Assembly: GCA_032718865.1 (NCBI GenBank)
Contig: JALUTQ010000001.1
Location: 1,674,001-1,738,000 of the forward strand
Source: Tilletia caries
Taxonomy: Eukaryota > Basidiomycota > Exobasidiomycetes > Tilletiales > Tilletiaceae
Direction: 5' to 3'
DNA: 64,000 bases
The notes below the pieces were generated by a model that did no database searches, had not been told where the DNA came from, and saw only the letters and a list, made by a program, of their open reading frames with translations. Shown piece after piece: positions 1 to 64,000 of the stretch (its first letter is position 1; each line of letters begins with the position of its first letter). The translations under genes and the position numbers were made by a program.

Positions 1-3000
1 GAGCGCGACTCGTTCGTCAATGACGAGCAGAACTTGTCGATCTGGCATGCTACTGCTTTGAACATCACCAAGGCGGACAAGCGGAAGGAAGCTGAATACA
101 AGCAGGCCGTTGTGGCGTTCCTTCTGGCCCACGTTGTCGCATGGCCCTCGACGCTGGCTGGCATCGGTCTTCTCGAATCGCTTCGGGACGTGCCCAATCC
201 GGCCAAGCTGCGCACGTTGAGTCCTGTACTCCGCCGATTGGTCGGGAGCGGAGACGAGCTAGTGTCCTTGGAGGATGCTGACGAGCAACGGCGATTGATC
301 CAACTCATGTTCACTGCTAACGACGGTACGGCGGCGTCTGTTGTCGAGGACAAGACGAACGGGACGTGGTCTCTGCTTTTGCAAGCAATGTCTTCCTCTT
401 CAGGTGAGCAAGTCCTCGATCTCAGTATTCCATTTTGTTGCGCATTACTGATGCGTTCTTTGTGTTTGTGCCCACAGCATTCATCCAGAAGTGCGCGTGC
501 AGCGCTGTTTCCGGTCCTTTCTTTAGGACTTTGCGGCCGGACATGGCCCAGGAGCTGCTTCATCACATCGTCGCGACACTGAACGAGGCGCCCGTAACAC
601 AGACTGCCCAACTGCGGCAGTGCCTGAAGGACCTTCCCGCGCCGTCCTCTATCTTCGCGCCCATCCTGGCCCAAACACGTGAGAAGCTCGCAGGTGCCAG
701 CGGCGGCGAACGACGCGAAGCGAAGCGGGCGCGGAACTCTGTCACGTCCGAAGACGTGCAGGCTCGGGCTTCGTCTACGCTTGCTGTCTTGCTCGAGACT
801 GTCGGTGCGCGGGATATCAAGGGTATTCCTTCCCTTGTTGCCGAGCTATTCGATGTCCTCCGAACAACGGTCGACGTCAGTGGCATTCCGGTTACCAACC
901 CGGATCACCTGATGCAGCTCACGATGGCGGCGCTGTTGTCAGCGCTGTCGAACTCGTCGGAGAAGTCGGCACAGGTCATCCAGGCGATCCGGGCTGATAC
1001 TGTCATCAGCACGATCAAGGCATCGCAAAACCCGCAGACGTTCCAGCAGGCCCTCGTGCTTTTGAACCGGATCGCCACGATCAGCCAAGAACTGGTGCTG
1101 CACAACGTCATGCCGATCTTCACCTTTGTCGGATCGTCGATGCTCCAGCGAGACGACTCGTACAGCTTTGAGATCGTGCAGCAGACCTTGCAGAGCATTA
1201 TCCCTGCCTATGTGCAGTCTCTCCGTGCGAGCAGTCAGAGTGGGGATCACTTCGAGCTGCTGCGGCACGGAAGGACTTTCATGCGTATCTTTACGGACGC
1301 CGCTACTCATATCCCGCGGCATCGGCGACAGACGTTCTTCAAGTCACTGCTGGACGTTCTGGGACCGTCGGACTTCCTTGCGGCCATCTGCATGCTCTTG
1401 ACGGACCGGTCGGCCCACAAGGTCGCGAAGCAATCCGCCGAGGCGTTCTCCGAGTCCATCTCGCTTCCTCTCAACCTGTTGATGTCGTTCAACGTGGGCA
1501 CCCAAGTGGGCGCTATTGAGCAAATCTTTGGCGAGGTTATGAGGCTGTGGGAACACCGGGCCGTGAACACGGTCGAGGCGCGGGAGTCGGTCTTCCTGGA
1601 TCGCATGGATCGTGCCATGCGCGAGCATTCCGATCGTCGTGCGGGCCCTGTCCAGCAGTTGTGTGCCCTCATGAGACTGGTCATTGCGGCCACGGGCTCG
1701 TCGAGCTTTAGGTCCCGGTTGAACAAGATGAAGAAGCAGGAGGCGAGGGCTGTGATTGACGAGCAGCTCGAGTCTTGTGTGCATCGGACGCTCAAGCTGG
1801 CGTTGGTTGATGATGGAGAGGTCCGGGAGATCTCGAATCAAGTCCTTGAGACGCTCCTGGGTCACATCTCTGTTGACGGCTTCATGAGTCTGGTTGGCGT
1901 CCTTGTCACGGATCAATCGAATGTGGTGAGTAAGATGTCCGACTGTTCGCGCTGGCGTAGTTCTGCTCTCCTGACCACACCGCGATCTTCCTTTACTCAG
2001 ACGATGCGCACAGGTCTGTCATTATATTCGACACGCTTCGCTGTCATGTCAGCCGACGAGAAAGCTGCCTCGGAAGCCAAGGTGCTCCCGGTCCTCAACG
2101 TCGCTGTCAAGATCGTTGCTGCTGCACAAACAGCTGCGGAGCAACCCGTCGAACTTGCGGAAGCCTTGGCAAGCATCAAGGTGTCGACGGTAGCAAAGCT
2201 CACGACTTTGCACCCTGTTCTGGTCTCTGCCGTTCCCAGCCTGCTCAAGCTGAGCACCTCGGGCGGTCTGACTCCGTCCCTGCAAGTCGAAGTTCTCACG
2301 ACCATCAGCCGGATCGTCAGGGTGATCGGTCCTCGTCTCATCCCGCATCTTGGCAGCATCGTCACTGCTATCCTTTCCGTCATCGGCTCGAGTTCTACGC
2401 ACAACAGCGGCTCCGTACTGGCAGGCGCGTTTGGCGTGCTGAGCAGTCTTCTGGCGACATTGCCCACTTTCATGGTCTCGCACGTGCACGTCATCCTTGC
2501 GGCGCTCGTCAAGGGAGACCTATTGGACACCCTCGAACGCGACGAATTCGAGGGCGCAGAGCGGCCGCTCAATACGCTGTATGACTCTCTTGTCAAGTCG
2601 GTCGCTGTCGAGAAGATGCTGGAATCCCTCCAGAAGCTGTGGGAGATCCATTCGCAGGCAGGAGAGCTCAGCTCGCTTATTAGTGTTGTGGAGTGCCTGC
2701 GCCGGGTCATCATTCGTCTCGATCGACCTGCCATTGCGGCCATCTACAAGAACCTCTTCCGCTTCTTCCTCAAGATCTTCGACACGCGCCGGTTGCACTC
2801 CACCAAGCTGGACAACGAGGGCGTGGATCAGGTCGAGGAAGCTGCTTTACAGGCGTTCATTGACATGGCACTGCAGCTGAACGAGTCTGCCTTCCGACCG
2901 TTGTTCTACCACATCTTCGACTGGGCCGTCTTGGAACTGGCTGAGGATGATCGGCCGGTATCCGATCGGGGACTCTGCGCTCGTCGGACGCTGCTGTTCA

Positions 3001-3599
3001 AGTTGGTCAACACGCTGCTCAGTCAACTGCGTGGACTCTTCACCACGTACTACGCCACAGTTCTCGACCATACCATTGAGCTTCTCAACGCCTTCGCGGC
3101 CGGCGAGCTGGAGGACGCCGTCTTGTGGCACGAAGTGCTCAGCAGTGTTGAACTCACCTGCCAGTTCGATGAGGGCAACTTCTGGAACCCGACCCGGCTT
3201 TCCAAGATTTCGGCATCGCTCATCGGGCAGGTGCAAGTATGTGCCAGCGGCGAGCACACCGACGTCGACGATCAAGAAACGAAACAGGCTCTGCTCGCGT
3301 CCGCTGTCGCAGCGCTGGCACAGACGGTCTCTGACGAAGATAGCCTGCAAGAGCTGAACGACGGCCTGCTCCGCAAGACAAGATCCGGCACATCGACGGA
3401 GAAGGCGGCAGCTCTGTCGGTGCTCGACGAGCTCTGGAGCACACAGGCCGAGGCGATGCAGCCGTTTGTCGCGCAAACGACGCCTTTCCTGGCTGAGCTG
3501 CTTGATGCGGACGACGCGACGGTCCTGCAGCGGACGAACCAGTTGGTACAAACGATTGAGGGCATTATGGGAGAGCCACTGGACAGCTACCTTCAATGA
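1..3599 (+). CDS. UTP10: UTP10/HEATR1, U3 snoRNP HEAT-repeat protein (5' part missing)
   Basis: Large helical-repeat scaffold of the t-UTP/UTP-A part of the small-subunit processome, which acts in the nucleolus in rDNA transcription and early 18S rRNA processing. The frame is open from the first base, so the gene starts left of the window. Introns at 404-477 (74 nt) and 1926-2000 (75 nt, frame-neutral) join three exons into about 1149 residues, roughly the C-terminal half or more of a family of usually 1,800-2,100 residues. Leu/Val-rich helical pairs recur throughout. The BP28CT region is seen near genomic 2880-3100 (LNESAFRPLFYHIFDWA, then a helix ending LRGLFTTYYATVLDHTIELL). Stop is TGA at 3597-3599. 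The assignment is firm from the C-terminal signature; intron borders are inferred. Confidence 0.92.
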
Positions 3600-3714
3600 T
3601 TCCTAGAGCAACAATACGATTTTATCTGTTACTTCTCTTCTGCCTTCTCCTTTGCTGTATCTGGAAAGCATTTGGCCACGGCTGTGTGTGTTGCGGCAGA
3701 AAAATAAAAAAATT

Positions 3715-3734
3715 AAAAAAAAAAATGCAAAAAA
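3715..3734 (-). terminator. Pol III T-run terminator of the tRNA
   Basis: On the minus strand the tRNA 3' end is followed within 7 nt by T6, then by an 11-nt T run and further T tracts. This is the standard RNA polymerase III stop. Confidence 0.75.
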
Positions 3735-3740
3735 TGTTTG

Positions 3741-3812
3741 GGGCCCAGGCGGGACTCGAACCCGCAACCTTTGCATTAGAAGTGCAAAGCGCTGCCATTG
3801 CGCCACTACGCC
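3741..3812 (-). tRNA. tRNA-Arg (anticodon UCU)
   Basis: A 72-nt cloverleaf without intron. The anticodon arm is TTGCA-CTTCTAA-TGCAA, giving anticodon TCT (reads AGA). The T arm is GCGGG-TTCGAGT-CCCGC. The D arm TGGCGCAATGGCA matches the layout of yeast tRNA-Arg(UCU). The acceptor stem (GGCGTAG with CTGGGCC) pairs except for one G-G opposition at pair 4-69. CCA is not counted as encoded, although the next three bases happen to be CCA-like. Confidence 0.93.
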
Positions 3813-3854
3813 AAACTGCAAATACAATCATCACCACAGAATCCGGGTCTGCGG

Positions 3855-3860
3855 TATATA
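3855..3860 (-). promoter_or_regulatory. TATATA upstream of the tRNA
   Basis: A TATATA lies 43-48 bp upstream of the tRNA 5' end on the tRNA strand. Such upstream TATA-like sites help TFIIIB placement in several fungi. That role here is inferred from position only. Confidence 0.4.
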
Positions 3861-4089
3861 AAGCTTTGTTGAGATCAAACCTTAATTCTGGCTGGGCTTA
3901 CCAACTTACTCGCTCGCTCGACTCTCCACGCTCAAACAGCAGAAGACTGGTCCACACATTACATCCTGGACACAGGCTCGCTTCAAAGCTGACGGTCACG
4001 CTCTCGATGCCGAAGTGACTGTGCTCTGTGGATCCGCGGCTGCCGCTGTTGATTTAGGGGCCCCTCGAGGGGGAAGTAATCTCTACTGA

Positions 4090-5816
4090 CTACTCATCAT
4101 CATCGTCCTCATCCACAATGACGCGCTTCTTCCTCCTGGCCTCATCCTGATCGCCAGCACTAGCACCCTCTCCTCCAGCAGTAGCAGCAGCCGCAGCGGA
4201 CGAACCTCCACCAGCCTGACCTTGCGCATCGCCGTCTTCGTCGTCGCTGTCAGCGAGGACTTTCGATCTCGACGGGGCGGCGGCGCTCTTGCCCTCTGGC
4301 TGTTGTTGTGTTTTGGGGGCGGCTGCCTCTTTTTCGCGTGCCAGTCGTTCTGCTCGTTCGTTCTCCTCCTGTGAAATGGGAAGCCAAGTGGGGCCATGAT
4401 CAGAAAGGGGGGAGACCAATGCAGAGACGTGGCAAGGATTAAAACACTCACAATGCGCCGTTCAGCAAGTTCCATCTCATCAGGCTCGTCATCCACCTCC
4501 ATAGCCTCCGACTTCCTCCGCTTATCCTTCTTCTTCTTCCGCGGAGACCCCTGTCCATCATCATCGTCCTCATCCTCCGCCTCCTCGTCTTCGTCCTCGC
4601 CCTCCGCGTCGTCATCGCCACTGCCGTCCTCGTCCGAGTCGTCGGCCACGATGAAGTCGTCTGCTTCGTAGTCTTCCCCTTCGTCCCGTGCACGAATTCG
4701 GCCAGCACGTCCGGCTGCCGATCTACCACCGGAAGCACCTCCGCCTCCGCCTCCACCGCCAGGACCCGAACGACGGCTGCGAACACGACGTTCTTCTCCC
4801 GTCCTGGAAAGGCCGCGGAGCTGGTCATCAACATCGTCCGCCTCCTCCTTCTCGATCGTCCGTCGGGACTTGTCCATCTTCTTGACCATCTTGCGTTCCT
4901 CGTCGCGAGCCTTCTTCTCCCGGCTGAGCTTCTCGGCCTCAGGGTCGACGCTGGGCAGCTCTGTGGGGGCCCCGACTCTGAGGACCTTGTGGTACTTGAC
5001 CGCCTTTGCAAGCTTGCGATGCGTCTCGGATTGGAGATTGTAGGGCCGGAAGATCATTGTGCCTGCGACTGGCATCTCCGCCTGCAACACTTGAGCATCT
5101 TTGTGAGGGACGACTATGAAGGACATTGGCTGTGTGCTTGCAGCGCTTGGCTTGCCAGCTTGACTGCTCGATTGAGGCTGACTCCCTCCGTTGACCAGAC
5201 CCTGCGAGCCTTGTGGGACGATGCCATTGACTTGTGCGGGTCCGAGGTTCGCATTGGCAGCTCCTCCTTCGCGAGTCATGGGAACATCGAAGTACTCGTC
5301 GCCAAGCTGCAAGGACATGGTACCGTCACTCCAGCGGAGGATGCGCGCGTTGCTCTCTGGAATCTGTTGAATGACCCGCCAAAGAAATCTCAAGCGTCAG
5401 CAAAGTGCAATGACCACGACAAGGGAGGGAATGAATCAGACGTACCCTAACACCATCCTCATCCACCTTCCCGCTCCAGCGCCAGCGCATCGTATTCTTC
5501 GTCTTCATGAGCATCCGCAACTCCGGGTCCGCCAAACGCTCCTTTACACTCAGCTCCGCCGTGCCCTGGCCCGCATTGTCGTCCGTCTCGGGGTCAAAGG
5601 TGTCCTCGTCGAACGGCTGCAAGCGGTAGTCGAGGAAATTGGGCAGCCGGGCCAGCCAGTGTTCCTTCGTCCGCCGGACGGGGTAGTTGGGCAGGTGCAA
5701 TTCGGCTATACGTGTCTGACGCTGTGCTTCTTCGACGTAGGGCTCGTCCGTCTCGCGATATTCGAGATGCTCGAGCCGCGCGGTATCGTCGCCATTGGCA
5801 TCCTTGTTGCCCGCGC

Positions 5817-5847
<31 letters not shown>

Positions 5848-6408
5848 TGGGCCGGCCTCGTCCTCCTCCGGGTCGTCGGGAATCAGATCGGCCAGTGCTT
5901 TCTCCTTGCGCATTCGCTCGGCTGCTGCCTTCTTGCGACGAGACAGCTCAGCTGCTCCCCCGCCGCGCTCAGCAGCGGGGCCATCGACATCCTTGTCTCC
6001 ATCATCATCGTCATCATCGTCATCATCGTCTTCGTCGTCGTCGTCGCGCAACGTCTGAAGCTTGCGTGAGGTTGAGCGTCCCGAGGTTGCTGCTTTGACG
6101 ACGCCTTCGTCTTCATCGTCGCTGAAGAGGTTGAGATCGTCTGGCTTGCTGGCCTTCCGCCTTGCTGAGACAGGCCCATCATCATCGTCGTCTTCGCTAT
6201 CAACGTCGCCGTTACCATCATCAGCCGCAGCTTTCTTTGTACCCTCTGCTTTGTTCGCGCTGTCGTCTTCGTCTACATCCATGTCATCGGTTGACTTGGG
6301 CGGAGCTGGCGGTGGGTCGCTCGGATCGACAGGCGCAGGCTGAGCAGCGCTTTGAGGGGCAAGTGCGTCGACAGTCGCAGCCGCAGCCGCTTGCTCTTCG
6401 TTGTCCAT
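4090..6408 (-). CDS. LEO1: LEO1, Paf1 complex subunit
   Basis: Subunit of the Paf1 transcription elongation complex, which travels with RNA polymerase II and supports H2B ubiquitination and H3K4/K36 methylation. Exons 6408-5446, 5363-4452 and 4368-4090 give 717 residues; both introns (82 and 83 nt) are phase 0. The N-terminal third is a long acidic run (poly-Asp/Glu). The conserved Leo1 core follows: NTMRWRW, then across the first splice IPESNARILRWSDGTMSLQL, and later MIFRPYNLQSETHRKL. A basic coiled-coil stretch (EAEKLSREKKARDEERKMVKK) and an acidic C-terminus ending in DEDDDDE complete the Leo1 plan. The poly-Gly and acidic inserts make it longer than the yeast protein (464 aa) and close to the human one (666 aa). 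Confidence 0.93.
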
Positions 6409-6683
6409 GTTGGCGCCGACTGCTGCTGAGCTGGGTTGATGCTGATCGTGTGGTAGTCGTGCACCAGGATGCGAGCGAGAGATGTGGAAGTGGAGGCGAA
6501 GCTTCTCAAATTCTCAAGTAGCTTACTCCCACCGAAATGTCAAGAAGGCATGTATATGTGGTTGTGTATTGAGCAAAGGTATAGGTAATGTTATTCGCAG
6601 AGATCCCCTCCTCCCCCTCGCTCCGACCCAACGCTGAGCCTTCCCCGTCGCCTCCTCCTCAACGGTTCATGTCTTCGCTCCAC

Positions 6684-8883
6684 TCAAGGAAGCTGGCCCC
6701 GTCCCAGGATTTCCAATTCTTCCTCTGTCGCTCCAATAGAAGCATCAGCCGCAGCTTCCGCCAGCTTGTCCGCTTCCTCAGCCTCCTCCTTCGCTGCCTT
6801 GGCTTCCCGCTCCGCCTCGTCCCGCTGAAGTTGAGCCTCACTCTTGATCCACTGGTCGCTCTCTTCCTTGATCCGTTCTTGTGACTTCTCAATGTCCTCG
6901 TCTAGTGCTTTGTGGATCTCCTCGGGTCGTCTGGAAACGGGCGAGCCGCAGACAGAGTGAGTCAGTTCACTCGACAGTACTGAAGAGGTACTCGATAATT
7001 GCTTACTGTATCGTGATAGCATGTCCCGTAATTTCGAGCTTGATCAGCCTCGCTCGTGGCATGTTCTGAGCAAGATGCTCCGAGTTGAGCGGGTTCACAA
7101 GATTGTCCTCTGGTGACGACCAGGTAACAGATACGTTCGATTGTATCAGTCTCACTTTCTGCTAGGTGATGTGACAGGGTTTACTCACCGTCGCCGGTCA
7201 TGATGGTGATGATAGGGATGGTCTCGTTGATCTTCGCCAATTCTTTGTTTGTGACGCGATGGGTGAGCACCTGTTCAAGCGACGCAGGAGAGAGAGAGGA
7301 GATGAAGCCTGTCAATCAGAAGAGTCAAGGTACAGAGTGACTGGATCACAGAAACGTACTGCTCCGATCTGAGACGCGCTGCCGTGGAAAGGTGCCTGCC
7401 GGGAGAATGCCGCGCGCCATTGGACGACCTGTAACAAATCACATGGCGAGCAGAGTCCTCCAAAATCAGTCCGAGCAAGCGTAGAACCAAACAGGAACAA
7501 CTCAAACCACACACCTCTTGCATGACCTCGCGATTCGTCCGACCTTCTGGATGACTGTTGTGCTTCTCCGAAAGCCATTTCTGAGGGAAAAGCATCTCCA
7601 CGACGCCCCTTGCTCGCGCGGCCTCGCCACCCATCCCGAAGCCTCCGCCGCCCATGAGCTTGCCCATCGTTGCGACGCCTCGGGCCTAGAAGCAGAGATG
7701 TGAAAGAGTGAGCCAAACGCGTAAGCAACAGATTGAAAGCCTGTCTTCCTCTCTCCCATCTTCACGAAGAGTGGGTAATCAGAAAACTCACCGGCGGCAA
7801 AGCAGTCAACAGACTCTTCTCTCCTCCACCCTGTCCGCTCGTCGTGCTGACAAGCATGATACTCGCAAACCGTTCCGGCGCAATCTTGGCCAGCTCGAGG
7901 GTGATCATGCCGCCCATACTGACGCCGACGACGTGCACGCTCCTCTGCTCTGTCCAGCCGAGCTCGTCGAGGAGGAGGATGCAGTCCCAGGCCATGCATG
8001 AGGTGCGATATCTTTTTGTACGAGAATCAAGGGTTGTCAATCTAGCGAAGGGAAGGAGCGGGGACATGGGATCGAAGTTCCCCAGGATAGCTTACCTTCC
8101 ATAAGGCGCGCCTGAGTTTGCGAAACCGCGATTGTCGAGTACGACGCACGAGTAGCGCGGGTCCTTGCCGTAGTATACCACCGAGTCGAGCCAGGAGAAG
8201 CAAGAAGACTGTAGACCCATCACACTGTTTCCGTCCCGCAAGGAAGGAACCATCTCAGCAAACTCCCTAACTTTAATAACAACGAAAGGATTGGGGGGGA
8301 AGACTTACAACAAGATCTTCGTATCCCCTTTCCCATGCTGCTCATACCAGAGTCCAAAAGGATCCCGATGAAGCGAGTGCTTATGAGGCCGAACCTCAAA
8401 CACGCCCGTGCGGGTCAACGTCTCGGGACTGACGAGCGTCGGATAGACGTCCGGGTTCGTGTCCTTATTGCTCGAATAGCCCAGTCGGTCCATAAGATCT
8501 TCTGGCGCGCCCGGGTACGCGGCGCAGTGCGGGATCCCGGCCGCTTTTGCTTGAGCCTTGGCCTTGGCTTTTTCCTTTTCTTTGGCGGCTTGGGAACGTT
8601 TGTTCGCGCTTGTGTTCGGTGTCCCGCTCCCACTCGAGGCGCTACCCTCCTCATTACGACCTGCAGCGTCTTCATCCCCAGTCCCAGTCCCAGCCCCAGG
8701 CTGCACGCCCACTCCGGTGCTCAAACCCCGCGCCTGGCCTTCCTCGTCCGTCGGGGTCCCACTCGCAGGCGACTGCCAGCCCAGTCGTTGGCGGAAGGTG
8801 GTACTTCCCTTGGTCATTCCAAGGACGGAGGAGGTTGCGATGCGTAAGCGCTGGAGGGAGCTCATACTGCCGCTACTGCTCAT
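6684..8883 (-). CDS. Alpha/beta hydrolase fold protein with charged C-terminal tail
   Basis: Predicted serine hydrolase or esterase of unknown substrate. Eight exons: 8883-8309, 8224-8096, 8011-7792, 7685-7515, 7428-7360, 7270-7189, 7109-7007, 6930-6684, totalling 531 residues. Seen: oxyanion-loop region FVMGLQSSCFSW, VVLDNRGFANS strand-loop, nucleophile elbow GVSMGG (Ser nucleophile), a late TGDEDNLVNP strand supplying the acid, and GHAITIQ with the catalytic His. After the hydrolase fold comes a 70-residue Glu/Lys/Ala coiled coil (AEREAKAAKEEAEEADKLAE). The first ATG in good context is 8883 (MSSSGSMSSL); an upstream in-frame ATG at 8940 would add 19 residues. The Arg/Ser-rich N-terminus could be a mitochondrial presequence. 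Confidence 0.82.
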
Positions 8884-9049
8884 CTTGCACGCGCCAGTAA
8901 CTCGTAGTCGGCAGGCAGGGAGGGATTCCTTAGACAGCATCGACCGCTGACCTCCCACTGTCGGGGGCAAGGGGGCAAGGGTCGCCTGAGCGAGGTCATG
9001 ACTTTCTGATTCTCCGTGAGCGATCTCGCAGTGAGCACGCACGTTCCTT

Positions 9050-10470
9050 CGGGGCCAAATCTCAGGGCAACGTTGGATTACATAAGCATGGGGCTAATTT
9101 CACATTGCGGATAATCTCTTGCCTCTGCTTGTCGTACCGACTGTCTTAACGCCGAGTTTCCTAAACCTCATTTCCTTGGATGCAGGCATGCTGATTGCTG
9201 GTCACCAGTTCTCTGGCGATGTTTGGCTTTCCTGTGGCCAGCCTGGATGCCTGACTTCTTCACGACGGGGTGAGGTCTCACGGGCCTGATGGCTGTTTCA
9301 CAGATCGAGTGGGAGAGGATCATGGTCCAAGATTAAATCCTCACGTTGCTTTCGATGGTTCCGGCCTCCGAGGATGGTAACCTGATACTGTTGCGCTTTC
9401 GTCAAGCTGAGATGACAGCCGCTCGGTCAGCGATAGCGATCAGCCCATCCAGGCGGCTCTCGGTCCTCTCAAGTCTTTAATATTAGTTTCGAGCGCTCAA
9501 CGCGTGGACCCCTTATAGCCTTCATATGGCTCAGGTACCCAGAACCCGAAGGCCCCAGCGAGGATCCCCGGGGTCTGGTTCCTTTCAAAGACCTCGAGCC
9601 CGAATGTGCTTCGCTGCTGCCCGTATTGAGGCTCAAGCCGCAAGCTGCCAGGGCCAAGCGGAATCGTTCCAGGGACCAGGGCAGCTAGAGATGGTAACAT
9701 GGGAGGGACAATGTAACAGATTGAACGGACGGGCAATCACTACTACTAAGACTTCGATGTTCGAGCGCTTCTACCCTCTCCGAACATTCGAATGGTCGAA
9801 ACTGGAGGCCTGAGCGATGGCCGCCGAGAGCTATTGGGCAAGACAGTCAGGCAGTCAGGACTCACTCTCAGGAGTAAAGACATAAGTACATAGTAGAGAA
9901 GGGGCCCCTCATCTCACGGCGCGGCTGTTGGGATATGTGAAGATAGAGCAGGGCTGGCACCATGCATCATCGCATCATCCCGACGTCTTTGAACGATTTC
10001 TGGACGAGATACTGCAGGTCAGGGACAAGCTTCGGCGAGGAGATGCATTTTTAAATGGAAGGTAGAAGCACAACTACTCCGTGCGACATGTTAGTTGCGA
10101 ACTACTGCAAGGAACTGCGACTAACTACACTTGCGCACCGTCCCTCGCTGTTCGGAAACCAGGTGAAAGGCCCACACGAACGAGCGGGACATGCCGCCAA
10201 CAATGTTGAGGAAAGCGGCGAAGATCCGTGAGCCCGAGGGAGGTTCTTGCGCAACTAGCTGTAACATGGACGTGATTCTGAGATCTGCTTTCGGTGAAGA
10301 TGAGATGGCAGGAGTCGAGACCCCTTCATCTGGGGTCACTCAGGATCACACATGTTTTTTGGGTCGGAACCATAAAATAATAGAACAGTAGTCAGTAGTC
10401 AGGCCCAGGTTAAATTGAATCTAGATAGGCTAAAGTTAGATTGCCAATCTATCTGCTGGTGCTTCGACCT
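9050..10470. other. Intergenic, nothing recognised
   Basis: About 1.4 kb without a credible reading frame, tRNA or clear repeat. Short reading frames here have no splice logic or recognisable motif. It starts the 5-kb gene-free stretch before 14 kb. Confidence 0.5.
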
Positions 10471-10478
10471 TGCAGATC

Positions 10479-11054
10479 TACACTGCCAATAATCGTCCAT
10501 GGAGAACTGGGGATAGTCCTCAGCACGACACGTGAGGATTATCCTCGACGATATCGTGCGATCATCTTACAACCCTCGTGGGATCCACGAGATCTGAGGA
10601 GATCCTCAGATAAATGAGCATCGCCTGGCATATTTTTGTACAACGTTATTTATTCCTGAACACCAGGTCCTAATTGAGCGCGTCAGCCAGCATTTGAATG
10701 ATCCCCATGCTCTGGATTCGTGTTTCCAAAATTATGTCACACCATATATTTTAAAATTGGAAGTATCTGTTATGTGCTACGGTGCTCGTGGTTTAGTGGT
10801 AGCACCGCTGCATTCAGAATAAAAAAAGTCCCGGATTCGAATCCTGGTGTGAGTGGTTTTGTTTTTTTCCCTCATTTTTTTGGATTTCTGAGGATGATCG
10901 GATGATCGTGGGCTTAACATCTCGTGCGACTCTCAACGATTGAGCCCAAAATGATCGTGGGAAGTCCTGGGTCGGGTTAGCCTCACTCAGCCTCACGATG
11001 ATCCTGCGAGATCCTCGCGATGGGTGAGGATCCTCGCAGCCGACTGGCAGTGTA
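10479..11054. mobile_element. Possible MITE with TA-flanked CACTGCCA ends
   Basis: The perfect inverted 11-mer CTACACTGCCA / TGGCAGTGTAG occurs at 10478-10488 and 11045-11055. Read as a Tc1/mariner-type element, TA dinucleotides (10479-10480 and 11053-11054) flank a 572-bp body beginning CACTGCCA and ending TGGCAGTG. The interior is full of short palindromic GAGGATCCTC- and GATCATC-like words and holds a tRNA-like sequence, but no ORF for a transposase. The short length of the inverted ends leaves chance possible. Confidence 0.4.
10783..10858 (+). pseudogene. tRNA-like sequence with Pol III A and B boxes
   Basis: A box TGGTTTAGTGG (10789-10799) and a perfect B box GATTCGAATCC (10834-10844) sit 35 nt apart, followed by T7 runs at about 10860-10880. 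The anticodon region is AT-rich and does not form a stem, the T loop is one base off, and acceptor strands barely pair. I read it as a tRNA relic or a tRNA-derived SINE-like head rather than a working tRNA. Confidence 0.6.
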
Positions 11055-11457
11055 GGTGGGGTAGTTTCTGCGGTGTATTATTCACTGTATGTACGACCAC
11101 TCGCCGATCAAACCGTTGTCCGCAAATCGACGAAACTTTCCTGCCCTTCCTGCTCTATCTCGCCCTGCTTCCTGGATCTATACCCCGAGTACATATGTAT
11201 CTGATTTAATGTAGCGAATTGCGATGCCTGGACACTGGAGGATGCATCAGCTGAACGTGCCCGGGGATTCGCCTACTCGCAAGTCGCAGACCGATGGGGG
11301 AAGTCCAACATGTAATAAAGAAAAGTTAAGAACGTTGTGCTGAATCGCTTAATTGCTACATGGAAAATGGTGAGATGCCCTGTCATAAATGCATCTCGCC
11401 CTATAATAATGCGCTGCCCTGGTGGTAAATACAGTTGGCCCTTTTCAAAAGTCAGTT

Positions 11458-11588
11458 GGCCCTGTAAACATATGCAACTGGCCCTCGAAACATATGCAAC
11501 TGACCCTCTAAATAAATGCAACTGGCCCTGTAAATATATGCAACTAGCCCTGTAAACATATGCAACTGGCCCTGTAACATATGCAACT
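11458..11588 (+). repeat. 22-bp minisatellite, left arm (6 units)
   Basis: Six head-to-tail units of consensus GGCCCTGTAAACATATGCAA plus CT, at 11458, 11480, 11502, 11524, 11546 and 11568 (last one 21 bp). More degenerate units extend left to about 11379. The same unit occurs inverted at 12011-12120. Confidence 0.85.
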
Positions 11589-12010
11589 GACCCCGGTACA
11601 TTAGTAGAAAGAAAAGATCACGTGAAGGCATCCATCGTCGCTCCGATAATGATCAAGCAGCCACGCTTCTGCCCGTCTCTTCTCCCCTCTCCCTTCCTCG
11701 CCTATGACATACAACAGTCATTCATACACGACAAAAAGAGCCTGTATAGTGTATCGTAAAGGTACTGCTCCGTGTTTCTGACAGCTCTTTGTCATTGTGC
11801 TGTGTCTCTGAGACTGTCCCGTGCATCTCAGCATATACCATTCCTGATGGGAGTCAACCGGGCCTCTGCCATTCTTTTTTCCCTTACCACGCCCTATTCT
11901 CTGGTTCAAACTTCAGTCTGAAAGGCTCTATGAGCTTGCCATGAGCATACCTCTCAGGTAGCGTCCAGTGATGCATGAGATGTTGAGGTTTACGGGTGTA
12001 CTGGAGGGCC

Positions 12011-12120
12011 AGTTGCGTATGTTTACAGGGTTAGTTGCATATAGCTAGAGGGCCAGTTGCCTATGTTGCAGGGCCAGTTGCATATATTTACAGGGCCAGT
12101 TGCATTATGTTTACAGGGCC
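12011..12120 (-). repeat. 22-bp minisatellite, right inverted arm (5 units)
   Basis: Five units that are the reverse complement of the left-arm unit (AGTTGCATATGTTTACAGGG plus CC), at 12011, 12033, 12055, 12076 and 12098. Weaker units run on to about 12190. The 422 bp between the arms holds no clear gene. Confidence 0.85.
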
Positions 12121-12190
12121 AGTTGATCTCATTCTGAAAATTTGGTCATTACTGGAGGGTCAGATGTATTTCTTATAGGGTGATCAGGTA

Positions 12191-14000
12191 TCTTGCTTAC
12201 TACATACTGAATTTCTCTCCGTGCTGCCTGTTTGGAGTTTCCCACCTCTCTTACCAGCTTCGCTTCCTGGATCCTGGTCGTCGTGCGTCGTTGCTCCTCG
12301 CTCCTGCCTGCCTGTCGGAGTTGAGGCGTTGAAGCTTCAGGCTTGGCCTGGGGCGTTAACGCCATCGATCCTCTGGCTGAAGGCATTAAGACAATATTCC
12401 TGCGGCCCCGCCCTGCGGAGATGACTGTCAATTCGCGTGCGGGCTCCATAATTTTTGCTATTGTTGGGGACATCGATTTGCGCGCCGTCCATCAATAACA
12501 TTATTTATCATCGTAAAACGATTCGTTTACAATAATAAGGTCAATAATGTGCATCTGCGTGTTGCCGGCGTGCTGTGATTTGCAAGGGAAGCAGGAACTA
12601 GGAACTGGCGGAGGGCAAAACATCGTCATTATGCTGCAAATGAAAGATCGCTGTGCGGATTTGTCTCGCAGAGAAAGTCCTGCTTCCATCGACGACCGGG
12701 CACCGCGCGTGTCTCCTTCACTTCCACAAATAACGTTGTTCGTCTTGCGAAACTTTGAGGTCAAGCCTGTGAAACTGACTGATCTTCATCCAGTACGGGT
12801 TAGGTACGGCTCCGAGGTCACACTGCATATTCACTCTACCGTTGTTCCTGTGGAGCACGCGGCGAATGTAAATTAACATCGTTGGGAAGGAAGATTTTTG
12901 AAGCTTTGGAGGCGGACATATGGCCGGATTCGCGTGCCTGGAGCCTCGCTCCTCTCCCCGCTCGTTTCCTACCTCCTGCCTTCTCCGCCGCTCGCTGCTC
13001 TCGCTTATCGCGACTTCGCAAACGACGTCCAGATTATCATGACGGCGTGGAGAATTGTTAAGATGCGCCCCAATATGTATGTAACGGAGGAGGTGACTTT
13101 GAGACGGCGGGGAGTACGCGCGTGTGCGGAATAATACATGCATGTCACCCATTGACCACTGGCCACTTCTGCTACGAGTGATGAGTCTGAGCTGGGGCCT
13201 GGGGTTCAAGCGTTCACGATTAGCAGCTAGCAGGTGATTGACTCTCACGTTCACGACCCGTTCACACGCTTACGGCTTCAAGACAAAGTGCGACTGCGAA
13301 TTCGCAAGGGGAGTTGTGAGCGGTGAGCCACGCCCACTATGTACTGCAAGGTGTGAGATGTGAGCGTGTGAGCCCATGGTATGTAAGGCAGGACCGCAGG
13401 GGCGCAAGAGACCGGGTGGTGAAGCGGTGAAGATGAAAGGGCAAAGGGGATTCGGACACCTTCTCTCACGGTTACAGACTAACCGGTGGGCTTCGAGGCT
13501 AGAGGAGCAAGGAGCTTTGGCAAGTGTTACATACATTACATCTTCCCAGGTCAGAGACTCAGAGCACGCTCCCCGCCCCGCTGATTTGGTTCCTTCGTTT
13601 GCGGACTCACGCCCCTGGGCCCTGACGCCGCCCTTTCCTCCTGCTTATTCTCATCTGTTATTCTCGCACTGGTTCTCGCCATCCTTGCCTTTAGCACTTA
13701 GCGATTCTGACCCGAGCTAACGACTAGCTCACTTCACCATCCTTGCTTAGCTCGTTTCACGACATCGACGCCATCGCAGCACAAATTGCACACCTTATCC
13801 CATATAGAGTGCTCATTTCGTGTCGGCCCACGCTCCACTGCACATCGCGGATCTTTCGAGGAACCGAGATGTCGTCCGTCCCACTCTGGTCGACGGCGTG
13901 AGTAGTGTCCTCCCGTGCTGCTGGCGAGTGGCGCCACCAAGGCTGGCATCACAAGGGACGCAAAATGGGTTCGCACCACCCACGACTTGCTCTGGCGACA
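12191..14000. other. Intergenic, no gene seen
   Basis: About 1.8 kb with only short, mutually overlapping open frames on both strands and no splice-supported model. The last 400 bp become pyrimidine-rich and are probably promoter of the secreted-protein gene that starts at 14131. Confidence 0.5.
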
Positions 14001-14005
14001 ACATG

Positions 14006-14010
14006 TATAA
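14006..14010 (+). promoter_or_regulatory. TATAA box of the secreted-protein gene
   Basis: TATAA in the context ATGTATAAGTAC lies 121 bp before the start codon. It is followed by a C/T-rich tract and repeated ACCCACCT words typical of highly expressed fungal leaders. Confidence 0.5.
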
Positions 14011-14130
14011 GTACAGGCCTTTCCTCTGCTAACCCACTTGTCCCCTCCCCATCCTCACCTCTCCTCTCATCCTCATCCGCACCCTAGCCCTCCCACCTAC
14101 CTACCCACCCACCCACCTACATCTACAGCC

Positions 14131-14879
14131 ATGCAGTTCAAGTCCCTCTTCTTCGGTGCCTTCGCCCTCGCCGCCGCCGTCTCGGCCGTCGCTGTCCCCC
14201 AGCAGGTCGACACCCTCGCCGTCCGCGCTTTCAACGTTGAGGACCCCACCATCACCCTGTCCGGCTCCCTGACCATCCCGATCAAGGAGATCGAGGCCAT
14301 CCTCGTCGAGGGTGCCCAGGAGATCGCCCAGGTCGGTGGTGCCGTTACCAAGGCCGGCAAGGCCCTCGTTGACCAGATCGTCAAGGAGATCTCCCCCTAC
14401 GTCGCCGAGTTCGAGAAGATTCTCGTTGACGGTGCCGCCGCTATCCAGAAGGGCATCAAGGGTGCCGCCATTGCCATCACCCAGGGCCTCATCGACGCTT
14501 CCAAGGCCCTTGCCGAGACTTTCACCTACTTCTTCAACCTCTTCGTCAAGTACGGCAAGATCTTCGAGCAGGTCCTCATCAACGAGCTCCAGACTATCGC
14601 CAAGGTCGGTGTTCAACTCTGTGAGTATTATGATCCCCTCTTCCTTCGTCGTCGACTTTCCGCAGAACTGCTCTCTGACTGTGACTCTCCTTTCCTCCTC
14701 AACCCACTACAGTCAAGGCTTTCGAGGCTGCCGCCAAGGGTCTCTTCAAGGCTCTCGACCTCGTCGGCGAGGCCGTCATCGTCCGCTTCAACAAGGTCGG
14801 TGCCGATGTCACCGCCCTCCTGTCCTTCGTCGGCAAGTCCCTCATCCAGGTCCTCCACGACGTCATCTATGGCCGCTAA
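14131..14879 (+). CDS. Small secreted, cysteine-free helical protein
   Basis: Function unknown. Exons 14131-14620 and 14713-14879 (intron 92 nt) encode 218 residues. The ATG at 14131 gives a clean signal peptide (MQFKSLFFGAFALAAAVSAVA), while the longer upstream frame is leader sequence. The mature part has no Cys or Trp. It is built of amphipathic helices with repeated I/V/A/L and K/E spacing (EIEAILVEGAQEIAQVGGAV, EFEKILVDGAAAIQKGIKGA, and so on), suggesting a self-associating or lipid-binding surface protein or effector candidate. Codon use is extreme: nearly all ATC, GTC, AAG, GAG and CTC, far stronger than its neighbours, pointing to very high expression. Confidence 0.85.
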
Positions 14880-15794
14880 ACGTGTCTTCCTCACGGAAGA
14901 CATTCCAACTAGATGCCTGTCCACTCGTTTGCGTTTCCTATTTAAAACTTTGTTTACGCCGACCCCCATTTACCCACCCACTGCAATTGCAAGGACCTCT
15001 CCATGGTTGTAGATTATCTCATTCTCCTCACCGTGCACCTGCTGATGAGAGATGTCCATGTGAGCGAGAGAGCGAAAGGGATCAGTGGTTGATCATTCCC
15101 TTCCAAATGTTCCGGCACGGACGCGCGGTCTTTCTTCTGGCGCATCACGCATCACGATTCACGATTCGCGCAAAACTCGAGCGATCGAGGCAGGCATCTG
15201 GCGCTCGTCCTTGACGAACTTTGCGATCAGCGCAGCGACAACTTCAAGTTTCGAGCTATACCAGGGCCCTCTATCTCTCGTAGGCTCTGGCCGTGGTACA
15301 AAGAGGTCACTTTGGCACGAAGACAGCACCACGATCCTCGCTAACGAGCTCGGAGACGTGGACCAAATTGGATCCGCGTGCCTAGGCCCTAGAACCCTGT
15401 TAGGTCGATCACGCAGATCACGACGCTGTTTTAGGCCGGCGATCTTCAGAGGACGTGCTCGAAACGTTCCGGGGGTTGTTCAGCCGGAAACCCGCTTGAG
15501 ACCCCTGAGACGGTCAGACCTGTCGAGACATCAGGGCTTTGATAAGACGAGTTAATTCGGAGATAACGCCCTGACTTCGGGCCGGCACAAATCCAACACA
15601 CACGCCGGAGCAGCACCAACGCAAGTTGCAAAGTTGCAACACTTCCGTCGGCGACCACCTCCTTCTACATACTCGTACCTCCAGCCAGCCTGCTCTCGCT
15701 CAACCTTCGATTCGACCAGAGAACCTGGCAGCACTCCCCAAACACTCGCTCCTGCTGAACCGGGAAACACAGAAAAGAAAAAACGCAGAACACG
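14880..15794. other. Intergenic, no gene seen
   Basis: Contains the 3' region of the secreted-protein gene and the promoter/leader of the next gene. No supported coding, RNA or repeat feature. Confidence 0.5.
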
Positions 15795-16781
15795 ATGGAG
15801 ACTGTCAAGCGTCGCGCAGGATTCAAGGCCGAAGATGCTCTCGACCAGGACAGCCCGTTTGCCGTGCTCGACGAGCATGGTGAAGCAGAGCCCCTTGATG
15901 ACGCAGGTGATTTTTTTTTTCCAGGCTCTCTCTCTCAAAACCCAACCTCCTTGGGAGATGTGCCATGGGCTGACGTCCTCTTGTGTTTTTTCTGTTTCTA
16001 GAGCAAGCGAAGATTGTTCGAGAGTTGAACGAGCTGAATGAGAAGGCGAATTACATCTACCGGGCGCTCCTCCTCTTCATGCTTTCCCTCGTCCTCATCG
16101 TGTGAGTCAGGTCGCGCCTACGAAAGGGAAAAAAAGCCTCAAGGTCATTCCTGTAACTCACATCGTCTTCGAATTCTTTACCCCCCCCCCCTGGGCCGCG
16201 CTCAAACCAGATACATGACCCCCATCCCCGCCTACCTAGCCGGAACCCACCCAGAGAACCACCTAATCATGTTCTTCAGCCCGCACCACCACGAGCACAC
16301 GAACGAAGACCTCATCTACCTCCCCGCCGCCCCCTTCTACATCTTCTTCTTCCTCATCCAAGGCGGCCTCATCTTCGCAGTCGCCTACGAAACCGCCGAA
16401 CGGATGGGCTTCGTCAAATTGCCCGCTAAGCCATACCCGCAACAACCACATCGGTTCGGCACCGCGCCTGATTGGCTCGTGTTGATCTTGGAGGATATTC
16501 GGTTGCAGCCTTCGGAGGTGGAGAAGAAGAGGGGGGAGGACAAGGGACAGCAGGCCGCACAGCGTTTCGGCGGTCGACTCGTCTACGTCATCTTCCTCAC
16601 TGTGCTTGCGACCCCTTTGCCCTTGCTCACCTTTGGCGCGGGCTCCTTCACCAATGCGGGCTGGTGGGCCATCACGCCTGTCGTGTTGGCCGTCGTCTCG
16701 GTGGTGGAGTGGATGATGGGCAAAGTCACCGCGGACACCCAAGGGCTGGCCACGATGAAGTACAACTACCGGGGTGCCTGA
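15795..16781 (+). CDS. Four-TM membrane protein of unknown function
   Basis: Exons 15795-15906, 16002-16101 and 16211-16781 (introns 95 and 109 nt) give 260 residues. The N-terminus is acidic and cytosolic-looking. It is followed by ELNELNEKANYIYRALLLFM leading into TM1, a short lumenal loop (YMTPIPAYLAGTHPENH), TM2 (FYIFFFLIQGGLIFAVAY), a hydrophilic loop with a Lys/Glu/Gln stretch, and a TM3-TM4 hairpin (LVYVIFLTVLATPLPLLTFG; WAITPVVLAVVSVVEWMMG). No signal peptide. I do not recognise the family. It converges on the next gene with about 260 bp between stops. Confidence 0.8.
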
Positions 16782-17042
16782 TGGCAAATCGGCCGATATG
16801 CCTCCAAAAGATACCTTCCGCGTTCATAGAAGGGCCAACATGTATGGGTTCGCAGTCGTTTTCTGTAATTAATGGAGTTGAAGTGCGCAAGGGAAGCAAG
16901 ATTGACGGATGGGATGGTACTCGTACACGCAGAAAGAGACACATTTCGATGGAAAGAGAGCAAGCGATGACTGTCCTGTAGGGTACGAAAGAAGCCGAAA
17001 AAAGACAGGAAGGAAGCAATGGTGGGGGCGGGGCGGAGGGGA

Positions 17043-18546
17043 CTACAAGGCGGTCCCATGTGCCGTGTCCTTCTCGTCGCGAAGGGTGAGAGGCTGCGTC
17101 GTCGCCGGATTCGCCGCACTCCGCTGCGACATGGCCGATATGGAGCCATACATCCGTCCATTGCCCAAATTTTCGCCCCCGTCACCAGACGCCGACATCT
17201 CCTTGTTGACCGAGGCCCGGTAGTACGCCTCGTACACATCATCACGCAGCAGCGCCTGTTTCTCAAAGTACTTCTTGCGCTCCTGCCTCGTCCTTCGTCG
17301 GCCCCTGGCGTGGATCTGGATCAGCGCACAGCAGAGTCCCATCGCGCCGATGATGATGGCCGCGGTGATCACGATGTAGACCCAGATGCCCGGTCGGGTC
17401 GGGATGGAGGGAGCCGGGCCGCAGCGTCCACGGGGCGAATTGTTCAGTGGGATGTCGACGGATACGGACGAATCGAGGCAGTTGTACGATCGGCACTCTT
17501 TGTTGGCACTGCATTGATCGCCGACATTCTTGGCTTGCAGGCAGACATTTCGGAAGCCATCGCAGTAGTAGCCCGACACGCAGTTGTCACTTGAGATGGG
17601 GGAAACGAGGGTCAGCAAATAGGGCAGGGCATTTCATTCATTCGTTGGCCGCCGCCACGCTGAAGACTTACCGTGACACGATCTCGCCGTAGGAGGATGA
17701 GTACGAGGTATAGACGGTGTAAATGACGTTGTCGGAGATGCACGCTTGACCAGCGGTAGCATTGACAACCTGGCAGGTGTTGTGCAGGCAGATCGTGTCT
17801 GTCCCCCTTACGGAGAAATCGCATTCATCTGCCGAGAAGCGACAGTGAGGGAGGGAGAGAGCAAGAAAGCTATGTCAGGCGGAAGTGACAAACTTCATCT
17901 GGGCTGGTGGAAAGAACATACCGTCTCTGTTCAGCTGGCATGACGAGCCGACATTTCGCACAGGGAGACAACCGCTGCTCTCGTCCGGACAGAACTGTTT
18001 CCAAGGCCAGAGCAGAAAAGGAGGATCCCATCTTCAAGGTTCAGTTCCAGTTACCCCCCCCCTTTTCGCTTTCTCAGCCGCACTTCTGCAAACTCAACCG
18101 CTGTACTCACGAATCCAGAATCGCAGAGAGGCGGCCATTCCTGATCCGCGAAAAGGGGCAAAGGTATCGTCAGCTAATGCGTCCCCTGAGATGTATCCGC
18201 CAACCCTCGCGAGTCCCGCTCCCATCCCATCTCACCCCGCCTGCGCACGACGCGCTCTTTCAAGAGACCCAAAAAAAAAAACCCAACTCACGCATTTCCG
18301 CTTGTACCCAAAAGGATACTCATCCCTCCTGCACTGGTTCGGCCGACACGTATTCGTCCCCGGATCACAGAACGCAGTGTATCCGCAGTCGGAGAGGAAC
18401 TGGTTCGTGTCCAGCGCAAGCCGGTTGCTCCCCAGGCTGCACGGCTGGCCCAGAATGTCTGGGTACGAGGGCGGGCAGTCTTCTCCTTGGTCCTGTTGTG
18501 CGTTGGCGAGGCCGATGCTGGCGATGGCGAGGAGGGTGAGAAGCAT
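17043..18546 (-). CDS. Cys-rich type I membrane protein
   Basis: Five exons: 18546-18292, 18140-18111 (a 30-nt micro-exon), 17994-17922, 17828-17672 and 17589-17043, giving 353 residues. The start chosen yields a signal peptide (MLLTLLAIASIGLANA). The ectodomain has about 20 cysteines in EGF-like spacing (for example SDCGYTAFCDPGTNTC, TICLHNTCQVV, DNCVSGYYCDG). One TM helix (WVYIVITAAIIIGAMGLCCA) is followed by a basic stop-transfer stretch (ARGRRRTRQERKK) and an 80-residue cytosolic tail. Function unknown; a surface receptor or adhesin-like role is a guess. The micro-exon is needed to keep frame and adds one Cys. Confidence 0.78.
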
Positions 18547-19068
18547 GTTCTTCGCTAGGGACGTTGGCCGGCGCTTTGAGGTCCGCTCCTGCTCGCCTTG
18601 GGCAGCTGATGAGCGTGGGAGCAAGCGCATTGTGTTCTGATGCGCTCCTTGTCGTTGTCGTGTGTGGGCGAGGTTGACCTTGAGCAGCGAGGCGGTGGAA
18701 AGGTGGAACGATTCTCTAGTTTCCACAAATTCTCAAAGCGTCCGCTCCGCTTCTCGGTGGAGGTGAGCGGAAATGACAAGGTGTTTGGTATCATGAAACG
18801 TATCTCGATTGAACCAAGGATCGACAGAGAGAGGGAGTAGAGTGAGGGCTGTCATCGTGCAGAGAACAGAGGGACAACATGTGCAGACGGATCAGGAACA
18901 AGGACGGCAAGGTCGCGAGCGAGGGCCAGGAGAAAATTCGGGGACGGAAAGAAAATGGAGAGCGGGGACGTCGCGTGAGTCAGGAGAGAATGACAAGGGT
19001 TGCGAAGTCAGGATGGATGGCGGGGTCGACGGAGTGGCGACACGGTGGGCTAGAATACGAGCAATCGT

Positions 19069-19807
19069 TTAGAAACTGGAATGGGAAGATAAGAACAAGA
19101 GTCAGCGGTCTTCCTCTCAAAATGCAACCTATCGCAACGGTAGCCTTGCGCCAGGACGTACCCGTGGACCTTGATGGTCTCCTTGGGAATAGCCTCTTCG
19201 ACGCTGAACAGGCAGAAAAAGGTATGAACACCGGTCAGCCAAATCCCAAACCACGGCTGCGCTTGCATACACGCGCGCACGCGCGGCACCGAAGTCGTCC
19301 CCCAAACTCACAGGAATTGCGCGATCTTCTGACGCTGGTCACCTTGAAGCTGAATAACGTCACCGAGCTCAGGGTCTTCGACAACAGTACCGTTGCAGGC
19401 AAACTCTTTCTTGAAGGCCTTCAGGAGCTTCTTTGCGTCATACTCTGTAGGCGGGGGGGGGTCAGCATGAACCTGCCTGAGATCTCAAGGAAGGCACCGA
19501 TGCGCCGTCGGGTTATCGTACATACCCTTGGGCAATCCCTGGAGTGTGGTGACTGTCTTGCGGCCGTTGCGCTGTTGGATGCGGATGTGGACGTATTTGT
19601 CCTTCTGGGCGGAGGCACTCTTCTGTTCGGTTGCACTGGCAGAAGTGTCGAGCGCTGCTTCACCAGTGTCGGCGAAGGGGTCTACAGAGCGCGCGCGCAG
19701 CAAAGACAGAAGAGAAGTCAGTCATCAGAGGAAGAGACGCCACTTGGCTTGGGGTATCGCGAGCGCAGGGTGCACGTACCGTACGCCGAAAGATTCTGGA
19801 TGTTCAT
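19069..19807 (-). CDS. SUI1: Translation initiation factor eIF1 (SUI1)
   Basis: Binds the 40S subunit near the P site and enforces AUG selection in the 43S/48S complex. Five exons: 19807-19780, 19681-19526, 19444-19312, 19203-19162 and 19075-19069, total 121 residues. Seen: MNIQNLSAYDPFADTGE at the N-terminus, IRIQQRNGRKTVTTLQGLPK, a central EFACNGTVVEDPELGDVIQL, then QRQKIAQFLVEEAIPKETI and the family's terminal VHGF. The last exon is only 7 nt long (T-TTC-TAA). It is slightly longer than the yeast (108) and human (113) proteins because of a Ser/Ala/Gln insert after DPFADTGE. Confidence 0.96.
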
Positions 19808-20214
19808 ATAAGCGGAGCTGGGAATGCGCGTCTGACTTGGAGACCGTCGAGGGGAGCGTGGAGGAGAGTCTGGCGAGAAAACGAGGCGGACAGGAACTGG
19901 CAAGCGCGAGCGAAGTGGGAATTATTTGAGTTGTTGCTTGTCGTCGACGAGAAGTCAGGAAGCCAGGATGGGGCGGTGAGGATTGCTGCTTGTGGTCGCC
20001 TGTCGATCGATCGATCGGCTGTTGGAAATCACTGATCTATTTTTGCAGAAACAGAGATGTGAAAAAGGGTCTGATTATGACAATTGCCAATCACAAGTCG
20101 GGAGAGGAACGTTATTCATGCATTCATTCATTGCAAGAACGTGAGGAAACAAAAGGCCTTGGGAGATGGAGAGAATGTCGGTACGGCCTGTGTGTCAAGG
20201 AAGCGTCGTCGCCG

Positions 20215-23200
20215 TCACCAGTCGTCCTCCTCCCTCTGCGAAGGACGGCAATGGCATTGCGCCTCGAGCACAAGTCGCGGCATGCACATCTTCTTCGTCC
20301 GGAGCGGCCCCGGCCAGAGTTCCCGTAGCACGTCGAGAAGCTCGCCCTCGCCTGGTGCTTCCGGTTTGTCCGATCTCCAGTCATCGAGCATTTTCACTGA
20401 AGAATCATATTCAATCGTCAGACAACAATGGTCCATGGCGCAACTTGGAACGCGGCCCGAACGCGTTTCGATCTTGTACTTACTTGCCTCCTCAATCCTT
20501 TCTAGGAATCGCTTGTCTGCGGAAGACGTTCAGCAGATCATGCCCCGTCAGTGATGCGTTTTGTCTAACCTTGCGCTAACGATCCTGCTTTGAACTCACC
20601 ACCGCGCTTGATGTCGCCACAGACTGAACCATGGACCATGACACGAACCAGTCGATTCTCCTCAACTTGCTCATCCTCCTCCATTGCGACCGTTCCTGAA
20701 GCAGCAGCAGCATCGCCATTCTCCTCTTTGGATGCCGTATCTGCTCCGGTGATGCACCAGTCCATACCTGTACCAAATGAAAAGAAAGAAAGAAAGTGAG
20801 CCGTTGTCCTGTTAGCAGAAAAAAAGACCATCGATAGGGGGAACACGTACAGCGGCGTTGCAGCAACAGCTGGAAAAGACTCTCAGCAGAAGACAGAATC
20901 GCGTTCTCCCTCCGACAAAAGTTCTCCAGGAACGGACGATAGAGCCGGTCAAAGTACGCCCTCGCGACATCGAGGTTGAAACGCGCATCGACGAGGACCG
21001 CACCGAGCAAGCTCTCCACAATGTCTGCCAACGCCTTCGGAGGCAACAGGCTCCACCAGTATTGGTGAGGAATTGGGCGTCCGAGTTCTAGTTCCCTTTC
21101 TCGCTCCACTGTGACTTCGTCGACGTACGCTGCGATCGCGCCGCTTAAGGACGAGCTGTGGTGGTTCATGTGCTGAATCAAGACGAAGCGATTCATCAGC
21201 TTGACGTTCGCAGTATTCGTCCCAAAGCTTTTCCCTTCCTCATACCTTGTGCAATCCGAGTGACACCGCCAAAGCCGCAAGCGTCTTGTTGCTGACACAG
21301 TTCGCCTAAACAGAAAGGAACGCGACCGCTTGTGTCAATAAGTCTATACAACGAATGTTACCCCCGGCTTCCAGCCTTGCCATACTCACCTTCACAATCG
21401 TCAGCTCGCCCTCCTCAAAGAACTCGTACTTCTTCTGCAGCATCTCCACCACGAGGAAGTCGAGCAAAGCATCTCCAAGTGTCTCAAGACGTTCGTACGA
21501 AGGCAGCTCGAAGCCCATGCAGCTCTGCAGAAGGGAAGGATCGGCGTCAATGAATGAGACATGTGTGCCTAGACACGGCTGAAGATGGGCAGAACTTACG
21601 GAATGGGTGACAGCATTGATCGCAAGCAGCGGATGCTCAAACTTGTACTGGATCCTCTCCATGAGCCGCTTAGTAAATTCCGACAAGCCAAGCATGTCTG
21701 CCGTAGGCATGTAGCCTTCAAGCTTGCCCTGGAAAGCGGTGCTGCCCAGCGCCAATGGAAAATGAACATAATGTCAGTCCAGACTTCTTGCGGCTCATCC
21801 GCGAGATTTCCCCACGCGAGATCCAAGCAGACAAAACGTACCCAAACGCAGCAAAGCTCGAAATCTCCTCAGGCAGCAAACCCAGCTGCAACGCAACTTG
21901 CAGCTTCTGGTCGATCGTGTACGTCGTAGCAGAGCCCAGAATCGCCTCGACAATATCGGCCAGTCGTTTTGCAGACCATGGAAGACTGGGAGCCTTGGAT
22001 AAGCCGTCTTCCTCGTCTGTCACGAAGTAGCCGGGAGGGGCCCATGTCTTCGTGGAGAAGGCGTCCGAGCCTGGCGGGATGTTGTCTAGGTGAGTTTCTG
22101 GATCTGTGGCCGATGCACACTTGAGCTATGCGTCACTCACACACATAGCGCCAGAGCTTGAGCCGCAAGGAGTGTCCAGCCAAGACACGGTTGCTCACCA
22201 GCGTCATGTAGTACGAGGTAAGCTGGGCGGAGAGAGAGAAAGAAATTCAGCAAAGAGGTCATCCCAATCGTTTGACGTAAAGACGTTCACAACCTCGTAC
22301 CTCGCCCTCATCTGCTTCAATCCGGCTCACGAAAGCATGGCACGTCGCAACGAGCTTCAAAACAGAGTCTCCAATAAATTCTGAGCGGGAGAGAGAGTAT
22401 TAGATTCGAATGACCCTCCTGAAAGTACCTGACAAACTGGAAAAGGAACACTCACCAAACTTCTGATAGCTGAATGACAGGCCAGCTGAGGGAGCAGTCA
22501 GAGCAGCAAGGAGTGCTTCGTGCGGTACTTTTATATCCTTTAGCACCTCCAACTGACACTCCCTCGCCAGGCACATCGCATTCAGTCTGTCGAGGACCGA
22601 AGGTAGCAGGATTGCAGCGCGATAGACGCTCGACGGCACCGGGTGGACTGAACCAAAGAAAAGGAAAGATGGAACGGGCATGGTCAGAAGATGGTGTCAA
22701 AAGTGAGGCTCTCCCCTCGGTTCACTACATCAGAAGGAACATACCGTACGACACAGCCGGGATCAAAAAGGTCAACGACTTGCTCAAAGCACGCAACGCC
22801 CCAGCCGTAGTGAAATTCTGCAACCGCGGCATCGTCCGCGTCTCCAGCATAGGCCCACCACCATCGACCCTATTCCCCGACACGCGCTCATAAAACTGCT
22901 GGAACGTCTCACCAAGCCGACCCTGCCTCGTACCCCTCGGACCCAAGCTCGACGGAGTAAGGTCGTCCCGAATGCGATACAGCGCCGACGGCGGCTTTGA
23001 GAAATCGGGGATCTCGCATAGCGAAACGTCGTCCCCTAGCGACTCCGCATGGGACGCACTTCGGAAGACGGGCGAAGACTGTGCCGCCAGCATCGCGACT
23101 TGTTCCCACTGTACGACAACCTCCTCCTCCTCCCCGCCGTTCTTCACCTGCTGGTCGAGCGGGAGGATCATCCACGAGCCGTGCGTGGGTCCGGGGACGC

Positions 23201-26175
23201 TTTCTAATCTACCGACCATACCCAGCAGGCGCAACGTGTACACCTTCGCCAAGCGATGTTGATCCTCCGTGAGCGTGAGAGTGCCGGCGTGTCCCGGTCG
23301 ACACAGAAGCTTGACTTTACCATTGGGAAGGTTGAGCTCAACGGAAAGCTCGTCGTCAGGCGCCTCCGCGGAGGTGAGTAGCAGCAACGGCGCGACCGAC
23401 CCCTGGATAGCAGCCGTATCGATGGAGTCGAAAGGGATCATCGTGATTCGGAACGTGCGCGTCTCGATCGCTGTTTGCTCGGTAGCGAAAAGCTTCGCGA
23501 CTGGACGTGGAAGGTTGTGTCTCTTCAGCAGACGAACCTCGCCTTCGTCGTCCTTGACCTCGATCACCTCCGAGGCGATCCGTTCAGGCTTCCGTGGAAG
23601 CAGGCCTACATGCAACGTATCGCGGGGGTTGTCAGTGATACTCAAGCTGCGGTAACGAATCATTCGGTACGAAGTGCTCACGATTGTCAAGCTCTCGGAT
23701 TTTGAATAGCTGTTTGCAAGCATTGAATGCAGCCTCCTGACGAGCTGCCTTCTTCGACAGCTGCCACTCCGAACGTACCTCGCGCAGCTGACGCAAACAA
23801 TACAACAGAGTCGAAGAGCGATTAGTCAAAGCTCATCATTTAAAGCGCGGCGGTAAGGAACACTGAACGAGGCTCACCTTCGATTTAGCGGGCATCTGTA
23901 GCGTGCACCGAAGGACAGAATTGGGTCCCGTCTCGTCTTCCTCCAGGCTGATGGCAATGCTTGCTGGGGTGTATTCGTCCTTCGGCAACGCTTGCACGTA
24001 CCAGTTGAGCAGCTGGTAAGCCACTACTATCAGTCACCGTGGTAGGACAATGTCGATTGATACTGGAAATCAGACAATGTACTCACCGACATGGCATCTT
24101 TATGCTCGATCTTCGCACCAGTTTCTTCCGAATTGATGGTCTCCGTCCAGTTCGGCACGAACTCCGCCTGCCCATCACTCCAAACATCAGAAACCAGCCG
24201 ATCCTCCGTCAAGCCCTGCAGCCAATCCTTCATATCCTGCTCCATCCCCCGACAATGCTCAATAAGCTTAGCATCCCGTACCGACCCGCCCTCACACATC
24301 ATATAGATCGTACTCCCCCGCTCCCTTGCCCTCCCGCGACTCTGGATCGTCTGGATCGCCGTCTCGGGCAGGTCGAAGCGGATGACGAAGTTGCACGCGG
24401 GGACGTCGAGTCCTTCCTCGACTACGCTGGTGGCGATTAGCAGGTGCGTGTCCCCCCGGCGGAAGTTTCGTAGGACGGACTCTTGGGACTTCCAGCCGAG
24501 ACCTTGCGGGCCGGTGTGGCCGACGAGTGCTTCGACTGAGATGTGGGTCAGGCTGGGGTTGGAGGAGATGTATGCGGCGAGAGCGTGGACTGTGGCCTTC
24601 TCCTTGGCAAAGATCTGAAATATAAAGAGGAACCCATAGCGTCAGTCGGTGTCCCCCCCATCCCGTTCGCAGGCTTCGTCGTCGTCGTAGGAGACTCACG
24701 ATTCCTCTTCTGTCCTCTGACGCAGCGAAGATGTCCAGAAGCAGTCGGACCAGCCTCGCCACTTTCGGACTAACGCGCTCCTCCACTACTTCCGCATGTC
24801 GCTCCCTCGCCGTCTTCAACATCCCCTTCAGCTCCGCATGCTCCGTCGTACTCCTCTTCAACTTTTTAATCTTCCACTCCAGCGAGCTCGTCTTCTCAAC
24901 TGCCGCATTCCACGACCGCTTCAGGTGCTCTCGTTCCTCCTTGCTGAGGCCTTGGAGCGTTTGGAGAGTGGCTACGTCCGGAACGCCGTCGCTGACGGCT
25001 CCTTCGAGAATATGGTCGCACAGTGCCGGACCGAGAGAAGGACCGAGTCGTTCCAGTCGTTGAATGAGGCCGTCCTGCTTCTTACCCTTCCGAAGCTCGT
25101 CAATGATCTCTTGACACATCGGACTGTAGAAGGGAGCTTCGGGAGGGGAGTACTTGACAAGCTCCGTCTTGGCCTTGAAGGTCGCTTTGGCGAGAGAGCT
25201 CCAACCTTCCATGGGGACCGTGAAGATTCGGGCGTCCATGGTGATCTCGAGCTTCTGGGCCGCTTCGGCGAACCGCGGGCTTTTGGACGAAATCGGACTG
25301 GCGGTCATCCCGAAGATCTTCGGCTTGTGCCCGGTATGAGTGTGATAGCTGCCAGAAGACTTGGAAAAGTTAGAGCAGCCTGAGGTTAGATCTCTGAGGG
25401 TGGAGAGGGACTCACTGGCTTGTCATAATTCGCGCATACACATCGTCCTTCGTAGCATGGTGGACCTCGTCAAAGATCAGCAAATTCAAGTCATCGAAGC
25501 TCAAAAAACTGTGCGCGAGGGCGTCCTTGACGATCTGCGCCGTACAGACTAGCACGTCGGCCTCGGAGAGCAGCTTCGACCATTCTTCCTCGTTCCATTT
25601 GTCGATGTTGAGCTTTCAAGAACAGAATGGCAGAGGTTGTGTAAGCATGGCTTTCCATCTCGCATTTTAAACGGTTTGTTTCTACTCACTTCCCCGTACA
25701 GCTTCTCGACTCTCAAATGGCTGTTCACATTGATATCTACGGGCAGAGAAGCCTGTCCAGCGTCAGCCGAATCAAGACCTTCCATCTCACGAGACTCTAA
25801 CGCACTCACAGTCGCCTTGTTGATGAACGAGCGGGACATGATGAACGACCATGACCGAGATCCGCTTCCGCTCCCCCAACGCCCGACGCCGACTTTCCTC
25901 CTCCAGCATCCAGCGCAGGAGAAGGACAGCCACGAGCGTCTTGCCAGTCCCCGTATCCGCGCACGCAATCACATTCTCCGTCTTGGCTCGTTCGAAGAGT
26001 TGTTGCTGAATTCAGGTTTACATGGGGAAAAAAAAAATGGGAGATCAACACAAACCTGCACGGGTCAGTATAGTAGTCGATGGTTTGGGCGAATGCGTGT
26101 CCCGGGCAGGAGGGACGGGAGACTGACCTGGTACAGACGGGGCTCTACTCCTACGGCAGTAGAGCTAGCCGTCAT
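20215..26175 (-). CDS. DCL1: Dicer-like ribonuclease III
   Basis: Cuts long dsRNA into siRNAs. Twenty exons: 26175-26128, 26005-25810, 25736-25690, 25612-25416, 25348-24700, 24614-24087, 24012-23878, 23787-23682, 23605-22745, 22647-22456, 22380-22301, 22222-22141, 22085-21842, 21741-21600, 21524-21390, 21305-21246, 21172-20851, 20767-20600, 20516-20484, 20396-20215; 1468 residues in one frame. Domains: helicase with TGTGKT (about 34-39) and DEVH (145-148); helicase C with VVEEGLDVPACNFVIRFDLP and QSRGRAR (about 380-555); dimerisation domain DUF283 (about 556-636); a 350-residue platform/PAZ-position region without clear PAZ; RNase IIIa (EFIGDSVLKL; LADIVEAILG); RNase IIIb (YERLETLGDALLDFLV; LADIVESLLG). 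Both acidic metal-binding sets are present. The last 90 residues do not clearly form a dsRBD. The gene symbol is generic. Confidence 0.93.
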
Positions 26176-26590
26176 CTTGGGGGCACAGGCAGGGAGTGGG
26201 CTCTGCACAGGAATGAATGGGCTTCGGTGTCGTGCGTTGCCTGACCCTTGCTCGCTCTCGACTGTCTCGAGACCAAAGCGTGAACAAAGGGAAGAGAACA
26301 AAGGGAGGATCCATCACGCCGCGCATCACGGCGAAATTTTCTCATCTCGTTGGCCTTCTCTCGTTCGCGCGTGAACAGAAGCAGCAAAGGAAGCAGGAAG
26401 CAGGGAGGACGGGTGCGAATGAAAATGCTTTATGTATGTACGCTCGTAGATGCGTAGACGCTGAGATGGAATTATATAGACAGTTTCAAGGTGAGGGAGG
26501 GGCGGAAGGGACCGTTCCGAATATGCATGCAGAGCTGACTTGCGGAAGATAGAACGTCGCAGCGAGAGGGAAAGAAGGCACCACAGACGC

Positions 26591-26630
26591 CCCTGCCCTG
26601 CCCTGCCCTGCCCTGCCCTGCCCTGCCCTG
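26591..26630. repeat. (CCCTG)8 pentanucleotide microsatellite
   Basis: Eight perfect CCCTG units just 3' of the HEM4 stop codon (26646), so probably in its 3' UTR. Confidence 0.9.
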
Positions 26631-26645
26631 CCCAGTCCATTACCA

Positions 26646-26944
26646 TCAATCCCCATCCTCCAACCCCCCACCAACCCCATCCAAAACAGCCCCCCCAGGA
26701 ACACACCCGCCCAACCCATGCGCCTCCAAAGTCCACCCAGCCCCCTCCCCGCCCTCCCCCGCCTCAAACGCAAAAATAGCAAGCCGGAGCTCCTCAGGAC
26801 TCGGTTTGGCCGCGATCACGTCCACGCGTACGCCTTCGTGGCCCAAGTTCTCGATGATCCAGCGGGCTGTCGTTGGGCCGAGGGTGGCGATGCGCGGGTA
26901 GAGAGGCGGTGGTGGCGGTGGTGGGGCTGAGTTGCCCGGTGTCG

Positions 26945-26975
<31 letters not shown>

Positions 26976-29027
26976 GATTCGGAGACCGTTCGTTGACGCA
27001 ACTGGGCTCTCAGCTCGCGACTCCCCACCCCGAGCAACCCCATCTCCAACACGGACCGTGTCCTCATTCCCTCCCGCCGGCGGCAACCACGCCTGCCTCC
27101 TCAACGTCTCCAGCGCATACTTCACCCCACTCGGCGAAAAGAAGACAAGCCAATCAGGCCTCACACCAGCCAAAGAAGGCGCATGCTGTTGCAGCGTGCT
27201 CCCGCTCAGAGTACTGCCGCCGCTGGCCCCGATGCTCAGTCTCCGCAGGTCCAAGCGCGGGGAGGGCATCGCGCTGCCGGCGGGACTGGGGGTGAAGGCG
27301 CTCGGTGAGGCGATAATGTTGCTCATGGAGAGGTTGAGCGGTTCGGGGCGGGAGGACCAACCTGTTGAGGACGCGCGTTCCCTTACGTCGGAAGAATGTA
27401 CCGACGCCGACGTCTCGCCGGGCCCACTCTCTCGCTCCCCACCACTACCACCAGCGAACGACGAAGCCCGATCACGAACGACCGACCCGTCCCCCACTGA
27501 CGCCGACGCCGACGCCGACGATTCCCGACTGGCATCATCCCCCACCGCAAGCTGGCCCATCTGCTGCTGCTGCTGCGCAGCAGCAGCCCGATCAGCCTCC
27601 AACTGCCACTCCCTCGCATTCCTTGCCGCCCTGCGCGCCGCCGCAATGGCGCGTACCTGCTGTCGCCCCTGTAACCTCGCAATCTCCTCGGCGGAGAGGG
27701 TAGCGGTGCCCATGGCCCAGCCGTCCCGCGTCTCCGATGCGGGCGCGGGTGCATCCCCGACGACTGTGCTCGCTGAGGTCGAAGCTGTGAGCGAGCTCGA
27801 GCCCGAGCCCGAAGCCGAGGCTGAAGCTGAAGCGGAAGTCGAAGCCCATGACCCACTAGGTCGCCGACTGGAACGACTACTGCTCCTCCTGCTGAGGGCA
27901 ATACCGCGTGCCCTCGCCAGGAGGGAGAACAGCGAGTCCACATTGGCGCTGAAGTGCGGGTCTACGCCGGTCTCGTACACGCGCATGGTCTCGAATGGGA
28001 TCGGGTGCGGTTTCGCTGTGGAGAGGATGTGGGGCAGGTTCGGCAGGGCTTTGTCGCCCTGTAGGACGAGGAGTGGGTTGGAGATTGCGTAGGCCTGTGG
28101 TCGGAGCGAGGAAGTCGATTCTCCTTTTGTCCCGTCAGTGTTTTCTTCGCCGTCATCATCGCCTGGCTGGCAATCGAAGAAGTTGAGGATGAATCGGCCG
28201 AGCATGTCTGCGGTCCCTGTGCTTTTGCCGCCGAGAATGACTTTAGGCTTGATGGGATTGGACGCAGCGGCGACGGAAGCAGACGAAACTTTCGACCCGA
28301 GCGGCGGACCGATGACGATCTTCTTAAGCGCGGTGGAAGTAGCCGGACCGACAGCGAAGAAGGGGATCCGACTCCATACGGTGGTAGTCCTGGGCAAGCG
28401 CAACTCGTTCGGTCTGCGCTCGAAGTCCAGGCGCTCGTACTCGCACACGGTCTGATGGGTGATAGAGACGAGCGCCTCTGCCCAGGCCTGTACGGCGCGT
28501 TGTGAGGTACATACGACGCCTGCCCACTGGCGATTGAGGAAGGCGCCGACGAGCGGGGACTGGTTGCAGCTGACGGAGGCGAGGACGGGGATGGAGCTCA
28601 CTGTGAACTCGGTAGTCTCGATCGTCGGTCTCCGGGGAGGCACAGCGGACGATGCTCTGGAGCGGGAGGAGGAGGAGGAGGAGGCTGCTGCTGTGGTGGT
28701 GGGGGACGGGGGAGCGCTGGACTGGCTATCTGCGGAGTCGGCTATGCTGAGTGCGTCGTCTTCGAGGTTGCTGTTGTTGTGGGTGAGGATGTGGAGGTGG
28801 TGGGTGGTGAGCATGGGGTTGGAGGGTGGTGGTCTTGGCTTCCTGGAGGGGAGGCCGCTTGATGTGAGAGCGACGGGTGCGAGCGGTGTTGATGTTCCTG
28901 ACTCGAGGGCGGAGACGGGGAAGGAGGGGAGGCAGAAGGGACCGAAGGCGTCGTGCCAGGGGTCTGTGCCCTGGGAGGACGGCACGGGGCTGCGGAAGAG
29001 GACGACGGAGAGCAGCTTGAGCGGCAT
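26646..29027 (-). CDS. HEM4: Uroporphyrinogen-III synthase with long Ser-rich inserts
   Basis: Fourth enzyme of heme biosynthesis: cyclises hydroxymethylbilane to uroporphyrinogen III in the cytosol. A single 793-residue exon. Family motifs are spread out: WAGVVCTSQRAVQAW (about 165-180), FFAVGPATSTALKK, VILGGKSTGTADML, PIPFETMRVYETG (about 340), then DWLVFFSPSGVKYALETL (about 620) and RIATLGPTTARWIIENLG with VDVIAAKPSPEEL (about 705-735). The usual enzyme is about 260-300 residues; here roughly 240 low-complexity residues (Ser/Ala-rich, about 377-620) separate the two halves and another Gly/Thr/Pro-rich insert (poly-Thr) comes later. No intron is needed. Active-site residues are not well conserved in this family, so activity rests on overall motif order. 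Confidence 0.88.
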
Positions 29028-29358
29028 CGCTTTCTTGTTCTGCAGTGTGCAGCGTGGAGCGTGATGTGATGGTTGCGCTGATGGGAAGCTGTGTTGCGCG
29101 ATGAGAAAATGTGCACAGACGTTGTTTGCTCAGACGACCAGCCGACGCACTGTGGATGAGCGATGAGCAGTAGCCAGCGTTCAGGGATTGCGTTGGAGCG
29201 CGCAGAGCAGATCGCTGGCTGGGGACGCGACGCTATCGACAACCGTGACTGTGCGAGCGAAGTGAGTAGTGAGTGAGTCACGCAGGTCCAAGGGCGAGCG
29301 AGCGAGTGAGTGAGTGAGTGAGGGAGTGGTGTTGGGATGTGCTCTCCTATGGATGCGG

Positions 29359-29426
29359 TATGGAACGCCGTTTCGGCCACCTCATCAACAACCACGATCA
29401 ACAACCAACGACCATCGACCATGAGC
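29359..29426 (+). repeat. Left 68-bp terminal inverted repeat
   Basis: Begins TATGGAACGCCGTTTCGGCC and ends CCATCGACCATGAGC; 67 of 68 bases match the reverse complement of 35009-35076 (difference C versus T at base 25). It contains an ATG at 29360 opening a frame MERRFGHLINNHDQQ that runs 38 codons into a GTGAGT donor at 29474. Confidence 0.93.
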
Positions 29427-30057
29427 CCAAGCGAGAAGGAACAGCCAGCAGGGATCAGTCTCGATCACAAGCAGTGAGTATGAGCTCTTGCTCCTCCCTC
29501 TCCGCTGCACCAGCGACGCCCCAAGCTCGAGTTCCAAGACTGATCCTCGATGGCCCTCTTGTACAGACTACAGATTGATCACCAGACACATTTTGCAGAA
29601 TGAAATGCACGGCCTGCGCGGTGGAGAGCAGCGCATCTCAGTCTCTGCCTTGAAGACGACGCGCTGGTCCCCTATGCTTCTCCGGCGCGCTGGTCCTCTA
29701 TGCTCTATGCTTCTCCTTCATAGCTGACGCATCTTTCTTGCCTCCCACCACATTCTTCTGCAATCGCCTACCCTTTACCACCCTTCTGACCACTCTTCCC
29801 TCGACCCTGCTGCTGGTACGGCTCATCGTTCTTCTTCACGGTCCTCTTCTCCCTCTGCTTCACGTCCTCCATTGCTGCTCACTCGTCAGCCTGTCCGTCG
29901 GCCGCGTCCATCTCAACTCTCAAGTCAACATCAGGTGAATCTTGTTTGTTCTGTGTGTCCCTTACCTTACAGACTCACCGTGCCCCACTAACACTCACTA
30001 CTCTCTCCGCCTGTATTCTAGCCTCTGCAGGCTGCAACAGGTAGCTTCCTCGTCAAA

Positions 30058-32675
30058 ATGAGCACCAGGTACAGCAACGACAATGAATACGATGATATTG
30101 CTAATCTCATGACGTCTGGACACAGCGACGTGAGTATATCCTCTAACCTCCCCCCACCTCATGCTGTTCACCATGCCACAATGCTGGAGTCTCTTATTCA
30201 CTTACGCACACAACCCATTTTCAATCTCAGAATTCTTTCCAAAGCGGCAACGACATGCGAGGGTCTCGGTACGAACGCTCTTCTCCTCTGCCTCGTCGCG
30301 ACACGCACAGTTCATGCATGGGATGCGAGTCCCTCACGAGGGAGGTGGATTCCTTGCGTACAACTGTCGTCACCCTTGTCTCTCGGATTGAGACTCTAGA
30401 ACAGACCTCTCAACTGTTTCCACAGAGTGAGCGAGAGATGGGAAAGTCTGGTGAGTATCTATGGACTGTGTTCTGCGAATGAGTAAGTCTTATGTGTTCT
30501 TATAGCAACCTCTACATCCCTGTAGCAGTGCGCAGTTTGTCTCCTGGTGGTCTCGGGTACGCCGACTCACGTCCGCGCGTGGGGTCTTCCTCGTCTTACG
30601 GGCAGATGGGTGCCGGATCTTCGCGTCTTGGATTCATTGCACCACGCCCAGTTTCTACCAGCGCTGCAGCTAGTTTGTCTGCCCGTCTGCATAAATCTAC
30701 AGGCGGCATACGCACCGCAGCAGCCAAAGCGTCAGCATCAAGCTCTCCCTCAGTGCCATCGTTCAAAGACACCGTTAACCTCACTGACGGCGTCACTCTC
30801 GTCAAAGATCGACGACTTCTGGACCAGTCGATTGCTTCTCACACTGCCAATCGAGTGTTCAAAGATATCACGGAGCGGGAGAGACTTCAGGCATTTCCTG
30901 TCATCGGGAAAGGCTTCAATGCCGTACAAGTGTACAATGCCATCATCGAAGCCTTTCGCAAACAGAATCACGACCTAGTACGCGACGGTCAGAAGGGCTA
31001 CGAGTGAGTCTACACTTCCGCACAGCGTTTACAGCTGTTGCCTCTTGACAACACTATGATCGTCATTGCTCAGTATGTCATTCTCTATCTCCATCGTCTT
31101 CAGATTCTGTCGCCTGTTGAATCATTCCGCTCGATTGCAGACCCTCCGGTCTGATCCACCCAGTATTGCACTCACGGGAGTCGAGCTGGCCACAGAATAC
31201 AAACGAAACAAGTGCTTCATTGTCGTGCGTTCAGACAAGAAATTCGACAAGTACGACCCACTCCTCCATCAGCTCCTCGGTACCTCTGTGGACGACGACA
31301 GTCCTTTCGAATCGGCCGATGATAGCGACATCGACTTACCAGATATCACTCAAAGCGACCGCGCCTGGAAGAAGTGCGCGTTTTTGCAAGGAGCTCATCG
31401 GTATCAAAGAGCACGCGGCTCACGAATATGAATGTGGTATAGAATGGAAGACTCAAAAGGTTTGTGCCTCGTGAGACTTCACATATTGATCTTATGGCTA
31501 GTGCTGATCATGACTTCTCTCTTTTTCTCAATCAAGGATCTTCGCAAAGAACTTGAAGACCTCCGCAAGCAACGTGTCGCCGTGAAGGAGGAAGCAGAGA
31601 CGGCAGCCGCGGCTTTGAACGAAGCAAACTCTCTTCCCAAAGGTTCTGTTTCCCTGCAGCCTCCCGCCGGTAGCTGCGCGTGTGGCGAGGCGGATGCGGG
31701 TGAGGTACGTGGTCGCCCCTTTCATTCAATGTGATATTCGTTCTGTTCATGATCTTCTTTTGCATTACAGATGGTGGGTTGTGACGGAGCAGACTGCGAA
31801 GTCTGGCGCCATAAGAATTGCACCGAAGCTTTCCAGGGTTGGACCAGTCCCGAGAACGACTGGTACTGCTCTTTTGGCTGTCTCAAAAGAGTCTCTTCAG
31901 CCGCGCATGTTGTGAACATTCTACCACTATACTAAAAGGTGAGACCAGTCTCAACCCAAGTGTCATGGATGATGCATATATCCAACACTCCCTCTCATCA
32001 TCATGACCCTTTGGTCTGAGACGCGAGACCCCATAGGACTAGGGGTGAGACTCTTTCGGCCCGGAGTACCCGGAGCACGTGCTGTGGAAAACCCGACAAG
32101 CACCCGACAAGAAAATGGTCGGAAAAGAAGTCTGGAGATACCGGGAATCGAACTCACGACAGAGTCGATCAGACTCTTAATCTGTTGTGAACATTCTACC
32201 ACTATACTAAAAGGTGAGACCAGTCTCAACCCAAGTGTCATGGATGATGCATATATCCAACACTCCCTCTCATCATCATGACCCTTTGGTCTGAGACGCG
32301 AGACCCCATAGGACTAGGGGTGAGACTCTTTCGGCCCGGAGTACCCGGCGCACGTGCTGTGGAAAACCCGACAAGCACCCGACAAGAAAATGGTCGGAAA
32401 AGAAGTCTGGAGATACCGGGAATCGAACTCACGACAGAGTCGATCAGACTCTTAATCTGTTGTGAACATTCTACCACTATACTAAAAGGTGAGACCAGTC
32501 TCAACCCAAGTGTCATGGATGATGCATATATCCAACAGCGCATACCACGTCTGACGTTCTCCCCACGTCTGCTACTGATGCTGATGTGCCGCAGGCGACG
32601 AAGAGTCCCACCAAGCGAGCAAGCAGTTCCAACGCCCCTGCACAGCGATCAAGTACTCGTGTGCGCCGAACCTGA
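30058..32675 (+). pseudogene. Broken zinc-finger/PHD gene of the TIR element
   Basis: Exons 30058-30129, 30231-30450, 30526-31003, 31074-31459 (or from 31104), 31537-31704 and 31771 onward. The product would have a coiled-coil-like segment with CMGC, a middle region (VFKDITERERLQAFPVIGKG), a C2HC-like finger (CAFCKELIGIKEHAAHEYEC), a Glu/Lys/Ala coiled coil and a PHD finger (CACG, CDGADC, HKNC, WYCSFGC). Two lesions: a T5 run at 31381-31385 puts the finger out of frame (one T fewer restores it and makes exon 4 end in the right phase), and an LTR element inserted after 31907 adds nine foreign residues and a stop at 31933. The frame resumes exactly after the duplicated target at 32543 and ends at TGA 32673-32675. 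Role unknown; its pairing with an integrase suggests an accessory DNA- or chromatin-binding factor. Confidence 0.75.
31908..32537 (-). mobile_element. Tandem miniature LTR element (TRIM-like), three LTRs
   Basis: Three 80-bp LTRs (31908-31987, 32183-32262, 32458-32537), each TGTTG...CAACA, alternate with two 195-bp internal parts, giving a 275-bp period. The two full units differ by about one base (near 32070/32345). A 5-bp target duplication GCGCA flanks the whole (31903-31907 and 32538-32542). Read on the minus strand, a polypurine tract GATGATGAGAGGGAG directly precedes the downstream LTR, fitting a non-autonomous LTR retroelement. There is no coding capacity. A tRNA-like segment spans each LTR/internal border (A box TAGTATAGTGG in the LTR, B box GTTCGATTCC in the internal part). 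No canonical TGG primer-binding site follows the LTR. A tRNA-derived SINE tandem is the alternative reading. Confidence 0.8.
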
Positions 32676-32728
32676 CGTGAGTGAAGTTTGGGTTGTTCTT
32701 CTGATTTGTCATAATGCCGAGCAATCTA

Positions 32729-34528
32729 CTAGATAAGGTCATTGATAGCATCCAACACATCTAGGTATGCGGTCAAGCCAAAATCTGCGGGAGGGGGAAA
32801 CGGCGGATAAGGGAGGAGGAGTCGAAGAGCCGCGTGGGTGCTGGGCTCATTCAGCACCGGAGGAACCCACTCGCTGATTCGGTCGACGCGCACATGGGGT
32901 TGCTCGCCCTGTCTCTCAGATCGCCATCCGTCTAGACCGTAATCCTCCCAGCCCTCAATGTCGAGTCCAACCTCCTGCATAGCTGCCCTCTCCGCCATAT
33001 CGAGTAACCCAACATCGTAGCCGCGTCGAGCAGCGTCCCATGCCCCTTCAGAAATGAATATGTGTTCAGAGTCAGTGTGTCTGTTCTCTGATGTGTAACG
33101 ATTCGCTCTGACAGTACTAACCTTGGAGAAACATCTGTTCGGGTGTCTGATTACCCAGGCCCGGTGTCCGCATCTTGTGATTGTTCCACATGCGAACGAA
33201 GTGCTCGAGGGCGCCATTCAGCTGCGGGAGAAAGACGAAGTGCAGAGCCCACAGATGCACATCGCAATCAACGTCTAGGACTCTCATCTCCTCCAGGTGT
33301 TCAAACCATGCTCTGTATTTTTTGGTCGTCCATTTCTGTACGTCGACCCACAGACGCTCAATCCTCTGATTTCGCGTAGAGGGACCTTGAATGAAAGACC
33401 CTCGACCGAAACCTACACGGCCCAAGTGTGAGGGTTGAGAAGTTCAAGTGTGATCAATGACAATTGTAAGGACAGACGACGGTGTGTGAACAGCAGATAC
33501 GCACCTCGGTATTCTTCCATCAACTTAAGAACACCCATGTTCTCCCCGCCATGGTCTCCTCGTACCCTGCTGGGCCATCCGCGAGCTTGAACGGCCTCGA
33601 GGAAGAGAGCTGCGACAGTGTTGGCTCGATTGTTGCTACTTGCGCGCAAGAAAGTAACGAGCCTGGACTTCCCGTCGATCGCTCCATGTATAACAATATT
33701 CCACTTCATAAGTTTGTGGTGGCCGTCCACGTGCCACAAGGAATTTACGAAAGGCACGTAGTACTGCCGACGTTTGAGGTGCCGCGCCCATCGGGGATTC
33801 TGTGAGATAGGGTCCGTAGCCTGCACGATTCGCCGCAGACGTGCCCGGCTGATCCTCAGTCCTTGACTGCGCAGAGCACCCCACGTGCCTCGCTCGCCGA
33901 CGTCCTCACTGTGCATTGTCTGTAGCTGGGTTATGATCTGAGAGGAGTGAAGTGGAGAGTTGGAGTCAGACCTAACCATAAAACAGGTCACAGGAGTCGT
34001 CCTGCGCATCAATCACCAAGACTCGCTACTCACGCTGCTCAACTCCTCATCGGACAAGTCTCGATCATTCCACCGTTGCAGGTCCAGCTCGACCCTGCGC
34101 CTGCGCAAAGTCCGCTCCGAACACCCTAGAAATAGGGCGCTATCTTTGTCCGAGAAGCCGAGCTCGAGAAGCTCGATCAGAAGATCGACGGGCAAATGAA
34201 TCTTCATCTGTCCGGCCTCCGTCCTAACCCATTCGCGAGAGGCAGTGGCAGCGTCCTCTTCTATGTGTCCCGCGCGTTTGATTTCGTGCAAGCGTGCCTC
34301 GAGACAGAGGATGGGCTGAACGATAGCATCAAAGACTCGTGGGTGGATTTTGTTGGCCATGAGATGCAATGACACCAACAGCTCCTCGACTGACAGCATA
34401 TGTGTCAGGAGCGCAGTCTCCGAGTGTATCGCGCTGCCGATAAATGAGGTGATGGGGCCGAGGAGGGCGTAGATATCCAGTCGCAGCTCAGCAATCTCTG
34501 CGGCATCCATCGAAGAGGGAGGAGACAT
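32729..34528 (-). CDS. DD34E integrase/transposase of the TIR element
   Basis: Likely strand-transfer enzyme of the surrounding element. Exons 34528-34034, 33937-33505, 33412-33122 and 33045-32729 give 511 intact residues. Seen: an N-terminal helical part, a helix-turn-helix (LLIELLELGFSDKDSALFLG then CSERTLRRRR), a linker (GTWGALRSQGLRISRARLRR), then the RNase-H-like core: NSLWHVDGHHKLMKW with the first Asp, AIDGKSR, RVRGDHGGEN with the second Asp, and NQRIERLW with the Glu exactly 34 residues after that Asp. The C-terminal part (HFVFLPQLNGALEHFVRMWN, LGNQTPEQMFLQG) matches the 'integrase core domain' proteins found in basidiomycetes and fishes. The start at 34528 is the first solid ATG; leader exons reaching the right terminal repeat are possible. 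Confidence 0.88.
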
Positions 34529-35008
34529 GCGATTTGCGAAAGACGAGGATGTGAACCGCAAACGTAAAGGTGAGACGGTGGGCTGCAGAGGGCCTGGGAC
34601 GTGCCGAGAAGCGCAAGCGAAAATGGATGTGATCAAGAGTGCTGTATGAATATGATACGCAGTGAAAAGACAGTTGTCAGTGGCAGCAGTTTCAAAATGA
34701 GAGTGCGGATGTATCATGTACTGACCAGGCTGATGGGGAGTGAGCACGAAGAAGGAAGGTACTGAGAGCAGTGGCGGCGGCGGCGCAGCAACGAGGAGGG
34801 CGGCAGCGAGCGCAGCGACGAGAAGGGCAGCGAGCGCAGCGGTTGCTGTTGAGGCGTCTAACCACGAATAAAAGGGAGTCAGAATCGTGAAATTTGCGCA
34901 GTACAAGCGGCGAAGAACAAGAAAGAGAGAGGGGGAGGTACTGGGAGAGAAGAAGCGCACTCACCTGTATGTATTTGTCGCTCAATGCTTGACTATGGCA
35001 GCGGTTCT

Positions 35009-35076
35009 GCTCATGGTCGATGGTCGTTGGTTGTTGATCGTGGTTGTTGATAAGGTGGCCGAAACGGCGTTCCATA
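35009..35076 (-). repeat. Right 68-bp terminal inverted repeat
   Basis: Reverse complement of the left repeat. On the minus strand its ATG (35075) opens the same peptide start and reads 37 codons to a GTGAGT donor at 34964, pointing toward the integrase gene. Confidence 0.93.
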
Positions 35077-35287
35077 GAACTCAGAAGGGCAGCAGGCAGC
35101 AGGCAGCAGGCAGCAGCGATCAGCGCATCAGCGCGACACTCGGGACGCAAACTGCAAACTGCAGCGAAGCATGACTCCGCTCTCCCTTTCCCCGTCCTCA
35201 CCGCCATCCCCATCGCCATCGCCATCGCCATCGCCACGCAGCTGTCCACGCTGAGCCCCGCCCAGGAACTGAGTGAGAGCGACAGAG

Positions 35288-37363
35288 ATGTTCGGCGAAG
35301 ATCGGTCACAGAGCCCGCGCATGCCCTCCCCATGGACATCCCGCCTCTCCACCTCCCTCGACCCCTCTCCGCTCGCCGTTCCAGAGACTCCCAGACGAGC
35401 CCAGCGCACCCAAGCCCACCACTCGCCCTCCCTCGCCCCACTCAACCCGGAAGAAGACACCATCGGGAACATCGAGTACAAGCTCAAACTCCTCCCGCCC
35501 ACACGCGACCGCTTCAACCGGCTCGTCACACAGCTCAAATGGCGCCTCCTACAGGGTGGCGGCATGGCCATCTACGAAGTCGGCGTTCTCGACGACGGCG
35601 CCCTCGTCGGCTTGTCCCGCCGCGAGATGCGCGCCTCGCTTGATACCCTCGAGCGCATGGCCGCACATCTCGGAGCCAGGGTCGAAGTTAGACGCGTCAT
35701 TGTCGTACAGCGATATCCGGGGCATGATCCTGCTACCACCACTACTACTACTACCACCACCACCACCACCACCACTTCGTCCTCATCTTCATCCTCCACC
35801 CCGCCAACCCAACCCGCGTCCCGGCCGAGCTCCAGCCTGCCAGACTTCCCTCCTCATCTCTCCCTTCCATCCACAACGATCAACGGCGTCCATACAGGCG
35901 CCCTCCCGCCATCCTCCTCCTCCTCCTCCTCCTCCTCCTCCTCCCAATCCCATTCCCCATCCAACTCCGCCGCCCCACAAGTCATCTCCGACCGAATACC
36001 CCGCATACAACAAACCCCAACAGATACACCTCCCTCCCCCTCCCACCAACCCTCGTCCTCCCTGCCACCCTTCCGCACCATGGCCCAAATCCACGCCGCG
36101 AACAAAGTCCTGAACGAAGCCTACCTCCTGCGCGAGCTCGGTGCCAAAAGACGCGGGTCGCGCGCGGGGCCTGCGGACATTGTTCATCTGGGCCTGTTGG
36201 ACGCGGGACAGGCGAGGAAGTGGATCGGTGGGGGGAAACGCAGTTTCAGTGCGGATATGCGCTTCGATCTCGCTTCTCCTTCCTTGGCCCGCAATGATGT
36301 GGGGGAGGACTCTCTCGCGGCGGTGTCGCTCCCGACCATGCTCGAGCTTTCCACGGGCTCATCGCACCCTCACGCCCAGGACTCGCATAGGAAACTAGCA
36401 GCGGAGATGGCGCTCCCTCTCGTCGTCCTACCCGCAGACGTCCTGGCGCGGGAGATCGAGCATGATCAGATGCTCGAGCAGTGGGAGGACGATCTCAAAC
36501 GGCGCAGGGCCGAGGCGGCTGTTCTGAGCCTTGCTGCTGTTGCTGCCAATGGTTCCGGTGGAGGAGGGGGAGCGGTGACGCAGCGTCAGCGTCGGAAACG
36601 GAGCACGAATCGGATCGACAACGGATCGCCGACGTTGAGTGGGATGGCCTTCTTCTCGCACGGCGGGAAGAAACCGTGGCTTCTTGCTGAGCCTGGGCTT
36701 GCTTTAGGCGGTGTGGGCGTGGGCGTGGGTGTGGAGGAGGAGGATCCGGATTCAGACGCGGCGGTGCTTCAGTCCGTCGTGGGCCTTGCTAAGGAAGGGA
36801 GCGGGCCTGTTCGGATAGCGGGTGCTGGATCGGACGGGTTGGACACCGAGGGCGGTAAACGACACGCTGGCCGAGAAGGCGGAGATCAAGATGGGGCGGG
36901 AGTATCGGATGAGGACGAGGATGGGAGTGAAGGCTCGACCGAGAAGAACGACGACGACGACGACGACGAGGATGAAGATGGAGATGAACAGACGGACGAG
37001 CGGGACTCCACTTCCGCTTCCGCTTCCGACGATGACGAAGATGAGGATGAAGACGAAGGCTTCTTCTCCTTCAGCCTGTCGCTGAGCGACGACGAAGACG
37101 GCCAGCTCAAAGGCGGCCGTCGTAAGAAGGACCCCAAGCCGAAAAAGGCGCGGATAGCCAAGCCGCCTCTACCCCAGCACGACGCCAACTCAGTTCCCAA
37201 CGCACCACCGCCTCCTCTCGGCGTACTGGTCAGGAGGCCGAAGAGTTCGGGCTCGTCACAGCGGAAGGCGGACCAGCGGGCGGCTGTGCAGGAGAGTGCG
37301 CTTGTCAGGGCTGATGCGGAGGCGCGGAGTAGTCAGCGGCAGGGGCTGTATGTTCCATCTGCA

Positions 37364-37399
<36 letters not shown>

Positions 37400-37663
37400 G
37401 CTGGCTCGTCGGGCGTGGAGGTTCCTGCTGTGCTGTTTGAGTTGGGTTCGGGTGGCGGTGAGGTCCGGGCTGGAGCTGGGGCCGGGGTGGATGATGGAGG
37501 AGGGGAGGTGGAGGTGGAGATGGACCGAGCAGCGAGTGCGGGAGCGGGAGCGGGGGGGATGAGGGACACGGCCACGGCCACGGCGATCCGGTTCATCGTG
37601 GAGGCGAAGGTGTTGCGGAAGCTGAAGAAGGGGGATGTGTTCATTGATTATGCGGGCATCTGA
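35288..37663 (+). CDS. Large protein with GTPBP1/2-like N-terminal domain, no G domain
   Basis: One 791-residue exon from the ATG at 35288 (a second ATG is at 35321). Residues about 55-140 (NIEYKLKLLPPTRDRFNRLV, MAIYEVGVLDDGALVGLSRR, SLDTLERMAAHLGARVEVRR) resemble the region before the GTPase domain of GTPBP1/GTPBP2. No P-loop or other G motif follows. Instead there are poly-Thr and poly-Ser tracts, a helical segment (LNEAYLLRELGAKRRGSRAG, LARKW-like Gly-rich turn), acidic runs (DDDDDDEDEDGDEQTDERD) and a compact C-terminus (IRFIVEAKVLRKLKKGDVFI). Function unknown. The similarity is judged by eye from the N-terminal pattern. Confidence 0.72.
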
Positions 37664-37943
37664 GGCGGGGGCACGCGGAGGAGGGAGGATGTACGCTTCT
37701 TTCTGAGGCAGGTTACGTATGTATTGCTGACCCTGTATGTAATTCTATGCATTTCTTGATGGCATCGCTGTCCTTCCCGCCGTCGCCGCCGTCAAGCTGA
37801 TGAAGGTTCGCCCGCCCGCCCGACCCGATCTGTCACTGGCCCAAATTTTTTGCCCATCGCCTCTCGTTCTTCTTGCCTCCCTCCAACGCTCCAACACATA
37901 CATACATACATACATACCTCGACAGAAGAATTCCCAAAACACA

Positions 37944-39191
37944 ATGGTGAGCGAGAAGCAGCTCCGCAAGCGCAAGCTCGTCGCGCACTCCACCTCCTCC
38001 GGCCAACAAGGACGCGTACGAAGCAGCACCAGCACCAGCACCAGCGGCCCTTCCTCCCGCGGCGGCGGCAGCAGCAGCAGAGGGCGTGGATCCAACACCA
38101 ACAGCAGAGGACGAGGACGCGGGGGCTTCCACGTCGGCCCGACCCACGCACCCGCAGGCTCCTACCTCGGCCGCGCGAAGAAGATCAAGGAGGAGCTGAT
38201 CGCGAAGGCGAAGACGAAGAAGGCGTATTATGCGCTGTTGAAACGGGATGGGATGTCTGTTCCTGAGCGGCGGTCGAGGGGGGCAGAAGGGGCTGGGGAA
38301 GGGAAGGGTGTGGGTGGGAAGGATGATTTTTTTGATCATGGGTCGCAGGATGGGGGTGATGATGATGACGGGACTGATGCCGGGGATGGGGACGAGGACG
38401 AGGACGAAGACCAAGAAGATGTCACAGACGAACAACAAAGACACCGTCCCCCGACAAGTCGCTTCACACTCTCCCACGACACCGCAGAAGAAGACCAAGA
38501 CAAGCCGAGCCTCGACCCTCTCCGCATGCTCGAAGAGCAACGCGCGGCGCGGACCGCTGCGGCTCAGCGTAAATCTAAGAAGGTCCTCGCTGCGGAAGCG
38601 AAGCAGACCGGCGATGCGGATGGGGACGACCTGAGCCGGAAGAGGCGGAGGGATGTCCAGGAGGATGGAGCACGGGGAAGTGCGAAGCGGAGGGCGGAGG
38701 AGGAGGTTGTCATGCATCGACACTTCAACAACAACGCCGACGCCACCTCCACCTCCGAATCGTCAAAACGGACGAATCACCCCAAGCAACAAGCAGACCA
38801 TCAACCAGAACGTTCCAAACCGGAAGAACGACAACGACAGCGCGAAGCATGGAACAAACTCTCCAATTCGGCCCGCGGGCGTGCACGTGGCCAGCCGGAT
38901 CTGGGGGCGAGGGTGGGTGTGATGCTGGAGAGGATTGAGGCGAAGGCGCTTGGTGTTGGGGCTGGTGCTCCCGCCGGTCGGGATGGAGGAGGAGGAGGGG
39001 AGATGGGGGGAGGGCTTGAGGAGGGGGTGAGGTTGGGTGAAGGGGGAAGGGGTCGGGGGAGGGGAATGGCTCGGGGACGGGGGAGAGGGAGAGGTGGGGG
39101 CGGTGGAGGGGAAGACCGGGGACGAGGAGGCCGGGGCCGGGGACTGGGACGGGGACGGGGACGAGGGTTTGGACGAGGACGGGGAGCATGA
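37944..39191 (+). CDS. FYV7: FYV7-like rRNA-processing protein with RGG tail
   Basis: Single exon, 415 residues from the ATG at 37944. A TACA microsatellite lies in the leader (about 37896-37916). The core AGSYLGRAKKIKEELIAKAK, TKKAYYALLKRDGMSVPE parallels yeast Fyv7 (KKTRLRKEYLKALKDEGYAVPE), and the later QREAWNKLSNSARGRARGQP, DLGARVGVMLERIEA parallels its TRTGQPLMGPKIEDLLDKI end. Fyv7 acts in 35S pre-rRNA processing and 40S assembly. Unlike the 151-residue yeast protein it has Ser/Arg/Gly-rich N-terminal and Gly-Arg-rich C-terminal extensions (GRGRGRGGGGGGEDRGRGG), which would suit nucleolar RNA binding. Confidence 0.68.
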   Translation: MVSEKQLRKRKLVAHSTSSGQQGRVRSSTSTSTSGPSSRGGGSSSRGRGSNTNSRGRGRGGFHVGPTHAPAGSYLGRAKKIKEELIAKAKTKKAYYALLKRDGMSVPERRSRGAEGAGEGKGVGGKDDFFDHGSQDGGDDDDGTDAGDGDEDEDEDQEDVTDEQQRHRPPTSRFTLSHDTAEEDQDKPSLDPLRMLEEQRAARTAAAQRKSKKVLAAEAKQTGDADGDDLSRKRRRDVQEDGARGSAKRRAEEEVVMHRHFNNNADATSTSESSKRTNHPKQQADHQPERSKPEERQRQREAWNKLSNSARGRARGQPDLGARVGVMLERIEAKALGVGAGAPAGRDGGGGGEMGGGLEEGVRLGEGGRGRGRGMARGRGRGRGGGGGGEDRGRGGRGRGLGRGRGRGFGRGRGA

Positions 39192-39306
39192 CTATTGAAT
39201 TGCTCTTTGATTTAATCTACATACATCTTTTGCATTGCATTGCATTATCTGCCTGCCTTCCATGTCGTGTGAGCTGTGTGCGCATGGACCATGTCTCGAA
39301 TACTCG

Positions 39307-39313
39307 TATATAA
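39307..39313 (+). promoter_or_regulatory. TATATAA box
   Basis: TATATAA lies 41 bp before the ATG at 39354 and 134 bp before the ATG at 39447. Transcripts starting about 30 bp downstream would include the first ATG only with a very short leader, which may allow leaky scanning to the second. Confidence 0.5.
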
Positions 39314-39353
39314 GATCTCCGAACGGAACGCTTCGTCCTTCTCCCCTACGACG

Positions 39354-41884
39354 ATGTTCCGTCTGCCTTCCCTCGCCCGGTCATCCTTCTCTCGCATCTA
39401 CCCAGCAACAACAACGACCACCACCACCACCACCACGAGAATCAGAATGAGCTCCACCTGGGTACCCCCCGGCCTCGACGCCATCCCCGCCCCGCCCGCG
39501 CCCGTCCGGAAGGACATGCACTCCCTCTCCAACATCGCCCAGATCCACCCGAAACACATCCACCTCGACTGGGAAATCGACTGGACGCGCAAAGTCATCT
39601 TCGGCAGCGTCACCCACAAGATCGGGATCGACGAGGACGGGCTCCAGGAGCTCGTGCTTGACTCGAGTTATTTGGACTTGGGGAAGATCACTGTTGATGG
39701 GCTGAAGGTGGAGGCCAGGGTTGCGGAGAGGCAGGGGAGTTTGGGGTCCGCTCTTAGGATCCCGCTGAGTGCGCCTGCGAAGAAGGGGGACGCGGTTGAG
39801 GTCAAGATCGAGTACTCCACCACGCAGCAGAGCACTGCCCTCGGCTGGCTCACCAAGGAGTGAGTTATGTACCTTTTGCCCCACCGTCAGAGGAATCAAA
39901 ATCGAGGGAGGCTGATCGAATATCCCTTTCGTCTTCATTTCACACACCCAGACAGACACTGAGCAAGAAAGGCCCATTCCTATACTCCCAATGCCAGGCA
40001 ATCCACGCCCGCTCCCTCCTGCCCTGCATCGACTCCCCCTCGCACCGCACGTCCTACACAGCAACAGTCAAAAGCGCCTACCCGGTCCTAATGTCGGCCC
40101 TGAACGACAACGAATTCCACAAAGAATCAGCTTCGAAGCACGACCCAAACACCTACCACTTCAAACAGCCCCAACGCATCCCGTCCTACCTCATCGCCAT
40201 CATCTCCGCCGTGCTCGAGTTCCGCTCGTTGGGCAGCAGGGTCGGCGTTTGGGCCGAACCGAGTGTGGCGGATCAGGCGCAGTGGGAGTTCGAGGCGGAT
40301 GCGGAACGCTTCTTGAAGGCGGCGGAGGAGACTGTTAGTCCGTATAGCTGGGAGCGGTATGATTCGATTGTACTTCCTCCGGCGTTCCCGTATGGAGGCA
40401 TGGAGGTGAATGCCGGCCGGTATACCACCAAACCAAAATCTTGTCTTATTCTGACATTTTTTTTTCCCATCCTCTTACTTCCCCCCCGCAGAACCCCAAC
40501 GCAGTCACACTGACACCCGCAGTCATCGTAGGCAACCGAATGCAAGTCGACGTCCTCCTGCACGAGCTCATGCACAGCTGGAGCGGGAACTTGACCACCA
40601 ACGCCGACTGGCGCTCCTTCTTCCTCAACGAGTCCTTCTGCGTCTACCTCGAGCGTCTGGTCCTCCAGGTCGTCCATGGGAAGGAGGAGGGGCCTGCGTA
40701 CCGTGGTTTGTGAGTTGCTTTTTTTTCGCGCCCCCCCCCCCCCCCACGGATTTGGTTTGGTCCCCCCCAGGCTTCTGACTTGAGTATCTTTGTTATATTG
40801 TAGCTCGTACATCATGGGCGCCAAGGCTTTGCGCGATTCTCGACTGGGTTTCAAGGATACTCCGCGCTTCCAGAGACTGGTGCCCGTCTATGAGCATGGG
40901 GAGGATCCTGATGATGCCTTCTCGAGTGTTCCGGTGAGTGGTTATCTCTTTCTGTACGCCCCTCGACTGCCTTCCCATTTGCTGACATGTGTGCTCTCTC
41001 ACCAGTACGAGGGTGGTTCCAACCTGCTCCTCTACATCGAGAACCTCGTCGGAGGATTGGACAACTTCCTCCCGTAAGTACGCCTTCGAAGTATTTCAAA
41101 AAGATGGGTTTCTGACTTTGACTTTCCCATCATCTCCCAAACAGGTACGTCCGCGCCTACTTCCACACCTTCTACGACCGCTCCGTCACCGTCGAAGAAT
41201 GGAAGTCCCACCTGCTCGCCTATTTCGCCTCCTCCCCCGAGCTCACCCAAAAAATCACCGACAACGTCGACTTCGACGCCTGGCTGCATGGCGAAGGTGT
41301 CGACTTGCCCGTCGACATGACGCCGTATTATGATGATACGTTGGCGAGGGCTGCGTGGGCGCTTGCTGCGCGGTGGGTTGCGTTTGAGGGTCAGGGTGGG
41401 AAGAAGGAGGAGTTTGGGAAGCATGACATAGAGGCTTTTAATGCTAGTCAGATTGTCGTCTTCCTGGAGAAGCTCCATTCGGGACCGGACGTGCCCCCAG
41501 CTGTGGTCAAGAAGGTGAGTTCTTCCCCCTCCCCTCGTGGTTCGCTTTCTTTTTTTTTCCCGCAAGTTGGGGCCATGGTTCCTCTGACCAGAAAAGGTGA
41601 TTTTGGAAACACAGCTCGACGAAGCCTACGACTTCTCCAACTCGAACGACGGCGAGATCCTCCTGCGCTTCTACGAAGTCGCGCTCGAAGTCGAGGCCGG
41701 CACCTTTGCGCCCAAAGCGGCCAAGTGGGTCCAGACCGTGGGCCGGATGAAGTACGTCCGTCCGGTGTACCGGGCGCTGAGGCGGGTTGATGAAGAACTG
41801 GCGGTGAAGACGTTCAATGAGGCGAAGGAGTTCTATCATCCGATTTGTCGGGCTCTTCTTGTGAAGGATTTGGGACTGGCGTGA
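39354..41884 (+). CDS. Leukotriene-A4-hydrolase-type M1 aminopeptidase
   Basis: Zinc aminopeptidase/epoxide hydrolase of the LTA4H/yeast Lap2 group. Seven exons: 39354-39859, 39952-40405, 40492-40709, 40804-40933, 41006-41073, 41145-41514 and 41615-41884, giving 671 residues. Seen: QCQAIHARSLLPCIDSPSHR, substrate-binding FPYGGMENPN, zinc motif HELMH (H344, H348) with the third ligand E367 18 residues later in FFLNESFCVYLERL, and a C-terminal helical domain (about residues 500-671). Two start codons: 39354 adds MFRLPSLARSSFSRIY, which looks like a mitochondrial presequence and is followed by poly-Thr; 39447 (MSSTWVPPGLD) gives the cytosolic-length form of 640 residues. Confidence 0.93.
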
Positions 41885-42590
41885 GGGTTCTATGTATAGG
41901 GAAGGAGTTTTGAAGGAGGATCAGGACTCTATTATCAGTTAACGCTCTATCTGTGGAAATATCATCCATCGTATCCATATATCATCTTACGATCACCTGT
42001 TCCGCGGCTGAACACATGCATGCATGCCTCGAGTTCTCGTGTAAGAGACTGGCGAGGCTTTCAAGGATCTTCGTCGTAAAGGTATCGATTCAAAGGCACT
42101 AGGGAAGAGTTGGTGGAGAGAACGGGGGCAGAACACGAGGGCAGAGAGAATCACAGGGGAAAGGGCAGAGCAGAAGAGGGGGAAACAAAGAGCGTTCGGC
42201 TACGTTTGATCCTGGGCAAGGTTGGTGCTTTCGTGCGGATTTTTCCTTGTGGCTTCCCCCGCTCGTGCCCCCTTGGTATCTTGCCTGTCGAGAAAAAGTG
42301 GCCGTGCGTTTAAGGCCTTGAGTCCGTGAAAAGGGGGAAAGTCGATGGGATAGGATGGGGGAGGTCCGAACTCCGTATCCAAGCGAGGATAGGATAGGAA
42401 CCCGGCGCAGGCGTGGAATGAATGTCCCCCTCGCCAATGACGGATGCCAATTTTGAGTGTCGGTGGCGCGAAGGAGAAGGTAGTGAAAGGAGGAAACCGC
42501 GCAGCCCCGCCCATCTTCCTGAATTTGATCCCTGTATCCTCCTAATAGCCCCACCTCCCCCGCGCATTTCCCCCCCCGCTTCCTCTTCCC
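41885..42590. other. Intergenic between convergent genes
   Basis: About 700 bp between the aminopeptidase and Rab stops, with no supported gene. Short reading frames on both strands are shadows. Confidence 0.5.

Positions 42591-43550
<960 letters not shown>

Positions 43551-43592
<42 letters not shown>
43551..43592 (-). repeat. (AGCC)10 tract abutting the SEC4 start codon
   Basis: About ten AGCC units on the gene strand run straight into the ATG (…AGCCAGCCATG), so the microsatellite forms the last 40 nt of the 5' UTR and supplies the start context. Confidence 0.88.
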
Positions 43593-43611
43593 TGTGCGAG
43601 ATATATGGGAG

Positions 43612-43613
<2 letters not shown>

Positions 43614-43643
<30 letters not shown>

Positions 43644-43683
43644 AGGTCAGCAGTGTCGATGTCGATGTCGATGTCGATGTCGT
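43614..43683 (-). repeat. Hexanucleotide tracts upstream of SEC4
   Basis: Two adjacent hexamer arrays on the gene strand: GACATC units then GACACC units, separated by a short CTGCTGACCTC spacer. They lie in the leader or core promoter. Confidence 0.85.
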
Positions 43684-43893
43684 GGTTCGTGCCTGGCAAC
43701 TGGCAAGTTCACTGGGAGGGAGGCCCAAGCCAACTCCGGCGCGTTATTGTTGCCCGCTTCGGTCTGGCCACCAGTACCGACACAACACCGACACAACACC
43801 GGACGACCCGGGCCGCAGATATCGGGCCACATCGCTCACTCACTCACTCACTTCCAAAATTTCCATGGAGAAGGCCTTGTTCCTGAGAGTCCC

Positions 43894-44655
43894 GAATTTT
43901 ACCCATGCCACTTTACCCACGCGGGGGTAAAAAGTGGGTAAAACTGAACAGGCGGCCTCTAAGCTTCCATTTTTACCCACCGTTACCCATGCAGACCCCC
44001 AAATTTTACCCTGGAACTTTTACCCCACGTGGGTAAAAATGGTGCCGGAAGGGGTAAAATTGTTCATCTCACTTGCAAATCCTCACTTTTACCCACTGAG
44101 GAGCGGGTTTTACCCACAAGCGCTTTACCCCTTGAGACGGAGAGACCCCGAGTCTCGACCACGTGCTTGGGGGTCTTCCCTATATGAGACCCCTCTGACC
44201 ACTTCCGCTTCTCCGAGCCAGCACTCGCAGGGCCGCGGTATATTTCCGGTATCCACGACGATGAGCTCGAGCACTCCCATCTCGACGAGGAGCCGCAGGG
44301 TGAACGATTTCTAGGCCGAGACGAGAAGGGAGGCAATCGTGGGGACCATAACTTCGATTTTTAAAAGTAGTCACTGGGTAAAACTTGAATGGGTAAAAAA
44401 AATCGAGGGCATGGGAGTGAGGAAATATTTTTACCCCAAGACTTACCCACAAGGGGTAAAGACTTGTGGGTAAAAGTCAGAGTCCACATCTCAACTCAGC
44501 ACTTTTACCCATTTCCTGAGCCATTTTACCCCGAGGGGTAAAATGAGTTGGGTAAATTTGGGCACCCTGCGTGGGTAAAGATGGGTAAAAGTGGAGGTTA
44601 AAAAGGCGCATGGGCAGTTTTACCCCCGAGTGGGTAAAACCTGCGGGTAAAATTC
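43894..44655. repeat. GGGTAAAA-rich repeat element with similar inverted ends
   Basis: About 30 copies of TTTTACCC/GGGTAAAA (and GGGTAAAG-like variants) in both orientations over 760 bp. The ends are imperfect inverted repeats: left GAATTTTACCC…TTTACCCAC..GGGGGTAAAA, and the right end gives the same frame when reverse-complemented. There is no ORF. It separates the divergent SEC4 and RPC10 genes, so it also occupies their promoter space. Consistent with a non-autonomous DNA element with subterminal repeats. Confidence 0.7.
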
Positions 44656-44748
44656 ATGGGTGCCCCTTGTTCCTCCATCGACCTTGCTCCTACACTCATC
44701 GCGCTCGTCCTCTTCTTCCCTTCGGAAACCGCGCCAATCTGACAAGCG

Positions 44749-45140
44749 ATGAACAGCGGCGGAGGTGGCGGCGGCGGAAGCGGCCAGTACAGCGCAGCGG
44801 GACTCGGACGCATCCAGCCCATCCAGTACATCTGCGCAGGTGAGAGAACAGAACAGAAGAGCGCGAGGCACACGACCGACCGACTGGCAAAACCATGCTG
44901 ATCCCGCTCCCCCCCCCCCCCTTTACTCCGTGACTTGCGATGGCAGACTGCGCAGCAACTAACGAAATCAAGCCGCGCGAGCCGATAAGGTGCAAGGACT
45001 GCGGGCATCGTATCATGTACAAGAAGCGCACGAGGCAGATGGTGTGTATTTTCTACTTGGCGCAGCACCGCGGGATTGCGCACGCTGATCCCATCGAGTT
45101 CCTCCTACCTTCTCTTCAGCTACATTTCTTGGCGCGATGA
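44749..45140 (+). CDS. RPC10: RNA polymerase I/II/III shared subunit RPC10 (ABC10-alpha, Rpb12)
   Basis: Small zinc-binding subunit common to all three nuclear RNA polymerases. Exons 44749-44839, 44947-45041 and 45120-45140 give 68 residues (yeast 70). Seen: a Gly-rich N-terminus, [26 protein letters not shown] and YKKRTRQM, i.e. the C-x2-C...C-x2-C zinc site. The last exon as modelled gives LHFLAR where most species have VQFEAR. The donor after ATG (GTGTGT) and the acceptor TTCTCTTCAG look sound, but the end of the protein should be checked with cDNA. Confidence 0.88.
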
Positions 45141-45360
45141 GCACATGTGGCTCTCATGAGGTCCTTTGCTTTTTCCCACCTGTTCCCCCCCTCCAATCTC
45201 TGCAGTTCTATCCCGTCCCCCTTCGCAATTGTATTCCGGTCCAAGGCATCATCCATCTCTGGAAGAATTGTCTGCGCTCAAACCAGGACTGGCTGCATCC
45301 AATATGCACTCATCTCCTTCTTCTTTCAGTGCATTATTGAAACGACGTTGATTACAAAGC

Positions 45361-48300
45361 TCACCCCTCTCTCTCCCAATCCCCGCTCTTCCCACCCGTC
45401 TTCTTCACCACCTTCACATCCCCAATCCACATCGACTGCCCAGCGACTGCTTTCACCATGTCCCAGACCGTGAGACACGCCACGTTCGCCCCGACCAGGG
45501 CCTCCATCTCCACACCCGTTGGACCCGTCGTACGTGCCGTGCAGGTCACTTGGACGTAGCCGGCGGCGTCGGTGCTGGCAGCTGTGGAAGCAGTGGTGGC
45601 TTGGTTGACTTTCCGTTCTGCATGCGGTTGCGAGGACGTGGCGAAGGGTGCTCTGGCTTGGATGGATGTTCGCAACTCGTTCGAGAATGTGCCGTTTCCA
45701 CCTCCGTATTCACCTCCGCCTCCCACACCAGCATCATTCATGTCAAACTCCTTCCCCCGCCATCGATCCCCATCCATCAGATCCTCAATCCGGAAGCCAA
45801 AGTCCTGTTGACCTCCAGGGGCAAATGCAGCCCGCCCACCGCCCGCCTCCGCCTCCTCGTTTTGCCCGCCCGCAGTCGCCTGCCGGACGAACGCCTCCGA
45901 GGACGCCAACGCAGCCAGCTCCTCCGCTTCCCTCTCCTTCCCCTCATCCTCATCCGCATCCAGGTCGACCAGCTCCAACACGACATCAACATGGCTCAAC
46001 GAAAGCGGATGACAAAGCGGAATGAGTTCCGCCGTCCGTTTAGCACCCATGATCCCCGCCAACTGAGCCGTTCTCAGCACAGGGCCCTTATGCCCCCCAC
46101 CTGTGCCATCTTCGCTCGCTCGGATGAGCGCCATCGCTAATTGGGACAAGTACACCCGGCCTACGGCCACACCGGTCCGTACTGTCGACGCTTTGCCCGA
46201 GACGTCTACCATCCGGGCACGGAACTGGTCCGAGGGGTCGACGTGTGTGAGTCGTGGGCGAGTGACGACGGGCTGGGAGACGGCTGCTGTGCCGTGAGAT
46301 GCTTCATGGGCGGGTTCGGGTTGGGAGGACGTGTTGAGTGAGGATGATGATGATGATGTAGGGTTGGACGTGGAGGCCGTCCCGGGTGCACCACCCAGAC
46401 GCTCAAAATGAGGCTCGTACGAAAAGTCCAGATCGGAGAGATCGTCATCCTCCCCTGCATCGTCTCCTGGCCGGCCTCCCTTTCCCCCTCGCTTTGGCGA
46501 GGCCGTCGAGCTGAAATGCCGGATGGAGGAGGGAGCATCAAGCGCGGGGGATGAGGACGACCCGAGTAGATGCGTAGGGATCGCTCGACGTTGAGTGCTT
46601 GGCTGTCTCCACTGAACGGACGATCTTACTGGTGCGGTAACAAGTCATCAGAGGACAAAGGAACAGATCAGAGACAACCCCATTCACTTCGTACACGGTA
46701 GAGCCCACTCACAGCCTTCTGTGGTGGGGGGTGCATGCGCGATGATGAATCCGCGAGCATAGCGTTCGATCATAATTGAAGAGCGAACGATTGCGAGTTG
46801 TGTATGGATACAGTTTGTGCGGAGACGGGTGTGACAGATCCCAAAGAAAGAGCAGCAGATAGGACGAGGTCAATGTTTGAGTTGAAAGCGAATGGAAAGG
46901 GCCCCCGACCTTTTCGAGCATGGGGAAAACCGCTCAGTTGGGCCCGGGGAGAAGAGGGGGAGGGGGCTCCCGCGGCGTGAAGATTTTCTACCCACCAATA
47001 GCCACCATGGGCCGATTGACGCCCTGGGCAAGGGCATCGAGCGAGGACATACCGGCATGACGTGCATGTTTGCGCCCGACCGCCGCGGAGATGACGTCCA
47101 GAAGCTGATCGTCGGTCGCAGGTGTGACGCGTGGCAAGATATCCGAGGCCGACGTCGACGACGAGGTTGAGGAGGTAGAAGCGACACCGCGCATCGCGTC
47201 GCGGAGGGAGATTTCGGCGTTGCCGAACAGGCAGACCTTGCGGATGCGTAGTTTGGAAGAGCATCAGCCAAAATGGAAAATGGTAGAGCACCGAACGGGA
47301 TTAAGCTACCCAGGTTTTCTACAGATCGAAATAGCGTACCTTCAAGTTTCCGTCAGCTGTGATTCGCAATCTGTTACAAGTCCCACAGAAGTGTTCCGTC
47401 ATGCTGCGGAAGGAAAAGAGAACAAGCCTGGTCAGTGATGCTGGTCTCTCGAATTCTCACTGGCACACACGCCTAGCCCAGTCAGCTCACCTGGTGATGA
47501 AGCCGACACTGCCAGCAAACCCAGGCACGCGCCATCCTTTGCTCGTGTCATTGTCGTCGTCCCGTAATCTCTCCAGAGGACCGAACTTGTGCTGAATACG
47601 ATCCAAAAGATCTCGATATGGGACGAGCTTGCCCATCTGCCACTTATTCCCGTCGAATGGCATGTACTATTTTTTGTCTCAAAAGGAGAGTGATCAGTGG
47701 TGCCGGAAGCGAAGAAGAAGAAGAAGAAGGGGTGGAAAGAGAAAAAACGTACCTCGATGAAGCGAACAGTGACAGGCTTATCCCTCGTAAACTGCACAAA
47801 GTCCAAAACGTCCTGCCCATCATTCAACCCCTTAAGAACGACCACATTCAGCTTAACGCTCTCCATCCCCAACTCGAGCGCCTTATCGAGCGAACGAATG
47901 ACAGCCTCGAACCCTCTTCTTCTCGTCATGAATTCAAACTTGAAGGGGTCGAGGGTGTCCAGGGACAGGTTGAGGTGGGTCAGTCCTGAGGAGACGAGGG
48001 CGGGCAGCTTGCGGTGCAGCGAGATCCCGTTGGAGGTGAGACCGATCTGGCGGAGGCCGAGGGGTCGGAGGTCATTCAGGGATTCTGTGACGAGGGAAGG
48101 TCTCGGATCAAGGTCAGCCAAGTGGGGTCCAAAGCACAAGTCAGACGCCCGGCGGCGCACCGCGACAAGGACGCAAAAGATCAGGAGACAAGGGAAGAAA
48201 AAGGAGAGAACGTACCAACAATGCCAACCAAATCACTCCTCAACGTCGGCTCCCCACCCGTCAACCGAACCTTAGTAACCCCCTCCCGCACAAACAACCG

Positions 48301-48768
48301 AGCCAACCTGCCAATCTCAGCCTGGCTGAGCAGCTTCTCCGAGGGAGTCAGCGGGATCCCTTCCTCCGGCATGCAGTACAGACAGCGCAGGTTGCAGCGC
48401 TCGGTGAGGGAGATGCGCAGGTAGGAGTGGTCACGGCCGTGGCGATCTCGGAGGGCGGGACTGCTTGAGGACGGGGGAGGTCGAAGGGCTTCGGTGGGGG
48501 TTGGAGTGCTGCGGCCGCTGCGCTCTGGAAGATCCGCGTTGAGAGGAGAGGACGCGTCCGAGGTAATGGCGCCCGCGCTCGCGCTCGCGCTCATGCTCTG
48601 CCATCGTGTCGCAGCAGAAGCAAAGGGTCGAGAAGGCGAAGAGGAAGCTTGCGTTTGCCGTCTTCCTTGCGCAGATGCTCGCACTGTTGCACCTGGCACG
48701 CATACGCTGCGACCCAGCACGAGGGCATGCGGTGCGCTGAGCGCTTGAGTGAGAAGCTGTTGTCGCAT
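45361..48768 (-). CDS. MOCS1: MoaA-MoaC fusion, cyclic pyranopterin monophosphate synthesis
   Basis: First step of molybdenum cofactor synthesis: the radical-SAM MoaA half and the MoaC half turn GTP into cPMP, in mitochondria of eukaryotes. Exons 48768-48216, 48084-47753, 47666-47491, 47403-47340, 47236-46996 and 46628-45361; 877 residues. The N-terminus looks mitochondrial (Arg/Ser/Ala-rich, no acids). Moa[12 protein letters not shown] 4Fe-4S site near residue 125, [27 protein letters not shown], and second cluster FCGTCNRLR...C with 13-residue spacing. Moa[30 protein letters not shown] and [20 protein letters not shown], separated by a 130-residue insert. If the last intron is retained, translation ends in ...VAIGG-stop at 46988. 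Aspergillus cnxABC and human MOCS1 are the counterparts. Confidence 0.92.
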
Positions 48769-48839
48769 TCTCTGCTTCGATTCTAACTGAGGTTCCTGAA
48801 GATCGAGGTCGTCTGTGCTTGTCCGTCCGAAGGTTCTCA

Positions 48840-48858
48840 CTAACCCTAACGTATATAT
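48840..48858 (-). promoter_or_regulatory. TATA and telo-box-like motif before MOCS1
   Basis: On the gene strand ATATATAC is followed by GTTAGGGTTAG, 72-90 bp upstream of the ATG. The TTAGGGTTAG core equals one and a half fungal telomere repeats and resembles Tbf1/Rap1-type promoter sites. Function is inferred from sequence only. Confidence 0.4.
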
Positions 48859-48949
48859 CGGCAATTCTTATCGTTATCAGTTCGAGCAGCCTTCTTCCTG
48901 GCGGGCATCTGCAGCAGGAAAGAACAGAAGTCGAAAGCAGAGGTCGAAC

Positions 48950-51900
48950 AGTGACTTGAATTCATGGTGGCGCGCGCGAAGGTGGGTTCCTTTTCCCGCC
49001 GCTCCCTGCACGAGTGCAAGGAACGACGAGAAAGAAGGAGGATGCATAAAAATTGGTCGGACCTCTTCGAAGGAAGAGACCCAGACGACCGAACGTTCCC
49101 GTGCCCACGGGACGACGTGAACCCCAGCCGATCCGAAGCCTTTCCTTGCCGACGATGTTTTGAGCTGAAAAGCTCGCCGAAAGCCACCCGCTTTCCCCTC
49201 TTCCACGCTGGAAGGAGTTCCCCGCCCGACGCTCCGATGTCGATTCCTCCGTCCCCTGGTGATTTCACATCTCCTCGTCCCAGAATTCCCCAACCGCTTC
49301 TCAACCAGTCCCCTCGTCCTCGTTCACCGAGCTGCAAGCATGGCGTGCATGAGAGCTCACTCCGCATGGTCGGCGTGTCGTGTTGATCCTGTGACTCCGT
49401 TCTGGCCCGACTCGCATTTCCCCTGACCTTCTGGCGTGCGGACCCCAGGACGGCACCCCATCCACAACTTTGCGCCCACGATCCATCGCTCCGGCCCTTC
49501 CCATTCTGGGCACCCGCTGTATCCCCCGGCAAGATCCACATCGCAACAGCGAGCAAGTCATTCCGTCATCGTACCGACCTCGCCACATAGCTGGGCCCTG
49601 ACAGCCACCATACACCTCGTCCCCTCGAAAGGAGAAGTCAGGCCCACTGAGCCTTGCCAAGCCGACAATCTCGCGTGGAGGAACCGATTCCCGGGCCCTG
49701 CAATCCGTCGAGCTCCCGACCGTCCGGTCAACCAGCACAGGCGTGTCCCCGTGCAGTTCTCGAAGCCTTCCCCTTGGCAAGAAGCCCATCCCGCACCCAC
49801 ACAGCCCCCAGTGGCGAGAGCTTGCCACAAAGGGCAAAGTCTCCCAAACCACCGACCCCCGACAACACCGTCTTCCCCCTTCCCTTATACAACCCCCAAC
49901 TTCGCCCACTCATCACAGTTCCTACCAGGAATAGAAATCCCACCCAACGAAGCCAGACACTGCATGTCAACCCGTTGCGAGCCAAGCGAGCAAAAACGTG
50001 GCTCTAATACGACAAGGCTTTTCCCGAAGACCTGCCCAGAAGGCGGGCCATCGGAAAAAGAACCTCGTGCACTGAAGTCAGGAACCACCCGAAGGGGCCG
50101 TACTGCTCAAGCAACGTGTCGACGGTCTGTCGTATGACGGCGAGAGGAAGGGAGAGGGGCAATAGTCGGGGGGCAAAAACGCAAAGGGAAGCGGGGGAAG
50201 AAAGGATAGGGGCCGAAGCAGAGACACGGGGCGGCCTAGCACAAAGGCAGGGCTGCCCACATAACTCAAGCGCCACGGATGGGAAGGGGGCACAGGCTGG
50301 GTTTCTTGTCATGGAGAAAGCCCGTCGTGGAAGGCTGCACTTCGACAACCTGGCGGAAGACAGAGGCAGGAACCCGACAGGCTGGCCGCAGAGAAGTAGC
50401 CCAAACACCGTCGGAAGATTGCCGGCGTAGCAAGTTCGGGGCCAAATGACACTGAGGATGCAGGGGTCATAGACCAGCGGGCCCTCAGCCGGCACTTTGG
50501 AAGACGAGCTGCAAAGTCGCAATGGCACCTGTCGTGAGAAAGAGTAGCCTAGGGAAGGAAGTGGAGGAGGGAAGGGGCATGAAGGGGAGTCAAGGAGGAT
50601 TCGTTCCCGAGGTCCTGAAGGTGGGGAAATGATGGACTGGGAGAAGGCATCAAGACATCAACACGCCTAGCAGGAGAGCACCATGCTATCGACGCTTCTG
50701 CTGGGAAGAGATGGATGACGAGGGCTGGAAAAAGAAGGATAGGAGAAAGGCGAGAGTCAAGGGAAATGGAAGCCAGTGAGCAAAGGAAGATACCGTCGCG
50801 CCATCAAGGGCTTCCGCGATCCTCGAATAGGGTTAAGCATGTACTCCCTGCGAGGGGAGCAGCATGCACGCCGTCTCTGCTACCACGCCTACTTCGGCGT
50901 ACGGGCAAAAGTTCAGGAAGCAGAAAGAGGCACGAAGGAATCCAAGAGGGGGCCGAGGTCCAGCCAATGGAGTGTCCAGGGGGCAGTTTCGCAAAGAAAA
51001 GCGGCGAAGAGGGTTGAACCTCTCCTTGCTCTTCTGCTTGCTGCCCCTTGAAAGTGACAACTCCAGCCGGTGCAACAGGCAAAACCCCCCATTTTGGCGA
51101 CCTCCAACCTTCGTATATCCAGCAGGCAGATCCTAGCGATGTCAAAAAAATCCCAAACGAAAGAGTCCGATGCCACAGTCCCTCCGCCGGTCTAAGCAAA
51201 AACCCACCCCGCCAGGTCATCCCGGTCCTCTTTATACTTTCTCCTCCGCCTCTGTTGTCCCTGGGACAACTTTTCCACAAGCCGAGAGGGAGGAAGGGGA
51301 AAACCTCTGGGGCTGGGGAACTAAGAAGGCCTCCCTACCACACGAAAGGAATTCCCCATATTCCCATCGGCCAGGGAGAGCACGCATGTCAACCCCCGAA
51401 GGGGTGTCGAGCGGAGAGGAGTAAAGGAGGCGAAAAGAGGTCGAAAGAAAAAGCCCCCACTGCGCTGGTCAAGGCCAGACTCGGCAGTCTTGTGCTCTTC
51501 TTCAAGAAAAGAAGATTGGGTATGGAGGGGGTCTTGGCGAAAAAGAAGGGCACTCGACGTACACCGCCCACTGGACCCCCGAAGGAGTCGGGGCAGGATC
51601 GACGTGCCACATTCGCTCGTAGCCTTGAAAGGGTGAAAAGGGGGTATGAATTGGCAGTCCCTCAGGAACCCCCCGTCCCTCCCAGTTCGGCCAAAGCCAA
51701 GCCCAGAAGGTAAAGAGGGCCCAAGAGAGAACTGCCCGGCCAATCCCTACTTTCTCCCAAGGGGAGTTGCCCCCCATCTAGGATACTCGTAAAAAGGGAC
51801 TGGCGCTGCGTGTAGCAACTTAGGGTTAGGATCGCCAACTCCACTTTAGGCCGCCATGGAAGGTCGGGCACCCTCGGCGCACTGGACCATCGCACTGTGA

Positions 51901-52300
51901 CATGCGCGGCACAGTGTCCAATGGGCGGGTCAATGGTCGAAAGTGGTTTGAGGGGACAGGCCGATTTGGGGAGGGGTTTGGTTTGACCGGAGGCTCTTTT
52001 TTAGGGAGAACGGGACGGGCAATGTCGGAAACTGCAGAGAGACCATCACCTGAACAATGTCCATCCGGTCTTCTCTGCGTGGGAGACTCGTTCATAGGAA
52101 AGCCTTGGGCGCTGGGAAGGTTTTGACGACGGGATGCCGGAACTGAGGGTGACGGGCTGTTGAAGTCCGGTTTTGGAGGTAGGGGAACCCTGCTTCGCTG
52201 GCCAACGGCCCTCCGTCCGTACGCGCTCAGAAGAGCATGCCCGGACAAGGGGTCCAGAAGAGAACAGAGAAAACAAAGGCTCGGTCAGTGACTGCTCCCT
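48950..52300. other. 3.4-kb non-coding stretch of unusual composition
   Basis: No recognisable protein or RNA. Composition differs from nearby intergenic DNA: many short G4-6, C4-6 and A4-6 runs and few stop codons in most frames, so 60-230-codon open frames appear on both strands without conserved motifs or splice signals. It contains another TTAGGGTTAGG at 51820-51830. Could be an inserted foreign or organellar fragment, an old element, or a long non-coding transcript. Confidence 0.4.
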
Positions 52301-53077
52301 ACACACCACTCAATCCAACTGTGCATCCGATGCATGGCCTTTGATCATCAGAAGTTTGCCCATTGTCACTTTGCCAGACACCGAAGAGTAAGGCGCCGCG
52401 ACAAGGACTTCATCATGTGACCTCCAGTACTGCACGGAAGGGGACGGAGGGGATAGGAAGTGCAACTCACGGTTCACGAAGGAGAGTCGATTCGATTGTT
52501 GTGTCTCGTATCCTTGATGTACTCGGAGGTCCCGGTGCCGGCGCTGCTGAGGGAGAAAGAATCGAAAAGAAAGGGGGTAGAAGAGGTCAACCTGGCCTGA
52601 CTGGCAGTCATCAGCAGCGGTGCGAGAGAGGAAGACAGGGGGAGAGGAGCAGGTACAACAACTCTGTTTATTGACAGATGGCAGCAGGAGGGGCAAAAAA
52701 CGACGAACGAGATCCGTGAAGAGGGGAAGGGGAAAGGGGGGAGGAGAGAGGAAGCTGGGGCAATGCTTCTGCTCTCCCCGAAGGAGTAAAGCACAGAGAA
52801 ACACGTCCGGGTATGAAAACAAAACAGAAACTCGTCCCGAGGAAGGAGGTCGTAGACCGAGAGCAAGTGCGAGGGGAGACCTCATTGCGAGGTGGACCGA
52901 TTGGCAGAGGGGGAGGTGAAACCGAAGAAAGAGGCCCGTAGGGCAAGAAACCCGAACAAACATAGGAAGAAGTCGAAGTGGTGTCTGGAAAAATCGTGCG
53001 AGGGTGGAGAAGACGCAGGGGATTCCAGCATGGAAAACGCTCTCCGGCCCGACGAGCAAGGATGCGATGGAAGGTCA

Positions 53078-56000
53078 TCAGGTCCCCGAGCTCGTGATCT
53101 CAGTAGGGCCGTCCTTGACGATGAGCGCCGCCGCAACGTCTCGAGGTGGTGGCGCCAACAGCGCAAGCGGACGAGCCATCTGCGCCTTCAACACAGGACT
53201 CGCACCCAGTCCTCCCCCGATCGACCTGACGATCGCCACCGCCGCCGCGCCCGCGCCCGTCGTCCGAGGGATCATCATCGCGCTCGCTTCCAGCACGCCC
53301 GAAGGATGGTTGTGCGACTTCTCCTTCAGCGCAGCAGGCGAGGCGTCGCACACGACGGCGCCTAGAAGCGGCTCTGACGCTGCGCTTTCCAGCGGACCGG
53401 GGACGAGGACGTCACCGTGCCCTGGCCCACTGACGACATGGCCAGACCCAGCACCACCAGCACCTTCCTCCCCAATCTGCATCATCTGCGCAAACCGCTT
53501 CCGATGCTCAATCGTAGCACTCTGAAGACCAAGCTCCTGATCATAGTCCAAGAACCGACCGCGGGCCATCCGACTGGGCGTCCGGGACGGATCAGCGCTA
53601 TAAGGCCTGTCGCCAGCGGAAGACCGACCGACCTTCTTGCCGCCGCCGCCGAGTCGAGGCGTGTTGCGCAGCCGAGGCTGAGGCGACGGGCTCACATTCA
53701 GGTACTCGGCGTAGCTGAAGTTGGACGAGCCGGGCGCTTTGGGAGTTGACGGAGGTTGGCGCGGGGGAGTCACGGTCTGGGCCGTGTTCGAAGAATGCGG
53801 CGGGGGAGTCTGAGTTCGCGCATATCTGCTGTCCGACTCGTCCTGGCTGACTGTGACGACAATCGGACATGGCTCTGGTGGGGTCGCAGGGCTCTTGCTC
53901 GTCGCCGGCTGACCGCCATTATCCTGAATTATGTCGGACTGATAACTGCGCAACGTGCTGGACGAGGCAGTGCTGGAAATCTCGGCAGAGCCGGATCCCA
54001 ACGTCGGGGCAAACGCTGTCGAATTTGACCGAGGACTTTGGGAGGCGGGTCCATCTTTTTGATGAGAACCAGAGGTGCCATAGCTTAGCATCCGAGCGAT
54101 CGTCTTGCCCTCAGGTCCAGGCGATCCCAGACCACGTCCGCCCCTCAAAATCGTGTTGGAAGCATCGCCAGACCGTTGAAGTCTTCCAACCGACCTCATC
54201 GGTCCAGAGTTCTGGATCTCTTGACCGTCCACCGACGACGGTTCATCCCCCTTCCGAGTAGACTCAAACGCCAAACTGGTGATACTGGGTGTAACGCCCG
54301 CAGTGAAACGGGTAGATGGTGGTGCAGAAGGTGAGCCAGCCAGAAAGAGCATGAGCTGGGCAGCCTCGGAGCCGTCCATGTCGACATCTTGCGTCCGTTG
54401 GCCCTTATCGTGCATCTCATCGGCTACAAGCGTTCGTGCGGCTGATTTCTTGGGCGTAGCGGGCGCTGGCATATCGGCGGGAGCGCCATGCTCGAAGTCG
54501 AATCCGAGTCCCAGATTCGTTTGTGAGGCCGAAGTACCAGCAGACCGAGTCGATTCATCGGCTTGGCCAACGTCTGAGACGGTGGAAGAAGGCGCATTTA
54601 CTTTCAGGTCAGTCCCTGCTCCATCTGCTTGCTTCGGACTGAGCCGTTGCATTCGTGCTGGACTACGAGTTTCTGCCACGGGCGCTGCAGAGGTCAATGC
54701 TGCACTCGTCGCCGATCCATCTTGGCGCCGCCGTAAGGCCGCTCCTGCATGGTGAGGGCTGAAATGGGCGTATTTCCTTGGTACGTGCTGGTCCTGAGGT
54801 CTGAGATGCGGTGCAGCCCCGACAAGTCTGTGCATCCTGGATTCGTCCCGGATCGCTGGGCTCGAAGGCGGAGGCGAAAGAAGCGGGCGTGTGCGCTGCT
54901 CAGATGCTATCGAAGGGACGTGCTGGCCAACCCTGATACTCGCAGATGCGTGTGATCCTTGATACGTACGCATCAATTCGGAAGACTTGGTGGAAGGAGC
55001 TGCCGGGCTAGGTGCACTCCGCTCAAACGATTCCTCTCGTCTCCTGGGATTCGGGTTCAGTGGAGAACCCGGAACAGAATTCAGGGATGTTCGAGAGGTG
55101 ATGCCGAGTCCCTGTCCCAGAGTTAAGCCGCGAGGAGACTGAAAAGCGAGGGAACTGGCGTGAGTTGTTGCGTTGATGGATCGAGAAGGCCGTGTATCAG
55201 GTGAACGGGCAAGACCGGTACCGATGGCAGACGAGGCAGCTACACCACGAGCATATGACGAGGCGAGCTTGGTGGACGGACTGCGGGCCGAAAGCAAAGC
55301 AAGGTGACCCGCCGGTGAATGTGCGGAGAGCCATGACGATTGACCATGCTGTGACGAAAGACTGGCGTCCGAGAATCGAGCCCGTTTTGAAGGGGGAGGA
55401 AGTATTTCGTGCTCCTTGATGGAAGGAAGCGAAGAAGCATGACTACGCTTGAGGGAACCCGTCGCTGAGCTCTGGACTCGTCTTTGTGCCAGAATGGCTC
55501 TCTCCCGCTCAGCAGCCCGACGTTGCTGTTGCTTGAATTCGACCGCTAGTTTGCGCTCTTGTTCCTTCGTTTCCAACGATGGTTCATTATGCGGATCGCT
55601 GAGCTCAGTCCGAGAGTTCACAAGGCGTCTGGGTGAACCAAGTTGAGGGATGCTGGCAGCTCGATGCAGAAGCGTCACTGCAGAGACGGCGGTCCGTGCA
55701 GAAGGCGGCGAAGATGCGGCCTTGACAGATTGAGGAGACTGTCCAGATATCGATGACTGCGGCTGTTGGATGCTTTTCGATGTCAGAGGCACGTTGGGGA
55801 AAAGCAGGTATGAAGTGCTGGTCGGCTGTGGTGGATGTGTGGATGCACGAGCTGCGATGGCATCAAAAATTGTCCGAGGCTGATTCCTTCCTTGTTCAGC
55901 AACCTGTTGTTGGGGTGGTTGTGATTCGGATTGAACCGCGAGATTGATGGCAGTAGAAGGCGAGTTCCAAATGTTAGGATTAGGATTCGAAGGCCGAGCA

Positions 56001-56506
56001 TGCGGCGAGACGGACTCTGATAGATTGGATCTTCTGGTCGACTGCACAGGAGCAGACTCTGTAACATGTGTAGCTGGGAGTGCTGCGCTATGTTGTCTGT
56101 GATTCTGTTGCGCGAGGACGCCTGCGTGGATGCGTTCGGCTTCCAGTGTCGCTTGCTCGATCTCATGAAGGCTGTGGAGGGTGAGTCCATTGGCAGGCTT
56201 CAAGGATGCGAACTCGATACGCGCTCGAAGCTCGCTTGCGATCTGGATATGTGGCAATTCGGGGGGAAGCATGTGAGTGAGTGTGAAGTCCCTGTGGATG
56301 AATGCCCGTTGTAGTGTGTGACTTACCTGTTCAGCATTGACGGGTGGGGTTATCGACAAGTTGAGACCGGTGAGCAGCGAGGGCCGAGGCTGGAGCTGAG
56401 GTTGAGGCTGAGATTGAGATTGAGGTTGAGGTTGTTGTTGTTGTTGAAGAAGGTGGACGCCTGACCGGGTCCGGCTTTTGGAGCGCGAGGACCTGCTGGC
56501 CGCCAT
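53078..56506 (-). CDS. Large disordered Ser/Pro/Gln-rich protein, function unknown
   Basis: Exons 56506-56327 and 56242-53078, with an 84-nt frame-neutral intron (GTAAGT...CCAG), giving 1114 residues. The frame also stays open without splicing (1142). It starts with a basic MAASRSSRSKSRTRSG and poly-Gln/Pro, then one short ordered-looking helix (ELRARIEFASLKPANGLTLH, SLHEIEQATLEAERI). The rest is low-complexity, rich in SP/TP sites (SPRGL, TPPPHSSNT) with a possible nuclear signal (PPPSKRARF). Near the end is FSYAEYLNVSPSPQPRLRNT and a helix (ATIEHRKRFAQMMQIGEEG). The many SP/TP sites suggest a CDK/MAPK-controlled nuclear regulator. That is inference. Confidence 0.72.
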   Translation of the reverse strand: MAASRSSRSKSRTRSGVHLLQQQQQPQPQSQSQPQPQLQPRPSLLTGLNLSITPPVNAEQVSHTLQRAFIHRDFTLTHMLPPELPHIQIASELRARIEFASLKPANGLTLHSLHEIEQATLEAERIHAGVLAQQNHRQHSAALPATHVTESAPVQSTRRSNLSESVSPHARPSNPNPNIWNSPSTAINLAVQSESQPPQQQVAEQGRNQPRTIFDAIAARASTHPPQPTSTSYLLFPNVPLTSKSIQQPQSSISGQSPQSVKAASSPPSARTAVSAVTLLHRAASIPQLGSPRRLVNSRTELSDPHNEPSLETKEQERKLAVEFKQQQRRAAERERAILAQRRVQSSATGSLKRSHASSLPSIKEHEILPPPSKRARFSDASLSSQHGQSSWLSAHSPAGHLALLSARSPSTKLASSYARGVAASSAIGTGLARSPDTRPSRSINATTHASSLAFQSPRGLTLGQGLGITSRTSLNSVPGSPLNPNPRRREESFERSAPSPAAPSTKSSELMRTYQGSHASASIRVGQHVPSIASEQRTRPLLSPPPSSPAIRDESRMHRLVGAAPHLRPQDQHVPRKYAHFSPHHAGAALRRRQDGSATSAALTSAAPVAETRSPARMQRLSPKQADGAGTDLKVNAPSSTVSDVGQADESTRSAGTSASQTNLGLGFDFEHGAPADMPAPATPKKSAARTLVADEMHDKGQRTQDVDMDGSEAAQLMLFLAGSPSAPPSTRFTAGVTPSITSLAFESTRKGDEPSSVDGQEIQNSGPMRSVGRLQRSGDASNTILRGGRGLGSPGPEGKTIARMLSYGTSGSHQKDGPASQSPRSNSTAFAPTLGSGSAEISSTASSSTLRSYQSDIIQDNGGQPATSKSPATPPEPCPIVVTVSQDESDSRYARTQTPPPHSSNTAQTVTPPRQPPSTPKAPGSSNFSYAEYLNVSPSPQPRLRNTPRLGGGGKKVGRSSAGDRPYSADPSRTPSRMARGRFLDYDQELGLQSATIEHRKRFAQMMQIGEEGAGGAGSGHVVSGPGHGDVLVPGPLESAASEPLLGAVVCDASPAALKEKSHNHPSGVLEASAMMIPRTTGAGAAAVAIVRSIGGGLGASPVLKAQMARPLALLAPPPRDVAAALIVKDGPTEITSSGT

Positions 56507-57129
56507 GTTCGCTCGATAAAAGTCCGAGCACGGACGCTAGTGGGAGATGAGAAGACGGAGCAGACCAGAGATTCGCGTCGCTGGATGACTTCGATGGGAT
56601 CCGATGCACCGGCGCGGGGCTTGCTTTTCGAGTTGACCTGGGAGAATGGAGCAAGCTGGGAGAGCTCCTTTCGGCGTGGAGGCACACGTGGAGAGGCGCG
56701 AGAGGGTGATGAGATCGGCGAGGTTGGACACGGTGTGTATGCTGACAGCAAGAGAGACGCGCGTCGAGCTCGAGATGGACGTCGCTGTCGAGCACGGTGT
56801 TGTTCTTGGCGGCGATGCGATGGATGGCGATGGCAACAACGAGGAGAGGAGGGCGGGCGCGTCGCGTCTCAGTTTCTGTTGTGTGGGTCGCCGAAAATCG
56901 CGCGTTTGTCCTTGACGTCGAGATCGCGAGAAATGAAGGAAATACGCGCTTTAATTTCAGACGCGACGCGACGCGTCACTGGATTTGTCGCGGCGTGAAG
57001 TTCTCTCGGCCGAGTGAATCAACACCACCGCGAAGCACAGAAGCAAGAAAAAAAGTTGAGCAGGTCAAAGACGGCGTGGATGAGATCGACGCGCTTCATC
57101 TTGACAGCGAGACCAACAGGGAAAACAGA

Positions 57130-59394
57130 ATGGAACGCGTGCAGTACTCACTCGAGCGGACGCTGCCGTCGCTCCACACCCTCGACTCCACCAAGACCTT
57201 CTCGCGCGACGAGCTCCGTGCGCTCACCGCACAGCGCGCCAGCCTCGAGTCCGCCCTCGTCCGTCGCGTCGCCAACCGGGACGGGTCCGACTACATCGCC
57301 TACGTCGCCTTCGAGGACAAGATCGAGAAGCTCAGACTCGTCCGCACCGCTAAAGCTGAGGCACAGACGCAGGCCGATCGCAAGGGCAAGGGCAGGGCAA
57401 AGGCGGCACAGCAGCAGCAGCAGCAGGATGACGAGGCAGTGCCGGTGGGAGGCACGAAGGAGCAGCAGGCTCGGCTGAGGGCTTCGTACCTCGCACGCTG
57501 CATCTCCATCTTCGAACGCGGCGTCACCAAGCTCAAGGACAGCCTGGCCCTGTGGCAAGCCTACCTCGCCTGGGCCCGCGCCCGCAACATGCGCATCGTC
57601 GTCGGTCGCGTCTTTGCCCGCGTGCTCAACCTCCACACCGCCCATATCCCCCTCTGGATCCAGGCAGCCGGATACGAGCTCGGAACCAACTTTGCAGCGA
57701 ATACAGCTCGTCTGCTCTTGCAGCGCGCCATCAGTCTCAACACGTTGCCGTTCACCGAAGTCGCCCTTCCCGCAACAGCCCTCCCAAACCAAGCGGAGGA
57801 AGCCGACGAAGCCGAAACGACGCCTCCCAAGAAAAAGAGACGTCAGAGCAAACAGACCGCATCGGCTATTGCCACAAGCATCAACTCTCTGCTCGATGAC
57901 AAACATCGTCCTATCGCATTCACCCTCAACCTCACCCCTGCCGAGCGAAACATGCTCCGTCTCTGGGTAGAATACGCCCGCATGGAGCTCGTCTTCCTCG
58001 AGCGTCTCCGAAGGCGGTGGTCAATCTTGGGTCTCGGCCAAGCTTCCAACGCGACCGCTCTCACATCTCGTCCTGCCGAAGGCTCCTCGTCTCAAGCCAA
58101 GGGTATCTCCCAGCGCTTTGTCGATGCGGCCGCGCAATCAACAGGTGAGGAAACGATCGATACCTCCAAACTGGCCAATCTGCCCGGCGATGGCGCGGTG
58201 GGGATCGATGAGAAGGCGAAGGAGGATGTCGAGCAGCGGGACGAGGCAGAAGCTCTCGAAAATACAGACGTGCCCACGTCGGAGCTCGCCCTTCCCTCTC
58301 CTCCTCCCACTGGCGAGTCCTCACTCCAAACACCCGCCCGGGCCGCACAGCATGCCATCATGTCCGGCGGTCTTCTCGCGCCCCTCATCAGCACAGCCTT
58401 CACCTCCGTCGCGCCCAAGCTGCGTCTCCCCCTCGCACTCGGCCTCATCAAGCTTCTCCGAAGTTTCCCCTTCCTCGACGCTGAGCCTTCGTCGTCGTCG
58501 GAGATCGAGAGTGGACTGCAGTTTAACATTCGAGCTGAGCTTGGCGGTCGGGTCCTGGACGCGTTTACGAGGTCGACTACAGTTGTGCAGACGTCCCACC
58601 CGGACTCGGCCTCCAACGGCGCAACGCGAGCGATCCTCCTCGCCGCCCGGCCCATCTTCCTCGACGCGCCTGCTGCCTCCTCTCGCTGGTCCTCAGCAAC
58701 ACGGGAAAAGGAAGGCAAATCTCACGGCAAGCTTCGGGCGCAGGGGAGGCTCTGTCCCGTCGCGGACGACGAGGTCGATGGTCTTCTGAACATCGCTAAG
58801 GAGGATCTGAAGGTTCGACAACAGAGTCAGGCTGGGCGAAGTGCTGCTGAACTTCTGGTCAGTATGCCTGGTCCGCGCTCTGGCTCTGTTGGCGATGACG
58901 ACGCTCCCACGCACTTGGTCTCGCTCCAGATCATCGATGCCCTCACTCCGCTGGCGTCAGCCGCCACTCGGACCCTCCTCCCCATCCTGCTCGGTCAATT
59001 CGTCGGGAACCTGTTCACGTGTGCCCAGAAATCTTCTGCTGGGGCCGACGCTGGCGTGACACCGGGAAGGAAGGCGGGCAGCAGCATTAGTGCTGCGGCG
59101 TACGGTTTGTCCTTGTCACCCGCGGGCGAAGAGGCCCGCTTTGGAGCTCTGGCTGCTCAAACCCTCAAGACGGTCCTGGAGGCGCGGCTTCCGGTTAAGA
59201 AGGTGCGGAAAGTCGAGGAGATACGCGGTGACGACGAGGAGGAGCAGGAGCAGGAGCAAGACGATGATGAGGCGGAGGTTGAGGCGGAGGCGGAGAAGCA
59301 ACGTGGCGAGGTTGCCGGCCAGCTACTGGTTCAGGAAGCCAACTTGCGGACGTTGCTGGAGACGGCGATCAAGCGCTTCTTGCAAGTCAAGTAG
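57130..59394 (+). CDS. UTP6: UTP6, U3 snoRNP component
   Basis: HAT-repeat protein of the UTP-B complex in the small-subunit processome. Single exon, 754 residues from the ATG at 57130. The open frame extends upstream but that part lacks an ATG of good context and contains promoter-like sequence. N-terminus MERVQYSLERTLPSLHTLDS and the following ALVRRVANRDGSDYIAYVAF, EDKIEKLR match the Utp6 family start. HAT-type helices continue (ARCISIFERGVTKLKDSLAL, WQAYLAWARARNMRIVVGRV). Long inserts (poly-Gln; acidic; KKKRRQSK nuclear signal near 235) and an acidic/Gln tail make it larger than yeast (440) or human (597) Utp6. Confidence 0.87.
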   Translation: MERVQYSLERTLPSLHTLDSTKTFSRDELRALTAQRASLESALVRRVANRDGSDYIAYVAFEDKIEKLRLVRTAKAEAQTQADRKGKGRAKAAQQQQQQDDEAVPVGGTKEQQARLRASYLARCISIFERGVTKLKDSLALWQAYLAWARARNMRIVVGRVFARVLNLHTAHIPLWIQAAGYELGTNFAANTARLLLQRAISLNTLPFTEVALPATALPNQAEEADEAETTPPKKKRRQSKQTASAIATSINSLLDDKHRPIAFTLNLTPAERNMLRLWVEYARMELVFLERLRRRWSILGLGQASNATALTSRPAEGSSSQAKGISQRFVDAAAQSTGEETIDTSKLANLPGDGAVGIDEKAKEDVEQRDEAEALENTDVPTSELALPSPPPTGESSLQTPARAAQHAIMSGGLLAPLISTAFTSVAPKLRLPLALGLIKLLRSFPFLDAEPSSSSEIESGLQFNIRAELGGRVLDAFTRSTTVVQTSHPDSASNGATRAILLAARPIFLDAPAASSRWSSATREKEGKSHGKLRAQGRLCPVADDEVDGLLNIAKEDLKVRQQSQAGRSAAELLVSMPGPRSGSVGDDDAPTHLVSLQIIDALTPLASAATRTLLPILLGQFVGNLFTCAQKSSAGADAGVTPGRKAGSSISAAAYGLSLSPAGEEARFGALAAQTLKTVLEARLPVKKVRKVEEIRGDDEEEQEQEQDDDEAEVEAEAEKQRGEVAGQLLVQEANLRTLLETAIKRFLQVK

Positions 59395-60556
59395 TAAGAC
59401 AAAACGCAATCGACCACCTTCTGTCTCGCCATCTTTTCTGTCTCGCATCCTCAGTCTGACCGGTGGACCTGACGCGGCTGTTTCATGAAAGTTCGTCGGT
59501 CTCGGCCGAGCCTCGAGAACCATCGATTGAGGTCGAGGTCTCACAGCATCTCACATCCACATCTCACATACAGTTAGTGAGTGGAACGTGGATGGGGGAG
59601 TCGGGTGAGACACGTCTGGTCTTCTATGAGCGTGATTCAGAGCGAGAACTGGGAAGCAGGCTCAGGCGGAGGGAAAGGGAAATGCAAAGAAGTAATGTAC
59701 GAGCAGCGAAGCAGCAGCGTCAAGCTTGCTGATCTGGGATATCGTTACAGTGTATACAGCGGGGGGACGCGGGGACGGGCCGAGAACTTGGGAGCCTCAA
59801 CAGCAGAGAAACCAGAAAAAAGGGGGAAAATACGAGGGGAGGCCGTGCCCTGGAGGCTGGAGGCTGGGCCCCATCCTGAGCGATCCGGAGTAAGAGAAAT
59901 CTAAAAACGACGATTTGGAAAAGTGGTAGGGTCCGACCGAAAGCAGCGCTCGCCTGTCGCCAATTTCGTGTAATGGATCGAAGGCAAGCCAGTCCAGCCG
60001 GTATGGAAAGAGTCCGCTTTCCCAGAATAGGTGAGAAGAGGTTTTGCGCGCCGTGCCGGGGGTTGGGGAGGCGCGTTCACGCGTCCGTTTGTGTAGAGTA
60101 GGGAGCAAGATAGGTACGGGAAAGCAGAATTACGATGGGTTTCGCCGGGGCGTGCTTGGGTTTGCTGGGTCGACTTCGCGAAGGGGGAAGGCGGGAAAGT
60201 AAGGGTGTAATACGAAGGGGTGCAGGCGTGTAGGAGCTGAAGGGATTCGAAGACGAGGGGGCGAGGGGGGTGTCCCCGAGCGAATGGGAACCTTCTGAAG
60301 GCGTAAAAGAGCGTGTGCTTGTGCGATTTGGAAGGAGCTGTGTCCGTTCCGTTAGGTCGATCGAGTTGTACGCGGTAAACGAATGTGTGTGTATGCAAGT
60401 ATGCAGCAGATTGTCGATCTTGAGAAAGCGAGACGAAGTGAAGCGCGAGGCGCCCAGAAACGTGACAAACGAGGAACCGTCCCAAACCCAAAATGTTCTT
60501 GCCTTGCCGCCCAACGTCCTGTCCCCTGTTCGCCTTGTCCTGCAGCGGTCAGATAA
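59395..60556. other. Intergenic between convergent genes
   Basis: About 1.16 kb holding the 3' regions of UTP6 and the next gene. No supported gene or RNA. Confidence 0.5.
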
Positions 60557-63500
60557 TTAAACTGCAGCGGCCGTAGTCGTCGAAGTAGCACCCATGGACG
60601 CCTTACGGAAACCCGGTGCCATCCGGAACACCTTCCCAGCAGTGAACGCACGCAGCTCATTCGGATTCGCCCCGCCGAACCGCAGCCCGGCCACAGACTC
60701 AGGAGCCTGGCGACCATTGAACTGCGGATCAATGTCGCTGATCGAGGACTGGGACTGCTTCGAGCGGATGGAGGGGTGGTCCGCGTGCTGCGCGAAGTCG
60801 CCACTCTCCCCGAGCCGGATGCCCAGACCGGAGCTGGACCCGTTCGTCAACACGATGGGTGCTCCCAGTGCGGCGACGCCCCCGAAAGACGGCGGCGTAA
60901 GTGGTGTGGCCGCGCCCGACTTTGCCAGACTCCTCTGCGAAACGCTAGCGTCCGAGCGGAGGTACGGGGTCGAGTTGTTCGACGAAGTCGATCGACTGGA
61001 CGGTCTAGGCCCCGCACGGAACGACTCAGGCGTGAAGATCTCCTGCGGCGTATTGGTCCCGCTCCTCGATCCCGTCACCGTCAACACTGACGTAGCCGTG
61101 TTGGGCCGAGATTGGTTCGGGCCACCTATCCGACGACCAGCACCACCACGACCCATCATCTCGCCCCCGTTCCGATCCTGTTGTGACAGAGCGTGGTGCG
61201 AGGGAGAAGAATGATGGTGCTGGTATGTATATGCCGGATCGAAGGGAGAATTACTCCGCAAAAGCTCCAGCTGCCCTCCGTCCAGTTCATTCTCAGCATC
61301 GGCGTCCCTGCCAGGATACGAGAATGAAGGCTGATGCAACATCGTTCGACGGTTCGGTGGGCTGCCCACAGCGCTCGCTAGAGGCTCGGTGTTGCTGGCG
61401 CTGCGGTTTTGAGTCTCACGACCGCCATCTGGAATCCTTGGCGATGGCAGCCGAGGACTCTTGTCCATAACGGTTCCCAGCCCTTCTCGCGCAGCTGCCG
61501 CAGTTAGGCTCAACGCCGCTCCAAACGCATGCAGACCCCCATTTCCACTCGTCTCCGGCGCCGTGGTGGGTCGCTTTCTCCGTCTTGGTGCAGGCGTGAG
61601 CGAGACTGTCGCTCCCTTTCCAGAGGTTTCGGCAAGTTGCGATTCAAAAGGTGATACGTTATCGATCAGCTTCCGTGGCTCTGGCGGAGTCACGAGCGTG
61701 GCCAAGTTCATCTCCGTCGTTGCGGCTGGGTTGGGCGTGCTGTTCATGGACGTAGGGGAAAGCGGTGCCGTTGCTCCTCCATGGAGGTCCGTGAAACGTT
61801 GAGCAGGAGAGCCCTTGTGGTGTGGGTCGAAGAGGTTCAGGATGTTGGGTGGTGTTAGAGGAAGTGCACCTGGGGGTGGAAGTGGCTCTGACGATAATTC
61901 CGCCGAGATTGATCCGTGCCGACGGTTGGGTACCATGGCGACCGCAAGACCTGTGTGGAAAGTTCCGCTAGGCAGCTCCGATGCAAGAGGTGTGTTCGGA
62001 GTTGCGATTGGGGTGCAAAGATCTTTCGCATGGTGGAACGCAGCCAAGATGTTCCGGCATTCTCCCACCTATGGATCGAGAAGGATAAGATACACTGTCA
62101 GAGAGCGAGGTTCTAATCGCGTCGAATGGCAAACAAAGGGAGGCAGTACTCACACTATGTTCACCCTTGCTGAGGTGCCCCTGCACCATCATTTCGAGGT
62201 AATCAATGCTTCTCAGAAGGCTGGAAGAAAGAATGCCCAGTCCTTGAGGTCCGAGCGAGCGGGAGCCGCCCACGACCGTGCCGTGCGAAATTTCTCTTGC
62301 CGCGATGTGTTCTGCCCATCTGATGATCCGAGATGCCTGAGCAGACACGTCTTCGGGATTGGTTTCAGGTCCAGTCAGCTCGTTGACCAGTATCGACAAT
62401 TCCATCGGCGAAATCTCGTCGCTGACGTTGGAGGGTCGGTGAAGCGACGTAGTGAATGTCGCGGAATTTGGAGATGATACGTCGCTCGGGACGCCTCGCA
62501 CAGACGAATCAAATTCGAGAGAGGACGGGTGGCCAGCGTTTAATCTGGGCGTCACTCCCGATGAGAATCCGTCCTCACCGGAAAGATTCGGGTTGCCGGT
62601 TATCGGCGCAGCAGTCTGATTGAAGCCAAATCCGTGCGGTTTCATTGCAGCCAGGTCGAAAGGTTCCTCTGGTCTGCGTGAACCAGCTGTGAGTGGTCTC
62701 CGAAGACGTTGCAAGACAGTACGGGCCCGCGAACGGGATGGCGCCCGGGGAGGGGGAGTAGGAGTTTCGGCTTGCAGACGTCTGTATTGCGATATCGTGT
62801 CTTCGATGCTTCGTCGTGTATTGTGGATCGAGCTTGCCGAGCCGGACGAGGTCGAGACGGCGTCCTTAGCGGAGGTATCCATCGATCTCTTGCTAGAAAT
62901 GTAACGAAGGGCAGAGGCGTGGTCGACACCTGAGACAACGGTCATATCGCTGAAAGCACTGCCCATGCCTGCTTCGCCATGCACGTCGTCCGATGTAGGG
63001 TCGATGGAATCGTCTGGGTGAAGGAACGAGGAGGACGACACTGCGAGCCGATCCTTGAGGACGACCAGTGAGCCGAGTGGGCTATCTCGGAAGGACCGAC
63101 ATGGACGGATCGTGTTTGCTGCGGATGCCGGTTCTCTGTTCCCTGGGAACTGCGCAAGTGATGGGGACGCCGGTGGACAGAGTTCATTCACTTGTTCTGT
63201 GTGGGAAGTAACAGTGTTGGATCGACCCTCGTCGCGACCCTGTCTTTTGTCAGCGTTCTGGTTGTTCCTGAACTTGCCGGGTAAATTTGGCAACTGAGGG
63301 CTAGACCTTGGAATGGCGAGAGAAGGTGTAGATTGAGATGGATGTGGAACGATGAACCCGTTGGCTGCGGGTCCTTTTGGCAGAGGCAGAGGATGCGAAG
63401 AAAAGCACTCCTTCTTCTGCTTCGTCGGCTGGGTATTGGATCGGGACCTGCGCGCAGCTCGAAAGGATGCATCTGAAGTGTGCGAGGAGGTAGACGAGGA

Positions 63501-63590
63501 TGGGTTGGAGTCATCGTCAGTTCCATAGTGGGAATGCGCATTCGAGGATTTTGCGGCCCTGTCCTTGATCATGTGGAAGAGTGTCTTCAT
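60557..63590 (-). CDS. Large disordered protein with a short helical core, function unknown
   Basis: Exons 63590-62154 and 62068-60557 (85-nt phase-0 intron with consensus ends) give 982 residues. N-terminal MKTLFHMIKDRAAKSSNAHS, then long Ser/Thr/Pro-rich disorder. One conserved-looking helical block spans the splice: ELSILVNELTGPETNPEDVS, QASRIIRWAEHIAAREISHG, SSSLLRSIDYLEMMVQGHLS, then VGECRNILAAFHHAKDL. The C-terminal half is again low-complexity (SP/TP-rich, NSSTPYLRS, poly-Ser). No catalytic motif recognised. Confidence 0.75.
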
Positions 63591-64000
63591 GGCGGTAGTT
63601 GTGACTTGTGGGGAGGGTGTCCTGACGAGAAAGCCTGAAGTGAGGTTATGGCAGCGCCGCTGGTCTGTTAGCCTTTGGGACTTGGGGTAGGCTTTGAGAA
63701 TGTTGTCGCCGGTCGGTGAGTCGCTGTTGCACCGTAGACTTCAAGATCCTTTCTAGAGCTCAGTTCGCTCTCGAAGGCGGGGAAGCTGCTCGCTCTGTAA
63801 GGTCGAAAGCAGATCTGCGATAGAGACTTGTGTCTGAAGAATATCAGGGACGACGGCGAGGTCGAGAAGACGAGGGAGGAGGATGGTGGTGGTCGTGTTG
63901 TTTTGGGACGGAGTACTGAGAGGGTCGAAGGGGGGAGGAAGGAAGAGTCTAGAGACAAAGTGATCAGGGAAGGAAACAAATATGTACATAGTTACATACC
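63591..64000. other. Upstream region of the preceding minus-strand gene
   Basis: No supported gene; short frames only. Probably promoter and 5' UTR, running to the window edge. Confidence 0.45.

What the first reader, a model, noticed from the sequence alone, without database searches (positions are those of the whole stretch)
29359..35076. Unplaced transposon: 68-bp TIRs, DD34E integrase and a convergent C2HC/PHD partner gene
Seen: near-perfect 68-bp inverted ends, an intact four-exon integrase with Asp, Asp and Glu in DD34E spacing plus an N-terminal helix-turn-helix, and a second gene with a C2HC-like finger, coiled coil and PHD finger that ends tail-to-tail with the integrase. Known: the integrase resembles the 'integrase core domain' group scattered in basidiomycetes and fishes, usually annotated without element borders. 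Inference: this copy defines a complete two-gene transposon in which a chromatin-reading PHD protein partners the integrase. I know of no named superfamily with this gene pair.
Basis: partly seen in the sequence, partly recalled or inferred. Interest (0 to 1): 0.9.

Follow-up and report, generated by a model that had tools for sequence, protein, structure and literature searches.

The report
IS3EU transposon with PHD-finger partner gene
This is a complete-ended, recently mobile DNA transposon of a wheat bunt fungus, belonging to the known IS3EU group, and it carries tail-to-tail with its integrase a second gene for a zinc-finger protein of the kind that reads chromatin marks, a layout that resembles the ancestor of our own RAG1/RAG2 immune genes.

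Summary
In detail: window 29359-35076 is a 5,718-bp transposon with 68-bp TIRs (1 mismatch), an intact 511-aa DD34E integrase (PF24764) and a convergent partner gene. It is not unplaced: TATGG..CCATA ends, long TIRs and 6-bp target duplications are the published diagnosis of IS3EU. Host: Tilletia caries TC1_MSG, by matching contig lengths. The genome holds a second full copy, six 1.9-kb gene-less copies and a truncated end; 7 of 8 paired copies have exact 6-bp duplications (the window copy has none). The terminal 15-mer occurs 155 times (reversed control 1).

The window copy's partner is broken (frameshift, inserted repeat); the sister copy keeps a 520-aa partner (coiled coil, core, C2HC finger, ING-like PHD) but a frameshifted integrase. 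A homologous partner lies beside 16 of 39 integrase loci, 16 of 16 tail-to-tail. Core and C2HC finger recur; a PHD-like finger occurs in some families, not in family B. The layout parallels RAG-like transposons without kinship. Searches found no report of a PHD partner for IS3EU. Chromatin targeting is inference; an insertion-site test was only suggestive. Verdict: known superfamily, new two-gene variant.

The parts
29359..29426 (+). left terminal inverted repeat (68 bp, TATGGAACGCCGTTT...)
   Evidence: 17 hits of this end in the genome
35009..35076 (-). right terminal inverted repeat, 1 mismatch to the left one; flanks ATGCGG / GAACTC do not match, so no TSD at this copy
32729..34528 (-). integrase gene, exons 34528-34034, 33937-33505, 33412-33122, 33045-32729; 511 aa, intact
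   Evidence: (PF24764 E 3e-71)
34094..34195 (-). N-terminal helix-turn-helix-like stretch, residues 112-145
   Evidence: weak Pfam HTH hits E 0.04-0.1; helices in the AF2 model of the near-identical P0001
33357..33727 (-). catalytic residues D236 (33727-33725), D293 (33556-33554), E328 (33359-33357), DD34E
   Evidence: model resembles retroviral integrases
30058..32675 (+). partner gene: exons 30058-30129, 30231-30450, 30526-31003, 31104-31459, 31537-31704, 31771 on; interrupted by the repeat 31909-32537, tail to 32675; stops after 365 aa in this copy
   Evidence: 520-aa open version in sister copy C1:231802-236885
31375..31435 (+). C2HC-like finger of the partner (CxxC..H..C), hit by the 1-base frameshift in this copy
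31675..31881 (+). ING-like PHD finger, split over exons 5 and 6 (31675-31704, 31771-31881)
31909..32537 (+). dispersed 275-bp repeat (two units plus an 80-bp part) inserted in partner exon 6, flanked by GCGCAT at 31903-31908 and 32538-32543

Best explanation
An IS3EU-superfamily cut-and-paste DNA transposon of Tilletia caries. SHOWN from sequence: bordered element, multi-copy, 6-bp TSDs at most copies tested, DD34E integrase-like transposase, convergent partner gene homologous between diverged IS3EU families of this genome. INFERRED: the integrase binds the shared 15-bp terminus and TIR, excises the element and joins it to staggered target cuts 6 bp apart; it acts in trans on the 1.9-kb gene-less copies. 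The partner is an accessory subunit: its core domain and C2HC finger contact the transpososome or DNA, and its C-terminal ING-like PHD finger tethers the complex to histone H3 tails of active chromatin, much as RAG2 serves RAG1. The C-terminal part is exchangeable between families.
For: TIR: 17 ends = 8 paired elements + 1 truncated end; exact 6-bp TSD at 7 of 8. Other families: B (9,097 bp, TIR 64, TSD GGTTTC), C (6,011 bp, TIR 61, CCACAC), D (4,894 bp, TIR 59, CACCTG), D2 (4,514 bp, TIR 46, GTATCG). Of 10 further elements chosen from the listed end pairs, 6 have an exact 6-bp TSD, 1 a 7-bp repeat, 3 neither. Terminal 15-mer: 155 hits, reversed control 1; 43 inward pairs among the 100 ends listed. 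Published IS3EU diagnosis: 6-bp TSD, TIR over 30 bp, TAYGG..CCRTA (PMC12730594; PMC10045372). Integrase PF24764; relatives in Tilletia, Tremellales, Tulasnella, corals, fishes (288 hits, best 120 listed); fold nearest retroviral integrases. Partner: convergent match beside 16 of 39 integrase loci, 16 of 16 tail-to-tail (loci merged by me); C vs D BLASTP 5e-49; T. indica A-type vs D 8e-7; profile-profile E 7e-6 over core + C2HC + PHD; T. indica homologue 52% over its whole length. PHD like ING4, E 3.5e-7. Partner pN/pS, family-B copies C36 vs C27: 0.24 and 0.6 by exon; integrase 0.26, 0.35, 0.19 (few changes).
Against: No Repbase IS3EU protein could be compared, so the transposase phylogeny is untested. 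The window copy lacks a TSD and its partner is broken; the sister copy's integrase is frameshifted: neither full copy has both genes open (both frameshifts sit in homopolymers of a Nanopore/Illumina assembly, so may be errors; open versions of both proteins exist in public Tilletia records). 23 of 39 integrase loci gave no partner match; family B's partner shows no PHD. The PHD in C/D types is weak (Pfam 9.7 bits for D, none for C; ING3 E 0.27). Of the ING cage residues (recalled) M and W align but the Tyr does not. Insertion near starts of outward-reading ORFs: 6 of 8 vs 44% of random points (P 0.08), both sides 3 of 8 vs 7% (P 0.016), uncorrected; ORFs ending toward the element also occur at 4 of 8. 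No empty site shown.
Confidence: 0.85

Rival explanations
1. IS3EU element whose partner is only a captured or passenger gene with no role in transposition, carried along like the TET/JBP genes in rust IS3EU.
For: Rust IS3EU families carry TET and alpha-kinase genes, and TET genes move between transposons (PMC12730594); family B shows no PHD; 23 of 39 integrase loci had no partner match.
Against: Homologous partner in five diverged families (A, B, C, D, D2), convergent in 16 of 16, an apparently shared intron after GYE in A and B, collinear core + C2HC; pN/pS below 1 in C36 vs C27.
Confidence: 0.25
2. The partner is an anti-silencing or transcription factor of the element (acting on the element's own chromatin) rather than a targeting subunit.
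For: Coiled coil, C2HC and PHD fingers fit a chromatin protein; other fungal transposons carry TET dioxygenases thought to counter silencing (PMC12730594, abstract).
Against: No enzyme domain found by Pfam in A-, B-, C- or D-type partners; nothing here tests either role.
Confidence: 0.35
3. A truly new superfamily.
For: No paper found pairs IS3EU with PHD.
Against: Termini, TIR length, TSD and integrase class match published IS3EU.
Confidence: 0.03
4. A Polinton, Ginger or LTR-element fragment.
For: Integrase core resembles retroviral integrases; Polintons also make 6-bp TSDs (PMC10045372).
Against: TATGG..CCATA ends, 5-kb size, two genes only, no polymerase or other viral domain in Pfam scans of the two proteins; Ginger1 makes 4-bp TSDs.
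Confidence: 0.02

Closest known systems
IS3EU superfamily (Repbase; fungal members in Kojima 2025, PMC12730594)
   Same: 6-bp TSD, TIR over 30 bp, TAYGG..CCRTA ends, DDE transposase, another gene in opposite orientation to the transposase in the TET-bearing rust members
   Different: In those rust families the other genes are alpha-kinase and TET/JBP; here a coiled-coil/C2HC/PHD protein; no alpha-kinase hit in this genome (but no control genome rang either)
GingerRoot
   Same: Same lineage as IS3EU, 6-bp TSD, mostly TA..TA ends (PMC10045372)
   Different: Described from Selaginella; partner genes not compared here
RAG-like transposons / ProtoRAG (PMC7204232, passages)
   Same: DDE recombinase gene and convergent gene for a PHD-finger protein between TIRs
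   Different: RAG1-type recombinase, Kelch propeller in RAG2, 5-bp TSD; no sequence kinship claimed
ING-family PHD fingers (ING3, ING4, YNG1)
   Same: Best solved-structure matches of the A-type partner's finger, E 3.5e-7
   Different: The rest of the partner did not match ING proteins; one cage residue (recalled) not matched

Membership tests
IS3EU | 6-bp target site duplication | tested here: met
   exact at 7 of 8 family-A copies (window copy fails), 4 of 5 copies of families B/C/D/D2 (second B copy, on C5, fails), 6 of 10 others, one more with 7 bp
IS3EU | termini TAYGG..CCRTA and TIR longer than 30 bp | tested here: met
   TATGG..CCATA; TIR 68, 64, 61, 59, 46 bp; definition from PMC12730594
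IS3EU | DDE integrase-like transposase without HHCC zinc domain | tested here: met
   PF24764 E 3e-71, DD34E, HTH-like N-terminus, no zinc-binding integrase N-domain among Pfam hits to E 1
IS3EU | transposase clusters with Repbase IS3EU in a tree | not testable with these tools
   no Repbase sequences at hand
RAG-like transposon | convergent recombinase and PHD-protein genes between TIRs | tested here: met
RAG-like transposon | RAG1-type core, Kelch propeller, 5-bp TSD | tested here: not met
   PF24764 integrase core, no Kelch hit, 6-bp TSD
Ginger1 | HHCC domain and 4-bp TSD | tested here: not met
   definition from PMC10045372
Polinton | large element with polymerase and capsid genes (recalled) | tested here: not met
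   5.1-5.7 kb, two genes, neither with such a Pfam domain

The most novel reading that the evidence does not exclude
IS3EU in these fungi is a second, independently evolved RAG1/RAG2-like machine: a DDE integrase plus a tail-to-tail PHD chromatin reader that guides integration to marked promoters, with a conserved docking core + C2HC finger and a C-terminal effector swapped between families (ING-like PHD, diverged PHD, none; alpha-kinase in rusts if homologous).
Probability: 0.3. Interest if true: 0.82.

Novelty: new variant of a known kind. Interest (0 to 1): 0.6.

Why it matters
IS3EU is, in my judgement, a little-studied superfamily related to bacterial IS3/IS481. A conserved partner with a histone-reader type finger gives it a testable targeting subunit and a parallel to the RAG transposon, so one can ask whether transposase + PHD-reader pairs arise repeatedly. 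The published repeat annotation of this T. caries assembly counts 283 DNA-transposon pieces over 43 kb and names no IS3EU in the table passages I saw (PMC10684912), whereas the IS3EU terminal 15-mer alone occurs 155 times.

Tried and rejected
A promoter-targeting test gave 6 of 8 against 44% of random window points (P 0.08) and, for both sides, 3 of 8 against 7% (P 0.016); suggestive only, because ORFs in GC-rich DNA are a noisy proxy and the tests are uncorrected. AlphaFold of the partner from 2 sequences failed (pLDDT 31.7). Two partner searches of the 5.8-billion-protein database, each scoring only about 8,000 candidates, gave the same 2 homologues, both Tilletia, so spread beyond Tilletia is unknown. 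My recalled idea that the core resembles animal HECT proteins linked to such integrases is untested (IS3EU + HECT: 0 papers; the 7 HECT matches of this genome lie at none of the 39 integrase loci). Alpha-kinase: 0 matches, but no control genome rang. Viral contigs: 21 pattern matches, none a relative. A tRNA in the 275-bp repeat looked likely by eye, but ARAGORN found none. A zinc-pattern scan for a PHD in family B found none, but the same pattern also missed the A-type finger, so the Pfam result (no family at E up to 5) carries that point. Empty sites were not sought.
Full report
WHAT IS THERE. Window 29359-35076 is bounded by 68-bp inverted repeats with one mismatch. Between them lie two genes ending tail-to-tail. 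On the minus strand is an integrase with four exons and GT..AG introns, 511 aa, D236/D293/E328 with 34 residues between D and E. Pfam gives PF24764 'rva_4, integrase core domain' at E 3e-71 and only weak HTH hits at residues 112-145. A 40-sequence AlphaFold model of the near-identical P0001 (pLDDT 79.7) is nearest to retroviral integrases in the PDB (RSV intasome E 7.7e-5, TM-score 0.25 by query length and 0.50 by target length). On the plus strand is the partner. In this copy it stops after 365 aa through a one-base difference in a T run near 31381, and a dispersed 275-bp repeat (two units plus an 80-bp part) interrupts its last exon.

COPIES. The TIR finds 17 places in the genome: 8 paired elements and one unpaired end on contig C40, beside TTAGGG repeats about 2 kb from the contig end. 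The second long copy (C1:231802-236885, 5,084 bp) lacks the repeat insert and is 99.3-99.5% identical; its partner is open for 520 aa but its integrase is frameshifted after 346 aa. Six copies of 1,874-1,921 bp share only about 170 bp (left) and 158-161 bp (right) with the long ones and are 97.6-99.95% identical to each other. Seven of eight copies have exact 6-bp duplications (AACGCC, AAATCG, CAACAA, TTCCAG, GTATAG, TGACAT, TTCATA); the window copy has none. Neither full copy has both genes open. Both frameshifts sit in homopolymers, and the assembly is Nanopore R9.4.1 polished with Illumina (PMC10684912, passages), so error is possible; public Tilletia records hold open versions of both proteins (P0001 integrase; P0121, which lacks the C-terminus, and T. 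indica P0122 for the partner).

HOST. Largest contig 2,689,501 and N50 1,798,756 of T. caries TC1_MSG (PMC10684912) equal the lengths of contigs C7 and C36 here. The closest protein is from T. caries, 99%.

WHICH SUPERFAMILY. Kojima 2025 (PMC12730594; part 1 of 7 of the text and passages seen) describes fungal IS3EU by 6-bp TSDs, TIRs over 30 bp and TAYGG..CCRTA. Kojima and Bao 2023 (PMC10045372; parts 1-3 of 5 read) add TA..TA ends, relation to GingerRoot and absence of the HHCC domain. What could be tested is met.

OTHER FAMILIES IN THE SAME GENOME. PF24764 gives 82 matches (a lower bound by the tool's own warning), which I merged by hand into 39 loci. Complete relatives: family B C36:546650-555746, 9,097 bp, TIR 64, TSD GGTTTC (a second copy on C5 shows no TSD); C C15:827824-833834; D C7:600515-605408; D2 C21:1036356-1040869, the last three with 6-bp TSDs. 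The left ends all begin TATGGAACGCCGTTT; the right end of C differs by one base there. That 15-mer occurs 82 + 73 times; its reversed control 0 + 1. Among the 100 ends listed, 43 inward pairs span 994-17,886 bp, 25 of them 1.5-2.1 kb; 14 ends are unpaired, and 11 of 39 integrase loci lie inside a listed pair. Of 10 further elements that I chose from the listed pairs, 6 have an exact 6-bp TSD, 1 a 7-bp repeat, 3 neither.

THE PARTNER IS CONSERVED. Searches with A-, B- and D-type partners place a match beside 16 of the 39 integrase loci: the window copy, C1:23, C36:55, C39:79, C11:8, C11:39, C5:2001, C27:288, C23:584, C7:602, C39:1151, C21, C10, C15, C40:647, C36:1241; 16 of 16 convergent. Partner matches at C25:810 and C32:27 have no integrase beside them (the nearest to the first is about 13 kb off), and C39:1543 matches the PHD stretch alone; 23 integrase loci, some of them fragments, gave no partner match. 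Across A, B, C and D a C-[FVY]-I-V motif in the core and a CxxC..H..C finger are invariant in the alignment; in A and B the reading frame breaks off at the same GYE, as if at a shared intron. C against D: BLASTP 5e-49; T. indica A-type against D: 8e-7; profiles: E 7e-6 over 196 columns through core, C2HC and PHD. C and D rows were joined from predicted exons, so their borders are approximate. The A-type finger is ING-like (ING4, E 3.5e-7 with the T. indica homologue; profile 1.5e-6 with ING3). In C and D it is PHD-like mainly by its Cys/His pattern (Pfam 9.7 bits for D, none for C; ING3 E 0.27 with the C/D profile). The family-B exon that follows the core shows no Pfam family at E up to 5. In B, C36 against C27, pN/pS is 0.24 and 0.6 in two partner exons and 0.26, 0.35, 0.19 in three integrase exons: constraint of similar order, on few changes. 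Between the other, nearly identical B copies the counts are too small and run from 0 to 1.2.

MECHANISM. Integrase-type cut-and-paste with 6-bp staggered joining follows from the family and the TSDs. The partner as a transpososome subunit with a chromatin-reading end is inference by analogy with RAG2, whose PHD sits in a gene convergent to RAG1 (PMC7204232, passages). The window copy lies between an outward-reading HEM4 gene (PF02602, E 3.6e-14) and an outward-reading 768-aa ORF without a Pfam hit over cut-off. Over 8 copies the excess of outward-reading ORF starts is weak (6 of 8 vs 44%, P 0.08; both sides 3 of 8 vs 7%, P 0.016).

NOVELTY. 'IS3EU' with 'PHD' returns one paper, unrelated by its title (listing); PHD has 0 occurrences in Kojima 2025's main text; Tilletia + transposon + PHD gives two genome papers (listings only); PHD finger + DNA transposon + integrase + transposase + fungi gives one Mutator paper (listing). 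Supplements and Repbase were not open to me. I therefore call it a new variant of a known kind.

Noticed in passing
window 31909-32537: 275-bp repeat with at least 113 matches in the genome, singly and in tandem arrays (e.g. C27:906702-912398); minus strand looks tRNA-like by eye but ARAGORN finds none; flanked here by GCGCAT on both sides.
   Followed up: partly
G000 whole genome: 155 copies of TATGGAACGCCGTTT; 25 of the 43 listed pairs are 1.5-2.1 kb apart, suggesting several gene-less IS3EU families.
   Followed up: partly
G000 C7:179855-197740, C4:512395-529206, C27:207860-219674: Very long IS3EU end pairs (11.8-17.9 kb); the C7 one holds an integrase match. Extra cargo or nested insertions not examined.
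   Followed up: no
L072, L068 and L059, C36:546650-550900: Family B carries over 4 kb more on the partner side, with minus-strand ORFs rich in Ala, Gln and Arg; content unidentified.
   Followed up: no
L016, contig C40, about 2 kb from its end: A family-A end without its mate lies beside TTAGGG repeats.
   Followed up: no
L014, left flank of the C5 short copy: Another IS3EU-type end (GGCGTTCCATA) lies 15 bp from this insertion, a possible hot spot or nested insertion.
   Followed up: no
L022/L046, C23:580995-586229: The family-B copy on C23 differs from the near-identical C11 copy by many one-base homopolymer gains at its end, which looks like assembly error.
   Followed up: no
window 26859-29129, minus strand: Uroporphyrinogen-III synthase (HEM4, PF02602 E 3.6e-14) gene reading away from the element.
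   Followed up: yes
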